Below are positions 1-64,000 of a DNA stretch of 64,000 bases, piece by piece; within the stretch, counting starts at the first letter, position 1, and each line of letters starts with the position of its first letter. A program made the translations under genes and the position numbers. Source of the DNA: Serratia proteamaculans (GTDB lineage: Bacteria > Pseudomonadota > Gammaproteobacteria > Enterobacterales > Enterobacteriaceae); the NCBI RefSeq assembly GCF_013337185.1, contig NZ_SWDE01000001.1:1674001-1738000 (forward strand). Reading direction: 5' to 3'. The notes beneath the pieces were generated by a model. The model had not been told where the DNA came from and did no database searches. It saw only the letters and a program-made list of their open reading frames with translations.

Positions 1-141
1 CATAACCTCCCCTTTATTTATGGGATCAGTTATTAAATAAAAGCGTCGGCAAGCATGAAGTCGGAAGCGAATTCTGTGAAGCAGTACTAAATAAACCGCT
101 TTAAATTGGTTTTAAATAGATAAAAAACATCCGAGGCTCGC

Positions 142-1047
142 ATGAGCAGAACCCAGAACCTGCGCCACAACGTGGTTAACCAGATGATTGACGGCATCAA
201 CAATAACCACCTGCGCTCGCCGCTGCCGTCCCAAGCTGCGTTGGCCGAAATGTACAATATCAGCCGTACCACGGTGCGCCATACGTTGACGCATTTGTTC
301 CAACGCGGCGTGCTGGAAAAGGTCGGTGACGACTATGTGATTTTACGCCAGCCCCAGCCAGAAGACGGCTTCGACTGCCAAAGCCCTTCCCTGGACGAAC
401 AGGGCAAAAGGTTCGAAAAAGCGTTCTACCAGATGATTAATCAGAAACAGCTGCGCGCCGGGGACAGCTTCAGCGAGCTGCAACTGGCGCGCGCGGTCAA
501 TGTGAGCCCGGTGGTCGTGCGGGAATTTCTGCTGCATTTTAGCCGTTACAATCTGATCGACAGCGTCAAGCGCGGGCAATGGCGCATGAAACAGTTTGAC
601 CAGCGTTATGCCGAACAGCTGTTCGAGCTGCGTCAGATGCTGGAAACCCACGCCCTTTCCCACTTTATCAATCTGCCGGCGCATGACCCACGCTGGCTGC
701 AGGCCAAGGAACTGCTGAGCCGCCACCGCCAACTGCGGGAAGGTATCAGCGACAACTATCGCCTGTTTTCCCAGTTGGATCGCGACTTCCACAGTCTGAT
801 CCTCTCCGCCGCCAATAATCCTTTTTTCAATCAGTCGCTGGAGATCATTTCGGTGATTTTCCACTTCCATTATCAGTGGGATGAGACCGATCTTAAACAA
901 CGCAATATCATTGCCATTGAAGAGCACATGACCATTCTCAGCGCGCTTATTTGCCGTAACGATCAGGAAGCCATCAATGCGCTGCATCGCCATTTGGATA
1001 CCGCCAAACAGTCGATGATCCGCTCACTCAATCAGGCCATAGCCTGA
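142..1047 (+). CDS. GntR-family regulator with two winged-helix domains and an FCD domain
   Basis: 301 aa. Residues about 25-68 form a GntR winged helix (LPSQAALAEMYNISRTTVR). A second GntR-like winged helix follows at about 88-145 (LQLARAVNVSPVVVREFLLH). The rest is an all-helical FCD ligand-binding domain with the usual acidic and His positions (RDFHSLIL near 212, EEHMTIL near 257). FadR-type FCD regulators normally carry one winged helix, so the doubled N-terminus is unusual. The MFS gene starting at 1273 follows in the same direction and is the probable target. A 32-bp palindrome and two related AT-rich sites flank the gene, suggesting autoregulation (inference). The effector is unknown, probably a small carboxylate as for other FCD proteins. 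Confidence 0.85.
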   Translation: MSRTQNLRHNVVNQMIDGINNNHLRSPLPSQAALAEMYNISRTTVRHTLTHLFQRGVLEKVGDDYVILRQPQPEDGFDCQSPSLDEQGKRFEKAFYQMINQKQLRAGDSFSELQLARAVNVSPVVVREFLLHFSRYNLIDSVKRGQWRMKQFDQRYAEQLFELRQMLETHALSHFINLPAHDPRWLQAKELLSRHRQLREGISDNYRLFSQLDRDFHSLILSAANNPFFNQSLEIISVIFHFHYQWDETDLKQRNIIAIEEHMTILSALICRNDQEAINALHRHLDTAKQSMIRSLNQAIA

Positions 1048-1051
1048 GCTG

Positions 1052-1083
1052 CAGGGTGTTTTTTATCGATAAAAAACACCCTG
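1052..1083. promoter_or_regulatory. 32-bp perfect palindrome between gntR and MFS gene
   Basis: The sequence is a perfect inverted repeat centred on ATCGAT (half: CAGGGTGTTTTTTATC). It lies directly after the gntR stop codon. Its core, CGATAAAAAACA, recurs in degenerate form upstream of gntR (AGATAAAAAACA, about 118-129) and again at about 1098-1108 (CGATAAAAAGC). This fits an operator for the adjacent GntR protein. It could also fold as a hairpin and act as a weak terminator, but no T-run follows. Confidence 0.5.
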
Positions 1084-1272
1084 ACGTCATTTAAAACCGA
1101 TAAAAAGCAGCAAAATACTGGCTGTCGCACGGAACCGTAACAAAACACACCGCCTAAAATATTTCGCCCTCTAGGCTTACTGCCGACCACCTGCTAATAC
1201 CTTCATTAAGACACCACCCAGGGGAATACCCGGAATAATAAATATTATTAATGCGAAATTCTGGAGGATGAA

Positions 1273-2631
1273 ATGGAAACAAGTCATACGATTAATACCG
1301 GGAAGGAACAGGGTGAACCCTATTCCAATCACATAATTCCGATGCCACCCGAGGGAATGCTGGTTCGCTCGGCCAGAATTAAAAAAATTCAAACCACGGC
1401 CATGTTGCTGTTATTTTTGGCCGCCATAATCAACTTTCTTGACCGCAGTTCGCTCTCGGTGGCGAACTCCACCATCCGGCAAGAAATGGGGCTGAGCGGT
1501 ACCGAAATCGGCTTGTTGCTGTCGGCATTCTCCCTGGCCTATGGCATCGCCCAATTGCCCTGCGGCCTGCTGCTGGATCGTAAAGGTCCACGCATCATGC
1601 TGGGGATCGGCATGTTTGTCTGGTCAGTGTTCCAGACTCTGTCCGGCATGATCCACAGCTTTACCCAATTTATCTGGGTACGTATCGGGCTGGGGATTGG
1701 CGAAGCCCCCATGAACCCCTGCGGCGTGAAGGTGATCAACGACTGGTTCAATATCAAGGATCGCGGTATGCCGATGGGGATTTTTAATGCCGCATCGACC
1801 ATTGGGCTGGCGATCAGCCCACCGATCCTCACCGCCATGATGCTGGCCTTCGGCTGGCGCGGCATGTTTATCACCATCGGCGTATTGGGTATCGCACTGT
1901 CCATCGGCTGGTACATGCTGTATCGCAACCGGCAGGACGTCAGCCTGAGTGCTCAGGAACAGGCCTATTTGAATGCCGGTAGCGTCAGCGCCCGACCTGA
2001 ACCGATGAACTTTCGCGAATGGCGTGCGCTATTCAGGAACCGTACCATGTGGGGCATGATGATTGGCTTTAGCGGCATCAACTACACCGCCTGGCTGTAC
2101 CTGGCCTGGCTGCCGGGTTATCTGCAGACCACTTACCATCTGGATCTGAAAAGCACCGGGCTGCTGAGTGCCATTCCGTTCCTGTTTGGCGCCGCCGGCA
2201 TGTTGTCGAACGGCTTCGTCACCGACTTTTTAGTGCGGCGCGGCATGGCACCGCTGAAAAGCCGCAAAATTTGCATCGTCGCCGGTATGTTGCTGTCCGC
2301 TTCCTTTACCGCCGTGGTCGCTCAGGCCACCACCACCTACAGCGCGGTGTTGTTGATCGGCATGGCGCTGTTTTGCATCCACTTTGCTGGTACCTCCTGC
2401 TGGGGCCTGATCCACGTGGCGGTGAATTCACGCATGACCGCTTCGGTCGGCAGCATTCAAAACTTCGCCAGCTTTATCTTTGCCTCGTTCGCGCCAGTGG
2501 TCACCGGTTGGATCCTCGACACCACCCACTCTTTCAGCCTGGCGCTCACCCTTTGCTCCTGCTTTACCGTCATCGGCGCGCTGTCGTATATCTTCGTGGT
2601 TAAACACCCGATCGTTGACAGCGCCGCCTGA
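1273..2631 (+). CDS. MFS transporter, anion:cation symporter (phthalate permease) type
   Basis: 452 aa with about twelve hydrophobic segments starting near residue 42 after a polar N-terminal tail. The segment IINFLDRSSLSVAN in TM1 and the loop DRKGPR between TM2 and TM3 are typical of the ACS family (ExuT, GudP, phthalate and hexuronate carriers). It should import a small organic anion by proton symport at the inner membrane; the substrate cannot be read from the sequence. The ATG has a strong GGAGG 5 nt upstream. The gene follows the GntR regulator, which probably controls it. Confidence 0.85.
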   Translation: METSHTINTGKEQGEPYSNHIIPMPPEGMLVRSARIKKIQTTAMLLLFLAAIINFLDRSSLSVANSTIRQEMGLSGTEIGLLLSAFSLAYGIAQLPCGLLLDRKGPRIMLGIGMFVWSVFQTLSGMIHSFTQFIWVRIGLGIGEAPMNPCGVKVINDWFNIKDRGMPMGIFNAASTIGLAISPPILTAMMLAFGWRGMFITIGVLGIALSIGWYMLYRNRQDVSLSAQEQAYLNAGSVSARPEPMNFREWRALFRNRTMWGMMIGFSGINYTAWLYLAWLPGYLQTTYHLDLKSTGLLSAIPFLFGAAGMLSNGFVTDFLVRRGMAPLKSRKICIVAGMLLSASFTAVVAQATTTYSAVLLIGMALFCIHFAGTSCWGLIHVAVNSRMTASVGSIQNFASFIFASFAPVVTGWILDTTHSFSLALTLCSCFTVIGALSYIFVVKHPIVDSAA

Positions 2632-2658
2632 CGCCCCTCCCAACAAAGGGGCCGGCAC

Positions 2659-3699
<1,041 letters not shown>

Positions 3700-3712
3700 T
3701 CAACGCAATAAA

Positions 3713-3736
3713 AATGCCGCCAGAACCGGCGGCATT
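3713..3736 (-). terminator. Rho-independent attenuator in the trpS2 leader
   Basis: On the minus strand AATGCCGCC pairs with GGCGGCATT across the loop GGTTCT (9-bp stem), followed directly by TTTTATT. It lies 46 nt before the trpS2 start and after the leader peptide. Its 5' arm can instead pair with GGCGGCA (3764-3758) just after the leader stop codon, giving a competing antiterminator. Confidence 0.88.
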
Positions 3737-3756
3737 GAAAAGAGGTGTGAATACCC

Positions 3757-3782
3757 GTGCCGCCTTCAGAAGAGGCGCCACC
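3757..3782 (-). promoter_or_regulatory. Regions 1 and 2 of a trp-type attenuator
   Basis: Region 1 (GTGGCGCC, overlapping the second Trp codon and the Arg codon) can pair with region 2 (GGCGGCAC, 3764-3757) with one mismatch in eight. Region 2 can alternatively pair with the 5' arm of the terminator (TGCCGCC, 3734-3728). A ribosome stalled on the Trp codons would cover region 1, freeing region 2 to form the antiterminator. This is the logic of the E. coli trp operon leader. Confidence 0.75.
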
Positions 3783-3819
3783 AGGACTGATTGAGTGTGG
3801 ATTGCATCGGTATATTCAT
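3766..3819 (-). CDS. Leader peptide with tandem Trp codons controlling trpS2
   Basis: A 17-residue ORF reads MNIPMQSTLNQSWWRLF and stops at TGA. Residues 13 and 14 are adjacent TGG codons, placed as in TrpL a few codons before the stop and directly before a hairpin array. It lies between the end of the LysR gene (3824) and trpS2. The SD is weak (AAAAG), and an internal ATG at 3807 could also start it. A TTGACA at 3855-3850 inside the 3' end of the LysR gene is a possible -35, although the resulting 5' UTR would be very short. Confidence 0.8.
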   Translation of the reverse strand: MNIPMQSTLNQSWWRLF

Positions 3820-3823
3820 GCTT

Positions 3824-4759
3824 TTAAGGTATCCCCCCGGTATGCGGGTTGTCAATCACCGCAGGTTGCCAATTCAGCGCCTGTTCAGCGGCAATACGAC
3901 AAAAAGCTTCGGTCAGCGGCGAAGCCGTGCGCCACGCCAGCGCCAACGTATAGGGTACCGGGCTGCCTGTGCCGCTCAGTTCGCGGAACACCACGCCGGG
4001 GGATTGCAGTCTTGCAAACAGGGCCGGCATCAACGCAATCCCCACACCGCCCGCCACCAGCCCGCCGATGGTCTGCATCTGTCGCGCCTCCTGCACGATA
4101 CGCGGACTGAATCCCGCCACCGCACAGGCCTGCAGGATCGCCGTGTGCATACCGGGGCCGTAATGCGCCGGAAACAGCACCCAGGGTTGATCGGCCAGGC
4201 TGCTCAACGTCACTTGCTGTTGCGCCGCCAGTGGGTGGTTCTCCGGCAATGCCAGCACCATGCGATCGTACAGGAAAGGCAGGATCTGCAAGCCCTCTTG
4301 CGGCGTTATCGGTAGCACCACCATGCCAAGGTCGGCACGGTCATCACGCAGGGCGATCAGTTGCTCGGCGGTCGTCGCCTCCTGCAGGTGAAACTCCGCC
4401 TGCGGATGCGCCAGGCGAAACTGCCGCAGGATGCCCGGCAACAGAGCGTTTACCGTGCTGTCGACGAAGGTCAGACGCAGCGATTCCGTCAGGCCAAGTG
4501 CCGCACGTCGGGTATTGCCGAGGGTACGTTCAAACTGTGCCAGCGTACGCCGCGCCTCAATCAGAAACACTTGCCCCGCTTCGGTGATCCTGGTGACGCG
4601 GTTGCCGCGTTCCAGCAGGATCACGCCCAGTTCCTGCTCAATCTTTCGGATAGCGGCAGTCAGTGGGGGTTGTGCCATATGCAAGCGCTCGGCGGCGCGG
4701 TGAAAGCTCATTTCTTCCGCGACGGCGACAAATTGCCGCAGTTGACGTAGTTCAATCAC
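3824..4759 (-). CDS. LysR-family regulator
   Basis: 311 aa. N-terminal winged helix-turn-helix at about 3-60 (LRQLRQFVAVAEEMSFHRAAERLHMAQPP, written in part) and a periplasmic-binding-protein-like effector domain from about 90 onward. It is divergent from the SDR gene at 4887, with a 127-nt intergenic region, the standard LysR arrangement, and so probably controls the SDR and the following dehydrogenase gene. Aromatic-catabolism type LysR proteins (CatR/BenM-like, LRQLRQFVAVAEE) look similar; the effector is unknown. Confidence 0.85.
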   Translation of the reverse strand: MIELRQLRQFVAVAEEMSFHRAAERLHMAQPPLTAAIRKIEQELGVILLERGNRVTRITEAGQVFLIEARRTLAQFERTLGNTRRAALGLTESLRLTFVDSTVNALLPGILRQFRLAHPQAEFHLQEATTAEQLIALRDDRADLGMVVLPITPQEGLQILPFLYDRMVLALPENHPLAAQQQVTLSSLADQPWVLFPAHYGPGMHTAILQACAVAGFSPRIVQEARQMQTIGGLVAGGVGIALMPALFARLQSPGVVFRELSGTGSPVPYTLALAWRTASPLTEAFCRIAAEQALNWQPAVIDNPHTGGIP

Positions 4760-4886
4760 GCAATACCTTTTTCGTATTTTGAAGTCATAAATAGAGTATT
4801 GGATGTATCAATTGCAAAAGCCAATACTTTCCCGACCGCACAGTGCTGCGCCATTCCGGTGCACTCGGCGATAAAGGAGAACAATC

Positions 4887-5633
4887 ATGACGCAACGTAC
4901 AGCAATTGTTACCGGCGGTTCCAGCGGTATTGGGCTCGCCATCGCTCAACAACTGGCGCTACAGAATTACCGTGTCGCCATCGTGGCGCGCGATCCGCAA
5001 CGCCTGCAGCAGGCAGCGCAGGAAATTGGCCCCGCTACCCGCTACTATTCGGCGGACTTGAGCCGCCGCGGGCCAGTGGAGGAGGTCGTCGCTCAATTGG
5101 CAGCCGATCTCGGTACGGTAGATGTCCTGATTAACAACGCCGGATTTACCCGGGTCATTGCCGCCGATACGCCATTGGCGCAGGCCGAACAAGAATGGGA
5201 TGCGGTGATCGACGGGAATCTGAAAAGTACCTTCCTGTTTACCCTGGCGATGTTGCCACACCTGAGCAAACCGGGCGGCCGCATCATTAATCTGAGCTCG
5301 ATTGCCGCCCAATGCGGCAGCGGCAGCGCGGGTGCATTAGGTTATTCCGCCGCCAAAGCCGGCGTGCAGGGTTTTACCCTCAGTTTGGCACGTGAACTTG
5401 GCGAGTTGGGGATTACTGTCAATGCCATTGCGCCGGGTTTTATCGCCGATACTCGCTTCTTCGGCACCGGGCTACCGCAGGATCGCATTGACGCCATCGC
5501 CGCTGAAACGCCGATGGGCCGCACCGGCCGGGTAGAAGACATCGCCAGCGCCGCACTGTGGTTGGCGTCAAAAGAAGCCTCGTTCGTTACCGGCACCATC
5601 ACCTCGATTAACGGCGGCGCGCGGGTCGGTTAA
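4887..5633 (+). CDS. Short-chain dehydrogenase/reductase, FabG-like
   Basis: 248 aa classical SDR. The cofactor motif is TGGSSGIG at residues 9-16, NNAG is near 88, the catalytic Ser is in INLSSIAA, and YSAAK supplies Tyr and Lys. VARDPQR after beta-2 suggests NADP preference. SD AAGGAG is 7 nt from the ATG. It is divergent from the LysR gene and 80 nt upstream of a 3-hydroxyisobutyrate-dehydrogenase-like gene. Together they could oxidise or reduce a hydroxyacid, but the substrate is unknown. Confidence 0.85.
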   Translation: MTQRTAIVTGGSSGIGLAIAQQLALQNYRVAIVARDPQRLQQAAQEIGPATRYYSADLSRRGPVEEVVAQLAADLGTVDVLINNAGFTRVIAADTPLAQAEQEWDAVIDGNLKSTFLFTLAMLPHLSKPGGRIINLSSIAAQCGSGSAGALGYSAAKAGVQGFTLSLARELGELGITVNAIAPGFIADTRFFGTGLPQDRIDAIAAETPMGRTGRVEDIASAALWLASKEASFVTGTITSINGGARVG

Positions 5634-5713
5634 GAAAGCGTTACATTGCGCCATTTGCGTTCTCTGCCCATCGCGTTAGGGTGAAGGGATCCAACCTGAA
5701 AAAGGAACGCAAT

Positions 5714-6589
5714 ATGAAGATCGGATTTGCCGGACTTGGCGGTATGGGCAGCGCGATGGCTGCCAATCTGTTACAAGCAGGCTATACGCTGAAAGTATGG
5801 AATCGCTCCCCTCAGGCAGCACAACCGTTGGCCGCCGCCGGAGCCCAGCAGGTACAGCAGGCTGATGAACTGGCCGACGTGAATGTGCTGATCACCATGC
5901 TGGCCAATGACGCCGCGACCGAACAGGTGGTGGTGGAAAGCGGGTTGCTGCAGCGACTGCAACCGGGAACCATCCACATCAACATGGCGACGGTCTCGGT
6001 GGCGCTGGCCAGGCGACTGGCTGCGCTGCATGCGCAGCACAATATTGGCTATATCGCCGCACCGGTACTGGGGCGGGTAGACGTTGCCGCAGCCGGTAAG
6101 CTGAACATTCTGGCGGCAGGCGATGCACAACTGATCGCCAAAGTGCAGCCGCTGTTTGAGGTACTCGGCCAGCAGACCTGGCATTTTGGCGAACAGCCCG
6201 AACAGGCCAATATCGTCAAAATCGCCGCCAACTTCACGCTGGCCAGTGCGATTGAGGCGATGGCCGAAGGCAGTGCGCTGGTGCGCAACTACGGCGTTTC
6301 TGGCGCGGATTATCTGCAAATGCTCAGCAGCACCCTGTTCGCTTCCCCGGCCTACAAGGGTTATGGCGCACTGATTGCCGAAGAGAAGTTCGAACCGGCC
6401 GGCTTCAAATTAAGCCTGGGTATGAAAGACGTGAGCCTGGCATTGGAGGCCGGTGCCAACAGCCACACCCCCATGCCGTTCGCCAGCGTGTTGAAGGACA
6501 ACTTCCTTGATGCGGTGGCGCAGGGCGATGCAGATTTGGACTGGTCAGCGCTGGCCAAAGTGGCCGCACGCAGGGCGGGATTGAAATAA
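5714..6589 (+). CDS. NAD(P)-dependent beta-hydroxyacid dehydrogenase family protein
   Basis: 291 aa. N-terminal Rossmann motif GFAGLGGMG at 4-12, then LITMLAND, and the catalytic Lys region IVKIAANF near 170-177. The family includes GarR and 3-hydroxyisobutyrate dehydrogenase, which act on 3-hydroxyacids. The substrate-loop signature is degenerate (APVLGR in place of the usual GGPVxG type), so the substrate probably differs and an imine-reductase-like role is possible. The start chosen is the ATG at 5714 with AAAGGAA upstream; an in-frame upstream start at 5681 would add 11 poorly supported residues. It is probably cotranscribed with the SDR gene. Confidence 0.85.
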   Translation: MKIGFAGLGGMGSAMAANLLQAGYTLKVWNRSPQAAQPLAAAGAQQVQQADELADVNVLITMLANDAATEQVVVESGLLQRLQPGTIHINMATVSVALARRLAALHAQHNIGYIAAPVLGRVDVAAAGKLNILAAGDAQLIAKVQPLFEVLGQQTWHFGEQPEQANIVKIAANFTLASAIEAMAEGSALVRNYGVSGADYLQMLSSTLFASPAYKGYGALIAEEKFEPAGFKLSLGMKDVSLALEAGANSHTPMPFASVLKDNFLDAVAQGDADLDWSALAKVAARRAGLK

Positions 6590-6595
6590 CGCTCA

Positions 6596-6626
6596 CGGGC
6601 CGGGTACATAGACCGGCCCGCTTTTT
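6596..6626 (+). terminator. Rho-independent terminator after the dehydrogenase gene
   Basis: CGGGCCGG and CCGGCCCG form an 8-bp stem around a 9-nt loop, followed by CTTTTTAT. It ends the LysR-controlled SDR/dehydrogenase transcript. Confidence 0.85.
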
Positions 6627-6635
6627 ATCTGGCGA

Positions 6636-7163
6636 TCAGAAGTGAATTTCTGCCGTCGGCAGCGCGTTGATCAAAACGCCGAAGCTCTCAATATTCGACA
6701 GCGTGGCGTTGTGATGGGCACGGATCTGTAAGCCAGTGGCGTGCGCTTTGTCATGACTGGTATGAGCATCGGCAGCCAGCGTCACCGGATAACCTAACCC
6801 GGCGGCACGACGAGTGGTGGTGTCTACACAAAACTCGCTGGAGTAGCCGCAGACCACCAGGTGCGAAACCCCGTTAGCCACCAGCAACGGCCCCAGTCCG
6901 GTCCGCAGGAAGGAGTCAGGCGTGGTTTTCTCCACCCGATGATCGCCGTCTTTCACCTGCAAACGGCGGTCAATCTGCCAGGCATCGCTGCCGTGCGCCA
7001 ACTCATCGTCCGGGGTCTGGTGCTGGATAAAAATCACCGGTACTCCGGCCAGGCGGGCAGCGGCGCTCAAGCTGTTAATACGCTCAATCGTCGCTTCGGC
7101 ATCGGCCGGCGGCGGTGTAAACAACCCTTGCTGCACATCAATAATTAACAGAGCGGACGTCAT
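6636..7163 (-). CDS. Isochorismatase-like cysteine hydrolase
   Basis: 175 aa, a complete single domain. The catalytic triad is visible as Asp9 (LLIIDVQQG), Lys79 (RVEKTTPDSF) and Cys112 (GYSSEFCVDTT). The family includes nicotinamidases, N-carbamoyl hydrolases and isochorismatases; the SSEFCVD form is usual in the unassigned YcaC/RutB-like group. It is transcribed in the same direction as the SUFU-domain gene upstream with a 27-nt gap, so the two may be cotranscribed. Confidence 0.85.
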   Translation of the reverse strand: MTSALLIIDVQQGLFTPPPADAEATIERINSLSAAARLAGVPVIFIQHQTPDDELAHGSDAWQIDRRLQVKDGDHRVEKTTPDSFLRTGLGPLLVANGVSHLVVCGYSSEFCVDTTTRRAAGLGYPVTLAADAHTSHDKAHATGLQIRAHHNATLSNIESFGVLINALPTAEIHF

Positions 7164-7190
7164 GATAACTCCCGTAAATTTAATCGACGA

Positions 7191-8294
7191 TCAGCATAGC
7201 GGTTGGCGCGGGCGGAAGATATGGTCAACACCCTGCTCACGCAACTTACTCACCAGATCGTGACCGCCATTCGGCGTCGCGTGCGCCAGCAGGCGCTCGG
7301 CTTCAAATACCGGGCTGGCCCAGAAGATATTCACCGGGTCGCCATATTGTTTCGGCAGGTTCAGGTGTTCACTATAGGGGTAAAACGAGGAGGACAGCAC
7401 GTAGCCCTCATAACCCTGTGGTGCCACCTCAGATTCCAGAGTATGACCTTCACCAAACCAGGTAATTTTAGCCCATGGCGCATGGGCGAACCCGGCCAGT
7501 GCGCTGGCCATCTGCACCGCGTTCTCCTCGGTCATGTACTGACCGTCGATGGCGATGCCCATTTCCATGCGGCGGTAACGGGAAGCGTCGTCGTTAAACA
7601 GGATCTCTACCCACGGCATCGGGCGGATACTGACGCCCATGGTGAGAAAATAGTAGATGCCGTCGCGCTCATGCTGGGTGATGGCCATCGGCGGCCATTT
7701 GCCCTGATCGATCGCGTAGTATTTCACCGAAGGGCCAAAATGCTGATCGTAAATCGCCTGATAGTCGTTCTGCATTTTTGGCCATGGGTTACCCTCTTCC
7801 CGCTGCCAACTGCGCCAGAACTGGCGGGTGTTTTCCGCCAGCGCATATTGGGTATTGGTGGAGGCGGAACCCAGCGGATAAGCCAATGGGCTTTCCTTGA
7901 TGCAACTGGCGGAATAGCACACCGAGTGGTCGATATACAGGCTCCAGCCAGGGATCACGGCCAGCAGTTGGCCGTAATACCACAGCGCTGCACCATCGTC
8001 GCTCTCCGTCCAGACCACCATCAGCCCTTCCGGGTTCAGTGGCGCTTCCCCCTCCAGATTGCGGCAAAACTCGGCCGCCAGCATCGGTGGCTGCCCCAGA
8101 GCCAGCGCCGCGCTGTCTTCCTGCTGCGGCGCGGCCGCCAGGTTACGCAGCCAGCAGGCACGCACCTGAAAACGTTCGCTATTTTCTTCTGAAGGATAAA
8201 TATAAAAATAGGCAGCCCGACTATCTTGCTGAACCACCGCCACCAGCGTCTGGTTCTCATTACTGACTTCAGCAAGTACGTGTGACTCGTTCAT
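7191..8294 (-). CDS. Suppressor-of-fused (SUFU) domain protein
   Basis: 367 aa, soluble, no signal peptide. The segment AITQHERDGIYYFLTMGVS with SIRPMPWVE (about 205-235) matches my memory of bacterial SUFU-domain proteins; the N-terminal half is unassigned. Bacterial SUFU proteins are known mainly as predicted immunity proteins of polymorphic toxin systems. No toxin gene lies beside this one, so the role here is open. The start has GAGG 8 nt upstream. The assignment is from pattern memory, not a profile search. Confidence 0.6.
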   Translation of the reverse strand: MNESHVLAEVSNENQTLVAVVQQDSRAAYFYIYPSEENSERFQVRACWLRNLAAAPQQEDSAALALGQPPMLAAEFCRNLEGEAPLNPEGLMVVWTESDDGAALWYYGQLLAVIPGWSLYIDHSVCYSASCIKESPLAYPLGSASTNTQYALAENTRQFWRSWQREEGNPWPKMQNDYQAIYDQHFGPSVKYYAIDQGKWPPMAITQHERDGIYYFLTMGVSIRPMPWVEILFNDDASRYRRMEMGIAIDGQYMTEENAVQMASALAGFAHAPWAKITWFGEGHTLESEVAPQGYEGYVLSSSFYPYSEHLNLPKQYGDPVNIFWASPVFEAERLLAHATPNGGHDLVSKLREQGVDHIFRPRQPLC

Positions 8295-8456
8295 ATAACC
8301 TCAAATAGGGTCAAGGCGCAGAATAACGCTGCACGCTAAAAAATAGGAATTGGCTTTGGCCCAGTGTAAAGCGCATTAGCGGCCGGATCACCCGTAAAAG
8401 TCTCAAAAGTGTCCCTAAACATTGGGTTATTGGTAAGAATTATAGTGCGTGCGGGT

Positions 8457-9329
8457 TCAGACTGGTCGGCCAATTCGTCGTAGCGCCCGTTGATAGGAGC
8501 CGTTACGCATGGAGCCACGCAGCACTTTACCTACACCACTGACACCGGCCCGCACCAGTTTTTGCTGCAATACGCCGGGAGAAAAACCAAACTGCTGCTG
8601 CGCCCACTCCGGTAGCAGATCGATGCCCGCCTGCATCACCAATCTGCCAAAAGGTCGTGCCAATGCGCTCGGTGCCGGGGCCGCCAGCAGAATACGAGCC
8701 ACTTCCTGCGTGCGCTCATCGCACACCAACTGCGACTGCATTCTCCGCAGGTAATCCTCAACCGCCGCGCAAGAGATGGGGATATCGCGTGCCCCCAGTG
8801 CAGCGGCAACTCGCGCCGTCTCACGGTAATAACCGTCCTGCTGTTCGCGGGAAAGATGCGGGTTGCGGTAACGCAAATGGCTGGCTAAAAAGCAGCTGCT
8901 TTCCACCACGTGCACCCAGGTGAGCAGGTCGGGATCGCTGGCGGCGTAAGGCCTGCCGTCGCTGCTGATGCCGTTGACCCGCAGGTGAATGGCTTTGACT
9001 TTGGCGATCAGCCGTTCGGCCTCGGCGGTGGGCCCAAAGGTGGTGACGGAGACAAACTGGCTGGTGCGGCGCAGGCGGCCGAGCATATCGTCGCGGAAGT
9101 TGGAATGATCCCAGACGCCGGCCAGCGCCAACGGGTGCAGCATCTGCAACAGTAAGGCGCTGACGCCCCCGCACAGCATGGTGGTGAAATCACTGTGTAC
9201 CTGCCAAATGACCGACTGCGGCCCATACAGGCCCGGGTCACCCGGCGGGTTTTCAAAGTCGACATCGCCAAGCGCCAGCCCGGTCAGGCCAATCACCTGT
9301 TTTTCTATCGCCGCACGAATCACTTCCAT
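8457..9329 (-). CDS. DUF2236 (MpaB / latex-clearing oxygenase-like) protein
   Basis: 290 aa, alpha-helical. The segments LLLQMLHPLALAGVWDHS (about 61-78) and LLTWVHVVESSCFLASH contain the conserved His residues of the DUF2236 family, which includes the heme-binding rubber oxygenase Lcp and the fungal MpaB oxygenase. The spacing GLYGPQSVIWQVHSD also fits. A heme-dependent oxygenase is therefore possible. It is not obviously in an operon: a 162-nt gap separates it from the SUFU gene downstream and 58 nt from the oxidoreductase gene upstream. Confidence 0.75.
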   Translation of the reverse strand: MEVIRAAIEKQVIGLTGLALGDVDFENPPGDPGLYGPQSVIWQVHSDFTTMLCGGVSALLLQMLHPLALAGVWDHSNFRDDMLGRLRRTSQFVSVTTFGPTAEAERLIAKVKAIHLRVNGISSDGRPYAASDPDLLTWVHVVESSCFLASHLRYRNPHLSREQQDGYYRETARVAAALGARDIPISCAAVEDYLRRMQSQLVCDERTQEVARILLAAPAPSALARPFGRLVMQAGIDLLPEWAQQQFGFSPGVLQQKLVRAGVSGVGKVLRGSMRNGSYQRALRRIGRPV

Positions 9330-9387
9330 CCTGACTGACCCCCATTATCGCCTGGCGGCCAGTGTAACATGCGGCGATAGGCCGCTT

Positions 9388-10368
9388 TTAACTCTGAGGG
9401 TCGCGATCGCTTAGCAACACAATCTTGCCGGCAAAGCTGCGATCCTCCAGCCGGCGATGAGCGGCCGCCCCTTCGCTCAGCGGGAAGGTTTCGATATGGG
9501 GCACGGCAAACTCGCCGCTCTGCCAACTGCTGAACAAGCGCTCAGCCCTTTCTCGCCGGGCCTCGGCGCTATTAAGGTAGGTCCAGAGGTCGCCACCAAC
9601 CACGCCTTTGGAATCCATCATCAGGCCGTAGGCGGAAATGGCCGGTGCCTCGCCGCCTGCCATGCCGAAGGTGACCACCCGGCCGCCGGGACGCAGCGCG
9701 TCAATGCTCTGTTGCAGCGTGATGCCCACCGAGTCAAAACCGTACTCAACGCCACCGTCGGTCAGCGCAGCAATTTGCGCGACCCAATCCTGCTGATAAG
9801 TGAAGGCTGCCGCAGCGCCGTTGTTCAGGGCAATCTGCTGTTTGTGCGCCGAAGACACCACGGCGTAAACCTGCGCGCCACGCGCCACCAGCATACGCGT
9901 CAAAATTTGTCCGACGCCCCCGGCTGCCGCATGCACCAAAGCGCGATCGCCCGCTTTCACCTGTACGCTGTCATTAATCAGGTACTGCGCCGTTAACCCC
10001 TGCAACAGAATCGAGGCGGCTTCGACGTCGCTCAGTGCATGCGGCAGCCGCAGTGCATGCTCCACCGGCACGTTGATTCGCGTGGCGTGACAGAAAGGGA
10101 CATCGGCGAAACCAATTCTCTCCCCCAACTGCCAGCCATCGACTCCTTCCCCCACGGCGATAATTGTTCCCACGCCTTCGTAACCGCCGATATGAGGCGG
10201 GTTGCCGTGCAGCACGTAGTTGCCCTTGCGGCGATAAATATCAGCGAAATTCAGCCCGGCGGCCCCCATACGCACCTGCACTGCGCCTGCAGGTACCGCT
10301 GGCGTCGGCAGCTCAAGGTATTCGAGCACGTCCGGCCCGCCAAAATGTTCAAACGCTAATGCATGCAT
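9388..10368 (-). CDS. Zeta-crystallin-type NADPH:quinone oxidoreductase
   Basis: 326 aa MDR-superfamily enzyme lacking the zinc ligands of alcohol dehydrogenases. An N-terminal GroES-like fold is followed by the cofactor motif VHAAAGGVGQIL near 140-152. It should reduce quinones or enones with NADPH in the cytoplasm. The start at 10368 (MHALAFEHFGG) has GGAGCA upstream; a longer frame to 10401 lacks support. It is divergent from a LysR gene starting at 10489, which probably regulates it. Confidence 0.85.
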   Translation of the reverse strand: MHALAFEHFGGPDVLEYLELPTPAVPAGAVQVRMGAAGLNFADIYRRKGNYVLHGNPPHIGGYEGVGTIIAVGEGVDGWQLGERIGFADVPFCHATRINVPVEHALRLPHALSDVEAASILLQGLTAQYLINDSVQVKAGDRALVHAAAGGVGQILTRMLVARGAQVYAVVSSAHKQQIALNNGAAAAFTYQQDWVAQIAALTDGGVEYGFDSVGITLQQSIDALRPGGRVVTFGMAGGEAPAISAYGLMMDSKGVVGGDLWTYLNSAEARRERAERLFSSWQSGEFAVPHIETFPLSEGAAAHRRLEDRSFAGKIVLLSDRDPQS

Positions 10369-10488
10369 GTTGCTGCTCCGGGAAGTTTCCGCCAATAACA
10401 CACTGACAGTCGATAGAATGATTATCGCAAAGCGCTATAATCAGGAGAAGTGGCCCACAGAGCATTCAGAAAACACCAGGGGTTTATA

Positions 10489-11379
10489 ATGGATCGATTA
10501 ACCAGCATGGCGGTGTTTGTGCGGGTGGTGGAAAAAGGCAGCTTTGTCGCCGCCGCCGAGGAGATGGCCATCTCCCCGACCATGGTCGGCAAACACATCC
10601 GTTACCTGGAACAACGGCTGAATGCACCGTTGCTGAACCGTACCACCCGCAGGCAGGGGCTGACCGAGACCGGCCGGGTATTCTACGAACGCTGCCGCCG
10701 TCTGCTGGCCGACGCCGATGCCGCCGAAGCCAGCGCGCGGGCACTATTGAGCTCCCCCAGCGGCCTGTTGCGCATCAGTGCCCCCGTCACTTTCGGCAAC
10801 CGCGTACTGACGCCGATCCTCACCGAATTCCTGCAACGGCACCCGGAGGTAGAAGCGGAAGTGGTGCTGTCGGACCGTAAGGTAGATTTGATTGAAGAAG
10901 GCTACGAAGCTGCGTTTCGCATCGGGCCGGTGGCAGACGATGGCCTGGTGGCCCGCGCCCTGCCCGATTACCGCATGACGCTGGCCGCCGCACCGGCCTA
11001 TCTGGCGCAGCAAGGTGTACCAACCCAGCCGGAGCAACTCAGCGCACACAGCTGTTTTGGTTTTAGTCAGTGGGACGGCAACCATTTCTGGCGCTTGCAG
11101 GGGCCGACGGGGGAAATCAGCGTGCCGGTCAGGCCGCGGCTGCGGATGGACTCTGGCGAAGGGGTACGTCGGGCGGCGCTGGCCGGTTTCGGTATCGCGC
11201 TGCACGCCTGCATGCTGCTGGAGGAAGATATTGCCGGCGGCCGATTGGTACAGGTGCTGCCGGACTATTCACCGTTGTCGCGGCCAATGCATCTGGTCTA
11301 TCTGCCCGAACGTCGGCAGTCACCCAAGCTGGAAGCTTTTATCGCGCTGACTGTCGCCAGACTCTGGGGTCGGGTTTAA
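10489..11379 (+). CDS. LysR-family regulator, DsdC/YafC-like group
   Basis: 296 aa starting MDRLTSMAVFVRVVEKGSF, the form typical of the large LysR subgroup that controls divergently transcribed oxidoreductase or efflux genes. The HTH covers about residues 15-60 with LNRTTRRQGLTETG after it; an effector domain follows from about 90. The internal ATG at 10489 is chosen over 10450 because it matches family N-termini. It is divergent from the quinone oxidoreductase gene, its likely target. Confidence 0.88.
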   Translation: MDRLTSMAVFVRVVEKGSFVAAAEEMAISPTMVGKHIRYLEQRLNAPLLNRTTRRQGLTETGRVFYERCRRLLADADAAEASARALLSSPSGLLRISAPVTFGNRVLTPILTEFLQRHPEVEAEVVLSDRKVDLIEEGYEAAFRIGPVADDGLVARALPDYRMTLAAAPAYLAQQGVPTQPEQLSAHSCFGFSQWDGNHFWRLQGPTGEISVPVRPRLRMDSGEGVRRAALAGFGIALHACMLLEEDIAGGRLVQVLPDYSPLSRPMHLVYLPERRQSPKLEAFIALTVARLWGRV

Positions 11380-11405
11380 AATAAGTAAATCACCAAGGAG
11401 TTTCC

Positions 11406-11849
11406 ATGATCACTATCCGAGCACGCGCAGCACAAGACAATGCGCAACTGGTGGAGATTTGGCAGCGTTCGGTCCGCGCCACCCACCATTTCCTCACCGA
11501 AGATAATATCGCCCAACTCTATCCGTTGGTGCTTAACGACTATTTGCCGGCGGTCGACGTTTGGGTTGCAGAAGACCGCCCCGGTCACCCTTGCGGTTTT
11601 ATCGGGCTAAGCGGCAATAAAGTAGAAATGCTGTTTATCGATGCAGAGCAGCGTGGCAAAGGCGTCGGCAGAGCGCTGCTGGCCCACGCCGAAACGCTCT
11701 ATGATGAGTTGCAGTTGGATGTTAATGAACAGAACCCGCAGGCCAGTGATTTTTACCGCCACTACGGTTTTGAAATTACCGGCCGTTCGGCACTCGACGG
11801 TCAGGGCAATCCTTTCCCGCTGCTGCACATGAAGCTCGACAAGCGTTAA
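11406..11849 (+). CDS. yjaB: GNAT acetyltransferase, YjaB-like
   Basis: 147 aa. The GNAT acetyl-CoA motif reads DAEQRGKGVGRALL (about 80-93). Several blocks match E. coli YjaB as I recall it: RSVxATHxFL near the start, LFIDxxxRGxGVGR, NVNEQN-type text (DVNEQNPQA) and FEITGRS near the end. YjaB binds acetyl-CoA but its acceptor is not established. SD AAGGAG precedes the ATG. It lies 26 nt after the LysR gene and may be cotranscribed with it. Confidence 0.85.
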   Translation: MITIRARAAQDNAQLVEIWQRSVRATHHFLTEDNIAQLYPLVLNDYLPAVDVWVAEDRPGHPCGFIGLSGNKVEMLFIDAEQRGKGVGRALLAHAETLYDELQLDVNEQNPQASDFYRHYGFEITGRSALDGQGNPFPLLHMKLDKR

Positions 11850-11943
11850 AAAAACCGGCGGCCAGGTTCAGCCTGGCTGTAGTTTTAGCGCAAAAACCAA
11901 TAGAGGCCGCAACGCTGCGACCTCTAGCCTGATATGTCTTGCC

Positions 11944-12588
11944 CTAAACCTTATTGCCCACCTGGCTGAGACGCGGCCAAACCAGCATCAATGCATCGAG
12001 CAAGCGATATAAATCCTCACGGCTAGCCCCTTCACGTGCCTGAACCGACATCCCTTCAATGGTACAGACGATGAATTTGGCCAACAGCGCGGTATCGGTT
12101 TTCGCCAATAACTCCCCCTGCTGTACCTTGCGGTCAAAACAGGCTCGCAGGCTGGCTTCATTCGAATGATGTTTTTTACGCAGCATCTCGGCCACTTCAT
12201 CGGAAGACGAAGACAGCGCCGCAGAGGCACAAACCATAAAGCAGCCGGAAGGCGTATCCGGGTCGGTAAACACCTCCGCGGAAGAACGCACATAAGCTTC
12301 AACGATCTCCGCTATTGGCAAATCCCGCTCCAAAAATTGATTGGTACAGGTAGTGTATTTTTGCAGATATCGTTCCACCGCCGCACGGAATAGCCCTTCC
12401 TTGTTACCAAACTCGGCATACAGCGTTGGCGCTTTGGCACCGGTGACTTCTACCAGATCGGCCAGCGAGGTTGATTCATAACCGTGCCGCCAGAACAGAT
12501 CGAGCGCGCTGTCCAGCGCACGGTCGCGATCAAACTGCTTCGGTCTGCCACGCGTTTTTTTGGCGCAGACTTCTTCATTGATACTCAT
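11944..12588 (-). CDS. comR: TetR-family repressor ComR
   Basis: 214 aa. The HTH (about 15-62) begins KKTRGRPKQFDRDRALD and contains YESTSLADLVEVTGAKAP; this matches E. coli ComR (YcfQ) nearly throughout, including DTPSGCFM and GMSVQAREGAS. ComR represses the BhsA (ComC) gene and is relieved by copper. Here it is divergent from two bhsA-like genes, the same layout as E. coli comR-bhsA. The start at 12588 has GAGAGGG upstream; the 13-residue longer frame is not supported. Repeated TTAACGATC-type sites lie between it and its targets. Confidence 0.88.
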   Translation of the reverse strand: MSINEEVCAKKTRGRPKQFDRDRALDSALDLFWRHGYESTSLADLVEVTGAKAPTLYAEFGNKEGLFRAAVERYLQKYTTCTNQFLERDLPIAEIVEAYVRSSAEVFTDPDTPSGCFMVCASAALSSSSDEVAEMLRKKHHSNEASLRACFDRKVQQGELLAKTDTALLAKFIVCTIEGMSVQAREGASREDLYRLLDALMLVWPRLSQVGNKV

Positions 12589-12632
12589 AGACCCTCTCTT
12601 ATCCCGCCCCGCAGCAGGGCTTATCAATTAAA

Positions 12633-12646
12633 TTAACGATCATTAT
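12633..12646. promoter_or_regulatory. Candidate ComR operator, upstream site of bhsA copy 1
   Basis: TTAACGATCATTAT shares its first nine bases with the complement of the downstream sites (TTAACGATCGATAA). The pair of sites in front of this bhsA gene is 56 bp apart; the pair in front of the second bhsA gene is 55 bp apart. Confidence 0.5.
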
Positions 12647-12688
12647 AAAAAAATATTGCGCTGCCGTCGAGAAGCGATTAACATTTAG

Positions 12689-12702
12689 TTATCGATCGTT
12701 AA
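12689..12702. promoter_or_regulatory. Candidate ComR operator, proximal site of bhsA copy 1
   Basis: TTATCGATCGTTAA is near-palindromic and lies 75 bp before the start codon. The identical 14-mer lies 73 bp before the second bhsA gene. Confidence 0.6.
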
Positions 12703-12763
12703 GTAATCATAACGACAGACATTAACAAACCCAGTTTACGCTTCTGAAATAGGAATTAACATC

Positions 12764-13021
12764 ATGAAAAACTTAAAAATCACTCTTGCCGCCATCGCCC
12801 TGGCCTCTGCTTCTTTTGGTAGTTTCGCCGCCGACCTGGTTCACAACCAACCGGCAGACCAGCAAAAACTCGGTGTGATCACCGTCAGCGGTGCTTCCGA
12901 TATCAGCTCGCTGGAAGCCGATTTGGCAGCCAAAGCAGATGAAGCCGGTGCAAAATCATTCCGCATCATTGGTGCCGGTGGCAACAATCAACTGCATGGT
13001 ACCGCTGTAATCTATCAATAA
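12764..13021 (+). CDS. bhsA: BhsA/DUF1471 periplasmic stress protein, copy 1
   Basis: 85 aa, exactly the length of E. coli BhsA. Signal peptide residues 1-22 ending FGSFAA; the mature part is a single YhcN/BhsA domain with the typical ending LHGTAVIY and the central ISSLEADLAAKADEAGAKS block. The family acts at the outer membrane or periplasm in stress and biofilm responses, and BhsA affects copper permeability. It is divergent from comR. A diverged tandem copy lies 202 nt downstream with its own promoter region. Confidence 0.88.
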   Translation: MKNLKITLAAIALASASFGSFAADLVHNQPADQQKLGVITVSGASDISSLEADLAAKADEAGAKSFRIIGAGGNNQLHGTAVIYQ

Positions 13022-13095
13022 CAGTGAGTTAGCTTTAAACAATCAGATACGCAATGACCATTATGCTTCTGGTTAAAGACGGTAAGAAAAATTAA

Positions 13096-13109
13096 TTAAC
13101 GAACACTAA
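13096..13109. promoter_or_regulatory. Candidate ComR operator, upstream site of bhsA copy 2
   Basis: TTAACGAACACTAA matches the consensus TTAACGATCGATAA at 11 of 14 positions, at the same relative place as the site at 12633 before copy 1. Confidence 0.45.
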
Positions 13110-13150
13110 AAAAATAGTTGCAAAGCGCCGAACAGGCGTCTAACATTAAA

Positions 13151-13164
13151 TTATCGATCGTTAA
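13151..13164. promoter_or_regulatory. Candidate ComR operator, proximal site of bhsA copy 2
   Basis: TTATCGATCGTTAA, identical to the site at 12689-12702. A less conserved TTTAACGACC follows at about 13169, as ATAACGAC does in copy 1. Confidence 0.6.
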
Positions 13165-13223
13165 TTAATTTAACGACCCCAATAAAAAACATCAAACAGA
13201 ATACCAAGATAGGAAATAAGACC

Positions 13224-13481
13224 ATGAAAAACCTGAAAATCACCATCGCCGCCATCGCACTGGCTTCTGCATCATTTGGTAGTTTCGCCGCCGATCTGGT
13301 TAACGCTCAACCGGCCGATCTGCAAAAAGCCGGTGTGGTTACCGTTAGCGGGGCTTCCGACCTGACCAGCCTGGAAAATCATCTGGCTGCCAAAGCGGAT
13401 GCCGCAGGTGCCAAATCATTCCAGATCATCTCAACTACCGGTGACAACAAGCTGCACGGTACTGCGATCATCTACAATTAA
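13224..13481 (+). CDS. BhsA/DUF1471 periplasmic stress protein, copy 2
   Basis: 85 aa paralogue of the preceding gene: the signal peptide is almost identical and the mature domain diverges modestly (for example LTSLENHLAAKADAAGAKS). The promoter region is also duplicated, so the duplication included the operators. Both copies are intact, which suggests both are used. A terminator follows, so it ends a bhsA-bhsA unit. Confidence 0.85.
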   Translation: MKNLKITIAAIALASASFGSFAADLVNAQPADLQKAGVVTVSGASDLTSLENHLAAKADAAGAKSFQIISTTGDNKLHGTAIIYN

Positions 13482-13500
13482 TTGCTAAATCAGCAAGAGT

Positions 13501-13534
13501 GCAAAGAGGCGGCCCTGGCCGCCTTTTGCGTTTT
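13501..13534 (+). terminator. Terminator after bhsA copy 2
   Basis: GGCGGCC and GGCCGCC pair around a 2-nt loop, extended by GCAAA/TTTTGC, followed by GCGTTTT. Confidence 0.8.
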
Positions 13535-13727
13535 CCGCAGAGTAAATACCACTGGCCTTGTGGTCGCTATTGGCCAATTGCGCCAAGCTGCATGACTCCC
13601 GCCAAAACGGCACCATTAGCCTCTCAAACCGAGTTTCCCTTTTGCCAAAAGTAGCCCATGCTGTAACGGTATGGGGTGGGCCACCGCTCATTCTGCACCT
13701 CCTTCTGGCAAATAGGACGGCTTGCTC

Positions 13728-15218
13728 ATGACGAAAAAAACTACCTTGCTGCAGTTTTTCCATTGGTATTACCCGGATGGCGGTCAGTTATGGCCAGAGG
13801 CAACCGAACGCGCAGCGCAAATTGCCGGGCTGGGCATCACCGATCTGTGGCTGCCTCCCGCCTATAAGGGCGCTTCCGGCGGCTATTCGGTAGGTTACGA
13901 CAGCTATGATCTGTTCGACCTGGGCGAGTTTGATCAAAAAGGCAGCCGCGCCACCAAATACGGTGACAAAGAAGCGCTGGCAAATGCCGTGAATACGCTT
14001 CGCGACAACGGCGTGCGGGTGATTTATGACGTGGTCTTCAACCACAAGCTCGGTGCCGATGAAAAAGAACAGATACACGTGTACAAGGCGGATGCCAACA
14101 ACCGCAACGATATTAATGACCAGGGCTTCGACGCCCTGGCCTATACCCGCTTCACCTTCCCCGGCAGACAAGGCACCTATTCCAAATTCATTTGGGATTA
14201 CAAATGCTTCGGCGGAGTGGATTACGTTGAGCAGCCCGATGAAAAAGGCGTGTTCAAAATCGCCAATGACTACGGCGACGACGGCTGGAACGACCAGGTT
14301 GGCGACGAAAAAGGCAATTATGATTATCTGATGGGCGCGGACGTCGAATTCCGCAACCCGGCGGTAGTGGAAGAGCTGAAATACTGGGCACGCTGGCTGC
14401 TGGAAACTCTGCCCTGCGACGGTTTCCGTCTGGACGCGGCCAAACACATTCCGGCCTGGTTCTTTAAAGAGTGGGCTGACCACGTGCGCGACAGCGCGCA
14501 GCGCGATCTGTTTATCGTCGCCGAATATTGGTCGCACGATCTGGCGGCGCTGCAGCAGTATATTGACCTGGTCGAGGGCAAAGTGATGTTGTTCGACGTA
14601 GCCTTGCACCTGAAGTTTCATCAGGCATCGAAACAGGGTGACGGGTTCGACATGGCGCAGATGTTCACCGATACCCTGACCGCGGCCGATCCGGCCCATT
14701 CGGTCACGCTGGTCGCCAACCATGATACGCAACCGCTACAATCGCTGGAGGCACCGGTCGAACCCTGGTTCAAGCCACTGGCCTATGCCCTGATCCTGTT
14801 GCGCGAACAAGGCGTGCCCTGCGTGTTCTATCCTGACCTGTTCGGTGCCAGCTATAAGGATAAAGGCAGCGACGGCCAGGAATACCAGATTGATATGCCG
14901 GTCATCCCTGAGCTGGAAAAGTTGATTCAGGCGCGACAACGCTTTGCCAACGGCGTGCAAACCGATTATTTTGATGATAAAAACTGCGTGGCCTTCAGCC
15001 GCAGCGGTACCGCCGATGCCCCTGGCTGCATAGTGGTGCTGACCAACGGGGCTGAAAGTGGCAAAGCGGTTTCGCTGGGCACTGAACTGGCGCATAAAAA
15101 CTGGCGCGATCTGCTCGGTAACCGTCAGGATGAGGTCACCACCGACGAACAGGGGAATGCCACTTTCCCGGTTAACGGCGGCAGCGTCAGCGTTTGGGTA
15201 CTGGCAGAAACCCTGTAG
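13728..15218 (+). CDS. amyA: Cytoplasmic alpha-amylase
   Basis: 496 aa GH13 enzyme without a signal peptide, hydrolysing internal alpha-1,4 glucosidic bonds of maltodextrin or glycogen in the cytoplasm. It closely follows E. coli Amy[14 protein letters not shown] at the start, [20 protein letters not shown], nucleophile Asp in [11 protein letters not shown], acid/base Glu in FIVAEYWS, and the third Asp in [11 protein letters not shown]. The ATG at 13728 has AGGA 10 nt upstream; an in-frame TTG at 13722 sits too close to it. It stands alone, with a long upstream region. Confidence 0.95.
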
Positions 15219-15341
15219 CGGGTGCGCCGTTGCGGCCATGTGTCGCAGCGGCGGCAAACTAAATTTTGCCTTTCGGGTCTAAATTGAGGTAACACCTTAG
15301 CAAACCATTCACACCGGAGCCTAAATAGGGTACAAGGCTGC

Positions 15342-16190
15342 ATGAAAATTCCAAAACGACTCCAGCCATTGGTAGATGATGGTTTAATCGACGACGTCAT
15401 CCGCCGTTTGAAAAGTGGCAAAGAAGCCGACGTCTTTATCGTGCGCTGCGGCGAAGAGATCCGCTGCGCCAAAGTTTACAAAGAAGCAGACAAGCGTAAC
15501 TTCAAGCAGGCCGTGAACTATCAGGAAGGCCGCAAGGTGCGTAATAGCCGCGATGCGCGTGCCATGAGCAAAGGGTCGAAATTCGGTCGCCAGCAGCAGG
15601 AAGAAGCCTGGCAGAACACCGAGGTCGACGCGCTGTACCTGCTCGCCAAAGCGGGCGTACGCGTGCCGCAACCGGATATCTGTCTCGATGGCGTGCTGCT
15701 GATGGAACTGATCACCGACGAAGAAGGCCTGGTAGCGCCGCGTCTGAGCGATGTTACCCTGACGCCGGAACAGGCGCGGGCCGATCACGCACTGATGATG
15801 AATTACGCAGTGCGCATGCTGTGCGCCGGGCTGGTGCATGGTGATTTGTCGGAGTTCAACGTGCTGATGGACAAAGATGGGCCGGTGATTATCGATCTGC
15901 CACAGGTGGTGGATGCCGCTGCCAACAACCACGCCAAGAGCATGTTCGAACGTGATATCAACAACATGTCGCAGTTTTATGGCCAGTACGCGCCGGAACT
16001 GCTGGGCAGCAAATACGCCAAAGAAATCTGGGCGCTGTATCAGGAAGGCAACCTGACGCCGGCCAGCGTGTTGACCGGCAAGTTTGTCGAAAGCAGCAAG
16101 CGCGCCGATGTCGGTTCAGTACTGGAGGAAATCCAGGCGGCCAGCGAAGAACATCAACGTCAGTTGATGGCCCGCAACGAAGAAGATTAA
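15342..16190 (+). CDS. RIO-type serine protein kinase
   Basis: 282 aa. RIO kinase fold: GKEADVFIV glycine-poor loop and KVYK lysine (about 26-47), catalytic LVHGDLSEFNVLMD (Asp about 168), metal-binding VIIDLPQVVD (Asp about 187). The bacterial RIO group is related to archaeal/eukaryotic Rio1 and to Pseudomonas PA4780; the natural substrate is unknown. The C-terminal part (about 220-282) is helical and acidic. It is monocistronic, with its own terminator. Confidence 0.9.
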   Translation: MKIPKRLQPLVDDGLIDDVIRRLKSGKEADVFIVRCGEEIRCAKVYKEADKRNFKQAVNYQEGRKVRNSRDARAMSKGSKFGRQQQEEAWQNTEVDALYLLAKAGVRVPQPDICLDGVLLMELITDEEGLVAPRLSDVTLTPEQARADHALMMNYAVRMLCAGLVHGDLSEFNVLMDKDGPVIIDLPQVVDAAANNHAKSMFERDINNMSQFYGQYAPELLGSKYAKEIWALYQEGNLTPASVLTGKFVESSKRADVGSVLEEIQAASEEHQRQLMARNEED

Positions 16191-16196
16191 AAACCA

Positions 16197-16230
16197 CCCC
16201 GGCCATACCTCTGTGGCCGGGGGTTTATTC
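16197..16230 (+). terminator. Terminator after the RIO kinase gene
   Basis: CCCCGGCCA pairs with TGGCCGGGG around an 8-nt loop, followed by GTTTATTC. Confidence 0.8.
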
Positions 16231-16335
16231 AATTCAGAAGGCGGCAAAACACATTAAAAATTATCACCCGCGTTCCCTCCCTCGCTCATTTTACGCTATA
16301 ACAAGCTAGCCCTGCCGTCTCTGAAAGGAAAGCTC

Positions 16336-17154
16336 ATGACCGCTACCGCGCCGCAATTTTGGCGAGATCCGCAGCTCCCTTTTGTGGAAGCTCGCGCCAT
16401 TGAAGATGGCCGCAAAGTTTGTTACGCCCTGCATAGCCATGAAATTTTTTCCATCGGGGCTATCACCGGCGGCACCAGCATTTATATTAACGGCAACCAA
16501 CAACTGCAGGTCAGCACCGGCGACGTGGTGATGATTAACCCGCAGCAGGCCCACGCTTGCAACCCCATCGGTGACCAGCGCTGGTCATACATCATGTTTT
16601 ATATTGATGCCACCTGGCTGGGTAAACTGCAGCAGGAAATCGCCGGTGGCGACGGTAGTTTTATTCCGTTTTCTCAGGTGATCAGCCATGCCCCTAGCCT
16701 GTTCAATGGCCTGAACCGGCTGTATTCCCTACTGATCGACCCACAGCATTGCCAGTTGGAAAAACAGATCGCCCTGGTGGAATACTTCACCGAGCTACAA
16801 ATCTGTCAGGGCGATGTTCGCCTATCTGCAGCCGAAGCCGAGCACCCGAGACTCGAGGCGGCGGCAAGCTTTATCAGTCAATATTGCACCCAACCACTGA
16901 CGCTGGAAGCTATCTGCCAGGCTGCAGCACTCTCGCCCTCTTACTTAATCCGCGCCTTTAAGCGGCGTTACGGCATGACGCCGCACGCCTACCTGGTCAA
17001 TCAGCGTATTCAGTTCGGTCATCGGTTGCTGAAACGGGGCTATCCGATCGCCGCGGCTGCCAGTGAGAGCGGCTTTGCCGACCAGGCGCACTTTCAACGC
17101 ACCTTCAAACAGCTATTGGCTGCCACCCCCGGCCAATACCAAAATCCGCGCTAA
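16336..17154 (+). CDS. AraC-family regulator with cupin sensor
   Basis: 272 aa. The N-terminal cupin (about 30-110; HSHEIFSIGAITGG, VSTGDVVMINPQQAHAC) precedes two C-terminal HTH motifs (about 170-270; LEAICQAAALSPSYLIRAFKR and ESGFADQAHFQRTFKQ). This AraC subgroup often controls an adjacent LysE-type exporter, and a LysE gene lies convergently beside it with a 4-bp overlap of the ends. SD AAGGAAAG. The effector is unknown. Confidence 0.88.
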   Translation: MTATAPQFWRDPQLPFVEARAIEDGRKVCYALHSHEIFSIGAITGGTSIYINGNQQLQVSTGDVVMINPQQAHACNPIGDQRWSYIMFYIDATWLGKLQQEIAGGDGSFIPFSQVISHAPSLFNGLNRLYSLLIDPQHCQLEKQIALVEYFTELQICQGDVRLSAAEAEHPRLEAAASFISQYCTQPLTLEAICQAAALSPSYLIRAFKRRYGMTPHAYLVNQRIQFGHRLLKRGYPIAAAASESGFADQAHFQRTFKQLLAATPGQYQNPR

Positions 17155-17744
17155 ACGCCGTCGGCCAGCAAATAACAGGCGCTGACCGCCAACAGCAACG
17201 CCATCAAACGATTAAAACGCTGCACATTGCGAGCCTGTTGCAATAGACCGCTCAGCATCGCGCCGGTGTAGGCCCAGCAGGCCACCGAGGCATAGCAGAT
17301 GACAAAATAAATCACCGCAAACTGCCATAACAGCAATCGGTCACCGTCGGCGACAAACGCCCCCAGACTGGCCACCGACGCCAGCCAGGCTTTAGGGTTC
17401 AGCCACTGCAACAAGGCGCCATACCAGAACGAGGGGGCTTGCGGGCGGCTGCCGTTGCCCAGCCGTCCGTCGTCAAAGGCCAGTTGATAAGCCATAAACA
17501 GTAAAAAGGCGATGCCCGCCCACTGGATCACCTGAGTCAGCACCGGCCACAGCGTCAGTAACTGGTGCAGCCCCAGCCCAATCAGAATCAATAGCAGGGT
17601 AAAACCCAGCGTGGCACCAAAGACATGCCGCAGGGTGGCATTAAAACCGAATTGCGCCCCAGCGCTCAGCGCCACGATATTGACTGGACCGGGGGTGATG
17701 GAAGAGGCCAACGCAAAAGCGGCCATCGAAAGATAAATATTCAT
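17151..17744 (-). CDS. LysE/RhtB-family amino-acid exporter
   Basis: 197 aa with about six membrane segments. The N-terminal ITPGPVNIVALSAGAQFGF is the LysE/RhtB signature. It exports amino acids or related metabolites; the substrate is not predictable. The start at 17744 has AGGTG 6 nt upstream; an in-frame GTG at 17753 is less likely. Its end overlaps the end of the convergent AraC gene. Confidence 0.85.
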   Translation of the reverse strand: MNIYLSMAAFALASSITPGPVNIVALSAGAQFGFNATLRHVFGATLGFTLLLILIGLGLHQLLTLWPVLTQVIQWAGIAFLLFMAYQLAFDDGRLGNGSRPQAPSFWYGALLQWLNPKAWLASVASLGAFVADGDRLLLWQFAVIYFVICYASVACWAYTGAMLSGLLQQARNVQRFNRLMALLLAVSACYLLADGV

Positions 17745-17831
17745 TACGGGCACCTGAGAATGAATTCACAGATGCCAGACTGACGACCCGAGTAAGCAAT
17801 GTATTGAACAAAATTACCCTGACCTACTGGC

Positions 17832-18125
17832 CTAACCCGGCATCAGGCCGATAAAGCTGGTTTTCTTGCGTGGCCCGGTCATCAAGGCTTCCAGTTTTTC
17901 CACGCATTGCAGATAGTGCGGCGTCTTTTTGTGGGCGGCGACCGCCTGCTCGTCCCGGTAGGCTTCATAGATATAAAAACGCGTCGGGATGGTTTCATCC
18001 TGCAATACGTCAAAACGCAGATTACCCGGCTCTTCGATCGCCCCCAGATGATTGGCGCGAAACACCTCAATAAATTCGTCGATTTTGTCCTGTTTAACGT
18101 TAATTTCTACCAGAGTGACGTGCAT
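17832..18125 (-). CDS. lsrG: LsrG, phospho-AI-2 isomerase
   Basis: 97 aa ABM-domain protein. The text [10 protein letters not shown], [13 protein letters not shown], [18 protein letters not shown] and ALMTGPRKK matches E. coli LsrG along its whole length. LsrG converts phosphorylated DPD during degradation of the AI-2 quorum signal. SD AAGGAG precedes the ATG at 18125. In E. coli it is the last gene of lsrACDBFG; here lsrF, the transporter genes and lsrR are absent and lsrK lies next, divergently, across an ERIC element. Confidence 0.93.
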
Positions 18126-18154
18126 GGTGGCTCCTTGTTTCACCTTGAAGGTCA

Positions 18155-18279
18155 ATACCCGTCATCTTTCAAGCCGCAGCGTTGTTACCTGCACTCGCTC
18201 ACCCCAGTTACTTACTAAAGTAAGCGCCTGGGGATGAGCGAGCTGGGCGCCTAGCTGCAACTTGAAAGCTATAGGGTAT
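18155..18279. repeat. ERIC (intergenic repeat unit) element
   Basis: About 125 bp, imperfectly palindromic, with ends ATACCC and GGGTAT and inner arms ATCTTTCAAG and CTTGAAAG. The core carries the ERIC signature TTACTNAAGTAAGCGCCTGGGG (written with N for one base). It is non-autonomous and noncoding. It starts 30 bp upstream of lsrG, exactly where the missing central lsr genes would be. Confidence 0.88.
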
Positions 18280-18437
18280 ATGTGCTTTCCAACCATAGGT
18301 TTATTCCTGCGGATTTACCCCCCGCAACGGCAATTTTGCAGCACAGTTCACAAATCCTGCCAGCCCCACCCTTTCCCCCACCAGCGCCAGGAGCCCCGCA
18401 TCTATAGTTAAGATCCCAACCCCAGAGAGAGTGAGCT

Positions 18438-20003
18438 ATGGATAACTATTTGATGGCACTGGACGCAGGCACCGGTAGCATTCGCGCGGTCATCTTCAGT
18501 CTGACAGGCAATCAGATCGCTCAGGGCCAGGCGGAATGGCGACATCTGGCGGTGCCGGGGGTGCCCGGCTCGATGGAGTTTGATCTGGCCCACAACTGGC
18601 AACTGACCTGTCAGTGCATTCGCCAGGCGCTGCAGAACGCCGGTCTCTCTGGTCAGGCGATCCGTTCCATCGCCTGTTGCTCGATGCGCGAAGGCATAGT
18701 GCTTTACGATCGCGACGGCACGCCAATCTGGGCCTGCGCCAACGTTGACGCCCGTGCCAGCGAGGAAGTCAGCGAGCTGAAGGAGCTGCATAACCATAAT
18801 TTCGAACGTGAGGTGTACCAATATTCAGGCCAAACGCTGGCGTTAAGCGCCATGCCGCGCCTGCTGTGGTTGGCGCATCACCGGCCGGACATTTACCGTC
18901 AGGCCGCAACGCTGACCATGATCAGCGACTGGCTGGCAAACATGCTGAGCGGTGAACTGGCGGTCGATCCTTCCAACGCCGGGACTACCGGCATGCTGGA
19001 TTTGGTCAGCCGTGACTGGCGACCGGCGTTGCTCGATATGGCCGGGCTGCGCGCCGATATGCTGTCGCCAGTGAAAGAAACCGGCAGCGTCCTGGGGCAC
19101 GTCACCGAACAGGCGGCCCAACAAAGTGGCCTGCTGCGTGGTACGCCGGTAGTGATGGGCGGCGGCGATGTGCAGTTGGGCAGTCTGGGACTGGGGATAG
19201 TGCGGGCCGGGCAAACTGCGGTATTGGGTGGCACCTTCTGGCAACAAATCGTCAATCTGCCCGAACCGGCGACCGACCCGGAGATGAACATCCGTATCAA
19301 TCCGCATGTGATCCCCGGTATGGCACAGGCAGAGTCGATCAGCTTCTTCACCGGATTGACCATGCGCTGGTTCCGCGACGCCTTCTGCGCCGAAGAAAAG
19401 TTGATGGCAGAACGGCTGGGTGTGGATGCCTACAGCCTGATGGAAGAGATGGCAGCACGTGTCCCGCCAGGGGCCTACGGAGTGATGCCGATTTTCTCCG
19501 ATGCCATGCATTTCAAGACCTGGTACCACGCCGCGCCTTCGTTTATTAACCTGTCGCTCGACCCGGAACGCTGCAATAAACAAACGCTGTTTCGAGCACT
19601 GGAAGAGAACGCCGCGATTGTTTCTGCCTGCAATCTGGAGCAGATCGCCCGTTTTTCCGGCGTACAGGCGCGTTCGCTGGTGTTCGCCGGTGGTGGCTCG
19701 AAGGGCAAGCTGTGGAGTCAAATTCTCAGCGACGTGACCGGCCTGAGGGTGCGCGTGCCGGTGGTGAAAGAAGCCACTGCGCTGGGCTGCGCGATTGCTG
19801 CCGGAGTGGGCGCCGGATTGTATGAGTCGCTGGCGCAAACCGGCGAACAACTGGTGCGTTGGGAGCGTGAGTATCAGCCGGACATGGCCAATCATGAACT
19901 GTACCAACGACAAAAAGAAACCTGGCAGCAGGTCTATGCCGACCAGTTAACGCTGGTAGACCATGGCTTGACCACCTCGATGTGGAAAGCGCCGGGATTA
20001 TGA
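18438..20003 (+). CDS. lsrK: Autoinducer-2 kinase
   Basis: 521 aa FGGY-family sugar kinase, matching E. coli LsrK almost throughout: [68 protein letters not shown] and the C-terminus [11 protein letters not shown]. It phosphorylates DPD (AI-2) in the cytoplasm. The E. coli protein has about ten more N-terminal residues; here the ATG at 18438 follows GAGAGAGTGAG. A TATAGT at 18403 may be the -10. No lsrR or lsrACDB is present beside it. Confidence 0.94.
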
Positions 20004-20226
20004 ATCTGGTTTGGGCGCAGCCTGCTGCGCCTGTCAGATAAGCTTATGCCCATTAAGCATTTGGCCTGTCGATGGGCTGCCAACCGCCGTGATGCTTGCC
20101 TCGCGTGATTATTCCTCCTCAGAAACAGTGTAACCACCGCAAACGGATTTATCCGCCGCCAATGCCTGCGTAAATTGTGATCTCTGTCACTCCGCGCCCG
20201 TCGCGCGGTTTACGTATTCACCTGGG

Positions 20227-21423
20227 ATGAGCGGTACTATGCTGAATAACAATGATAAACCTGCACCATCAGCCTGGCTGGCGATTTTCTCGCTGACGGT
20301 TGCCTGCTTTGTAATGGTCACCACCGAGTTTCTGCCGATCGGCCTGCTAACCAACATCGCGCCGTCGCTGGATGTCAGCACCGGCAGAGCCGGCCTGATG
20401 GTGACGGTGCCCGGCATTATCGCGGCGATCGCCGCACCGGCACTGAGCCTGGCAGCCGGTCGGCTCGATCGTCGCCTGCTGATGCTGGCGCTGAGCGTAC
20501 TGCTGGCCATCTCCAATCTGGTCTCCGCACTGGCGGTTAATTTCCCCATGATGCTGCTGGGTCGCGTGTTGCTCGGTATCTGCGTCGGCGGCTTTTGGGC
20601 TTTCGCCGCCAACTATGGCCGCCATCTGGTGCCGGAAGCCAGCCAGGGGCGCGCCACCGCGCTGATCCTCAGCGGTATTTCGGTCGGAGCCGTGTGCGGC
20701 GTCCCCGCCGGAGCCCTGATTGGTGACCTGTTCGGCTGGCGTGCCGCCTTCTTTGGCAGCGCGGTGCTGGCGATCGGGGTGCTGCTGGCGCAGCTGCGCC
20801 TGTTGACTTCCGTCCCCCCCACTCGCCCGGTCACCGTAAGCGATCTGCTGTTACCATTGCGCCTGCCGATGGCCCGTACCGGGCTGATTGCCATCGTGCT
20901 GTTGTTTATCGGCCACTTTGCCGCCTATACCTACCTGAAGCCGCTGCTGCAACAGGTGTTTGTCCTCAGTCCGTCGGCAATTTCGTTGCAACTGCTGGCC
21001 TACGGCGCCATTGGTCTGCTGGGTACCTTCCTCGGTGAACGGCTGGCCGAACGTAGCCTGCGCGCCACCTTTATTCTGATCACCGCCATGTTGGCGGCTA
21101 TCCTGATCGTCTCGCCGTTCCTTAGCGGTATCGCCGGTGCCACGCTGATGGTCATGGTGTGGGGGTTGGCGTTTGGCGCCGTGCCGGTCTGCGCCACCAA
21201 CTGGATGTTCGCCGCCGTACCCCAGGCTCCCGAAGCCGGTCAGGCACTGCTGGTCTGCGTGATCCAGATTGCGCTGGCCTCCGGTGCGCTATTGGGCGGT
21301 GAAGTGGTCGACTGGCAGGGCGTCAGCAGCGCCATGCTGTTTGGCGGCGCGCTCACCCTGTCCGCCGCGCTGGTTTTCGGCCTGACCTTGCGTTCCGGCA
21401 TGATTGGCGCTAAACAGTCATAA
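20227..21423 (+). CDS. MFS exporter, DHA1 / NepI-like
   Basis: 398 aa with twelve hydrophobic segments. TEFLPIGLLTNIA in TM1 and GRLDRR in the TM2-3 loop are typical of the DHA1 group that includes SotB, YdhP and NepI. It is probably a drug or metabolite exporter. An alternative start at 20239 (MLNNN) is possible; neither has a strong SD. A terminator and then a LysR gene follow in the same direction. Confidence 0.83.
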   Translation: MSGTMLNNNDKPAPSAWLAIFSLTVACFVMVTTEFLPIGLLTNIAPSLDVSTGRAGLMVTVPGIIAAIAAPALSLAAGRLDRRLLMLALSVLLAISNLVSALAVNFPMMLLGRVLLGICVGGFWAFAANYGRHLVPEASQGRATALILSGISVGAVCGVPAGALIGDLFGWRAAFFGSAVLAIGVLLAQLRLLTSVPPTRPVTVSDLLLPLRLPMARTGLIAIVLLFIGHFAAYTYLKPLLQQVFVLSPSAISLQLLAYGAIGLLGTFLGERLAERSLRATFILITAMLAAILIVSPFLSGIAGATLMVMVWGLAFGAVPVCATNWMFAAVPQAPEAGQALLVCVIQIALASGALLGGEVVDWQGVSSAMLFGGALTLSAALVFGLTLRSGMIGAKQS

Positions 21424-21447
21424 TCATTGTTCATCCGCAGAAACACA

Positions 21448-21469
21448 CCCCGGCCTCTGCCGGGGTTTT
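21448..21469 (+). terminator. Terminator after the MFS gene
   Basis: CCCCGGC and GCCGGGG pair around CTCT, followed by TTTTGC. Confidence 0.85.
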
Positions 21470-21483
21470 GCACTGAGAGCGCT

Positions 21484-22377
21484 ATGGATCATCATTTACT
21501 CGCTATCCGGGTGTTTAATCGCGTAGTGGAAACCGGCGGTTTCACCCGCGCCGCAGACTCGTTGCGGATGCCCAAGGCCACCGTCACCAAGCTGATTCAG
21601 AACCTGGAAGATCACCTGCAAACCAAGCTGTTCCAGCGCACCACCCGCAGCGTGTCGGTCACCGCCGAGGGCGAATGCTACTACCAGAGAACGGTCAAGT
21701 GGTTGGCAGAGTTGGAGCAAATGGAAGGCAGCATGACCGAGTCGCAGACTGCGCCACAGGGCGTGCTGCGCATCGACGCCGGTGGCTCAACGGCGCGGCA
21801 GTTGCTGGTACCGGCGCTGCCGGACTTTATCTCGCGCTACCCGCAGATACAGATCGACCTGGGGGTCGGTGACCGCCTGATTGATTTGATTAACGACAGC
21901 GCCGACTGCGTGATCCGCAGCGGTCCGCTGGCCGATTCCACTCTGATTGCCCGCCGGCTGTTCGAACTTGAATGGGTCACCTGCGCCACCCCAGCCTATC
22001 TGGCGCGCCACGGCACGCCGCAACACCCGTGCGATCTGGAGCTGGGTTTTCCGCTGGCGCACTACCGCCATGCGCTGAACGATCGCATCCAGCCGCTGCA
22101 CTTTGTCGATCGGGGCAAGGAGATTGATATCCAGCACCGCTATCACGTCAGCGTCAACGAGGGCAATGCCCTACTTGCCGCGGCATTGGCCGGGCTGGGC
22201 ATTATCCAGACCTTCCGCTTTATGGCCCAGCCGCATCTGGACAACGGCGAACTGGTCAGCCTGCTGCACGACTGGCAACCGCCCTCGGAACAGATGTACG
22301 TGGTCTATCCCTCCAACCGCCATCTAAGCGCCAAAATGCGCGTGTTTATCGATTGGGCGATCGAGACCTTCAAATAA
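21484..22377 (+). CDS. LysR-family regulator
   Basis: 297 aa starting MDHHLLAIRVFNRVVETGGF. HTH about 17-60 (ADSLRMPKATVTKLIQNLE), then QRTTRSVSVTAEG and an effector domain. It is codirectional with the MFS gene upstream, not divergent, and separated from it by a terminator, so regulation of that gene is uncertain. The start at 21484 matches family N-termini better than the upstream in-frame codon at 21427. Confidence 0.87.
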   Translation: MDHHLLAIRVFNRVVETGGFTRAADSLRMPKATVTKLIQNLEDHLQTKLFQRTTRSVSVTAEGECYYQRTVKWLAELEQMEGSMTESQTAPQGVLRIDAGGSTARQLLVPALPDFISRYPQIQIDLGVGDRLIDLINDSADCVIRSGPLADSTLIARRLFELEWVTCATPAYLARHGTPQHPCDLELGFPLAHYRHALNDRIQPLHFVDRGKEIDIQHRYHVSVNEGNALLAAALAGLGIIQTFRFMAQPHLDNGELVSLLHDWQPPSEQMYVVYPSNRHLSAKMRVFIDWAIETFK

Positions 22378-22429
22378 GCGAAAACTGCCGCTATAGTTGG
22401 CTGCTATTGGGCAAAAAACGAACCGAATT

Positions 22430-22891
22430 ATGCGTATTGAACCACTTTCTGCGAATCGCCAACGCATTGATGAACTGGCCGCATTACTGCATCTGGAGTG
22501 GCAGGATTTCCCGCCGTGGAGCTGTCGCGATAAAATCAGCCGACGTCTTGAACAGCGTTGCGAACCGCAGCATCCTGGCATGGCGCTGTTGGCTCTGTCG
22601 CCGCAACAAGAGATCCTCGGCACTGCCAGCGTGATCGTTTACGAACTGGCGGATAAGCCGGAGCGAAAATTCTGGATGGGTGAAGTCTTTACTCACCCCC
22701 AGCACCGTGGGCAAGGGGTGGCTCGCCGCCTGATCGATCACTGCGTCACGCACTGCCGCCAGCAACAGATCGCCGAGTTGTATCTCTACACTCCCGATCA
22801 ACAGTTGCTGTATCAAAAACTGGGCTGGCAACCGGTTGAGTTGCGGGAGGTTTGCGGCGAAGAAGTGACGGTGATGTGCCGCACGCTGTAA
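22430..22891 (+). CDS. GNAT-family N-acetyltransferase
   Basis: 153 aa. The acetyl-CoA loop is PQHRGQGVARRLIDH (about 95-110) and the fold ends with YQKLGWQPVE. The N-terminal part (ALLHLEWQDFPPWS) is common in GNAT proteins of unknown substrate. The start at 22430 has no clear SD. It is not cotranscribed obviously with either neighbour. Confidence 0.8.
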   Translation: MRIEPLSANRQRIDELAALLHLEWQDFPPWSCRDKISRRLEQRCEPQHPGMALLALSPQQEILGTASVIVYELADKPERKFWMGEVFTHPQHRGQGVARRLIDHCVTHCRQQQIAELYLYTPDQQLLYQKLGWQPVELREVCGEEVTVMCRTL

Positions 22892-22948
22892 TCCGGCACG
22901 TTGTGGTATTATTTACCCATTATTGTTATCACCCGACGGGCACACACC

Positions 22949-23290
22949 ATGGCATATATCCCAAAAAACTACGCGAGGCTGGAGACCGGCTACCGCGAAA
23001 AAGCATTGAAAATTTTCCCCTGGGTCTGCGGGCGTTGCTCGCGCGAGTTTGTTTACTCCAACCTGCGTGAACTGACAGTCCACCATATCGATCACGACCA
23101 CAGCAACAACCCGGAGGACGGCAGCAACTGGGAAATGCTGTGCCTGTATTGTCACGACCATGAGCACTCCAAATACACCGAAGCCGATCAGTACGGCTCC
23201 ACGGTGATTGCTGGTGAAGACGCGCAAAAAGACGTCGGGGTAGCCACCCATAACCCGTTCGCCAATCTGAAATCGATGTTGAAAAAGTAG
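22949..23290 (+). CDS. yajD: HNH-motif protein YajD
   Basis: 113 aa. Nearly the whole chain matches E. coli YajD: KNYARLETGYREKALKI, WVCGRCSREF, LTVHHIDHDH, LCLYCHDHEH, ADQYGSTVIAGEDAQKDVG. The two CxxC pairs and the HHIDHDH block make an HNH nuclease-type fold with a structural zinc. The biological role is not established. The E. coli-like start at 22949 is chosen over an extended frame from 22901. Confidence 0.92.
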   Translation: MAYIPKNYARLETGYREKALKIFPWVCGRCSREFVYSNLRELTVHHIDHDHSNNPEDGSNWEMLCLYCHDHEHSKYTEADQYGSTVIAGEDAQKDVGVATHNPFANLKSMLKK

Positions 23291-23309
23291 CCTTTGCCCT
23301 CAGTCATCA

Positions 23310-23340
23310 TTAGCAGCTTAATAACTTATTAAGCTGCTAA
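23310..23340. repeat. 31-bp inverted repeat upstream of parA-like gene
   Basis: TTAGCAGCTTAATAA and TTATTAAGCTGCTAA flank a single central C. It contains the core TTAATAA that recurs in this region. It may be a partition or operator site; it could also be the yajD terminator, although on the plus strand it is followed by A-rich rather than T-rich sequence. Confidence 0.6.
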
Positions 23341-23393
23341 ATTAAAAAAACTCCCTCCGTACGGCCACTTCCCAGAGCATTCCTACTTGCCCA

Positions 23394-23555
23394 GCTACTA
23401 AGTTACCAGCAAAATAAGCTGTAAAGTTAACCGTATACTGGCTTGGCAAGCCGCCACCGTTGGTGCATATTGTTCAAGCGTTGTTATTTTTAACCTGTTT
23501 AATTATCAATCCAATAAGTTGCTAGCTTAATAAGCTATCAACTTAATAACTTGAG
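23394..23555. repeat. Cluster of TTAATAAG-type repeats before parA-like gene
   Basis: Variants of one AT-rich motif recur: CTACTAAGTTACC (about 23395), AAAATAAGCTG (about 23410), CAATAAGTTGCTAG (about 23512), the palindrome AGCTTAATAAGCT (23524-23536) and CAACTTAATAACTTG (about 23539-23553). The clustering directly upstream of a ParA gene is what parS/operator arrays of small plasmid partition cassettes look like. About 270 bp here carry no gene. Confidence 0.6.
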
Positions 23556-23565
23556 AGATGGCAGC

Positions 23566-24201
23566 ATGATTGTTTTGATTGGCTCGCAAAAAGGTGGCGT
23601 AGGGAAATCGACCAAGGCGGTCAATATCGCCGGATATCTGATCCTCAAACAGGGCAAAACCGCCATCATCGTTGATGCTGACGATCAGAAATCAATCATG
23701 ACCTGGTATAACGACCGTCAGAATGTCGAAGGCCTGCCGCATATCCCGGTGGTGGCTGCCTCGGGCAAAATCAAAGAGACCCTGTTGGAACTGGATCGCC
23801 ATTACGATTACGTGATTGTCGATACCGCCGGTCGCGACAGCGCCGAGCTACGTTCCGGCCTGCTGGCCGCCGATCTGTTCCTCTCCCCTCTGCGCCCATC
23901 ACAGATGGATCTGGACACCGTCGGCTATCTGTCGGAAATGTTTGCCACCGCGCAGGAATATAACGAGAAGGTGAAAGGCTACATTGTGCTGAATATGTGC
24001 CCGACCAATATCTTCATCAATGAAGCCAATGAAGCGGCGCAGGTGCTCAGCGAATATCCGGAGTTGACGCTGGTCAGTCACCGCCTGTGCGACCGCAAGA
24101 TTTATCGCGATGCCTGGGGCGAAGCCATCACCGTGCATGAGGCGAATAACCTAAAAGCACAGGCGGAAATCGAAAGCCTGGTGAAGGAGGTGATCCTGTG
24201 A
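23566..24201 (+). CDS. Small ParA-family ATPase
   Basis: 211 aa, the short (type Ib-like) ParA form lacking an N-terminal HTH. The deviant Walker A motif is KGGVGKST at residues 9-16, VDADDQKS follows beta-2, and VDTAGRD is the Walker B region. Such ATPases segregate plasmids or position cargo. Start ATG 23566; an in-frame TTG at 23551 is possible. It overlaps the next gene by four bases (GTGA). On a chromosome a stand-alone cassette of this kind suggests a captured plasmid fragment or a cargo-positioning role. Confidence 0.88.
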   Translation: MIVLIGSQKGGVGKSTKAVNIAGYLILKQGKTAIIVDADDQKSIMTWYNDRQNVEGLPHIPVVAASGKIKETLLELDRHYDYVIVDTAGRDSAELRSGLLAADLFLSPLRPSQMDLDTVGYLSEMFATAQEYNEKVKGYIVLNMCPTNIFINEANEAAQVLSEYPELTLVSHRLCDRKIYRDAWGEAITVHEANNLKAQAEIESLVKEVIL

Positions 24202-24494
24202 AAAAACGCGCCCCAAGCCAGCGTATGTCGGAAGACGAATTCATCAACAGCGCCACTTCCCACACCTTGCTGGCTCCCGCCCCGGAAGCCAAGCCGCAGG
24301 GCCGCAAACGCACCTATAAAGCTATTTCGGTCAGCCTAACCGATAACCACGTCGACGCGATTGATGAAATCATTGTGCAGGCGGCACGTAACGGTGTTGT
24401 GCGCATTACCCGCTCCGACATCATCAAGCTGGCGATTGACGGCCTGGCCGAAAAAAGCGAAGACCATCTGCTGCAATTGCTGAAAAAGCTGTAA
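24198..24494 (+). CDS. Small basic partner of ParA, possible ribbon-helix-helix DNA-binding protein
   Basis: 98 aa, GTG start overlapping the parA stop. The N-terminal 35 residues are basic and apparently unstructured (KKRAPSQRMSEDE, KPQGRKRTYK), followed by a strand-helix-helix-like part (KAISVSLTDNHVDAIDEII, written in part). Size, charge and position match centromere-binding partners of type Ib ParA proteins. I recognise no exact family. It presumably binds the TTAATAAG repeats (inference). Confidence 0.75.
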   Translation: MKKRAPSQRMSEDEFINSATSHTLLAPAPEAKPQGRKRTYKAISVSLTDNHVDAIDEIIVQAARNGVVRITRSDIIKLAIDGLAEKSEDHLLQLLKKL

Positions 24495-24505
24495 TAGCCT
24501 CCCAA

Positions 24506-24546
24506 CCTGCCAACTTAATAAGCCACTAATCTATTACGTTGGCAGG
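24506..24546. repeat. Inverted repeat enclosing a TTAATAAG motif downstream of the par cassette
   Basis: CCTGCCAAC (24506-24514) and GTTGGCAGG (24538-24546) form 9-bp arms around a 23-nt centre that contains TTAATAAGCCACTAA. It lies between the par cassette and the convergent mol operon and overlaps the end of the last mol gene. It may be both a transcription end and a site for the partner protein. Confidence 0.55.
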
Positions 24547-25257
24547 TAAAAAGCCCTGTTCCCGCAGTATCCCCTGCCCCTGCTCCGCCAGAATAAATTC
24601 GGCCAAAGGCTGCGCCCGCGCATCCAACAGGCAAAGGCCGTAAACCGCTTCTATCGCCAGTGGCATGGGTAACTGACGCACCAACAATTCGGGATAGCCC
24701 GCCAACGCTGCACCATAGCTGGCATAGCCGAGGAAAATATCCGCCTGCCCGCTGTTAAGCAGATACTCTGCCGCCAGGCGATCCGCCGGCAGCGGCACGG
24801 AGTCCGCCCCACCTACCAACGTCAAAGCCCGCTGCTGCAAGGCTACTCCCTGCCCCGGTGCTAACCGCTCAATGCGCTCGAACAGTTGCTGCGCATAGTC
24901 GCCGGAAGGATCAGCGCCCGGCGTTGATGTCGCCACTCGCCAACGCGAGTCCAGCAACACCTCCAACAGTGGCGGTTCGGTTAACCCGGCAATATTACGC
25001 ACCGTGGCGCACAGACGATTGCGGGCAAAAGGCTCAACCCGTGACGACAGTTGCAGACTTACCAATCGCTGCGGATGCGCCAGATTGGCCGAAGCGAAAA
25101 TATGCGGTCGCTCCCCGGCTTCGATTCGCTGGCGCAGCAGCCCCGCCGGGCCAAACACCGCCTCCACCACGGCACCGGTTTGCGCCTGATATGCGGCCAG
25201 CATGGGGCCGAATGCCCCGCGCAGGCTACCGGCGGCGAACAACAAGATATTACTCAC
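24526..25257 (-). CDS. ModA-like molybdate/tungstate-binding protein lacking a signal peptide
   Basis: 243 aa. LLFAAGSLRGAFGPMLAAY at the start and the GSADSVPLPADR-type block (GGADSVPLPADR, about 170) place it in the ModA/WtpA-like binding-protein family. The GTG at 25257 overlaps the ATPase stop and has GGGAG 7 nt upstream. Unlike ordinary ModA it begins directly with the mature fold, and the upstream in-frame extension to 25317 does not provide a convincing signal peptide. It may be cytoplasmic, for example a storage or regulatory anion binder. It is the last gene of the four-gene operon. Confidence 0.75.
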   Translation of the reverse strand: MSNILLFAAGSLRGAFGPMLAAYQAQTGAVVEAVFGPAGLLRQRIEAGERPHIFASANLAHPQRLVSLQLSSRVEPFARNRLCATVRNIAGLTEPPLLEVLLDSRWRVATSTPGADPSGDYAQQLFERIERLAPGQGVALQQRALTLVGGADSVPLPADRLAAEYLLNSGQADIFLGYASYGAALAGYPELLVRQLPMPLAIEAVYGLCLLDARAQPLAEFILAEQGQGILREQGFLPANVID

Positions 25258-26029
25258 GCCCACGCTCCCGTTGGCTGCGATACAAAGGCACCAGGGTTTC
25301 GAACTGCCGACCGTCAATTTGTAAGGCTATCCGCTCAATGGCTAAATCAAACAGCGGCGACAGGCTCTCGGCCGTCAGCACTCTGGCGCAAGGTCCCATC
25401 TGATGCTGCCCGGCGGCCCCTAACAACAGCGCGCGATCGGCCACCGCATGCGCATGATTGGGCTGATGGGTAGAGAACATCACCGCCATCTGCCGCTCCC
25501 GTGCCAGATGTGATATCAGGCTCAGCACCCGGTCCTGATGATGCAAATCCAATGCGGAGGTCGGCTCGTCCAGCATCAACACTTCGCAGCTCATCGCCAG
25601 CGCGCGGGCTATCAATACCAGTTGCCGCTGCCCGCCGGACAGGCTGCCAAATTCACGTTCGGCAAAGCCCAGCATATCCAGCGACTGCAATGCTTCTTTT
25701 GCCACCCGGTGGTCCTGCGCCGAAGGAGAACGCAGCAGACCCACATAGCGCGCCCGCCCCATCAGCACGATATCCAATACCCGATAAGCAAAGGGAGCGC
25801 TGAAATGCTGTGGCACAAAGCCAATCCCGTTACCGCGATCGACCACGCCTTGCTGCAACGGTAAGGTGCCGAGCAGCAGTTGCATCAAAGTGCTCTTGCC
25901 ACGCCCGTTGGGGCCAAGCACCGCCAGCACCTCACCGCGCTGTAACTGCAAATCCAACCGGTTAAACAAGGGAGCCTGACCGGGCCAGCCAAAGCTCAAA
26001 TCCCTGATCGCCAATAGCGTTTCAGCCAT
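25250..26029 (-). CDS. molC: ABC transporter ATPase, FecE/MolC type
   Basis: 259 aa. Walker A GPNGRGKST (about 38-46), Q-loop VPQHFSAPF, signature LSGGQRQ, Walker B LMLDEPTSALD, and switch His in STHQPNHA. It belongs to the metal-chelate/FecE branch. It overlaps the permease end by 8 bp and the ModA-like start by 8 bp, so the genes are translationally coupled. The Mol assignment rests on context. Confidence 0.85.
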   Translation of the reverse strand: MAETLLAIRDLSFGWPGQAPLFNRLDLQLQRGEVLAVLGPNGRGKSTLMQLLLGTLPLQQGVVDRGNGIGFVPQHFSAPFAYRVLDIVLMGRARYVGLLRSPSAQDHRVAKEALQSLDMLGFAEREFGSLSGGQRQLVLIARALAMSCEVLMLDEPTSALDLHHQDRVLSLISHLARERQMAVMFSTHQPNHAHAVADRALLLGAAGQHQMGPCARVLTAESLSPLFDLAIERIALQIDGRQFETLVPLYRSQRERGRE

Positions 26030-27020
26030 GCCAACCTCTCAGTTGCGCCCGGCGCAACAGCAACGCAAACAGCGGTGCACCAATCAGCGCAGTCAGGATC
26101 CCCAATGGGATTTCGCTGCTGCTCAGGGTACGCGCCAGGTCGTCAATCAACACCATATACAGCGCCCCAAGGCACATAGAGGCAGGCAACAGGCGGCGAT
26201 GATCCGGACCGACCAACAATCGGGCCACGTGTGGGATCACCAACCCGACCCAGCCAATGCTGCCACTGACCGCCACCTGTGCCGCGACGATGGCGGCACA
26301 CAGCGTCAAAATCAACCAACGAGTCCCTTCGACGTTGATGCCCAGCCCTGCGGCGTCCTCATCTCCCAGCGACAACAGATTAATACGCCAGCGCAACGCC
26401 ATCAGTAACCCGCCCCCCAACAACAACGGTAGGAACAACATCAGCAGTTTGTTATCGTCGGCGGTCGCGAAACTGCCCAGCAACCAGAACACAATGCTCG
26501 GCAGTTTCTCTTCGGTATCGGCCAGATATTGCAGCAGGCTGACGCAGGCGGAAAAAAAGCCACTGAGGATCACACCCGCCAGCACCAGCGACAGAATATT
26601 GCGCCGGGCGATAGCGCTGGTAATGGCAAAAATCAGCAGCAAGGCCGCCATGCCGAACACGAAAGCGGACAGCAACAGCGCCGCCATCGGCAGGCTGAGT
26701 AATATCGCCAGCGTGCCGCCGAAGGCCGCACCGGAAGAGACGCCGATAATATGCGGATCCACCAACGGGTTGCGAAATACGCCCTGCAGCGCCGCGCCGC
26801 ACAGGGCCAACGCCGCCCCGGCGCCCATCGCCAACAGCACCCGGGGCACGCGCACCCCGAGGATCACCTGACGCTGTACCTCATCAATGTCGCCGTGCGG
26901 GCCGGTCAACGGCTCCAGCAGGATTAGCAAGCTGTGGGTCGCCGACACCGGATAGCGGCCGATCCCCAGCGATAACAATGCGCAGAGCAACGTCAGCAGG
27001 ATAAGCCAACCCAGCCTCAT
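26022..27020 (-). CDS. molB: FecCD-type ABC permease, MolB-like
   Basis: 332 aa with about ten hydrophobic segments. It carries the FecCD signatures RVPRVLLAMGAGAALALCGAA (part), GVSSGAAFG and the coupling-loop region GVEGTRW-like GINVEGTRWL, and SGSIGWVGLVIPHVARLL near 250. It forms the membrane channel of a BtuCD-type importer. The start overlaps the binding-protein stop (ATGA). Substrate inferred from neighbours: molybdate or tungstate. Confidence 0.85.
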   Translation of the reverse strand: MRLGWLILLTLLCALLSLGIGRYPVSATHSLLILLEPLTGPHGDIDEVQRQVILGVRVPRVLLAMGAGAALALCGAALQGVFRNPLVDPHIIGVSSGAAFGGTLAILLSLPMAALLLSAFVFGMAALLLIFAITSAIARRNILSLVLAGVILSGFFSACVSLLQYLADTEEKLPSIVFWLLGSFATADDNKLLMLFLPLLLGGGLLMALRWRINLLSLGDEDAAGLGINVEGTRWLILTLCAAIVAAQVAVSGSIGWVGLVIPHVARLLVGPDHRRLLPASMCLGALYMVLIDDLARTLSSSEIPLGILTALIGAPLFALLLRRAQLRGWHG

Positions 27021-28066
27021 TGCTCACTCTGGCAGCAGCTACTGCGGTAATACTGCCGGTAGTAGGCATCCACCCGCTGTTGCAAATTAACGTCGCCAAA
27101 ACGCTGCGGATAGAGTTTTTTTGCCATCCATAATTCGCCCAGCGCCAACGCCTCCGGCATCGGATAACCCCAGGCCTTGGCGTATTCCGGCATCAGATAG
27201 ACACGCTTGTTTTTCACCGCATCAATCCCCTGCCACTGCGGCGAACTGAGGATTTGCTTTACCACCTCGGGATAGCGTTCCTGCACGAAAATCACCGCCG
27301 GGTTCCACTTCAGCACGTCCTCAATCGACACCTGCTTAAAACCTTTAATTTCCTTCGCCGCCACGTTGAGCGCCCCAGCGTGCTGCATCATCAGCCCGGT
27401 GTATTTACCCGAACCGTAGGTGGTTAAGTCCGGGTTAGCCATGTAGACCCGCACCCGCTGATCCTCCGGCAGGTCGCGCAGCCGGTCCGCCACCAGCGCC
27501 CGCTGCTGAAATACATCCTGGATCAGCACCTCGGCCTGCGGCTGATGGCCCATTACGCTGGCGATCAGGCGGATGCCATCCTGCAAGCCCAGGTTATAGG
27601 CCTGATCCTCATCTTTCAGCACCGGGTTCATTTTCCCCGCCTGATCCGCCGCCTCACGGCGCAGTGAAATGGCCACCACCGGGATACCGGCCCTTTCAAT
27701 CTGGGCAATCATTTCCGGCGGCGCATAGTTAGCCACAAACACCACCTGTGGATGCAGGCTAAGCAGGCTTTCGATATTGACCGAGGTAAGATCGCCCGGC
27801 ATCGGCATGTTCGCCAACCCAGGAGCCAGGCGCAGGTAATTTGGCCCCAGCTGCTTCTTCCAGCTGCTGAGCACGCCAACCACCTGCGGCAGAGCATCGA
27901 GCTGCACCAGCAGGTTCAGCGTCTGGTGTTGCAACACCACCGCGCGGGTGATGGTATCGGGCAGCGTGACCTGTCGGTTGAGTTGGTCAGTAACCTGACG
28001 GTCCGCCTGCGCGGCACAAGAGAAAAGGACAAAAAGCAGTAACAGCCGTGGGAAGCGTTTCAACAT
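27017..28066 (-). CDS. molA: FecB-type periplasmic binding protein, MolA-like
   Basis: 349 aa. Signal peptide 1-21 ending SCAAQA, then a TroA/FecB two-lobe fold with a long linking helix. It reads like the Haemophilus MolA class (binding of molybdate/tungstate by a BtuCD-type system). The ATG at 28066 has GGAAA upstream; the open frame extends to 28228, but that part is noncoding by composition and contains the operator. A near-consensus ModE box lies 19 bp upstream of the start. It is the first gene of molA-molB-molC-modA-like. Confidence 0.78.
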   Translation of the reverse strand: MLKRFPRLLLLFVLFSCAAQADRQVTDQLNRQVTLPDTITRAVVLQHQTLNLLVQLDALPQVVGVLSSWKKQLGPNYLRLAPGLANMPMPGDLTSVNIESLLSLHPQVVFVANYAPPEMIAQIERAGIPVVAISLRREAADQAGKMNPVLKDEDQAYNLGLQDGIRLIASVMGHQPQAEVLIQDVFQQRALVADRLRDLPEDQRVRVYMANPDLTTYGSGKYTGLMMQHAGALNVAAKEIKGFKQVSIEDVLKWNPAVIFVQERYPEVVKQILSSPQWQGIDAVKNKRVYLMPEYAKAWGYPMPEALALGELWMAKKLYPQRFGDVNLQQRVDAYYRQYYRSSCCQSEQ

Positions 28067-28084
28067 GGGGATTTCCGGTGAGTT

Positions 28085-28112
28085 ATCGTTGTATACAAAA
28101 TGATATAGCGAT
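28085..28112. promoter_or_regulatory. ModE box upstream of the mol operon
   Basis: ATCGTTGTATA, six bases, then GATATAGCGAT. As I recall the ModE consensus is ATCGNTATATA-N6-TATATANCGAT, so each half differs at one base and the spacing is exact. ModE-molybdate represses molybdate uptake genes, which supports the substrate assignment of the operon. Confidence 0.75.
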
Positions 28113-28191
28113 GGCGGTAACGAAACAATCAGCGGGATCAACGATTGAGAAAATACGGGGGGCAAACAAGAAGTGTTGGCATGGCAATGCC

Positions 28192-28224
28192 AATAAAACC
28201 CTCCCCCGCGGTAGCGAGAGAGGG
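28192..28224 (-). terminator. Terminator after bglX
   Basis: On the minus strand CCCTCTCTC pairs with GGGGGAGGG (two G-U pairs) around GCTACCGC, followed by TTTTATT. A second short hairpin (TTGGCAT/ATGCCAA, 28176-28193) follows. Confidence 0.8.
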
Positions 28225-28234
28225 CCATCAGATA

Positions 28235-30532
28235 TTACTTCAGCGTAAAGCTCTGCGCCTGTACGTCGTCGGAATCCAGGCCGACAAACACATTAAACTT
28301 GCCCGTTTCCGCGCCCCATTTCAGGCTGGCGTTATAGAACTTGAGATCCTCTTCGGTGATAGGCAACTCCACCTTCTGCGACTGCCCCGCTTTCAACATC
28401 ACCTTTTTAAAGTTACGCAGCTCTTTCACCGGGCGACTGACCGAAGCGGTCACGTCCTGCAGATACAACTGCACCACTGTGGCACCGTCATATTTACCGG
28501 TGTTCTTGAGCGTGACGCTGGCAGTCATCTTGCCGTTGCGCTCCATCGTCGGGCTGGAGAGTTTCAGATCCGACAGGCTAAAGCTGGTGTAGCTCAGGCC
28601 ATAACCAAACGGATACAGCGGGCCGTTCGGTGAGTCGAAGTAGCGGGAGGTGTACTTGCCCGGGTTTTCCTTGCCGAACGGACGGCCGGTATTGAGATGG
28701 TTGTAGTACATCGGGATCTGCCCGACCGAACGCGGGAAGGTCATCGGCAGCTTGCCCGACGGGTTGTAGTCGCCAAACAGTACGTCGGCCACCGCATTAC
28801 CGCCCTCGGTGCCGCTGTACCAGGTTTCCAGCATCGCGTCCGCCTGTTGGCTTTCCCAGCTTAGCGCCAGCGGTCGGCCGTTCATCAGCACCAGCACCAG
28901 AGGTTTACCGGTCGCCTTCAGCGCGGCGATCAGGTCACGCTGGCTTTGTGGAATGGTGATGTCGGCACGGCTTGAAGCTTCATGCGCCATGCCCTGCGAT
29001 TCACCCACCACCGCGACCACCACATCGGCTTTCTTCGCAGCCTGCACCGCCTCATCGATCATCTGCTGTGGCGGACGGGTATCAAATACCACCGCCGGCT
29101 CATACTCGTTCAGGTAGTCGATAATGCTCTTGTCCTGAGTGACGTTGGCGCCCTTGGCGTAGAGGATTTTCGCCTTGTCGCCCACCGCATGTTCCAGCCC
29201 TTCGCGCAGGGTGACCGACTGTTTAATCACCCCGGCCGCCGACCAACTGCCCATCACGTCACGCTGGCTGTCGGCCATCGGCCCGACCAGCGCAATGGTC
29301 GCCTGCTTGCTGAGTGGCAGCGTCTGCTTATCATTCTTCAACAGCACCATAGTCTTACGCGCAACTACGCGCGCTTCGGCACGATGCAAACGGCTTTCGG
29401 CATTAGTGTCCTGCGGATCGGAACCGACCGGGCCAAGATGGGTGTAAGGGTCTTTAAACAGGCCCATATCATATTTGGTATTCAGCACGTCGCGACAGGC
29501 ACGGTCGATGTCACTTTCCGATACCAGCCCGTCCTTCACCAGCCCCGGCAGGTATTGGTCGTAATATTCGTCGCTCATGCTCATATCGACGCCGGAGGTG
29601 ATCGCCAGGCGCACCGCATCGCGTGCGTCTGCGGCCACGCCGTGTTTGATCAGTTCCTTAATCGCACCGTGGTCACTGATGGTGATACCCTTGAAGCCCC
29701 ACTGATCGCGCAGCAAATCTTTCAGCAACCAGGGGTTAGCGGTAGCCGGAATGCCGTTTATCGAGTTGAGCGAGACCATCACTCCGCCGCTGCCGGCGTC
29801 AACCGCGGCCTTATAAGGCGGCAGGTAGTCCTGGTACATTCTCAGAGGACTCATATCGACGGTGTTGTAATCGCGGCCGCCCTCAGTGGCACCGTACAGC
29901 GCAAAGTGCTTCACGCTGGCCATGATTGAGCCGGGCTTGGACGGGTCGCCGTTTTGATAGGCATCCACCATCACTTTGGCAATTTTGGATACCAGCCAGG
30001 TATCTTCACCAAAACCTTCAGAAACCCGGCCCCAGCGCGGGTCGCGGGTAATATCAACCATCGGTGAGAATGTCATGTTCAGGCCGTCATCACTGGCTTC
30101 CTGTGCCGACACTCGGCCACTGAGGGCGATGGCTTCGAGATCAAAACTGGCCGCCAGGCCGAGGCTGATCGGGAACACGGTGCGTTGGCCGTGCACCACG
30201 TCGTAGGCAAAGAACAACGGAATTTTCAGGCGGCTGAGCTGCATCGCCTGATCCTGCATGGCGCGAATATCCGGTCGGGTGACGGTATTGAAGATGGCGC
30301 CAATCTGCCCCTTGCTGATGCCGTCGCGGATCGCCTCTTTCGGGTTATCCGGACCGACGCTGATTAAGCGCAACTGGCCAATTTTTTCGGCCAGCGTCAT
30401 CTGTTTCATCAGGTTGCTGACAAAGGCGTCGCGCTGCTGGGCATTAACGCCCTGGATTACGGCGCTTTCCTGCGCAAAAACCGGGCTGATGGCCAGACCG
30501 GACAACATACTCACCACACAAAGCCATTTCAT
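28235..30532 (-). CDS. bglX: Periplasmic beta-glucosidase
   Basis: 765 aa GH3 enzyme. Signal peptide 1-20 (ending SPVFA), GH3 N-terminal barrel with the nucleophile Asp in GITISDHGAIKEL, GH3 C-terminal domain (LVLMNGRPLALSWE) and a C-terminal fibronectin-III-like domain. It matches E. coli BglX in length and motifs and cleaves terminal beta-glucosides in the periplasm. In E. coli bglX is next to dld; here about 6 kb of other genes separate the two. Confidence 0.95.
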   Translation of the reverse strand: MKWLCVVSMLSGLAISPVFAQESAVIQGVNAQQRDAFVSNLMKQMTLAEKIGQLRLISVGPDNPKEAIRDGISKGQIGAIFNTVTRPDIRAMQDQAMQLSRLKIPLFFAYDVVHGQRTVFPISLGLAASFDLEAIALSGRVSAQEASDDGLNMTFSPMVDITRDPRWGRVSEGFGEDTWLVSKIAKVMVDAYQNGDPSKPGSIMASVKHFALYGATEGGRDYNTVDMSPLRMYQDYLPPYKAAVDAGSGGVMVSLNSINGIPATANPWLLKDLLRDQWGFKGITISDHGAIKELIKHGVAADARDAVRLAITSGVDMSMSDEYYDQYLPGLVKDGLVSESDIDRACRDVLNTKYDMGLFKDPYTHLGPVGSDPQDTNAESRLHRAEARVVARKTMVLLKNDKQTLPLSKQATIALVGPMADSQRDVMGSWSAAGVIKQSVTLREGLEHAVGDKAKILYAKGANVTQDKSIIDYLNEYEPAVVFDTRPPQQMIDEAVQAAKKADVVVAVVGESQGMAHEASSRADITIPQSQRDLIAALKATGKPLVLVLMNGRPLALSWESQQADAMLETWYSGTEGGNAVADVLFGDYNPSGKLPMTFPRSVGQIPMYYNHLNTGRPFGKENPGKYTSRYFDSPNGPLYPFGYGLSYTSFSLSDLKLSSPTMERNGKMTASVTLKNTGKYDGATVVQLYLQDVTASVSRPVKELRNFKKVMLKAGQSQKVELPITEEDLKFYNASLKWGAETGKFNVFVGLDSDDVQAQSFTLK

Positions 30533-30649
30533 ATTATTTAATCTCAGGCATGTTCCCGCCGCAGGCGGCGACGGAGATGATTTATCAATGTGAAAAGGCA
30601 GTGTGCCATAACTCCTTTTCGGCGCAGAAATAATTTGTAATGTTAAAAG

Positions 30650-31579
30650 TTACAAGCTGTTAGCGGAGGCCGGTCGATAGTTTTGCAGCCGGCTACGGCT
30701 TTGCGCCGCTTCATCGCTGAGGAAATTGACCAGTTCGGTTAATGGCATCGGCACCATCGCCCGTTCAGGATAGACCAAATAATAGGCTGCGCCGCTGACC
30801 ACGCTGAGCGGGAACGGCGTGACGATACGCTGCGCCTGGATATCTTCCTCCAACAGGCACAGGTCACCGATAGCGATGCCAAACCCCTGTAACGCGGCGC
30901 TCATCGCCAGATCGAGCGTATCGAAATGCTGCGCCTTACCGGATGGCAACGCCTCACTCCCCGCCGCCTTCAGCCACAACAGCCAGTCGCGGCGATCGCG
31001 CGTTGGGTGCAGCAGGGTTTTATCCGCCAAATCGGCCGGCGTGGGGGGACGTGACATGTCGGGCAGGTAAGACGGCGTGCAGACCGGCGTGAGAATTTCA
31101 TCGAACAGATGATGTACCCGCAATTTTTTGCCCTGTGGCTGACCGAAGACCACCGCGGCATCAAAATGTTCTGCGCCAAAATCCAGCCCGTGCGACACCG
31201 AGGCGGTCAGCTCAATATGCATTTCCGGCCGTTCATTTTGCAGCCGGATAATGCGCGGTAGCACCCAGCGCATGGCACAGGTTGGGCACTTGATGCGCAG
31301 AGTGCCCGGTTGCGCTCCCACCCGCGCCAGTGCCTCGTCCAGTTGCCCCAGCGCCTGCTGTACCGGTGCCAGCAGCATCGCGCCCTGCGGGGTCAGCGTC
31401 AGGCCACGCGCCCGACGGCTGAACAACGGGTAACCCAGATGCTGCTCCAGCCCGAGGATCTGCCGACTGACCGCGCCCTGCGTCAGATGCAGACTCTGGG
31501 CGGCATGGGTGAAATTAAGCCTTTGCGCCACTACCACAAAGGTTTTCAATACGTCGAGCGATGGTAAGGATGACGACAT
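30650..31579 (-). CDS. LysR-family regulator, GcvA-like
   Basis: 309 aa. HTH about 8-65 (FVVVAQRLNFTHAAQSLHLTQGAVS, in part), followed by a GcvA-type effector domain (PTCAMRWVLPRI, FDAAVVFGQP). It is divergent from the aminotransferase gene at 31696 across 116 nt and probably controls that gene and the adjoining binding-protein gene. Confidence 0.87.
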   Translation of the reverse strand: MSSSLPSLDVLKTFVVVAQRLNFTHAAQSLHLTQGAVSRQILGLEQHLGYPLFSRRARGLTLTPQGAMLLAPVQQALGQLDEALARVGAQPGTLRIKCPTCAMRWVLPRIIRLQNERPEMHIELTASVSHGLDFGAEHFDAAVVFGQPQGKKLRVHHLFDEILTPVCTPSYLPDMSRPPTPADLADKTLLHPTRDRRDWLLWLKAAGSEALPSGKAQHFDTLDLAMSAALQGFGIAIGDLCLLEEDIQAQRIVTPFPLSVVSGAAYYLVYPERAMVPMPLTELVNFLSDEAAQSRSRLQNYRPASANSL

Positions 31580-31695
31580 AACGGCCTCTCAAGCCATGAG
31601 ATTAACTCATGGCTAGTATGACAAACTTTCCCTTGTTGGCCCACCCTCTGTGATGCTTAATCAAACGATACCTCCCCCATTCACTGGAGCCACTC

Positions 31696-32850
31696 ATGCT
31701 GAGCGCCTGCTCACACCGCTCGAAATTGCCGGACGTCGGCACCACTATTTTCACCGTTATCGGCCAGCTTAGCGCCGAACATCAGGCGTTGAATCTGTCG
31801 CAGGGCGCACCGAACTTCGCCTGTGAACCGCAATTGGTCGAAGCGGTGGCCCAAGCCATGCGCAGCGGTCATAACCAGTACGCACCGATGAGCGGTGTGG
31901 CGGCATTACGCACCGCACTGGCGGATAAAGTTGAACGTTTGTATGGCGCACGCTATGACGCCGACGAAGAAATCACGGTTATTGCCAGTGCCAGTGAAGG
32001 ATTGTATTCCGCCATCAGCGCACTGGTGCATGCGGGCGATGAGGTGATTTATTTCGAACCGGCGTTCGACAGCTATGCGCCGATCGTGCGCTTGCAGGGC
32101 GCAACGCCGGTCGCCATCAAACTGTCGCTGCAGGATCTGCATATTGACTGGGACGAAGTCGCCGACGCCATCAATAGCAAAACGCGGATGATCATCGTCA
32201 ACAGTCCACACAACCCGACCGGCAGCGTGTTTGGCGAGCATGACATCGAACGGCTGACCGCCCTGACGCGCAACACTGATATCGTCATCCTGTCCGACGA
32301 GGTTTATGAACACGTGGTGTTCGACGGCGATATCCACCACAGCATGGCGCGCCACCCACAGTTGGCCGAACGCAGCGTGATTGTGTCGTCATTTGGCAAA
32401 ACCTATCACGTGACCGGCTGGCGTGTCGGTTACTGCATGGCGCCGGCAGCGTTGATGGACGAGATCCGCAAGGTACATCAGTTTATGGTGTTCTCCGCCG
32501 ATACGCCGATGCAGTACGCCTTCGCCGAGGCGCTGGGCAATCCGCAAAGTTATCTGGGTCTGGCGGCCTTCTATCAACAAAAACGTGATTTACTGGCGAG
32601 CGCGCTGCAGGATTCGCGCTTTGAATTACTGCCCAGCCGTGGCAGTTTCTTTATGCTGGCCCGCTTTAGCGGCTTCAGCAGTGAAAGCGACAACGATTTT
32701 GCGGTGCGCCTGATCCGCGAAGCCAAGGTCGCGACGATCCCGCTGTCGGCGTTTTACAGCGACGGCACCAACACCGGCATCATTCGACTGAGTTTTTCAA
32801 AAGACAATGAGACCCTGCTGGAGGGCGCACGCCGTCTGTGTCAGGTATAA
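31696..32850 (+). CDS. PLP-dependent aminotransferase, YbdL (methionine transaminase)-like
   Basis: 384 aa fold-type I aminotransferase. The PLP Lys is in SSFGKTYHVTGWRVGY, with NSPHNPTGS for the phosphate/carboxylate pocket and SDEVYEH for the PLP-N1 Asp. It resembles E. coli YbdL (SKLPxxGTTIFT, NLSQGxPxF, NQYAPMxGV), a methionine-preferring enzyme, but is one of several paralogues in this family. The next gene, 42 nt downstream, encodes an amino-acid-binding protein, so a catabolic or uptake unit for one amino acid is likely. Confidence 0.85.
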   Translation: MLSACSHRSKLPDVGTTIFTVIGQLSAEHQALNLSQGAPNFACEPQLVEAVAQAMRSGHNQYAPMSGVAALRTALADKVERLYGARYDADEEITVIASASEGLYSAISALVHAGDEVIYFEPAFDSYAPIVRLQGATPVAIKLSLQDLHIDWDEVADAINSKTRMIIVNSPHNPTGSVFGEHDIERLTALTRNTDIVILSDEVYEHVVFDGDIHHSMARHPQLAERSVIVSSFGKTYHVTGWRVGYCMAPAALMDEIRKVHQFMVFSADTPMQYAFAEALGNPQSYLGLAAFYQQKRDLLASALQDSRFELLPSRGSFFMLARFSGFSSESDNDFAVRLIREAKVATIPLSAFYSDGTNTGIIRLSFSKDNETLLEGARRLCQV

Positions 32851-32892
32851 CGCAGTTATTTTTGCTTTGACCATGGGAAAAGGGCTCCAACT

Positions 32893-33672
32893 ATGAAATC
32901 ACTGAAAACGTTGATCGCCGCAGGCTGCCTGCTGGCCGCCGGTTCCACGCTGGCGGCGGAAAACACGATGCGCTTCGGGCTGGAAGCGCTGTATCCCCCG
33001 TTCGAATCCAAATCGGCCAGCGGCAAGCTCGAAGGCTTTGATATCGATCTGGGCAACGCGGTATGTGCCGCCGCCCAGCTAAAATGCAGTTGGGTCGAGA
33101 CCTCGTTCGACAGCCTGATCCCGGCGCTGAAGGCTCGCAAGTTCGACGCCATCAACTCGGCGATGAACGTCACCGACCAGCGTCGTCAGGCAATAGACTT
33201 TACCGATTCAATCTATCAGGTGCCAAATCGCCTGATCGCCAAGGCCGACAGCGGTCTGCTGCCAAACGCCACCTCGCTGGCGGGCAAACACGTCGGCGTG
33301 CTGCAAGGCTCGATTCAGGAAACCTACGCCAAGGCCCACTGGGCACCGCAAGGTGTGGACGTGGTGTCCTATCAGGATCAGAACCAGGCTTATCTTGACC
33401 TGACCGCCGGGCGGCTCGACGCAACGCTGGTGATGGCGCCATCAGGCCAAAGCGGTTTCCTGGCGCACCCGGACGGTAAGGGTTTCGCCTTTGTCGGCGA
33501 TGCGGTCAGCGACGACAAAATCCTCGGTGAGGGCATTGCCTTCGGCCTGCGTAAGGGTGATGACGCGCTGAAGAAAAAGCTGAATGAGGCGATCGTCAAA
33601 GTGAAGCAGCAAGGCACCGTGAGCGAGCTGGCGAAGAAATATTTTGGCGATATTGATGTAACGGTGAAATAA
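32893..33672 (+). CDS. Amino-acid ABC transporter substrate-binding protein, ArgT/HisJ-like
   Basis: 259 aa. Signal peptide 1-22 (ending STLAA), then a family-3 periplasmic binding protein: MRFGLEALYPPFESK, GFDIDLGNAVC, FDAINSAMNVTDQRRQAIDF. It should bind a basic or polar amino acid. No permease or ATPase gene is adjacent, so it must use a transporter encoded elsewhere. Probably cotranscribed with the aminotransferase; a terminator hairpin follows. Confidence 0.87.
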   Translation: MKSLKTLIAAGCLLAAGSTLAAENTMRFGLEALYPPFESKSASGKLEGFDIDLGNAVCAAAQLKCSWVETSFDSLIPALKARKFDAINSAMNVTDQRRQAIDFTDSIYQVPNRLIAKADSGLLPNATSLAGKHVGVLQGSIQETYAKAHWAPQGVDVVSYQDQNQAYLDLTAGRLDATLVMAPSGQSGFLAHPDGKGFAFVGDAVSDDKILGEGIAFGLRKGDDALKKKLNEAIVKVKQQGTVSELAKKYFGDIDVTVK

Positions 33673-33690
33673 GAAATCAGCTTCAAAAAA

Positions 33691-33715
33691 GAGCTGAGTG
33701 GTTAGCTCAGCTCTT
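33691..33715 (+). terminator. Hairpin after the binding-protein gene
   Basis: GAGCTGAG and CTCAGCTC form an 8-bp stem around TGGTTAG, followed by TTGATT. The T-run is weak. Confidence 0.6.
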
Positions 33716-33755
33716 GATTAAGTTCCCGCCATTTCCCTATGGACGACGAGTCAGT

Positions 33756-34100
33756 TGCTTGATGACAACGATAATTTGCAAACAGACAAGCACTGTCTGT
33801 AACGTCAATAGAACAAGACTTGCAGTTATCACTTGCACACTCCTTGTGACAGAGGGTGCGCACTTCACCATAATTGCTCTTGGTCAGTCCCTTACAATGA
33901 GTACCCGTTGGATGACAAGTACATGCAGCACACCTTTAGGTGGGAGCAAACTGGACGGCACCACCCGTATCCAGTTGGGACCAATGGAAATCGTGTGTGA
34001 TTCACCACCCGCCATGCACTACTCTGACACACCTGTCATCGCCATTGATTATAAAGCAGGCTGCACAATTTGTAATCAAACAAAACACCGGGTACACTGA
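33756..34100 (+). CDS. Unassigned small Cys/Thr-rich ORF
   Basis: 115 codons open from ATG 33756 (or from TTG 33714). The product would have six Cys and many Thr/Ser residues and no recognisable family. No good SD is seen. The codon pattern is unlike its neighbours. A 19-bp segment within it (33910-33928) recurs exactly at 34106-34124, just after its stop and in another frame. A strong terminator at 34153 shows the strand is likely transcribed left to right. It could be a small protein gene, a decayed gene, or simply part of a noncoding RNA. Confidence 0.3.
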   Translation, partial: CLMTTIICKQTSTVCNVNRTRLAVITCTLLVTEGAHFTIIALGQSLTMSTRWMTSTCSTPLGGSKLDGTTRIQLGPMEIVCDSPPAMHYSDTPVIAIDYKAGCTICNQTKHRVH

Positions 34101-34124
34101 AAACCGGATGACAAGTACATGCAG
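33910..34124 (+). repeat. 19-bp direct repeat, 196 bp apart
   Basis: GGATGACAAGTACATGCAG occurs at 33910-33928 and at 34106-34124. A looser relative, TTGATGACAACGATAATTTG, starts at about 33756. Both exact copies follow a GTAC a few bases upstream. Nothing in the flanking genes explains it. Confidence 0.7.
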
Positions 34125-34152
34125 TAGCGCTCTCTTTCAGCGCAAAAAATAG

Positions 34153-34185
34153 AAGAACCAGGCTACCAACCTGGTTCTTTTTTTA
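34153..34185 (+). terminator. Strong Rho-independent terminator of the unassigned locus
   Basis: AGAACCAGG pairs with CCTGGTTCT around CTACCAA, followed by TTTTTTT. On the other strand the hairpin is followed by TTCTATTTTTT, so it also serves the end of ddlA. Confidence 0.9.
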
Positions 34186-34192
34186 TGCCCAC

Positions 34193-35296
34193 TTACCGAT
34201 CAAACACCGAGCTGTTCAGCGCGCGATCCTGCTGATGGCGTTCCAGCGCCAGCTCAATCAGGCGAGTGATCAATTGGCTGTAGCTGACGCCGCTGGCGGC
34301 CCAGAGTTTGGGGTACATGCTGATATTGGTGAAGCCTGGCAGCGTGTTGATTTCGTTGATCACCACGTTGTTATCCGGCGTAAGGAAAACATCGACGCGC
34401 GCCAGCCCGAAACACTCCAGCGCCCGAAAGGCTTTTAGCGCCACGTCGCGGATTTTATCGCTCACCTCCGGCTCAATCGCCGCCGGCACTATCACCTGAG
34501 CACCCTGCTCATTGATGTATTTGGTGTCGTAAGAATAGAAGGCGTCGCTCAGCACGATTTCGCCACACAGGCTGGCCTGGGGTTCGTCGTTGCCCAATAC
34601 CGCGCACTCTATTTCACGGCCGACAATCGCCGACTCCACCAGCACCTTATGATCGAAGCTGAACGCCAGCGCCACCGCAGCCTCAAAACCAGCGCGATCC
34701 TGTACCTTGCTGACGCCCACCGAAGAGCCCTGGTTGGCCGGTTTAACAAACAGCGGCAGCCCCAGACGTTCGCTGAGCTGATCAAAGCTGAATTTGGCGC
34801 GGTTGCTGCGGGTCAGCGTCACAAACGGTGCTATCGCCAGCCCGGCGTCGCGCAGCAGGCGTTTGGTCACGTCTTTATCCATGCTGACCGCCGACCCCAG
34901 CACGCCGGCACCGACGAACGGCAGATTAGCCATTCGCAACAGCCCCTGTAGCGAACCGTCCTCGCCCAAGGTGCCGTGTACGATTGGGAACACGACATCG
35001 AGCTGGCCCAGCGCACCGGCGTTGCCTGATTCGATCAGTTGCTGTTTCTCCTGGCCGGGGATCAGCGCCACATTTTTATTTGAGCGGTTCAGCGCGATCA
35101 GCGCCGGGTTTTCCGCATTCAGCAGGTAATTGGACGCATCGTTAATGTGCCATTGCCCCTGCTTGTCGATCCCCAGCAGCGTGACGTCAAACTTCTCTTT
35201 GTCGATTGCATCCACAATGTTTTTTGCCGACTGCAGCGAAACTTCATGCTCCGCCGATTTACCGCCAAAGATCACCCCAACACGTAATTTGCTCAC
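34193..35296 (-). CDS. ddlA: D-alanine--D-alanine ligase A
   Basis: 367 aa ATP-grasp ligase making D-Ala-D-Ala for peptidoglycan in the cytoplasm. [20 protein letters not shown] at the start, [35 protein letters not shown] and [10 protein letters not shown] are all DdlA blocks. The length equals E. coli DdlA (about 364). Single gene; its end shares the bidirectional terminator at 34153. Confidence 0.95.
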
Positions 35297-35427
35297 GCCC
35301 TAAATCCTTCTGAAAAATCAGTGTAAAAAAGTCGTTTATCACAATAAACGCATTGCCGGGCGGCGACAATCACTGTGAACAAGAATATTCCCATGCCACA
35401 GAAAGCAAAATGTGCAGCATCCAAACC

Positions 35428-35444
35428 ATATACACTCCGTATAT
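35428..35444. promoter_or_regulatory. Palindrome overlapping the parD-like promoter
   Basis: ATATAC and GTATAT flank ACTCC; TATATAA at 35440-35446 is a plausible -10. It lies 22-38 bp before the start codon, the expected place for an autoregulatory antitoxin operator. Confidence 0.5.
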
Positions 35445-35465
35445 AAATCACTTATGGAGCCGACG

Positions 35466-35669
35466 ATGGGCATTGTGAAAATTTCAGACGCGCTGCATGA
35501 CGATCTGCGCCTCGCCAGCCTGACGATGACGCGTTCGATCAACGCGCAGGCAGAGTACTGGATCAAGATTGGCATGTTGGCGGAGTTCCATCCGGAACTG
35601 ACCTATCCCCAACTGGTTAAAAAAATGATGAAAGATAACGCGCTGACGTTGAAGGAGATTGTCGGGTGA
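35466..35669 (+). CDS. ParD-like antitoxin-family protein
   Basis: 67 aa. IVKISDALHDDLRLASLTMTR (part) followed by INAQAEYWIKIGMLAE is the ParD_like family form, a helix-rich relative of RHH antitoxins. SD GGAG 8 nt before ATG 35466. The stop overlaps the GTG start of the following methionine aminopeptidase gene (GTGA), so the two are translationally coupled. No classical ParE-type toxin is present; the aminopeptidase occupies the toxin position. Confidence 0.82.
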   Translation: MGIVKISDALHDDLRLASLTMTRSINAQAEYWIKIGMLAEFHPELTYPQLVKKMMKDNALTLKEIVG

Positions 35670-36460
35670 AAGAGATTGTGATCAAAACGCCGGAACAGAT
35701 TGCCAAAATGCGCCACTCTGGCGCCCTGCTGGCGCAGGTGTTTGCTATGCTCGATGAGGTGATTGTCGAAGGTATTTCCACCATGGAGATCAACGACCGG
35801 GCCGAGGCCTTTATTGTCAATGAGCTGAAATCGCGCCCGGCCAGCAAAGGGCAGTACGATTTCCCTTATGTGCTCAATACCTCAATTGACGACGTTATCT
35901 GCCACGGCATTCCGTCGGTCAGCAAAATCTTGCGTTCCGGCATGATTGTTAATGTCGACATTACGCTGGAAAACGACGGCTATATCGCCGACTCCAGCAA
36001 GATGTACTGTATCGGCCAGACCACGCCGGTGGCCAAAAGACTGGTAAACAACGTGTATGAATCATTGTGGCAAGGCATCCGGGCAGTAAAACCGGGGGCG
36101 ACGCTGGGTGATATCGGCCACGCTATTCAACAGCATGCCGAACAGGCCGGCTACAGTATTGTGCGTGAGTACTGCGGTCACGGTATCGGCCGGGATATGC
36201 ACGAAGAGCCGGCGGTGCTGCACTTTGGTCAACCGGGAACCGGAATGGTCTTGCAGGAGGGCATGGTGTTTACCATCGAGCCCATGATTAACCAGGGCGA
36301 CCACCGGATTAAACAGAAGAAAGACGGTTGGACGGTGGTAACCCGCGACAAAAAGCTGTCGGCCCAATGGGAACACACCGTGGCAGTCACCGCCGACGGC
36401 GTGGAGATCCTGACGCTGCGGGACGAAGAACGCCAGGCCGGTTTTGCAGAACGTTATTAA
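35666..36460 (+). CDS. Methionine aminopeptidase type I, second copy
   Basis: 264 aa pita-bread metalloprotease removing N-terminal Met from nascent proteins. All residues needed are present: His80 (ICHGIPS), metal ligands Asp98, Asp109, His172, Glu205 and Glu236. The usual YHGDTSKMF region reads YIADSSKMY, so the active-site rim differs from E. coli Map. The housekeeping map is normally next to rpsB, so this is presumably an extra copy. GTG start coupled to the ParD-like gene. Confidence 0.9.
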   Translation: MKEIVIKTPEQIAKMRHSGALLAQVFAMLDEVIVEGISTMEINDRAEAFIVNELKSRPASKGQYDFPYVLNTSIDDVICHGIPSVSKILRSGMIVNVDITLENDGYIADSSKMYCIGQTTPVAKRLVNNVYESLWQGIRAVKPGATLGDIGHAIQQHAEQAGYSIVREYCGHGIGRDMHEEPAVLHFGQPGTGMVLQEGMVFTIEPMINQGDHRIKQKKDGWTVVTRDKKLSAQWEHTVAVTADGVEILTLRDEERQAGFAERY

Positions 36461-36492
36461 GCCACCAGGTTAGTATCCTAATAAGTCACTAA
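36454..36492. repeat. Par-type repeat motifs upstream of dld
   Basis: TTATTAAGCCACCA (36454-36467) and CTAATAAGTCACTAA (36478-36492) match the site downstream of the ParA cassette (CTTAATAAGCCACTAA at 24514-24529). They lie 12 kb away from the cassette, just before dld. Confidence 0.5.
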
Positions 36493-36518
36493 ATTAATTT
36501 ATTCGAAGGGAGATCGGC

Positions 36519-38225
36519 ATGACGCAGTCCAACCAGACATTTCTCAATCAGCTGAAAAGCATCGTCGGCGGCCCGCAGTTGCTGACCGGCGAACGTAGCA
36601 CCGAACGCTACCGCAAAGGCTTTCGCTCCGGCGTTGGCCAGGCACTGGCGGTGGTGTTCCCAACCAGCCTGTTGCAGCTCTGGCAACTGCTGGAGGCCTG
36701 CGTCGCTGCCGACAAAATTGTCATCATGCAGGCGGCCAACACCGGCCTGACCGAAGGTTCAACCCCCAGCGGCAATGACTACGACCGCGATGTCGTCATT
36801 ATCAGCACCCTGCGGCTCAACCACGTGCAGGTGCTGGATAACGGCAAACAGGTGGTCGGTTTCCCCGGCAGTACCCTCAATCAGTTGGAAAAATTGCTTA
36901 AACCCTATGGCCGCGAGCCACATTCGGTCATCGGCTCCTCCTGTATCGGTGCGTCGGTGATCGGTGGCGTGTGTAATAACTCCGGCGGTTCGCTGGTCAA
37001 ACGCGGCCCGGCCTACACCGAGATGGCGCTGTATGCCCAGTTGGGGGAAGACGGTCAATTGCGGCTGGTAAACCATTTGGGGATTAACCTGGGCGATACG
37101 CCGGAGGAAATTCTCACCCGGCTGGAAAAAGGCGACTACCGGCCGGAGGATGTCGAGCACGGCGAACTGCGTGCTTCCGACAACGAATACGCCAGCCGGG
37201 TACGCGATGTCGATGCCGATACGCCCTCCCGGTTTAATGCCGACAAGCGCCGCCTGTACGAGGCCTCCGGCTGCGCCGGCAAGCTGGCGGTGTTTGCGGT
37301 GCGGCTGGACACCTTTGAGAAAGAAGGCAAGGAACAGGTGTTTTATATCGGTACCAACGACACCGCCGTGTTGACCGAACTGCGTCGCCATATGCTGAGC
37401 CAGTTCGACAACCTGCCGGTAGCCGGCGAGTATATGCACCGGGATATTTTTGATATTGCCGAAGTGTACGGCAAAGATACTTTTATGATGATCGACAAGC
37501 TCGGCACCGACCAGATGCCCAGCTTCTTCACCCTGAAAGGCCGTATGGATGCCAGCCTTAACAAGCTGCCATTACTGCCGCACAACCTGACCGACCGGCT
37601 GATGCAGGGCCTGAGCCATCTGGCCCCCAGCCACCTGCCGAAACGGATGAAAGACTACCGCGAACGCTTTGAACATCACCTGCTGCTGAAAATGGCCGGT
37701 CCGGGCGTGGAAGAAGCGCAGCAGTACCTGAAACAGTACTTTGCCCAGGCCGACGGCGAGTTCTTCACCTGCACCCCGGACGAGGGCAAGAAAGCCTTCC
37801 TGCATCGCTTTGCCGCCGCCGGTGCCGCCGTGCGTTACCATGCGGTGCACGCCGACAAGGTAGAAGATATTCTGGCGCTGGATATCGCGCTGCGCCGTAA
37901 CGACACCGACTGGTTCGAAACCCTGCCGCCTGAAATCGACAGCCAACTGGTGCACAAGCTGTATTACGGCCACTTTATGTGTCACGTATTCCACCAGGAT
38001 TATGTGGTGAAAAAAGGCGTCGACAGCCACGCATTGAAAGAGAAAATGCTGGCGATCCTCGACCAGCGCGGCGCGGAGTACCCGGCGGAACATAACGTCG
38101 GCCACCTGTACCCGGCCAAGCCAGACCTGCAGGCGTTCTACCGCTCTGCCGATCCGACCAACAGCTTTAATCCGGGCCTGGGCAAAACCAGCAAACGGAA
38201 AAACTGGGCCGACAATAACCGGTAA
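36519..38225 (+). CDS. dld: Quinone-dependent D-lactate dehydrogenase
   Basis: 568 aa FAD flavoprotein oxidising D-lactate to pyruvate and passing electrons to quinone at the inner face of the membrane. FAD-binding PCMH region with NTGLTEGSTPSGNDYDRD near 75-92 and SSCIGASVIGGVCNNSGGS near 143-160; the membrane-binding and C-terminal cap domains follow. Length and text match E. coli Dld (571 aa). Part of the conserved bglX-dld-yohC-pbpG-yohD neighbourhood. Confidence 0.95.
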   Translation: MTQSNQTFLNQLKSIVGGPQLLTGERSTERYRKGFRSGVGQALAVVFPTSLLQLWQLLEACVAADKIVIMQAANTGLTEGSTPSGNDYDRDVVIISTLRLNHVQVLDNGKQVVGFPGSTLNQLEKLLKPYGREPHSVIGSSCIGASVIGGVCNNSGGSLVKRGPAYTEMALYAQLGEDGQLRLVNHLGINLGDTPEEILTRLEKGDYRPEDVEHGELRASDNEYASRVRDVDADTPSRFNADKRRLYEASGCAGKLAVFAVRLDTFEKEGKEQVFYIGTNDTAVLTELRRHMLSQFDNLPVAGEYMHRDIFDIAEVYGKDTFMMIDKLGTDQMPSFFTLKGRMDASLNKLPLLPHNLTDRLMQGLSHLAPSHLPKRMKDYRERFEHHLLLKMAGPGVEEAQQYLKQYFAQADGEFFTCTPDEGKKAFLHRFAAAGAAVRYHAVHADKVEDILALDIALRRNDTDWFETLPPEIDSQLVHKLYYGHFMCHVFHQDYVVKKGVDSHALKEKMLAILDQRGAEYPAEHNVGHLYPAKPDLQAFYRSADPTNSFNPGLGKTSKRKNWADNNR

Positions 38226-38232
38226 GATGATT

Positions 38233-38262
38233 TCTCCCGGCCAGCGCTGGTCGGGAGATTTT
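38233..38262 (+). terminator. Terminator after dld
   Basis: TCTCCCG and CGGGAGA enclose a second stem CCAG/CTGG, followed by TTTTGTTAATTT. Confidence 0.85.
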
Positions 38263-38339
38263 GTTAATTTTATGTTGCCCCGCCTGCCAAATTTCACTAT
38301 TTTGGATAGGTTAATAACTCCCTGCATTCAGGAATATCA

Positions 38340-38486
38340 ATGACTCAGTTTGCGCACATGAAAGATCCTGCGAACACGACCCTTCCGGCCGTCGTTCTGC
38401 TGTGCGCATCCTCTGCCCCACCCGCCGTTTTCTCTGTCGTCTCTGCGGTTGCTGCTTACCCACCACGCTCTGTGGTTGTGCGCTAA
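38340..38486 (+). CDS. Candidate 48-residue leader ORF before the EamA transporter
   Basis: An ORF starting at ATG 38340 has a good SD (AGGA, 8 nt upstream) and encodes a Val/Ala-rich peptide ending PPRSVVVR, followed by a stop within a CCAC/GTGG hairpin. The Val run near the stop recalls the IvbL attenuator peptide. The transporter start at 38587 follows, with its SD (AGGTGA) inside a TTTCAC/GTGAAA hairpin. There is no clear terminator, so attenuation is only a possibility. Confidence 0.35.
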   Translation: MTQFAHMKDPANTTLPAVVLLCASSAPPAVFSVVSAVAAYPPRSVVVR

Positions 38487-38586
38487 GCCAAACCGAATTC
38501 TCACCTCCAGCTTTTATTGATTTACGTTCAGGCGAAGACCGCCGTGCGTACTGGAGTTTGTTACTTTCACGACAGGTGAAAACCAA

Positions 38587-39438
38587 ATGCGATTTATTTC
38601 CCAATGGGCCAACGCCGGCCTGGCAACGCTATTCGTCCTGCTCTGGAGCAGCGGCGCGATTTTCTCTCGCTGGGGATTGGAGCATGCCTCCGCCTTTGCC
38701 TTTTTATTCTTCCGTTGCGCTATCGCGCTGGCACTGCTATTGGCGATCGGCCTGTGGCAACGGCAATGCCTGCCCGCACCCGGCACCCGCCGTCGGGTCG
38801 CGCTGATCGGGCTGCTGATGATCGGCAGTTACCAGATATGTTATCTGCTGGCGCTGGAACAAGGCATTACTCCCGGCGTATTGGCGACGTTGCTTGGCGT
38901 TCAGCCGATCCTCACTCAGTTCATTACCGAACGCCGCTGTTCCGGGCTGCGCGGCCTTGGGCTGCTGCTGGCGATGGCCGGGTTAACGCTGGTGGTATAT
39001 CAAAGCCTGATGGTTGCGCACTTTTCGCTGCTCGGCATGCTGTGTGCCTTTGTCGCGCTGGGCTGCATGACCGCCGGTACGCTGCTGCAAAAAGGCCTGG
39101 CCCAAGCGCCGCTGGCCGTGTTGCCGTTGCAGTACGCGGTCGGGTTGTTGATGTGTACGCTGGTGTTACCCTTTGAACCGCTGCGGGTCGATTGGAGTGC
39201 GGCATTTATCGTACCGCTGCTGTGGATGGCGGTGGTGATTTCGGTGTTGGCGACCTTTTTGCTGTACCGGCTAATTCAACACGGCAATCTGGTGCAGGTC
39301 ACCAGCCTGTTCTACCTGATCCCGGCGGTGACCGCGCTGCTGGATTACCTGCTGCTCGGCCATGCGCTGGCGGCCATCAGCATGCTGGGCATGGCGGCCA
39401 TTTTGTTTGGCGTGATGCTGGTATTTCGCCAACCCTGA
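38587..39438 (+). CDS. EamA/DMT-family transporter
   Basis: 283 aa with ten hydrophobic segments in two EamA repeats (LLWSSGAIFSRWGL at the start of the first; AFIVPLLWMAVVISVLATFLL opening the second, in part). Family members export amino acids or metabolites at the inner membrane. Substrate unknown. Preceded by a possible leader ORF and followed by a hairpin that serves both strands. Confidence 0.83.
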   Translation: MRFISQWANAGLATLFVLLWSSGAIFSRWGLEHASAFAFLFFRCAIALALLLAIGLWQRQCLPAPGTRRRVALIGLLMIGSYQICYLLALEQGITPGVLATLLGVQPILTQFITERRCSGLRGLGLLLAMAGLTLVVYQSLMVAHFSLLGMLCAFVALGCMTAGTLLQKGLAQAPLAVLPLQYAVGLLMCTLVLPFEPLRVDWSAAFIVPLLWMAVVISVLATFLLYRLIQHGNLVQVTSLFYLIPAVTALLDYLLLGHALAAISMLGMAAILFGVMLVFRQP

Positions 39439-39444
39439 ATAGCA

Positions 39445-39476
39445 AAAGCCCCCCACGCCAGACCGGCGTGAGGGGC
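39445..39476 (-). terminator. Terminator between EamA gene and yohC
   Basis: GCCCC/GGGGC and CACGCC/GGCGTG form one interrupted stem. On the minus strand it is followed by TTTTGCTATT, serving yohC; on the plus strand the T-run is lacking. Confidence 0.7.
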
Positions 39477-39492
39477 AATATCAAAACAGAGT

Positions 39493-40083
39493 TTAGAATA
39501 ACCAGGAACCATACCCCCACAGCAGTACCGTTACCCCCAGCAGCAGCTCAAGCAACAAGATGCCGATGGCAAAGGTAGAGCTGGAGAAGATAAACCCTTC
39601 TTTACTGTCGATATTCAGGAAGTGCGGAATGCCCAGATTCAGCAGATAGCCCGAATAGCACAGGCCAATCACGCCGACAAACAGACACAGCCACACGACG
39701 GGATACAGCGCCACGATGCCGCTGAGGAACATCGGGGTAGCAATATAGCCGGCAAACACCATGCAGCGATGCAGACTCGGACGCACTTCATAACGCCGTG
39801 CCATCCAGTGGATCACTTTCCCCATGATGGCCACACCCGCCAGCATCAATAGGTAGAAAGCTACCGCGGTATAGGATGCGGTGAACATATCGAGCCGGAT
39901 AGCCTGTCCTTCGCCGGAGAGCCAGCCCAGTTGGGTGGTACCGATAAAGGCGCAGACAACCGGTATCAACGCCAGCAGCAGTACATGGTGGGTGTAAAGG
40001 TGCGAGACGCTTTCGTTCTCGCTTTTGATTTGTTCGAACTCGGTGCTTGGATGCGCCAAAAGTCCCCAAACATGACTAACCAT
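39493..40083 (-). CDS. yohC: Yip1-domain inner membrane protein YohC
   Basis: 196 aa with five or six hydrophobic segments. VSHVWGLLAHPSTEF, YTHHVLLLALIPVVCAFIGTTQ (part) and the C-terminal SSSTFAIG, LLELLLG match E. coli YohC. Function unknown. Member of the conserved neighbourhood with dld, pbpG and yohD. Confidence 0.92.
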   Translation of the reverse strand: MVSHVWGLLAHPSTEFEQIKSENESVSHLYTHHVLLLALIPVVCAFIGTTQLGWLSGEGQAIRLDMFTASYTAVAFYLLMLAGVAIMGKVIHWMARRYEVRPSLHRCMVFAGYIATPMFLSGIVALYPVVWLCLFVGVIGLCYSGYLLNLGIPHFLNIDSKEGFIFSSSTFAIGILLLELLLGVTVLLWGYGSWLF

Positions 40084-40250
40084 GAGACACCTCCTCCATC
40101 GCCGTAGGTCGCGCTCGGCGAACGAATTTACCCCTCTGACGGATTGCTAACCGTACGAGGATTGCGGCCTCGGGGCTCTCTCCCCTGTACTAATTATAGT
40201 CTTTCGCTGAAAAAACGTTCGGAAAGCACAGACGTGCCGATGGTTTGCTT

Positions 40251-40256
40251 TATAAT
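40251..40256 (+). promoter_or_regulatory. Likely -10 of the acyltransferase operon
   Basis: TATAAT, 33 nt before the start codon at 40289. The -35 region (about 40228) is poor, so an activator may be needed. Confidence 0.45.
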
Positions 40257-40288
40257 TCCCCCCCTGCGTCACTGCCGTGAGGAATGTC

Positions 40289-40759
40289 ATGTCATCCGCC
40301 ATTCGTGTTCTTCAGGCCGGTATTGTCGATGTCGACGCCGGTCAAAATGTCACCGTCGTTCAGCCCTGTAATCTGTATGGCTGTCGACTCGGTGATGGGG
40401 TGTTCGTCGGGCCCTTTGTCGAGATCCAAAAAAACGTCAGTATTGGCGCCCGCAGCAAAATTCAGTCGCACAGCTTTATCTGTGAATATGTCACTATTGG
40501 CGCAGACTGCTTTATCGGCCACAACGTCACCTTCGCCAACGATCTGTTTAAAGATGGCGCGCCCAATGCCGATGCCGGCAGTTGGGGCCGTACGCAAATT
40601 GGTGATGGTGTTTCCATCGGCTCCGGTGCCACAGTGCTGGCGGTGGAAATCTGCAGCGGCGCAGTGATCGGTGCCGGTTCGGTGGTCACCAAAAATATCA
40701 CCCGTAAGGGGATCTATGCCGGTAACCCGGCGCGTTTGCTGAGGGAGCTTGCCCCATGA
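40289..40759 (+). CDS. Left-handed beta-helix acyltransferase, WbpD/WlbB-like
   Basis: 156 aa made mostly of hexapeptide repeats (GDGVFVGPFVEI, IGADCFIGHNVTF, IGSGATVLA, IGAGSVVTKNI). YAGNPARLL at the end is typical of sugar N-acetyltransferases such as those acting on UDP-3-amino sugars. The start at 40289 follows GAGG. It overlaps the next gene by four bases (ATGA), so the two acetyltransferases are coexpressed. The acceptor is unknown. Confidence 0.8.
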   Translation: MSSAIRVLQAGIVDVDAGQNVTVVQPCNLYGCRLGDGVFVGPFVEIQKNVSIGARSKIQSHSFICEYVTIGADCFIGHNVTFANDLFKDGAPNADAGSWGRTQIGDGVSIGSGATVLAVEICSGAVIGAGSVVTKNITRKGIYAGNPARLLRELAP

Positions 40760-41298
40760 GCCAGGCGATCCAAATTGCCCCGGTCAGCCGTTTACCCGAC
40801 GGCTACCTGACCAGTTGCGACTTTAGCTTTCACATCGCCCACTACGCTCAGCCGGTTTTTGATGCACCGGTCGAAAGTTGGCCGTTGCTACCGGTTACCC
40901 CCTTTCGCAAGAATTACCCGCTGGCCCCGTTCGTTAACGATGAAAGCGACACCTTTCTGGCCCGTCATCGCGGCGAGCCGGTCGGCCATATCACGCTCAG
41001 CAATAACTGGAACGGCTATGCGCTGATTGAAGAAATCGTGGTCAGCGCCCACGTGCGCCGCCTGGGTGTCGCCAGCGCATTGCTGGAAACCGCCCGCCAG
41101 TGGGCGCAGCGCCACGAAACCGCCGGGCTGATGCTGGAAACGCAAAACACCAACCTGCCCGCCTGCCGCTGTTATCAGCGCTTTGGTTTTATCCTCGGCG
41201 GCATCGATCACCTGCTGTATCGCGCTCAACCGGACATCGCCGATCACGAAATCGCCCTGTTCTGGTACCTGCCGTTTAACAGTGAAATCGGTTATTAA
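40756..41298 (+). CDS. GNAT acetyltransferase of the streptothricin-acetyltransferase type
   Basis: 180 aa. LIEEIVVSAHVRRLGVASALL carries the acetyl-CoA loop (in part), then LMLETQNTNLPACRCYQRFGF and EIALFWYLPF at the end. This C-terminal pattern (GLMLETQ, CxxYxxxxFxxG, EIAxFWYxxF) is that of Sat-type streptothricin acetyltransferases. It could confer intrinsic tolerance, or act on a sugar together with the overlapping beta-helix gene. Identity of the acceptor is unproven. Confidence 0.72.
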   Translation: MSQAIQIAPVSRLPDGYLTSCDFSFHIAHYAQPVFDAPVESWPLLPVTPFRKNYPLAPFVNDESDTFLARHRGEPVGHITLSNNWNGYALIEEIVVSAHVRRLGVASALLETARQWAQRHETAGLMLETQNTNLPACRCYQRFGFILGGIDHLLYRAQPDIADHEIALFWYLPFNSEIGY

Positions 41299-41402
41299 GT
41301 GTTAACCGAACGTTGAGGCTATGTTTAAGCATTGCCCCTCCAGACGATAGTGAGAGCTGTTATCATTTTCACCATCACGAGCCAAAACCATCGGAGGGGA
41401 AA

Positions 41403-42239
41403 ATGTACAAGGTTGTTTCATTGATATTGGCTATTGCGCTCAGCGGCTGCGCAGATAAAATTCCGGTTGGGCAAACACCTGAACCCATTACTACCCCACC
41501 CGCAGATCTCAAGGCCAGCATGGATAACCAGACGTTAAACAAACTCAATCAGCTTCTCGCCCTGCGCGCCGCCGCACCGGCAGAGCAGCAGCAGGACAGC
41601 GGCTACATGATCGATCTGCTGTCACGGCCCTTCCTGGGAACACCTTACGTGGCCAACATGCTGATTGGCTCGCAGGATACGCCGGAAAAACTGGTGATCG
41701 ACTTCCGTGGTTTGGACTGTTTTACCTATATCGATTACGTCGATGCCCTGCGCCAGGCGAGCAGCCAGACCGATTTTGTCCAGCGGCTGACCCACATCCG
41801 TTATGCCAGTGGTGAAATCAGCTTCCTGCAACGCAAGCATTTCTTCAGCGATTGGTCCCACCAGGCCAAAACCAACGTCACGGATATCACCGCCTCACTC
41901 AGCCCGCATACGGTAACGCTGGTGAAAAATCTGAACCAAAAGTCAGACGGCAGCAGCTATCTGCCGGGGCTGAAAAACGTTCAGCGCAGTATCACCTACC
42001 TGCCCAGCGATTTTATTGACGACAAGGTACTGGCCCAGTTGCACACCGGCGATTACATCGGCATTTACACTCATTTGGCCGGGCTGGACGTCACCCATAC
42101 CGGCATCTATATCATGACCGAAAACGGCCCGGTGCTGCGTAACGCCTCTTCACGCAAAGAAAATATGCAGGTGGTGGACTCACCCTTTATGGATTACGTA
42201 CTGGCCACGCCGGGCATCGTGGTATTTCGCGCCAAATAA
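41403..42239 (+). CDS. DUF1460 lipoprotein, putative N-acetylmuramoyl-L-alanine amidase-like
   Basis: 278 aa. Lipoprotein signal peptide with lipobox LSGC (Cys17). The conserved LDCFTYIDY supplies a probable catalytic Cys and DVTHTGIYI a His, as in the NlpC/P60-related DUF1460 family. It would sit in the cell envelope and probably cleaves cell-wall peptides. Start 41403 with GGAGGGG; the open frame from 41313 is not needed. Single gene. Confidence 0.82.
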   Translation: MYKVVSLILAIALSGCADKIPVGQTPEPITTPPADLKASMDNQTLNKLNQLLALRAAAPAEQQQDSGYMIDLLSRPFLGTPYVANMLIGSQDTPEKLVIDFRGLDCFTYIDYVDALRQASSQTDFVQRLTHIRYASGEISFLQRKHFFSDWSHQAKTNVTDITASLSPHTVTLVKNLNQKSDGSSYLPGLKNVQRSITYLPSDFIDDKVLAQLHTGDYIGIYTHLAGLDVTHTGIYIMTENGPVLRNASSRKENMQVVDSPFMDYVLATPGIVVFRAK

Positions 42240-42372
42240 GGGCGCGCAATAAAACTTCCTGTTATTAGTTAGAAGCCTTTGTGCTGAGCAGATGTTTGAC
42301 TTCCCCACGGGTTCAGGCTTAGCTAACAGCACAAAACCAACTGATTTCATTGTTTTTTTCAGGGAGAAGTCG

Positions 42373-43185
42373 ATGTCCAAAAACTGGCGTTATACCCCAC
42401 TGCTGGCGGCATTCGCCGCCGTACTGATGCTGCAAGGCTGCGACCAAAAAACCGATCAGAATCATATCAAGGTCGGGGTCATCAATGGCGCAGAGCAGGA
42501 CGTGGCGGAGGTTGCCAAACAGGTAGCGAAAGAGAAGTACGGCCTGGAGGTTGAACTGGTCGGTTTCAGCGGTTCGCTGCTGCCCAACGACGCTACCGAT
42601 AAAGGCGAGCTGGATGCCAACGTGTTCCAGCACCGGCCGTTCCTCGAACAGCAGAATAAAGATCACGGCTACAAGCTGGTGGAAGTGGGCAATACCTTCG
42701 TATTCCCGATGGCCGGCTATTCGAAAAAAATCAAATCACTGAAAGAACTGCAGGACGGTGCGGTGATTGCCATCCCGCTGGATCCCACCAACCTCGGCCG
42801 CGCACTGCTGCTGCTGGAAAAAACCGGTCTGATCACGCTCAAACCGGGCAAAGGGCTGCTGCCAACCTCGCTGGATATCAGCGCCAACCCGCATAACTAC
42901 AAGATTATGGAGCTGGAAGGCGCGCAACTGCCGCAGGTGCTGGATGACCCTAAAGTCACCGTCGCCGTCATCAGCACCACTTACATCAACCAGACCGGTC
43001 TGACGCCAACCAAAGACGGCATCTTTATCGAAGACAAGAATTCGCCGTACACCAACATTATCGTGACGCGTGAAGACAACAAGGATGCGCCGAACGTGCA
43101 AAACTTCATCAAGGCCTACGAGTCGGATGAGGTCGCCACTGCCGCCGAGAAAATCTTCAACGGCGGCGCGGTAAAAGGCTGGTAA
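42373..43185 (+). CDS. MetQ/NlpA-family methionine-binding lipoprotein
   Basis: 270 aa. Lipobox LQGC after a 22-residue signal; the mature part closely follows MetQ/NlpA (IKVGVINGAEQDVAEVAKQ, NVFQHRPFLEQQ, DPTNLGRALLLL, ending FNGGAVKGW). It binds D/L-methionine for the MetNI importer. No metNI genes are adjacent, so it is an orphan binding protein resembling E. coli NlpA in that respect. SD GGGAG before the ATG at 42373. Confidence 0.88.
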   Translation: MSKNWRYTPLLAAFAAVLMLQGCDQKTDQNHIKVGVINGAEQDVAEVAKQVAKEKYGLEVELVGFSGSLLPNDATDKGELDANVFQHRPFLEQQNKDHGYKLVEVGNTFVFPMAGYSKKIKSLKELQDGAVIAIPLDPTNLGRALLLLEKTGLITLKPGKGLLPTSLDISANPHNYKIMELEGAQLPQVLDDPKVTVAVISTTYINQTGLTPTKDGIFIEDKNSPYTNIIVTREDNKDAPNVQNFIKAYESDEVATAAEKIFNGGAVKGW

Positions 43186-43322
43186 TCAATCCATTGATTT
43201 CAATTGCGGGTTCTATTAATGGAGCCCGCAACTCCCCCCGAAAATATCCTCATTTCCCCTATTGACCCTCACGCCACGTCAGGCTTTAGTATTTCTGCAC
43301 GCACAAGGGAGGAGCACATCAC

Positions 43323-44351
43323 ATGCTATTGAAAGTTGGCGAACTGGCCCGCCGTTCCGGCATCACCGTCAGGACGCTGCATTATTACGACAGCATTGGT
43401 TTGCTGATTGCCTCTGCGCGTTCCGACGCCGGGTATCGCTTATATAACCGGGCTGATATTAGCCGCTTGCACCATATTCAGGCGCTGCGCCGAATGGGGA
43501 TCCCGCTGGCGGAAGTCGGGGCAATTCTGGCACGTTCGGGGATGACGCTAACGACGGTGATTGAACAGCAAATAGCCATGCTGGAGCAGCAACTGGCCCA
43601 GACCGCCGCACTGCGCGATCGTTTGCAACAGATGCATGCACAGCTCACCGCCGGGGAAGAACCTGAACTGAACGACTGGCTGACGACATTGGAGTTAATG
43701 ATCATGTACGACAAATATTTTACCGCCGACGAACTGGCACAACTGCCGTTCTATCAGGCCGATCCCATGCGCAATCAGCAATGGGCCGAACTGGTCAGCA
43801 ACATGCGCCAGTTAATCGACAGTGGCGTTGCCCCACAAACGCTACAGGCACAGACTCTGGCCCGGCGGTGGATGCAGATGCTGGAGCGCGATACCGCAGG
43901 CAACCCGGCGTTTCTCACCCGGCTTAACGCTATGCATGCCGACGAGCCCTCCATGCGCGAACAAACCGGTATCACCCCGGCGATGACTGACTATGTGACC
44001 CGGGCCTTTGCCGAAACCAAACTGTCTATCTACCAGAAATACCTGTCTGAGGAAGAATACGCCTATGTACGCCAACACTATTTTACCCGCTTGCAGGAAT
44101 GGCCGGCGCTGATCGCCCGGTTCCATCAGGCGCTCAATGACGGCGTACCGCCGGAGTCCGGGCAGGCGAAACAGCTGGCAGCCCAATGGCTTGAGCTGTT
44201 CCAATCCTATGCCGGCACCAACCCGGCCACCCAGATGAAAATTCGCCAGGCGATGGAACGGGAACCCACGCTGACTGAAGGCACCTGGCTGACCCCGGCG
44301 TTGCTGCGTTATTTGCAGCAGTCGGTGGCGCAGTTAATGCGCGGTGCATGA
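43323..44351 (+). CDS. MerR-family regulator with two TipAS-like domains
   Basis: 342 aa. MerR HTH at 4-70 (VGELARRSGITVRTLHYYD), coiled-coil dimer helix about 75-120, then two copies of a helical TipAS drug-sensing domain: about 140-225 (YDKYFTADELAQL) and about 245-335 (YQKYLSEEEYAYV, GTNPATQMKIRQAM). TipA and SkgA normally have one. The ligand would be a hydrophobic or peptide antibiotic by analogy. No obvious target gene is beside it. Confidence 0.82.
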   Translation: MLLKVGELARRSGITVRTLHYYDSIGLLIASARSDAGYRLYNRADISRLHHIQALRRMGIPLAEVGAILARSGMTLTTVIEQQIAMLEQQLAQTAALRDRLQQMHAQLTAGEEPELNDWLTTLELMIMYDKYFTADELAQLPFYQADPMRNQQWAELVSNMRQLIDSGVAPQTLQAQTLARRWMQMLERDTAGNPAFLTRLNAMHADEPSMREQTGITPAMTDYVTRAFAETKLSIYQKYLSEEEYAYVRQHYFTRLQEWPALIARFHQALNDGVPPESGQAKQLAAQWLELFQSYAGTNPATQMKIRQAMEREPTLTEGTWLTPALLRYLQQSVAQLMRGA

Positions 44352-44476
44352 TGAACCGTCATGGCAACACCATAGGTTTTTCTTATCTCCAGCATAAGAA
44401 AGCCCAATTTACCTTGTTGATGAAGGCGGCGCATAATGCGCTTATCTTCTGATTTTTAAGGTAAACAGGAACTATC

Positions 44477-45016
44477 ATGCTCCATTCTGCCCCGCTGCTG
44501 CTCGTCGATGCCACGCCAGATGACATGGCGGCAGTGCAACAGATTTACGCTCACCACGTGTTATATGGCGCCGCATCCTTCGAAGAAACGCCGCCGACGC
44601 TGGAGGAAATGCAACAGCGACTGGGTAAGGTGCTGGAGGTTGGGCTGCCCTGGCTGGTGGCCAAACGGGCGGGTCAGGTGGTGGGATACTGTTACGCCAC
44701 CCCTTATCGCCCTCGCCCGGCCTACCGATTTACCGTAGAGGAATCGGTCTATATTGCCGATGGTCAGCAAGGTCAGGGTATTGGCAAGCTGTTGTTGGCC
44801 GAATTGATCGCCCGCTGCGAGCTGGGCCCCTGGCGCCAGATGTTGGCTACCGTTGGCAATGCCAAAGAGAATCATGGCTCGTTGGCCCTGCATCAGAAAC
44901 TGGGGTTTAGCAGCGTAGGCACGCTAAAGGCGGTGGGTTTTAAATTGGGCGAGTGGCGTGATACTCACATCATGCAACGCATGCTGGGGGAAGGTAGCGA
45001 TAATTTTCCGCAATAG
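44477..45016 (+). CDS. GNAT acetyltransferase, Pat/MnaT-like
   Basis: 179 aa. IYAHHVLYGAASFEE at the start, VEESVYIADGQQGQGIGKLLL for acetyl-CoA (in part) and LALHQKLGFSSVGTLKAVG match the phosphinothricin/methionine-sulfone acetyltransferase family. It probably N-acetylates a toxic amino-acid analogue. No SD beyond AGGAA 8 nt upstream. Single gene with a hairpin after it. Confidence 0.83.
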   Translation: MLHSAPLLLVDATPDDMAAVQQIYAHHVLYGAASFEETPPTLEEMQQRLGKVLEVGLPWLVAKRAGQVVGYCYATPYRPRPAYRFTVEESVYIADGQQGQGIGKLLLAELIARCELGPWRQMLATVGNAKENHGSLALHQKLGFSSVGTLKAVGFKLGEWRDTHIMQRMLGEGSDNFPQ

Positions 45017-45023
45017 TGATAAA

Positions 45024-45046
45024 CCGGGTGCAGCAACTGCACCCGG
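45024..45046. terminator. Bidirectional hairpin between GNAT gene and yedI
   Basis: CCGGGTGCAG and CTGCACCCGG pair around CAA. Followed by TTTATC on the minus strand (yedI end). Confidence 0.75.
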
Positions 45047-45054
45047 CAATATCA

Positions 45055-45975
45055 TCAGGCTTTTAAACGGCCACGAATGGCACCGAGAGCCGAAACCACC
45101 AGCAGCACCACGCCGCCGGCAATCAAACCAAATACCACGTTGAGCAAGGCAGGAATAACCCCCTGCAAGATCTGGCCGAAGGTCGGCACCACGGTGGCGT
45201 AAGACGCCCAGTCCTCAAACAGATGATGCACCGGCGGCAGACCGTGGGTCAGGATGCCGCCACCGACCATAAACATGGCGATGGTACCAACCACCGACAG
45301 CGTCTTCATCAGGTAAGGGGCAGCACTGACAATTCCGTTACCGACTGAACGCACCGCGGCACTGCTTTTACGACTCAGATACAGCCCCAGATCGTCGAGT
45401 TTGACGATGCCGGCCACGATGCCGTAAACCCCCACCGTCATCACAATGGCGATACCGCACAGCACGATCACCTGTTGGCTGAAGGTGGCTCCCGCTACGG
45501 TGCCCAGCGTAATGGCAATAATCTCGGCGGACAGCACAAAGTCCGTCCGTATTGCCCCTTTCACTTTGCGTTGTTCGTAGGCCGCCACATCTTCGTTGGC
45601 ATCCAGCGCCTCTTTCTTCTCTTCACCCGCTTGTTTGCTGTGGGTCAGGCTGTGAAAGACTTTCTCAAACCCCTCGTAGCACAGGTAGGCACCGCCCACC
45701 ATCAACAGCGGCGTAATGGCCCAGGGGGCGAATGCGCTGATCAGTAACGCCAGCGGCACCAGGATCGCCTTGTTGATAAACGACCCTTTAGCCACGCTCC
45801 ACACCACCGGCAGCTCGCGGTCGGCCTTAACCCCGGAAACCTGTTGCGCATTGAGCGCCAGATCGTCCCCCAATACCCCGGCGGTTTTTTTCGCCGCCAT
45901 TTTGGTCATCAGCGAGACATCGTCCAGCAGTGAGGCAATATCATCGATTAACGTCAGTAAGCTACTTCCGGCCAA
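45055..45975 (-). CDS. yedI: DUF808 inner membrane protein YedI
   Basis: 306 aa. The N-terminus [19 protein letters not shown] and [22 protein letters not shown] (part) match E. coli YedI. Several membrane segments. The start codon is TTG (45975) with AAGGATGA upstream; the nearby ATG is in another frame and stops at once. Function unknown. Confidence 0.9.
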
Positions 45976-46098
45976 AATGATTCATCCTTTTAATTCATCA
46001 GTTGTCGCCTGTTTAGCATAGCGGCAAACGCCAATGAATGGGTATGGGATGATGCCTGAAAACGCCGGGTTCTGTTCCATCAGAGCCCGGCAGAGCGG

Positions 46099-47016
46099 TT
46101 AAATCGTCATACTCCCTAATATAAATGTCACTGTCACGACAGACAGCAAGGTGGTCCAGGTAATAATCGATGCCATCGCCTCGTGGTCGCCACCCATTTG
46201 CCGCGCCAAAATATAAGCGTTACCTGCGCAAGGGACGGCGGAATAGAGCACGGCGATGCTGGCCGGGGCGCCAGTCGCGCCAAAATATTTTATCAGCACA
46301 ATAGTGATCAACGGCATCGCTACCAGTTTGAGTAACGTGGCGTAGGAAATGGAAACCATTTTGCGAATATGCATGCTGACAATCAATCCGGCGCCGACCG
46401 ACATCAAACTCAGTGGCGTGGCAGCGTTAGCCAAATACTGGAATAACTGCTTGATCGCGCCTGTAATGTGTAGATCGAGCACATTCATCAACACGCCCAG
46501 TAACGCACCGATAATCAAAGGGTTTTTGGTTAACGCCAGCACCGCACCGCTAAGGCTTTTCTTGCTGCCAGTACCGTAGTGGTTCATCACCAGTACGCTC
46601 ATGATGTTGGTCAAAATAATCATGTAAGCCACAAAGAAACCGGACAACGCGACGCCTTCGCTGCCAAACAGTGATTGAGACAGTGCGATGAATACATAAG
46701 AATTGTATCTGACTCCGCCCTGGAAGATTGAGGTAAACAAATCGGGCGAAGTATCAACAAAAAACTTAACAGCAAAGATAATCAAGGCAATTGCCAGGGT
46801 TGAAATTATTGTTGCCATTACAGGATAGAAACTATCCGCGCCACTAAAATTCGCCTCACTAATATCAAGAATCAATAATGCAGGAAAGAAAAGATAATAA
46901 ACAAATTTATCAGAGAACCCCCAAAAAACAGCAACATCCTTGACGTAAACCTTGGATAAAAAACCAAGTACAATTAATAAAAAAATAGGCAAAATAGAAA
47001 AGAAAACGTTTAACAT
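46099..47016 (-). CDS. AEC-family permease
   Basis: 305 aa with about ten hydrophobic segments. The fold resembles auxin-efflux-carrier/malate transporters (LNVFFSILPIFLLIVLGFLS at the start, PCAGNAYILARQMGGDHEAMAS near 265). Its start is 12 nt after the upstream oxygenase gene, so the two form an operon. It could export or import the oxygenase product or substrate. The pair has more AT-rich codons than the neighbours, suggesting transfer. Confidence 0.82.
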   Translation of the reverse strand: MLNVFFSILPIFLLIVLGFLSKVYVKDVAVFWGFSDKFVYYLFFPALLILDISEANFSGADSFYPVMATIISTLAIALIIFAVKFFVDTSPDLFTSIFQGGVRYNSYVFIALSQSLFGSEGVALSGFFVAYMIILTNIMSVLVMNHYGTGSKKSLSGAVLALTKNPLIIGALLGVLMNVLDLHITGAIKQLFQYLANAATPLSLMSVGAGLIVSMHIRKMVSISYATLLKLVAMPLITIVLIKYFGATGAPASIAVLYSAVPCAGNAYILARQMGGDHEAMASIITWTTLLSVVTVTFILGSMTI

Positions 47017-47028
47017 GAATAAAACACC

Positions 47029-48033
47029 TTAAATCGAGAAAATTCGCTCTTCAACCTGATTAAGATTACGGTGGTTCCAAAGGCTGGCTGAAATGAAGAC
47101 CCGCTGTACCCAACGCAATGGTGTGTCATTTTCATCATAAGAAGGCGTAAATTTATCCCGGGAGTGTAGAGCAAATCTATTATCGATATAGACGAGATCA
47201 CCAGGTCGAATATCAATGCCAATCGCGTTCTCTTTAATCAAACCATAAAAACGTTCCAACGCGGCTTCCGCCCGCGGCGTGCTGGAAAAAATCATGCCTG
47301 GGTAAAATACGGCGCTGACATCCGGCAAGATATGATTTTGCGAAATCAATGGCACCAGCGCGGTTTCTTCCCGCCCACCCTGAGTGGAGTTCCGCCAACG
47401 GTAGGGAAGTTTGATGTTATAAAGTGGGCTGGACAAGGTCTCAATATCTTCCCTACCGAGCTGAGTGATGGCTAGCCGCGAGTCTGAAATACGCGTCATT
47501 GGGCTTTGCGGATCACGCCGCACTCCCGCCAACAGTAGCCCCATAGGTGAGACATTGAACTGCTCAAGATGCTTCAGCGCCGCGTTTTCAATATGGAAAT
47601 CCAATTCCACATCAAAACCCAAGCCGGTATATTCCTTTTTTGCTTCACGCTTGGGGATCAAGTTATTAATAATTTCCTTACCCTCGAAGTACATGGAGTA
47701 AGGCTCGCCGATCAAAGAAGATATTCCCACTAGCAGGTTTTCACTGATACTTCCTGACTTGGCAGATGGTGTATATTGATTTGGACAAGGGGAGAAAAAT
47801 ACTTCTTTATCTACAGGGGCATTTTTTAAAATAAAGTAAGGTCTGGGACTGATTGACGCTCTTTGTTTCCCCAGAGCTGCGCTCACCCTATGAGGTAAAA
47901 AGTTGGTCATTGCCGTTCTGATCTCGTGAATATAAGAATCGCCACCGGCAGGATCGTAAGCTATTTTATCCAATGCTGAAAATAGCTCGTTTTTTTCCTG
48001 TTCAGTCAATTGAAAGACATTTTGATAATCCAT
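47029..48033 (-). CDS. Clavaminate-synthase-like Fe(II)/2-oxoglutarate oxygenase
   Basis: 334 aa. The facial triad is His147 and Glu149 (LDFHIENA) plus His290 (NRFALHSRDKF), with Arg near 307-311 for 2-oxoglutarate. Glu instead of Asp in the HxE motif is usual in the VioC/AsnO/OrfP and lysine-hydroxylase group, which hydroxylate free amino acids such as Arg, Asn or Lys at C3 or C4. No peptide synthetase is nearby. It heads an operon with the AEC permease. The exact substrate is not predictable here. Confidence 0.8.
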   Translation of the reverse strand: MDYQNVFQLTEQEKNELFSALDKIAYDPAGGDSYIHEIRTAMTNFLPHRVSAALGKQRASISPRPYFILKNAPVDKEVFFSPCPNQYTPSAKSGSISENLLVGISSLIGEPYSMYFEGKEIINNLIPKREAKKEYTGLGFDVELDFHIENAALKHLEQFNVSPMGLLLAGVRRDPQSPMTRISDSRLAITQLGREDIETLSSPLYNIKLPYRWRNSTQGGREETALVPLISQNHILPDVSAVFYPGMIFSSTPRAEAALERFYGLIKENAIGIDIRPGDLVYIDNRFALHSRDKFTPSYDENDTPLRWVQRVFISASLWNHRNLNQVEERIFSI

Positions 48034-48243
48034 TCTGTATTTTCCTTGATAACAACAATATCATTAGCATTGCTAATGAAAGCGGCAGGATGTTAACATT
48101 TGGATATCAAAATCATAAAGATTTATTAACTAAAATCGTGATCTTAGTCACTGCCAGCTTCGCCCACCATCGCCGGGAGCGTGCACGGGCGTTAAATTAT
48201 TCAAAACCATCAGTTAATGCACAAAATCAGATTGAGCGTCACT

Positions 48244-48648
48244 TTACCCTGAGACAGGTACATTCAGTTGCCAGGACAAACCAAAGCGATCGTTCAACCA
48301 ACCAAACCGCGCACTGAAACCATAGTCATCAATCGGCATCAGCACCTTGCCGCCTTCTGCCAGACGGGTGAAAACCCGGTCAAGTTCGGTTTCATTGGCC
48401 AAATTAACAAACAGGGATATCGCCGGGGTAAAGCTGAAATCATGGCTGATTGGGCTATCGGTGAATATCAGTCTCTGCCGTTCAAAGTCGATGAATGCCT
48501 GCCTGATCCGCAGCGGCCCATCATTGCTGTCATCATAATGTTGCACCTGCTGAACCTTGAAGCCGGCGAACAACTCACTATAAAGATCAATAGCCTGTTG
48601 GGCATGGGCATTACCCTGAAACATGACAAAAGTGGCAACCTTGCTCAT
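48244..48648 (-). CDS. VOC-family protein, PhnB-like
   Basis: 134 aa. ATFVMFQGNAHAQQAIDLY at the N-terminus and LMPIDDYGFSARFGWLNDRFG at the end (in part) are typical of the PhnB/3-demethylubiquinone-9 methyltransferase-like VOC group (glyoxalase fold). Metal ligands are incomplete, as is common here, so an enzymatic role is uncertain. Single gene; about 210 bp of AT-rich noncoding DNA lie between it and the oxygenase gene. Confidence 0.82.
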   Translation of the reverse strand: MSKVATFVMFQGNAHAQQAIDLYSELFAGFKVQQVQHYDDSNDGPLRIRQAFIDFERQRLIFTDSPISHDFSFTPAISLFVNLANETELDRVFTRLAEGGKVLMPIDDYGFSARFGWLNDRFGLSWQLNVPVSG

Positions 48649-48773
48649 GGGATACTGTCCTCACGACGATAGAGTATTCATTAATGATAGCGGATGGATT
48701 GGCACCGCGGCTCTACCCAAGGTAATTGGAGATGTTGCTGACGGCAAGGATAAGGCTGCATCAGGAGGGGAAA

Positions 48774-48800
48774 CGGCCTGCAGAAAAACTCCGCAGGCCG
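48774..48800 (-). terminator. Terminator after pbpG
   Basis: On the minus strand CGGCCTGC and GCAGGCCG pair around an 11-nt loop, followed by TTTCCCC. Confidence 0.7.
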
Positions 48801-48809
48801 CAAAACAGA

Positions 48810-49739
48810 TTATTCGGTTTCGTTCTTCGCCAGACGGGCATCTTTCTGACGGCGGTAATCACGGGCCGCCGCCGGGATCGGCGTCACCTTACCGGTTTCG
48901 ATCCAGGTGCGCAGGCGGTTGGCATCGGCGAAGTGGGTGTACTTGCCGAAGGCGTCCAGCACCACCAGCGATACCGAGCGGCTACCGATCATGGTACGCA
49001 TCGCCAGGCAGTGTCCCGCTTCGTTGGTGAAACCGGTCTTGGTCAACTGGATATTCCATTTCTGGTTGTAGACCAGATGGTTGGTGTTGCGGAACGGCAA
49101 TGTGTAGTTCGGATCCTTAAAACTCGCCATGCGTTCGGTGGTGGTACTGAGCTGGCCAATCAGCGGATATTGCTTGGTGGCAATCAACAGCTTGGTCAGG
49201 TCGCGTGCAGTCGAAACGTTATGAATCGACAGCCCGGTCGGCTCCACGTAACGCGTGTTGGTCATCCCCAGGGATTTGGCTTTGGCATTCATCGCTTTGA
49301 TAAAGGCACCGTAACCACCCGGATAATGATGCGCCAGACTGGCGGCCGCACGGTTTTCCGACGACATCAATGCCAATAACAGCATATCTTTACGGCTGAT
49401 TTCACTGTTCAGACGAACGCGCGAGTAGACCCCTTTCATCTCCGGTGTCTGATGAATATCCACCGACAACATTTCATCCAGTGGCAGATGGGCGTCCAGC
49501 GTGACCATCGCGGTCATCAGCTTGGTGATCGAAGCGATAGGCACCACTTCATCCGGGTTACGCGCATACATCACCTTGTGGGTCTGCATATCCACCACCA
49601 TGGCGCTGCCGGAAGCCAGTTCAGGCTCGGCGGCACGGGTGATTGCGTTATTTTCACTGGCCAGCGCGCGCGGCGCGATGCCTGCTCCTGCCTGCAAAGC
49701 GAGCAGGGTTAGTACCAAAACACGTATTTTCACATGCAT
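48810..49739 (-). CDS. pbpG: D-alanyl-D-alanine endopeptidase (PBP7)
   Basis: 309 aa penicillin-binding protein cleaving peptide cross-links of periplasmic murein. Signal peptide 1-27 (ending RALA), active-site motifs SITK at 70-73, SEN at 127-129 and KTG at 234-236. Length and order match E. coli PbpG. Member of the bglX-dld-yohC-pbpG-yohD neighbourhood. Confidence 0.95.
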
Positions 49740-49900
49740 TACTCTGTGACGAAGAAGATGAAGGTCTTATTTGGCCGAATTATATGTGAGGGATCTGAAG
49801 TTGGCACTGGGATTATACGTGCCGATTTGTGACAAATTCTGTCGAACAGAAAATTGCGCAAACCGCGAGCGCTCTGGGGTCAGCGCCCGCGGGAAAAAAG

Positions 49901-51004
49901 TTACAGCGCCGGCTGCCAGGCCGACTGCGGCAACAGATATAAACCGGGCTGCTGCCGGGCACCGTCACCGACAATATGGCCAATGCCCGCCGCCATCACG
50001 GCCAGCGTCACGTCAAAGGCATTAAGACTGTCACCGTAGCCCGCCGTCAGGTTGAACATCGAGCCATTGGCCAGTAAATACAGCGTTTTCTCTTCCAGTT
50101 GGTAGGCGTTTACAAACGGCATAGGCTCGCTGTGAGGCAGGTTTTGCAGGAAGCCAACATCAATCTCTGCCGTCACATGACCCACATTGAGAATGAACAC
50201 CCCGTCCTTCGCCTGCTGCAGATGCCGCGCCGACAGCACGTTTTTCGCCCCGGTGGCGGTAGCTATCACATCGGCCTGGCTTACCGCACTGGCAAGATCG
50301 AGCACCGCCCAGCCGTCATAGCGTGCCTGTAGCGCCCGCGCCGGATCGATTTCCGCCACGATCACCTGCCCACCGTAGGCTTTCGCCGCCGCCGCAACGC
50401 CTTGCCCCACCAGGCCATAACCGATCACCAGCACGCATTTTTCATGCAGCGTCAAATGGGTGGTCTGGAAGAAGGTATGCCAGGCGGTCAGGCCAACCAT
50501 ATGGCGGTTATGCAGCCCTTCTTTCACCGGCAGGTCATCCCAGTTGAAGATCGGATAACGCGGCGCCATGCCGTTTAACCTACTGATGCCGGAACCGGTG
50601 GCTTCCAGCCCGGCGATAATCTGCGGGCCGGCGTTTGACTGGTGCAGACGGGTGGTCAAATCCGCCCCCATTTCGCACAGATGGGTCGGCGCCCAGGCCA
50701 AAGCGCGGTCAAAGGAGGCTGACCATTCGGCATCGCTCATATCACGCCAGGCATAAGCCTCGGCCCCGCGGCGCTCCAGCCAGGCCACCACATCATCCTG
50801 TACCGTGGTCGGGTTACAGGTGGTCAGATAAATCGCCGCGCCCTTGTCCAGCAAGCCGGACACCAGCGGTGCCATTTTCAGATCCAGATGCATATTGCAC
50901 GCCAGCCGCACACCGCTCAAATCCGGCAACGCAGCTACCGCCGCCCGGGTACGTGGCATATGGCGCATCGCCCAGTTCAGTTCGCTCTCAAAATCCTGAT
51001 ACAT
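49901..51004 (-). CDS. S-adenosylhomocysteine hydrolase-like protein
   Basis: 367 aa, shorter than the usual 420-470 aa. The SAHH layout is clear: NMHLDLKMAPLV, EMGADLTTRL, NWDDLPVKEGLHN, the NAD motif VIGYGLVGQGVA near 193-204 with AEIDPARALQA after it, and LNVGHVTAEIDV. Equivalents of His55, Asp131, Glu156 and Lys186 seem present (His39, Asp115, Glu134, Lys161); the Cys that normally follows is not seen. Enterobacteria usually use Pfs and LuxS instead of SAHH, so this homologue may act on another nucleoside thioether. Good SD AGAGGAG. Divergent from yohD. Confidence 0.78.
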   Translation of the reverse strand: MYQDFESELNWAMRHMPRTRAAVAALPDLSGVRLACNMHLDLKMAPLVSGLLDKGAAIYLTTCNPTTVQDDVVAWLERRGAEAYAWRDMSDAEWSASFDRALAWAPTHLCEMGADLTTRLHQSNAGPQIIAGLEATGSGISRLNGMAPRYPIFNWDDLPVKEGLHNRHMVGLTAWHTFFQTTHLTLHEKCVLVIGYGLVGQGVAAAAKAYGGQVIVAEIDPARALQARYDGWAVLDLASAVSQADVIATATGAKNVLSARHLQQAKDGVFILNVGHVTAEIDVGFLQNLPHSEPMPFVNAYQLEEKTLYLLANGSMFNLTAGYGDSLNAFDVTLAVMAAGIGHIVGDGARQQPGLYLLPQSAWQPAL

Positions 51005-51099
51005 CTGTTGCTCCTCTACTGTGCGTCGCGCCGACAGGGCGCGGCTGACTGACAGAGAGTATACTGACCCTTATGTATTAAAGACATAAAGGGAGCGGT

Positions 51100-51663
51100 A
51101 TGGCGGATTTGGCCCACTACATTACGGACTACGGCTACTGGGCGCTGTTTATCGGCTGTCTGGCCGAAGGCGAAACCATCACCTTGCTGGGGGGAATTGC
51201 GGCACATCAGGGGTTACTGCATCTGCCCTGGGTGATTGCGGTGGTGGCATTGGGGGGCACACTAGGGGATCAGATCCTGTATTTCCTCGGCCGGCGCTTC
51301 GGCGGAAAGGTGATTTCACGCATGAAGAGCCAGGAAAAGCGCATTGATCGCGCCAGAAAGCTGATTGCCCGCCACCCGATGCTGTTTGTGATTGGCGTGC
51401 GATTTATGTATGGCTTTCGCATTATTGGCCCGGTGTTAATCGGTGCCAGCAAGCTGCCGCCGTCGCGCTTTGTCCCGTTGAATATTCTGGGTGCCATCCT
51501 GTGGGCAACAATCTTTGTGTTGCTGGGCTATTTCGGCGGTGAAGCGATCGCCCGGTTTATCTCGGGCTTCGACAAACGGCTGACCAGCGTGCTGTTTTGC
51601 GCGCTGGTGATCGCCGCCATCTTGCTGCTGCGATTTTGGTGGCGCCGCCGCCATGCCGACTAG
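51100..51663 (+). CDS. yohD: DedA-family membrane protein YohD
   Basis: 187 aa with about four membrane segments. ITDYGYWALFIGCLAEGET, GGIAAHQGLL, GDQILYFLGRRFGG and RFMYGFRIIGPVLIGAS match E. coli YohD. DedA proteins are linked to undecaprenyl-phosphate or lipid flipping and membrane homeostasis; YohD itself is not assigned. TATACT at 51060 may be the -10. Last member of the conserved neighbourhood. Confidence 0.92.
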   Translation: MADLAHYITDYGYWALFIGCLAEGETITLLGGIAAHQGLLHLPWVIAVVALGGTLGDQILYFLGRRFGGKVISRMKSQEKRIDRARKLIARHPMLFVIGVRFMYGFRIIGPVLIGASKLPPSRFVPLNILGAILWATIFVLLGYFGGEAIARFISGFDKRLTSVLFCALVIAAILLLRFWWRRRHAD

Positions 51664-51665
51664 GG

Positions 51666-52307
51666 TTATCGGTTTAACATCAATTTCAGACCGAGCAAGG
51701 CCAGCACTCCGCCGCCCAACCGATCGAACCAGGCTTTAAACCGCAGATAGGTGCGACGCGGGCGCGGTGACGACAGCACAAAGGCCACGAAGGCGTACCA
51801 CAGCACATCGATAGTCAGCGCGATCAGCGGCAACACAAGGTACATCACCGGTGAGATTTTGTGGCTGAGCAACGCGGCAAACACACTGCCGAACACAATG
51901 GCGGTGTTGGGGTTGCCCAGTTGAGTCAACAGGCCGGTAGTAAACGCCTTGCGAAAGCCCAGATGTTGCTCACCGACCGCTTCCACACTCAGCGGCTGAC
52001 TGGCCCCGCGCAGCATTTTGCAAGCCAGATAGACAAGATAAGCGCCCCCCAGCACTTTTAACGTGGTGTAAAGCCATGGCAGCGCCAGCAGCAAAGATTG
52101 CAGCCCCAACAGGGCAATGAGCGCAAAGATAAAGCAACCGACGCCCATTCCCAGCGCTACCGCCATACCGTCGCGACGCGAAGAGGCCACCGCGGTACGC
52201 GCCACCAGAATAAAGCTTTGCCCTGGGCTCATCGCCCCCAGCGTAATCGCCCCGCTAATGCTCAGTACCGATAATGCCGTCTCGCTTAACATGCTAGCTG
52301 CCCCCAT
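51666..52307 (-). CDS. LysE/RhtB-family exporter
   Basis: 213 aa from 52307 (or 208 aa from an ATG at 52292). ITLGAMSPGQSFILVARTAVA is the LysE signature region (in part); six hydrophobic segments. Exports amino acids or metabolites. Its end lies 2 nt from the yohD end (convergent). No regulator divergent to it is seen. Confidence 0.85.
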   Translation of the reverse strand: MGAASMLSETALSVLSISGAITLGAMSPGQSFILVARTAVASSRRDGMAVALGMGVGCFIFALIALLGLQSLLLALPWLYTTLKVLGGAYLVYLACKMLRGASQPLSVEAVGEQHLGFRKAFTTGLLTQLGNPNTAIVFGSVFAALLSHKISPVMYLVLPLIALTIDVLWYAFVAFVLSSPRPRRTYLRFKAWFDRLGGGVLALLGLKLMLNR

Positions 52308-52367
52308 AGTGATCCCATCACTCAAAGTAGCTCAGCGAAGAAAATAAAAGCAATGCAATAGCGGGGA

Positions 52368-53261
52368 TTATTCCGCTTGCGGCCTGTCCCGCATTAACGT
52401 CACCAGTTCATGGGCGGCCTTCTCCAGCGGTCTGTTCTTCAGCCAGATCAGGTGCATCGGCAGGCGCAGTTCGTTTTTGGTGTTTTTGAATTTCAGCCTG
52501 ACCAGCCGCTGTTGCGCCAACAAGGGCGCGGTCAGCGAGAGCGGGAAATTGCCCCAGCCCAAACCGGCCTCCACCATGCTCAGTGCCATCGGCAGGCTGT
52601 CGGTACGCCAGTAGGATTCCGCCACCTGCGGCCGCAAATCGGTAATCGGCAAATCGCGGCTGGCCACCATAATCTGTCGTACGTTAACCAGATCCTCGAG
52701 AAACAGTTCGTCTGCCGCCCCGTTGAGCGCCGGGTGCGAAGGCGAGAGCGTAGCAACCAGTGATTCAGCACCGACGAAGTGGAACTGCTCCTGGCTGTTG
52801 ATATTAAGCCCGCCAAACGCCAAAGCAACGCCAATCCTGCCCTGATGCAGCATATGCAACACGTCGTCCTGCGGAGCGGTCAGCACTTCGATATTCAGCA
52901 ACGGGTAGCGTTCCGCCAGCGTTTTGACCGCAGCCAGCAGGCCACTGCTGTTGATGTCCGAGGCAACCCCCACCGACAGGGTGCTCTCCAGCCCCTGGGA
53001 TAATTCGATAGCGTGGTTCTGCAGTTGTTTAAGCTGGCCGGCGATCAGCCGCGCATGCGGCGCCAGTGCCAACGCCAGCGGGGTGGGTAGCGGTTCCCGG
53101 TGTGAACGATCAAACAACTGAAACCCCAGTTCCGCTTCCATGTTGGCGATCCCCATGCTGACCGCCGAAGGGACACGCCGCAGCGAACGGGCAGCCGCGG
53201 AAAACGACCCGCGATCCAGTACCGCCAGAAACAGCTCAATGTTATCGCTGGAAAAGTTCAT
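52368..53261 (-). CDS. LysR-family regulator, AceR-like
   Basis: 297 aa. HTH about 3-60 (NIELFLAVLDRGSFSAAARSL, in part). Divergent from a PACE-family efflux gene at 53389 with a perfect palindrome between, the arrangement of Acinetobacter aceR-aceI, where AceR activates the chlorhexidine exporter. The effector may be a polyamine or biguanide (by analogy). Confidence 0.83.
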   Translation of the reverse strand: MNFSSDNIELFLAVLDRGSFSAAARSLRRVPSAVSMGIANMEAELGFQLFDRSHREPLPTPLALALAPHARLIAGQLKQLQNHAIELSQGLESTLSVGVASDINSSGLLAAVKTLAERYPLLNIEVLTAPQDDVLHMLHQGRIGVALAFGGLNINSQEQFHFVGAESLVATLSPSHPALNGAADELFLEDLVNVRQIMVASRDLPITDLRPQVAESYWRTDSLPMALSMVEAGLGWGNFPLSLTAPLLAQQRLVRLKFKNTKNELRLPMHLIWLKNRPLEKAAHELVTLMRDRPQAE

Positions 53262-53269
53262 TGCATCAC

Positions 53270-53288
53270 CTGTCAGTAAAACTGACAG
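53270..53288. promoter_or_regulatory. Palindromic operator between LysR and PACE genes
   Basis: CTGTCAGT and ACTGACAG flank AAA. It is 9 bp upstream of the LysR start and 101 bp upstream of the PACE gene. Related half-sites (CCTGACT, CGTCAG) follow at about 53291 and 53330. Confidence 0.65.
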
Positions 53289-53388
53289 CTCCTGACTTTT
53301 TCTATCAATATGATTGACGGTATCTTACTCGTCAGACGGCAAAAGGTCATCCGACCGCATAGCCAAAAAATCAGTCAGGAGATGAGTA

Positions 53389-53826
53389 ATGCAAGGCGTT
53401 AAACGCAAACTGGTGTATGTCACCGCCTATGAAATTATCGGCATGGCGATCTCCGCACTCGGGCTGGCATTGCTTTCCGGCACCGCCCCCAGCAGTACCG
53501 GGCCGCTGGCGGTGATCATCACCACCATAGCCGTCAGCTGGAACTTCATCTATAACTCACTGTTTGAACTGTGGGAAAGCCGCCAGGCAACCCGGGGCCG
53601 TACGCTCAAGCGCCGCATTATCCATGCCGTGGGCTTCCAATTAACGCTGGTGGTGTATCTGATCCCGCTGATCGCCTGGTGGATGGGCATTACGCTGTGG
53701 CAGGCGCTGCTGTTGGATATGGCGCTGATCGTCATTATCCCGTGCTACACCTTTGTGTTTAACTGGGCATTCGACAAGATATTCGGTTTGCCAACCTCGG
53801 CCCTGCCGGTCGGAGAATCTGCCTAA
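53389..53826 (+). CDS. PACE-family efflux transporter
   Basis: 145 aa, four membrane helices in two BTP repeats: RKLVYVTAYEIIGM, SWNFIYNSLFELWES, RIIHAVGFQLTLVV and IPCYTFVFNWAFDKIF. The Glu in the first helix (YEIIG) and the WN/YN asparagines are PACE signatures. Known members export chlorhexidine and short diamines by proton antiport. SD AGGAG. The divergent LysR gene probably regulates it. Confidence 0.9.
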   Translation: MQGVKRKLVYVTAYEIIGMAISALGLALLSGTAPSSTGPLAVIITTIAVSWNFIYNSLFELWESRQATRGRTLKRRIIHAVGFQLTLVVYLIPLIAWWMGITLWQALLLDMALIVIIPCYTFVFNWAFDKIFGLPTSALPVGESA

Positions 53827-54315
53827 AAATCGGTCACCCTTCCCATGATGTTCTTCGCCTGTGGCAATATCGCCGCAGGCAGAGTGAAGTTTATTATCCC
53901 CCTTTTTTCTCATCGCGAATAAATAAGCAAAATCCCCTGTAGTTTGCACGGTAATTATTATTCTGTGATTTTCATCACTTTTTATTCCTCGTTATTTCCG
54001 TCTTGATAAAATCAATCATCTTATTGAATAATATGTTCTTTTGTATATGGAACAAAAAATAAACACAATTGTTCACGATTTATACGCAGGATTTTTTGCC
54101 ACATTTCCAGAGAAAAGGTAGCATGCCTCGCCGTTATTTAACGGTAGCTGTTCATATAATATACGCTATGAATTTCATTGCTGAAGATCGAAACGCGACG
54201 GGTATAAACAACAGAATGATGCCATGACCTCATTCTCATCACGGTTGGTCTTAGCAATCGTTTGCTCCGAAGCTGGGGCAGGATAATTTTACAGACGGGT
54301 AAAACAGGACGAACG
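53827..54315. other. 489-bp AT-rich intergenic region before ansP
   Basis: No ORF I can support. It is markedly AT-rich at 53,930-54,180. TATAAT at 54155-54160 may be a -10 for ansP with a long leader. No terminator for the PACE gene stands out. A leader of over 100 nt suggests post-transcriptional control of ansP, but no known riboswitch is recognised. Confidence 0.5.
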
Positions 54316-55779
54316 ATGCAATCACAAAAAAAATCGGCGCATGAGCAACATGCAGCCAGAAGACGTTGGTTAGACTCTCACGAATCCGGTTATCACAAAA
54401 GCATGGGCAACCGGCAGATTCAAATGATCGCCATCGGCGGTTCAATAGGCACCGGCCTGTTCCTCGGCACCGGCGGCCGGCTGGAACTGGCAGGACCGGC
54501 GCTGGCATTGGTGTATCTGGTTTGCGGTATCTTCTCTTTCTTCATCCTGCGGGCATTGGGCGAACTGGTTTTACACCGTCCTACCAGCGGCAGCTTTGTT
54601 TCCTACGCCCGCGAGTTTCTCGGTGAAAAGGCCTCTTACGTCGCCGGCTGGATGTACTTCCTCAACTGGGCGATGACCGGCATCGTCGACATCACGGCGG
54701 TAGCGCTGTATATGCACTACTGGGGTACCTTTGCCGATGTGCCGCAGTGGTTATTTGCCCTCTGCGCCCTCGGGGTGGTCGCCACCATGAACATGATCGG
54801 CGTGAAGTGGTTCGCCGAAATGGAGTTCTGGTTCGCCCTGATCAAAGTGGTCGCCATCGCTCTGTTCCTGGTGGTTGGCGTGGTGTTGCTCGGCACCGGC
54901 ACCCCGGTGGCAGGCAATACCACCGGTCTACACCTGATTACTGAAAACGGCGGCATGTTCCCGCATGGCCTGCTGCCCGCATTGGTTTTGGTACAAGGGG
55001 TGATCTTCGCCTTCGCCGGAATTGAGCTGATCGGTACCGCCGCCGGCGAGTGCAAGGATCCGGCCAAAATGCTGCCAAAGGCTATCAACAGCGTTATCTG
55101 GCGTATCGGCCTATTCTACGTTGGCTCGGTGGTGCTGCTGGTGCTGCTGCTGCCGTGGAACGCCTACCAGGCGGGCCAAAGCCCGTTCGTCACCTTCTTC
55201 AGCAAGCTGGGCGTGCCCTATATCGGCACCATCATGAACATCGTGGTGCTGACCGCCGCACTCTCCAGCCTGAACTCGGGCCTGTACTCCACCGGCCGTA
55301 TTCTGCGCTCGCTGTCGATGGGCGGCTCGGCGCCGAAATTTATGGCAAAAATGAGCAGCCAGCAGGTACCTTACGCCGGGATCCTGGTGACCTGCGGTAT
55401 CTACGTGCTCGGGGTGATATTGAACTATCTGGTGCCTTCACAGGTGTTTGAGATCGTGTTGAACATCGCTTCGCTGGGCATTATCAGCTCCTGGGCCTTT
55501 ATCATCGTCTGCCAGATGCGCCTGCGTAAGGCGGTGCGTGAAGGCCGTGCCAAGCCGGTTACCTTCAAGATGCCTGGCGCACCGGTCACCTCCTGGCTAA
55601 CGTTGGCTTTCCTGCTGGCGGTGGTGGTCATGATGGCGTTTGACTACCCGAACGGCACCTGGACCATTGCAACCATTCCGGTGCTGGTCGTGCTGCTGGT
55701 GCTGGGCTGGTTCGGCCTGCGCAAACGCGCGCAGGAAGTGAAACTGGAACAGCAGGCACACGAAGAAGCCCATCACTAA
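54316..55779 (+). CDS. ansP: L-asparagine permease
   Basis: 487 aa amino acid-polyamine-organocation carrier with twelve membrane segments. RRWLDSHESGYHKSMGNRQIQ (part), MIAIGGSIGTGLFLGTG and FVSYAREFLGEKASYVAGWMY (part) match E. coli AnsP. Imports asparagine by proton symport. ATG 54316 with AGGACG upstream. Confidence 0.93.
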   Translation: MQSQKKSAHEQHAARRRWLDSHESGYHKSMGNRQIQMIAIGGSIGTGLFLGTGGRLELAGPALALVYLVCGIFSFFILRALGELVLHRPTSGSFVSYAREFLGEKASYVAGWMYFLNWAMTGIVDITAVALYMHYWGTFADVPQWLFALCALGVVATMNMIGVKWFAEMEFWFALIKVVAIALFLVVGVVLLGTGTPVAGNTTGLHLITENGGMFPHGLLPALVLVQGVIFAFAGIELIGTAAGECKDPAKMLPKAINSVIWRIGLFYVGSVVLLVLLLPWNAYQAGQSPFVTFFSKLGVPYIGTIMNIVVLTAALSSLNSGLYSTGRILRSLSMGGSAPKFMAKMSSQQVPYAGILVTCGIYVLGVILNYLVPSQVFEIVLNIASLGIISSWAFIIVCQMRLRKAVREGRAKPVTFKMPGAPVTSWLTLAFLLAVVVMMAFDYPNGTWTIATIPVLVVLLVLGWFGLRKRAQEVKLEQQAHEEAHH

Positions 55780-55785
55780 GTTTTT

Positions 55786-55811
55786 AAAACTGCCCCAACC
55801 GGGGCAGTTTT
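55786..55811. terminator. Bidirectional terminator between ansP and the HalD-like gene
   Basis: AAAACTGCCCC and GGGGCAGTTTT pair around AACC, an 11-bp stem with A and T tracts on both sides. Confidence 0.9.
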
Positions 55812-55817
55812 ACTCCC

Positions 55818-56597
55818 CTATACCCGGCCGTAAAAAGTCATTCTGGCGCTTTCCGACAGCGCGATATCCGGCTGTGCATTATAAGCCAGCACCACCAGCA
55901 TGCGGGTGATGTCACCTTCGGTCGGCGTGACCCTGTGCATGGCGTTGCGGCCACGAAACAGCACCAAATCCCCCTCCTCCATCGCCAACGGCTTAACTGC
56001 ACGTTCATCGTCCAGCACCTGGGAAACCCCGGCGTAATTCATCTCGCCGCGGTCGGCGTCGCGCAGGTTTTCCACATATTCAAAGCGTCCACCGGCCTGC
56101 GGTTTCTGGATCAACAGCGTGATGGCGAACGACGAGTTGTCAAAATGCCAACCCAGTTCCTGCCCGCGATGAGCATAGTGCAGATTGATCGAAGACAGAC
56201 GATCGGCATAGGGATACAGACAATGTTCTTCCAGCACCGCACAGAGAAAATCGCGGAACGGCTGAGCGTCATACAGTGTGCGCAGCGGCGATTGCGGTGG
56301 GATCTCCTCATCGGTAATGCAGCCCTTTGACGAGACCACCAGCCGGTTGCGTGCGTGATCGGCCGGCAGCGTTTCATCCTGCGGCCTGAGGTAGACGTTA
56401 TGCTTGCTGGCGGCATAAAACGCCGCATGGCTGTGCTCCGCCCCTTCCAGACGGATAGTCGCCAGCGCCGCCGCCGTCAGAAAGCCCGGCAACACCAGCG
56501 CCCCCGCCGTATCCAGTGTAGCTTTGCATTGTGCCCGAAAGGCAGAGTCACCGATTGGGTTGGCGGATAAATCAACGATATGAGCGAGTGGCTGCAT
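55818..56597 (-). CDS. HalD/BesD-like Fe(II)/2-oxoglutarate oxygenase
   Basis: 259 aa. The iron motif is HFD (His151-Asp153, GWHFDNSSF) with distal His221 (AMHRVTPTEGD) and Arg232. The sequence resembles the amino-acid halogenase HalD/BesD family, but true halogenases replace the Asp with Gly; the intact Asp here predicts a hydroxylase. Free amino acids are the likely substrates. ATG 56597 follows a strong AAGGAG; the longer frame to 56690 lacks support. Divergent from a GcvA-type LysR gene. Confidence 0.8.
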   Translation of the reverse strand: MQPLAHIVDLSANPIGDSAFRAQCKATLDTAGALVLPGFLTAAALATIRLEGAEHSHAAFYAASKHNVYLRPQDETLPADHARNRLVVSSKGCITDEEIPPQSPLRTLYDAQPFRDFLCAVLEEHCLYPYADRLSSINLHYAHRGQELGWHFDNSSFAITLLIQKPQAGGRFEYVENLRDADRGEMNYAGVSQVLDDERAVKPLAMEEGDLVLFRGRNAMHRVTPTEGDITRMLVVLAYNAQPDIALSESARMTFYGRV

Positions 56598-56708
56598 CAG
56601 AGACTCCTTAGGCATAGCGGCCGGATAACCCACTGTAGCGAATACCGGATTGCCGTAATAACAAAAATACGTTAAGGATGAGCCAACCAATTCTTAGTGA
56701 TAGCCGCC

Positions 56709-57611
56709 ATGAGCCCAACTTCCCGTCCTCGTCTGCCCAAACTGAACGCCATTCTGGCGTTTGAAACCGCCGCCCGCACCGGCAGCCTGGCCAAAGCGGC
56801 AGACCTCCTGGCGTTGACCGCCGCCGCCGTCAGCCAACAGATCCGCCAGCTTGAGCAACAGTTGGGTATTGTGTTGTTTATCCGCGCTAAAAGCGGCGTG
56901 ACGCTGACCGAGCAGGGAATGGACTACCTGGCCTACGTGCAACAGGCCTTCGAAACGCTGCGCGTGGCACAACAGCATGTCGATCGCCAGCGGGGCAAGG
57001 AAACGCTGACGGTATTCGCCTTGCCGGCATTGGCGTCCAAATGGCTGAACCCGGCGATCGGCGATTGGCTGGCCCGGCATCCACAGGTAGATATCCGCCT
57101 GCACGCCACCCATGCCGAAGTCGATTTCGCCGGTTCAGCGGCGGACTTTGCCCTGTGTTTTGGCGATCAGGACTACCCGCTGTTGGAAAAAGTGCGGCTG
57201 TTTCAGGACTGCGTGCAGCCGGTTTGCAGCCCGCAATTACAGGCCAGCGGCGACTGGACCCAACAGCCGCTGATCCATGTGGATTGGGGCAAGGAAAGTC
57301 AGTTCCTGCCGGGCTGGCATGACTGGTTCAGTGCCGCCGGATTACCCCCGCCACAACGGCGTGGCCTGACCTATAACCTGACCTCACTGGCGATTGACGC
57401 CGCGGTCGAGGGCCACGGCATTTTGCTCGGCCAGCAGCGGCTGATCCAGCGCGAACTGGCCAGGGGGACGCTGGTGCCGCTGGCAGAACCGGCACTGCCA
57501 CTCAGCAAGCCCTACTACCTGGTTTATCCGCAACGCACGTTGGACAAGCCCAAAGCGACCGAGTTTCTCAGGTGGCTGCAAAGCATCGCGCCAGCGGACA
57601 ATGACCGCTAA
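56709..57611 (+). CDS. LysR-family regulator, GcvA-like
   Basis: 300 aa starting MSPTSRPRLPKLNAILAFE, the GcvA subgroup N-terminus. HTH about 20-70 (AAVSQQIRQLEQQLG). Divergent from the HalD-like oxygenase gene, its probable target. A GTG at 56697 in frame is an alternative start; neither has a good SD. Confidence 0.85.
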   Translation: MSPTSRPRLPKLNAILAFETAARTGSLAKAADLLALTAAAVSQQIRQLEQQLGIVLFIRAKSGVTLTEQGMDYLAYVQQAFETLRVAQQHVDRQRGKETLTVFALPALASKWLNPAIGDWLARHPQVDIRLHATHAEVDFAGSAADFALCFGDQDYPLLEKVRLFQDCVQPVCSPQLQASGDWTQQPLIHVDWGKESQFLPGWHDWFSAAGLPPPQRRGLTYNLTSLAIDAAVEGHGILLGQQRLIQRELARGTLVPLAEPALPLSKPYYLVYPQRTLDKPKATEFLRWLQSIAPADNDR

Positions 57612-57626
57612 AGGCTGCAGCAGCCA

Positions 57627-58481
57627 CTACCCGACTTTGGACATCATCTCGCCCAGCAGCAGGTTGGTCGCACGCGGCAGGTAAACCTCGTTGCCGGCAC
57701 CGGGGGTCAGTGTCAGTTCACCAATGTAGATTTGCTCGCGGGTGAGGTAGAAGTCGACGCGGCAATAGTCCAGATCTGCCGCAACGGCTTTCGCCACCTG
57801 GATCATTTCATCCCAGAACGCCGGTTTTTCATTCAGCGTATTAATCTGCGGGATATCCGCCTGGGTAAAGAAACAGTGATGCGCATGCTCGTCCAAAAAC
57901 TCCAGTGAAGTCGGCTCAGGCCCGCCACGCAACAGCTCTACGAATAAATAAGCCTGTTCACCGTTAAAAACATGCACCTTGTAATCAATTAATTCACCTT
58001 CTGTTTCTATATCCAATAGCTGCTCGACGATAATTTTCTGCGGGATATTAGCGTAGTGTTTTTCGCGAAACCTTTTCCAGTAGGTTATTCCAGACCATTC
58101 CTTAAGAATTTTCGCAATTTCGGAAAAAGTAACTTCGCTTTTATCTTTGACTATCTTTACCTGCTGCGATGCATTATTAGTTTTGATAACAAACGATTGA
58201 GGCAATGAAAGATAATCTTTTTCGGTAAAATTATCGCGGATCATAATGATGGGGGTTAGGTATTTTTCCGATACCCGCTGTGAAATATAGTCTCTGACTG
58301 CCACCTTGTCCGCTAACATACTGAAATCACTGCATGGGTAGCGCATACGCCGGTAGATTTTCTCTGAAAATGCCTTTGGGTGTTTGAAGTTAATCCAGGC
58401 GCCATGGGCAAGATAATGACTGACTTGATAATAGATAAAATCGGGCGCGGCCCGATAGAGTTGTTTTGCGAGTTTTCTCAT
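57627..58481 (-). CDS. TupA-like ATP-grasp protein, polysaccharide-associated
   Basis: 284 aa. FSEKIYRRMRYPCSDF, ADKVAVRDYI and SFVIKTNNASQQVKIV are the TupA-like ATP-grasp pattern (SEKI, DK, VKxxHGSG-like), a family found in capsule and exopolysaccharide loci that may attach amino acids or other groups to a sugar. The C-terminal CRVDFYLTREQIYIGELTLTP holds the metal-binding Asp/Glu. Codons are AT-rich in the first half. Divergent from the flippase gene; the pair looks like a fragment of a surface-polysaccharide cluster. Confidence 0.78.
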   Translation of the reverse strand: MRKLAKQLYRAAPDFIYYQVSHYLAHGAWINFKHPKAFSEKIYRRMRYPCSDFSMLADKVAVRDYISQRVSEKYLTPIIMIRDNFTEKDYLSLPQSFVIKTNNASQQVKIVKDKSEVTFSEIAKILKEWSGITYWKRFREKHYANIPQKIIVEQLLDIETEGELIDYKVHVFNGEQAYLFVELLRGGPEPTSLEFLDEHAHHCFFTQADIPQINTLNEKPAFWDEMIQVAKAVAADLDYCRVDFYLTREQIYIGELTLTPGAGNEVYLPRATNLLLGEMMSKVG

Positions 58482-58634
58482 TCTTCTCTTTCTTCCATGA
58501 ATCTAGCATAGGGATAAATGCTGCGACACTCCGATTATTGCATCTTAATTATAAAACCCTGTGAGTCATTCCTTACAGAGGATAAGGAAATAATCGGATG
58601 ATTCCTATTATAAGATGCAACAGGGAAAGTGACC

Positions 58635-59933
58635 ATGAAATTAAAATTCATAGATATCAATATCGTGAGAAATGCGTTTTGGATGATATCCGAAAAAATG
58701 GTGTCTATCCTTGGCGTCATTTTTATCACCGCCTATATGGCGAGATATATCGGCCCGGAAAGCTTTGGCAAAATCACCTTTGCCACCGCGATTTTCGCCA
58801 TTACTCAAACGCTGGCGCTGCTGGGCTCAGATACCGTGCTGTTCAAGCGGATTAGCCGCAACCCGGCCTCGGGAACGGCATTGATGTTTTCCACCAACCG
58901 GCTGCGTCAGGGCTGCTTCGTACTGTTCTCTGCGGCAATATTGATTTACACCGGGCTACGTGAGGATTTCATTACCTTCTACTTTTGCGCCGCCACCTTT
59001 GTCGCCAGCTTCTTCTCACTCAGAGACGTCTTCACCATCTATCATGATGCCCGGCTGGAGTCGCGCTTCAATACGCTGGCCAACGTCAGCGGGCTGGGCA
59101 GTGCGCTGCTGGCGCGTTATCTGATCGTTTATTTTGATCTGCACCTGTATTACCTGGCGATCCCGATCGTGATGGTTTATTTGATCCCCTATCTGATCCG
59201 CCACCATATCTATCACCGCCGTAATCCGCGCTTTGTCGCACCAGGTCGCGTTCGCCGCAAATACGTGCGCTATCTGCTCGCCAGCGGCCTGCCCCTGGCG
59301 GTTTCCAATGTCTCCATCGCCATCTACACCCGGCTGGCGCAGCTGTTCCTGATGTGGTTCGTCTCCGCCGAAGCGCTGGGCATTTACTCCGTTGCCATTA
59401 CGCTGGCCACCGCCTGGATGTTTGTCACCGATGCGGTTATCACTTCATTTTTCGCCAAAATATTCGCATATCAACGCGATGATGCCATGCGCACCGCCGC
59501 CAAACTCAATGGGCTGGTGCTGGCGATTGCCGCCGCTATCGTCGCCGGCATCTTTTTGCTGGGTAAACCGGTGATAGTGCTGCTGTACGGCGAGCAGTAT
59601 TTAGCGGCTTACCCGGCGATGGGGGTGTTGGCGGTTGCCACCCTGCTTTCCGCCCTGGGTACCCTGGCCTACAAATACATTGTGATTTTCTCCGGCTACG
59701 GCTTCTTGTCGAAGAAGATGTTCCTGGTATTTATCATCAATATTCCGCTGTCATACTGCCTGATCCGCCAATACGGCATGATGGGCGCGGCCTACAGCAC
59801 CCTGCTGACCGAATTGTTGTCGCTGACTATCCTCAACTACTTCTTCCGCCGTGGCGCAGTATTGCAGATGCACCTGCGCTCGCTGAATCCTTTGACCTAT
59901 ATCCGGCGACCGGTTGGCCGTACCCAAGGCTAG
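58635..59933 (+). CDS. Wzx-like polysaccharide flippase (MOP superfamily)
   Basis: 432 aa with about twelve membrane segments. ARYIGPESFGKITFATAIFAI near 35-55 (in part) is the RfbX/Wzx N-terminal signature. It should move lipid-linked sugars or oligosaccharides across the inner membrane. ATG 58635 follows GGGAAAG; a GTG at 58629 is also in frame. No glycosyltransferase or Wzy gene is adjacent. Its end overlaps that of the convergent membrane-protein gene by four bases. Confidence 0.85.
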   Translation: MKLKFIDINIVRNAFWMISEKMVSILGVIFITAYMARYIGPESFGKITFATAIFAITQTLALLGSDTVLFKRISRNPASGTALMFSTNRLRQGCFVLFSAAILIYTGLREDFITFYFCAATFVASFFSLRDVFTIYHDARLESRFNTLANVSGLGSALLARYLIVYFDLHLYYLAIPIVMVYLIPYLIRHHIYHRRNPRFVAPGRVRRKYVRYLLASGLPLAVSNVSIAIYTRLAQLFLMWFVSAEALGIYSVAITLATAWMFVTDAVITSFFAKIFAYQRDDAMRTAAKLNGLVLAIAAAIVAGIFLLGKPVIVLLYGEQYLAAYPAMGVLAVATLLSALGTLAYKYIVIFSGYGFLSKKMFLVFIINIPLSYCLIRQYGMMGAAYSTLLTELLSLTILNYFFRRGAVLQMHLRSLNPLTYIRRPVGRTQG

Positions 59934-60511
59934 CTCTCCAGTTCGACTACCCTTACGTACAAGGCCGCAAGCAGCGACAGGTCAATCAACAGCGCAAAAG
60001 CGTAAGGAAAACCCGTTATTCCGCTAAAACTCGATTGGATCAGCAGAACAGCCGCAACCGCAAGGATACTCCCTGCAATCAGCAGTGCCCGTCGGCGCAG
60101 TACATGGCCGTCGTTGTTGGTACCTCGACGTATCGCGGCGCTGTAAACCATTCCCTGACCCAGGCCGGAAATAGCCATTGCCGAAAATAGCGGTAGGCCA
60201 TTTGGCAGACCATGCAATGCCAGGATCAGCAGCAAGGTGCCGACGGCACTGATGACAAACCCATGGCGTACCAGGCTCAGGCGACTTTTGCTCAGAAACA
60301 CCTTCAGCTGCATTAAAAATACGGCCAAAACAAAGGCAATACCAAGGCATGCCAGCAAAGCGATCAGCTGCAGCGGGTTCTCCAGCGCATAGAGCTTCAG
60401 TAACAGTGCAACTTGCGCGACCAGCCCACTGACTAAAAGAATACCGGCATTAGCTTGCGCCTGCTGTTGCGCAGAGGCGGTAAAAGGGACGGATAAAGGA
60501 GACGTGCTCAT
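59930..60511 (-). CDS. Six-helix membrane protein, half-MFS-like, unassigned
   Basis: 193 aa with about six hydrophobic segments after a 25-residue polar head (TASAQQQAQANAG). The loop GLPLFSAMAISGLGQGMVYS resembles the second half of an MFS repeat, but I do not recognise the family. ATG 60511 has GAGGATC upstream. Divergent from a GcvA-like LysR gene, so probably under its control. Confidence 0.65.
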   Translation of the reverse strand: MSTSPLSVPFTASAQQQAQANAGILLVSGLVAQVALLLKLYALENPLQLIALLACLGIAFVLAVFLMQLKVFLSKSRLSLVRHGFVISAVGTLLLILALHGLPNGLPLFSAMAISGLGQGMVYSAAIRRGTNNDGHVLRRRALLIAGSILAVAAVLLIQSSFSGITGFPYAFALLIDLSLLAALYVRVVELES

Positions 60512-60643
60512 AATGATCCTCACTATATAAAAGCGGCGATAGAAAATTTATTTCATCCTTACAAGGAGGTATGTTGAGCCTATCGCATATATAATCAGGC
60601 AATCAAAGTCAGAGTTTTCACCCATGGATGAAAATAACTCATC

Positions 60644-61543
60644 ATGCAATCTTCCCGTTTACCGCCGCTGGGCGCACTGCGCGCCTTCCATGCGGTTGCC
60701 GATTGCCTTAGCTTCAAGCAGGCTGCCGGGCAACTGAATGTCAGCGCCACCGCTGTCAGCCATCAAATCCGTTTGATTGAATCCATGCTGGAGTGCCGCG
60801 TATTCGAACGCAACGCACAGGGGGTGAAGTTAACCGAGGCCGGACATTTGCTGTATACGGGCACCCAATCCGCCTTTACCGCCCTGGAAGAGTCGGTAAA
60901 AAAAATTGATCAGGCCAGACAACCGCCGGCACTGACCATCACCACCACCTCGAACTTTTTGACCAATTGGCTGGTGCTGCGCCTTGAAAGCTTTAAGGCA
61001 CAATTTCCCGAGATTGATTTACACCTGCATACCAGCGTGCAAAGCGTCGACTTAACGCAGCGTACCGTCGACGTGGCCATACGTTATCGTGAAACCGCTG
61101 AAATGGGCCTTCACAGTACCTTGCTGTATGAAGATCGGTTTATCGTGGTTGCCAGCCCGGCACTGGCCTTGAATACCCTGAATGACCTGCATCGCACGAC
61201 GCTGTTTCACGTTGAGAACAGGCATGTGCCTGCCGAAAGCCCTGACTGGAAACACTGGCGGCAAGGTTACGGGCCGGAGAACCTGAATATTTCCAGAGGC
61301 CTGTATTTCAGCGATGAGACCCATGCGCTGCAGGCCGCGGTGGCAGGGCAAGGGGTGGTTATTGCCAGTAAGTTGCTGGCAGAAGATTTGATAAAACGCA
61401 AAATGCTGGTGGCGCCTTTTGAGTTGTCTTTACCCGGCGCGAATTATTATCTGGTGACTCTGGAAGACACTGCCGAGCGCCCCGACGTCGTATCATTACG
61501 CGACTGGATGCAGAAAAATATGCATCCCGGCACGCTGGAGTAA
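60644..61543 (+). CDS. LysR-family regulator, GcvA-like
   Basis: 299 aa. RLPPLGALRAFHAVADCLSF opens the HTH (in part); the effector domain starts near 90. Divergent from the six-helix membrane protein across 132 nt and codirectional with nothing close. Convergent with the EamA gene downstream. Confidence 0.87.
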   Translation: MQSSRLPPLGALRAFHAVADCLSFKQAAGQLNVSATAVSHQIRLIESMLECRVFERNAQGVKLTEAGHLLYTGTQSAFTALEESVKKIDQARQPPALTITTTSNFLTNWLVLRLESFKAQFPEIDLHLHTSVQSVDLTQRTVDVAIRYRETAEMGLHSTLLYEDRFIVVASPALALNTLNDLHRTTLFHVENRHVPAESPDWKHWRQGYGPENLNISRGLYFSDETHALQAAVAGQGVVIASKLLAEDLIKRKMLVAPFELSLPGANYYLVTLEDTAERPDVVSLRDWMQKNMHPGTLE

Positions 61544-61568
61544 GGAATTTATTGGCTGAGGCTGGAGC

Positions 61569-62423
61569 TTAATGCCAATGCAGCACCACGGCACCGGCCA
61601 ATACCGTTAACACGCCCAGCCACTGTATGCCGGCAAGCCGCTCTCGCAGCAGCAAGGCGCCCAGCAGCGCGGCAATGCCGCCAGACAGGGTGCTAAGCAC
61701 CGTTACCACCGCCACCGATCCGCCGCCGACCCCTACGGCAAAGGCGCTAAAGCCACCCAGGTTGAGCAAACTGGCAGCCAGCAGCAGCCCGCCCTGCCGC
61801 CAGCCGGGACGCGCCAGCAATGCACGCCGGTTAGCGCTCAGCGCCAGTAGAGCCGTCAGCCCCAGCGTATAGCCGAGCCACAGGCTGACACTCGGCCCCA
61901 GCACCGGCAGCGTGTATTTCCCCTGCAGCCAAAAACCGGTGCCATAACAGCATGCGGCGATCAGCGCGAAGGCCATCGCCGGTAAGGCCGACGAAGAGTT
62001 GCCCGGCTGACGAGCGGGAATGACGGCGGTCAGCATCACCCCCAGTAAACAAATAACCAGTCCCGTCAGCGTCAGCGCCCCCAGAGGTTCCCCACTTAGC
62101 CACGACAGCAGCGTGGTAACCGCACCGTAGCTGGTCACCAGAGGGGCCACCATCGCCGCCTTGCCAATAGCGAAGGCCTGTGACAGCGCCAGTGAACCGC
62201 CTACGATCAGGGCAGCGGCCAGCAATGCCAACCCCCAAACCACGCCGGAAGTCGCAAAGACAGGAACCGCCGTTGCCGGTAATAAGGCGCTGAAAATCAC
62301 AAAGCCAATCGCCTGCGAAAAAAATACCGCCCTGCGCACCCCCACTGATCGGGCGTTGATACCGACCAAAAAATCCGTGCCGCCCCAGCAGAGTGCGGCA
62401 GCCAGCCCCATCACAATGTCCAC
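61569..62423 (-). CDS. EamA/DMT-family transporter
   Basis: 284 aa with ten hydrophobic segments in two EamA repeats (LAAALCWGGTDFLVG near the start, AFALIAACCYGTGFW opening the second). GTG start at 62423 with GGGAG 7 nt upstream; the open frame extends further but that part overlaps the intergenic region and the divergent LysR gene. Probable exporter; substrate unknown. Confidence 0.82.
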   Translation of the reverse strand: MDIVMGLAAALCWGGTDFLVGINARSVGVRRAVFFSQAIGFVIFSALLPATAVPVFATSGVVWGLALLAAALIVGGSLALSQAFAIGKAAMVAPLVTSYGAVTTLLSWLSGEPLGALTLTGLVICLLGVMLTAVIPARQPGNSSSALPAMAFALIAACCYGTGFWLQGKYTLPVLGPSVSLWLGYTLGLTALLALSANRRALLARPGWRQGGLLLAASLLNLGGFSAFAVGVGGGSVAVVTVLSTLSGGIAALLGALLLRERLAGIQWLGVLTVLAGAVVLHWH

Positions 62424-62504
62424 TCGATACTCCCGTCGAAAATTTGCCCTAAAAGTAAGCAAAAAATCACTTGTGGAACATCGATAGATTGGCAATATGG
62501 TTGA

Positions 62505-63443
62505 ATGAAACTCAAGCTGAACGCTCAACCTCGCCTGCCCTCCCTGAAAGCTCTGCATACTTTCGAGGTGGCGGCGCGCTGCGCCAGTTTTACCGAGGCG
62601 GCGGAAGAGTTGAACGTCACGCTGGGAGCGGTCAGCCGCCAGATACGTCACCTGGAAAATGAACTGGGCGTCGAGCTGTTTCACCGCAAGGGGAACGCGG
62701 TGGCGCTAAACGACACCGGCAAACAGCTGGCTATCGACGTCACCCGCGCACTGACGTTGCTGCAAAAAGCCAGCGATCGCGTCCGGCCAGAGCAACAGCA
62801 AACGCTGAGGCTGACCTGCACGTTGGGCATTGCCAGCCATTGGCTGGCTGTACGACTACCGGCACTGCGCCGTGCCGATCCTGATGTTTCACTGGTGCTG
62901 GATGCCAATGAAAGCCTGCGTGACCTGGCCAATGGCGAAGCGGACATTGCCATCCGTTATAGCCCAACGGCCAACCCGCCGCCGCACTCCCGTGAGCTGC
63001 TCGCCGATGCCTTTGCGCCGTTAGCCAGCCCGGCCTTTCTCGCAGCACATCCCAGCCGTATCACGGCCGCCGATTTGGCGCTGTCGCAGTTGATCCACTC
63101 GCCGTGGAAGGATGGACAGAAAATCGGCATCGCAGGCTGGCAAGATTGGTTCGCCGCCTTTGGCGAAGGCACCACGGCACCGCGCGGTATTCTCACCTTT
63201 AACAGCGTCGGCCATGCCCTGCAGGAAGCGATAGAAGGTAATGGCATCGTACTCGGCAGCCTGGCCGTCGCGCAGGATGCCCTGGCCACCGGCAAGCTGG
63301 TTCGGGTATTTGACGACGCCCGACAACTGCCCGCCGCCTACCAATACCGCCTGTGCTGGGCGGACAGCGCGTTCGTCAGCTCCACCACCCGCCGCTGGGT
63401 CAATATGCTGCTGCAGGCGGCGGGAAAATCCCCGGCATTCTGA
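62505..63443 (+). CDS. LysR-family regulator, GcvA-like
   Basis: 312 aa. QPRLPSLKALHTFEVAARCA starts the HTH (in part), then LGAVSRQIRHLENELG and FHRKGNAVALNDTG. Divergent from the EamA transporter gene across 81 nt and 75 nt upstream of an arylamine N-acetyltransferase gene; it may control either. Confidence 0.87.
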   Translation: MKLKLNAQPRLPSLKALHTFEVAARCASFTEAAEELNVTLGAVSRQIRHLENELGVELFHRKGNAVALNDTGKQLAIDVTRALTLLQKASDRVRPEQQQTLRLTCTLGIASHWLAVRLPALRRADPDVSLVLDANESLRDLANGEADIAIRYSPTANPPPHSRELLADAFAPLASPAFLAAHPSRITAADLALSQLIHSPWKDGQKIGIAGWQDWFAAFGEGTTAPRGILTFNSVGHALQEAIEGNGIVLGSLAVAQDALATGKLVRVFDDARQLPAAYQYRLCWADSAFVSSTTRRWVNMLLQAAGKSPAF

Positions 63444-63518
63444 CATAGCACTTATTGCCCTCACAACTTTGCCAAACCCAACTATTTTATGTTCAATTTT
63501 TCTGCTGTGAGATAAGCC

Positions 63519-64000
63519 GTGGACAGACAACGCTACCTGCAACATATTGGCTTCGCAGGCATCCCCAAGCCCGACCTTGCGACGCTGCAACAATTACACC
63601 GCGGCCATATGCTGAAGGTTCCCTTTGAAAACCTGAGCATTATTTATCAGCAGGGGATCCATCTGGAAGAAGAAGCGCTGTTCAATAAAATTGTCGAACA
63701 CAACCGCGGCGGCTTTTGCTATGAACTGAACCGGCTGTTTGCTCTGCTGTTGCAGGACATCGGCTTTAGCGTTCATTTTATTTCCGGTGAGATCCGCGCC
63801 CGCGATGGCAGCTTCGGCCCGCAGTTCGACCATATGGCACTGATGGTGGAGCTGGACCAGCCGTATTTAGTGGACGTGGGTTTTGGGGATTCTTTTCTGA
63901 CGCCGCTAATGATCACCACCGCCGAGCAACAACCACAAAGCACCGGCACCTTCCACCTGGAACAGGAAGGCGAGATTTACTACCTGGAGCGCCGCAACGG
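63519..64000 (+). CDS. nhoA: Arylamine N-acetyltransferase, 5' part
   Basis: The window ends within this gene; about 160 of an expected 280 residues are seen. GTG start at 63519 with GAG 8 nt upstream; the frame reads MDRQRYLQHIGFAGIPKPDL. The catalytic triad is complete: Cys67 (RGGFCYE), His105 (FDHMAL) and Asp119 (VDVGFGDSF). It transfers acetyl from acetyl-CoA to arylamines and hydroxylamines in the cytoplasm. Positions and motifs match NhoA/NAT. Confidence 0.9.
   Translation, partial: MDRQRYLQHIGFAGIPKPDLATLQQLHRGHMLKVPFENLSIIYQQGIHLEEEALFNKIVEHNRGGFCYELNRLFALLLQDIGFSVHFISGEIRARDGSFGPQFDHMALMVELDQPYLVDVGFGDSFLTPLMITTAEQQPQSTGTFHLEQEGEIYYLERRN

Follow-up and report, generated by a model that had tools for sequence, protein, structure and literature searches.

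A predicted leader-peptide attenuator in front of a second tryptophanyl-tRNA synthetase gene in Serratia and other Proteobacteria

Introduction

The attenuator of the Escherichia coli trp operon (trpL; Rfam family Trp_leader) combines tandem Trp codons, mutually exclusive hairpins, and a terminator. In the pheST attenuator, the leader uses Phe codons. Vecchione and Sello reportedly described an attenuator of an auxiliary tryptophanyl-tRNA synthetase (TrpRS) of Streptomyces in 2010. Candidate attenuators before trpS have been published for Streptomyces in a paper that cites pheST as the example of a synthetase from gamma-proteobacteria (PMC1262725, available in part). In Sinorhizobium meliloti, the trpL RNA (rnTrpL) starts with its ATG and controls trpE(G) by transcription attenuation (PMC7298713, available in part).

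Here we analyze a locus with a tandem-Trp leader and a second trpS gene, trpS2, in a 64,000-nucleotide stretch of a Serratia proteamaculans genome; this whole stretch is referred to as the window.

Results

Organization of the locus

The order of the elements on the minus strand is a lysR-type gene (4759-3824), the leader ORF (3819-3766), a GC-rich hairpin with a T-run (3736-3710), and trpS2 (3666-2659). The features are as follows.

4759-3824, minus strand: lysR-type regulator gene, outside the switch, with its stop codon 4 nt ahead of the leader ATG
3855-3850, minus strand: -35 element TTGACA, read from the sequence, within the 3' end of lysR
3831-3826, minus strand: -10 element TACCTT, read from the sequence, ending 6 nt ahead of the leader ATG
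3819-3766, minus strand: leader ORF of 17 codons, MNIPMQSTLNQSWWRLF, predicted to be leaderless
3783-3778, minus strand: tandem Trp codons TGG TGG of the leader ORF, read from the sequence
3781-3773, minus strand: region 1, overlapping the Trp codons; folding with region 2, -14.5 kcal/mol
3768-3766, minus strand: stop codon TGA of the leader ORF, read from the sequence
3765-3757, minus strand: region 2 (A), directly after the leader stop codon, complementary to regions 1 and 3
3736-3728, minus strand: region 3 (B), common to the antiterminator, terminator, and anti-sequestor pairings
3721-3713, minus strand: region 4 (C), followed by the T-run 3714-3710; intrinsic terminator with region 3, hairpin -15.7 kcal/mol
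About 3712-3662, minus strand: start-hiding hairpin over the trpS2 Shine-Dalgarno sequence and start codon (fold prediction)
3698-3692, minus strand: CCGGTGG, within D, the 5' arm of the start-hiding hairpin; complementary to CCGCCGG (3732-3726) of region 3
3678-3674, minus strand: trpS2 Shine-Dalgarno sequence AGGAG, inside the start-hiding hairpin
3666-3664, minus strand: trpS2 start codon, inside the start-hiding hairpin
3666-2659, minus strand: trpS2, tryptophanyl-tRNA synthetase of the TrpRS II type

The preliminary description of this DNA had placed here a Trp-Trp leader ORF, regions 1-4, and a terminator with a T-run followed by trpS2, and all of them were recovered where it had put them. 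Its statement that every element of a trp-type attenuator stands on one synthetase gene also holds for the anatomy: the 1:2, 2:3, and 3:4 helices exclude each other, the stop codon lies between regions 1 and 2, and the terminator is present. A terminator scan recovered the hairpin at 3736-3713.

The locus is like E. coli trpL in having its Trp codons in region 1, a stop codon between regions 1 and 2, the 1:2/2:3/3:4 set of helices, and a terminator. It is unlike trpL in that the switch stands on a synthetase gene, lacks an Rfam match, is predicted to have no 5' UTR, and carries an extra start-hiding hairpin. A comparison of the window and 14 further loci with Rfam, including Trp_leader and T-box, gave no match at the gathering score. 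The Streptomyces auxiliary TrpRS gene is likewise a second TrpRS gene behind a leader-peptide attenuator; it belongs to another phylum, and the available part of its description does not mention a start-hiding hairpin (PMC1262725). The pheST attenuator of gamma-proteobacteria shares with the present locus a leader peptide on a synthetase operon (PMC1262725, available in part).

Tandem-Trp frames were counted over the window. In-frame TGGTGG near a start codon and followed by a stop was found in 16 rows on both strands, corresponding to 15 distinct frames, and the leader ORF 3819-3766 is the only one of these with a terminator after it. Twenty base shuffles of the window gave a mean of 6.5 such rows, none with a terminator. 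The RNA 3830-3700 folds at -42.2 kcal/mol (z -3.0), a value equaled by none of 200 shuffles.

Distribution of the leader

Full-length trpS2 is present in 22 of 30 Serratia genomes; one genome has an internally deleted remnant, and seven have the housekeeping gene only. The preliminary description had proposed a search for a tandem-TGG leader before homologous second trpS genes. The leader precedes all 22 full-length Serratia genes (the 21 loci outside the window were rechecked for it). It also precedes all 80 of the best named relatives among the matches listed, which were chosen by similarity, and 59 of 67 matches in an even sample of the order. Among the 30 Serratia genomes, the pattern TGGTGGCGCCT-N3-9-GGCGGCA is confined to the 22 with full-length trpS2 and present in each of them; one has an extra match elsewhere. 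In the genome with the remnant (G002; L104, about 1440-1750), trpS2 has an internal deletion and the leader pattern is absent.

For the 80 named relatives listed, the leader was defined as a Trp-Trp ORF of 5-45 codons no more than 350 nt upstream of the gene (305 nt in one case). A stricter rule on leader length loses one of them, from Edwardsiella. The order sample contained 394 genomes, and its 67 matches were taken at E <= 1e-60, one being partial. The strict rule found 58 leaders and a looser rule one more; no tandem-Trp leader was found at the other eight matches. Four of these eight genes are 53-57% identical and belong to one family, one is 43% identical, one lies 231 nt from a contig end, and two are others.

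An even sample of the phylum (398 genomes) gave 35 trpS2 matches, and the count of leaders covers 30 of them, the five left out being 38-39% identical. Upstream of these 30 genes, 19 tandem-Trp leaders were found, ten in common with the order sample and nine new. None was found at the remaining 11 inspected genes, which include two gene fragments, three genes of 39-40% identity, and L205. At L205, the candidate leader MDNHAQTQTRFYWPSP (1289-1339 of the reversed locus) has only one Trp codon and stands directly ahead of the conserved AGCGGCAC element.

The leader was also found in Klebsiella, Salmonella, beta- and alpha-proteobacteria, and on one Deinococcus plasmid. All 138 leaders collected by TGGTGG contain exactly two Trp residues, and their remaining residues vary widely. 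Before the housekeeping trpS of the genome that holds the window, the sole TGGTGG within 400 nt lies about 280 nt upstream of the gene. A short leader ORF with adjacent Trp codons, as expected of an attenuator, is conserved, and the leader device is spread over Proteobacteria and is not special to this strain.

Alternative helices and their covariation

In the relatives, regions 2, 3, and 4 are designated A, B, and C; D is complementary to B, and E is the trpS2 Shine-Dalgarno sequence, complementary to D. Covariation was analyzed in an alignment, A1, of 49 of 110 unique leaders, hand-picked for spread (45 of the Vibrio type and four enterobacterial). The B:D helix is paired in 92.9% of the cells, with changes on both sides in seven of nine pairs (0/500 shuffles), and one of its pairs is C-G in 25 leaders and U-A in 24. 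The Shine-Dalgarno helix D:E is paired in 88.6% of the cells, with both-side changes in six of seven pairs (1/500 shuffles); for B:C, these values are 82.3% and five of six pairs (6/500). The A:B (92.2% paired) and 1:2 (90.1%) helices each have both-side changes in two of six pairs, and this count is reached by 433 and 96 of 500 shuffles, respectively. None of 500 shuffles reached the number of paired cells or the covariation score of any of the five helices. Slid controls pair fewer cells for all five and give a lower covariation score for every helix except 1:2, where a slide of +3 scores higher.

Among 17 Serratia and enterobacterial leaders, two central pairs of the 3:4 stem have changed on both sides, and the stem ends show less clear changes of this kind. 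In the 2:3 helix of the same leaders, such a change is found at the outermost pair only, in a single leader in which other pairs are broken. Within the Serratia leaders, no variation was found in the cores of 2:3 and 3:4. The preliminary description had proposed to look for covarying hairpins. Both-side changes are frequent in B:D, D:E, and B:C and few in 2:3, whose core is invariant in Serratia; 1:2 is outscored by the +3 slide.

Duplex energies of single sequences were also compared with shuffles, with a weak outcome that counts against the switch. At p <= 0.05, A:B stood out in none of nine Serratia leaders, two of ten enterobacterial and other leaders, 15 of 28 from Aeromonas, and seven of 60 of the Vibrio type; the corresponding fractions for D:E were 1/9, 2/10, 2/28, and 28/60.

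The window RNA was also folded without the ribosome footprint. With a stalled ribosome and region 4 not yet made, 2:3 forms (-15.0 kcal/mol). A ribosome located at the stop codon leaves just a weak fold (-3.7), followed by 3:4 (-18.4). These folds support the switch. After region 4 has been made, however, 3:4 is the structure of lowest energy for a stalled ribosome as well; antitermination would therefore have to be kinetic.

Terminator and start-hiding hairpin

In the window, the start-hiding hairpin has a predicted energy of -18.7 kcal/mol (z -3.1), equaled by one of 200 shuffles. Nine Serratia leaders show both-side changes at two of its 18 pairs, one pair being U-A, G-C, or A-U. Twelve Aeromonas leaders show them at two of 13 predicted pairs, with a covariation term that is slightly unfavorable overall. 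The Shine-Dalgarno sequence and start of trpS2 thus lie in a conserved helix that has an alternative partner, as in a translational attenuator.

By the rule used here, a terminator is present in 37 of 79 named leaders among the matches listed: in 12 of 12 from Serratia, 19 of 21 from Aeromonas, and six others. The 3:4 helix has the form of an intrinsic terminator in the window and does not have it in most Vibrio-type leaders. Serratia and Aeromonas combine the terminator with the start-hiding hairpin, and Vibrio-type leaders mostly have the hairpin alone. Judging from these sequences, a single sensor appears to act on two outputs, of which the lineages appear to retain different ones. For Vibrio, a model with the ribosome site hidden in the stalled state was replaced by one with three partners, A, C, and D, competing for B.

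Promoter and start of the leader

The promoter set comprised 64 non-redundant leaders from 108 stretches, 107 of them distinct; the window and S. grimesii share one and the same stretch. As the leader start, we took the ATG farthest from the Trp codons within a distance of 60 nt. Counted from the A of this ATG, the outer box has T-35 in 53 leaders, T-34 in 44, and G-33 in 38. Closer to the start, the frequent bases are T-15 (39) and G-14 (41), followed by T-12 (48), A-11 (49), T-8 (44), and T-7 (51). The best-scoring promoter lies 5-8 nt from the leader ATG in 37 of the 64 leaders, compared with 8.3% in shuffles. In the window, the -35 element is one base further out than in the 64 leaders, with a spacer of 18 nt. 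The leader promoter is contained in lysR, which ends 4 nt ahead of the leader ATG. The fixed numbering from the boxes to the ATG is that of a sigma-70 promoter with +1 at the A of the ATG, and so the mRNA is predicted to start at the leader AUG. For such a start there is a precedent in the trpL RNA of S. meliloti (PMC7298713).

Shine-Dalgarno-like 4-mers were found upstream of 11 of the 64 leaders. Six of the seven Serratia leaders are among them, which weakens the leaderless reading for Serratia. The only such stretch seen in the window is a G-run at 3838-3833, 13 nt before the leader ATG. It is located between the -35 and -10 boxes and would therefore be outside the transcript, if the promoter has been read rightly. 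The G-rich stretch in most Serratia copies could be a weak Shine-Dalgarno sequence.

The enzyme and its origin

TrpS2 is a class I tRNA synthetase (PF00579; TIGR00233) with KMSKS in its translation. The nearest named product among the matches listed is from Serratia quinivorans (98%), and the identity with the housekeeping TrpS of the same genome is 28-30%. The best solved relatives are TrpRS II chains, PDB 2a4m and 1yi8 (418 bits), which we take to be the Deinococcus radiodurans enzyme. TrpRS II, the closest solved enzyme, is known for working with nitric oxide synthase (PMC9437257, available in part).

A tree of 48 proteins unites the four Serratia rows in one clade (100/99), nested in a group of 41 rows, all proteobacterial save one MAG labeled Desulfobacterium. 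Outside this group are the Deinococcus, Staphylococcus, Enterococcus, and "Streptomyces" rows and two proteobacterial rows (51% and 41% identical). The plasmid copies of Enterococcus, Staphylococcus, and Deinococcus are 59.0%, 54.5%, and 56.5% identical to TrpS2, respectively. By sequence, TrpS2 is a TrpRS II-type enzyme, and its place is among Proteobacteria. The preliminary description had called the synthetase Bacillota-like, and this assignment is not supported as it stands: Bacillus/Geobacillus-type TrpRS chains score only about 128 bits against the 418 bits of TrpRS II, and the Gram-positive rows stand outside the proteobacterial group. It had also suggested that the gene was acquired together with its switch. 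Given the tree, recent transfer from Gram-positives is unlikely; movement of trpS2 and the switch as a unit within Proteobacteria is likely, because plasmid copies keep the leader.

Plasmid and phage-collection records

In 16 inspected records from the plasmid and phage collections, the leader was found in ten: two from E. coli, three from Klebsiella, and one each from Salmonella, Burkholderia, Variovorax, Proteus (with a GTG start), and Deinococcus. It was not found in the other six, from Acinetobacter (two), Rhizobium, Staphylococcus, Enterococcus, and a "Streptomyces" plasmid.

The Klebsiella plasmid NZ_CP143282.1 (L184, 1776-7467), typed as conjugative, carries two IS1 transposase genes that flank mtr (tryptophan permease), leader-trpS2, and a gene for a diguanylate cyclase, so that genes for Trp uptake and charging are adjacent. 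The plasmid of Deinococcus sp. KNUC1210 (L193, about 1322-1474) has the leader MKGKHAPCQAWWPGS, then a GC-rich hairpin and T-run, then trpS; this arrangement suggests attenuation of TrpRS II in Deinococcota.

Such genes occur in 93 plasmid records, including 24 from Staphylococcus and 22 from Klebsiella; 11 Klebsiella plasmid rows listed (H89-H99) match residues 85-329 only and look truncated. The trpS of the Streptomyces griseorubiginosus plasmid NZ_CP107771.1 (L185) is AT-rich and is joined by a very short branch to the plasmid copy of S. epidermidis; perhaps it is a contamination or a misassigned record. The phage-collection records with such a gene are Acinetobacter phage MD-2021a and Salmonella records of about 500 kb (L183, H21-H24). 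In L183, the trpS gene is found among chromosomal genes such as sucCD, and these records therefore look like bacterial contigs.

Discussion

Conservation and covariation strongly support leader-peptide attenuation of the second trpS as the predicted mode of control. The locus is very probably a ribosome-sensing attenuator of an auxiliary TrpRS, with a transcript from the leader AUG, a choice between 2:3 and 3:4, start hiding, and a spare enzyme that restores charging. Transcription would start at or next to the AUG of the 17-codon leader ORF, as the promoter geometry indicates. When Trp-tRNA is ample, the ribosome would reach the stop codon and cover region 2, region 3 would pair with region 4, and transcription would end; in any read-through RNA, the downstream hairpin would hide the Shine-Dalgarno sequence and start codon of trpS2. 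A shortage of Trp-tRNA, caused by starvation or by an inhibited housekeeping TrpS, would make the ribosome stall on region 1 at the tandem Trp codons; regions 2 and 3 would then pair, and no terminator would form. Since A, C, and D are all complementary to B, the D arm may later take region 3 from A and free the trpS2 ribosome site. The spare TrpRS would then be made and charging restored; induction by uncharged tRNA-Trp, the order of folding, and the benefit to the cell are all inferred.

The same switch may serve as an inducible defense against natural TrpRS inhibitors of the indolmycin type, not as a response to Trp starvation. We consider this purpose a serious possibility, slightly short of an even balance, by analogy with S. 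coelicolor TrpRS1, an induced, indolmycin-resistant second TrpRS with the same logic (PMC9437257, available in part); the occurrence of trpS2 on plasmids also fits it.

Another reading would leave control to translation only, with the start-hiding hairpin as the real output and the "terminator" as the hairpin B:C with an incidental T-run. The start-hiding helix is indeed kept in Vibrio-type, Aeromonas, and Serratia leaders, and a terminator in just 37 of the 79 named leaders listed. However, all 12 named Serratia loci listed have a stem of 10-11 bp (G-T allowed) with a T-rich run directly after it, and control by translation only is improbable.

Action mainly in trans, by the peptide or by the terminated RNA of the leader, might be considered by analogy with peTrpL and rnTrpL of S. 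meliloti: the S. meliloti trpL RNA likewise starts at its AUG, and both the peptide and the RNA act in trans (PMC7298713, available in part). The peptide varies widely outside the Trp pair, as expected of a sensor acting in cis, and action in trans is very improbable here.

That the hairpin is a plain lysR terminator and the Trp ORF a chance frame, as the end of lysR 4 nt ahead of the leader and the 15 distinct tandem-Trp frames of the window might suggest, can be dismissed almost entirely. LysR adjoins the leader in only three of the 12 named Serratia loci listed, while leader and hairpins are kept elsewhere and across orders; the spacing between the promoter boxes and the leader ATG is constant, B:D and D:E covary, and no shuffle of the window gave a tandem-Trp frame with a terminator.

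The preliminary description knew of no attenuation of a second trpS in enterobacteria. This fits the literature searched, parts of which were available, yet the device extends across Proteobacteria, well beyond enterobacteria. The literature searched, with subscription papers outside its scope, gave no report that we recognized of a Trp leader on trpS outside Actinobacteria, and neither trpS nor tryptophan appears in the available main text of a survey of premature terminators (PMC2965389). The kind of control is known, from trp attenuation and Streptomyces trpRS1; its present variant and breadth were not found in the partly available literature searched.

In Salmonella, trpS, an essential gene in E. 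coli, falls narrowly outside the strongly selected class. As a possible reason, the authors propose replacement by its distant paralogue, trpS2 (PMC3487940, available in part). Derepression by falling Trp-tRNA would explain how TrpS2 might do so.

Tentatively, and with slightly more weight against it than for it, a cassette spread through the whole phylum can be envisaged, in which TrpRS II-type genes are joined to a leaderless Trp-Trp leader in Proteobacteria and on at least one Deinococcus plasmid. Its one sensor would lead to termination and/or start hiding, depending on the lineage, and it would be an inducible way to bypass TrpS when this enzyme is poisoned or starved. If this is true, attenuation of synthetase genes extends across Proteobacteria, including Klebsiella, Salmonella, and Vibrio, and the lineages form a natural series with a single leader-peptide sensor coupled to termination, to start hiding, or to both at once. 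The collection would also supply many candidates for leaderless leader ORFs. The switch may explain the lesser need for trpS in Salmonella, and it would predict an inducible way round TrpRS-directed inhibitors in the species that carry it.
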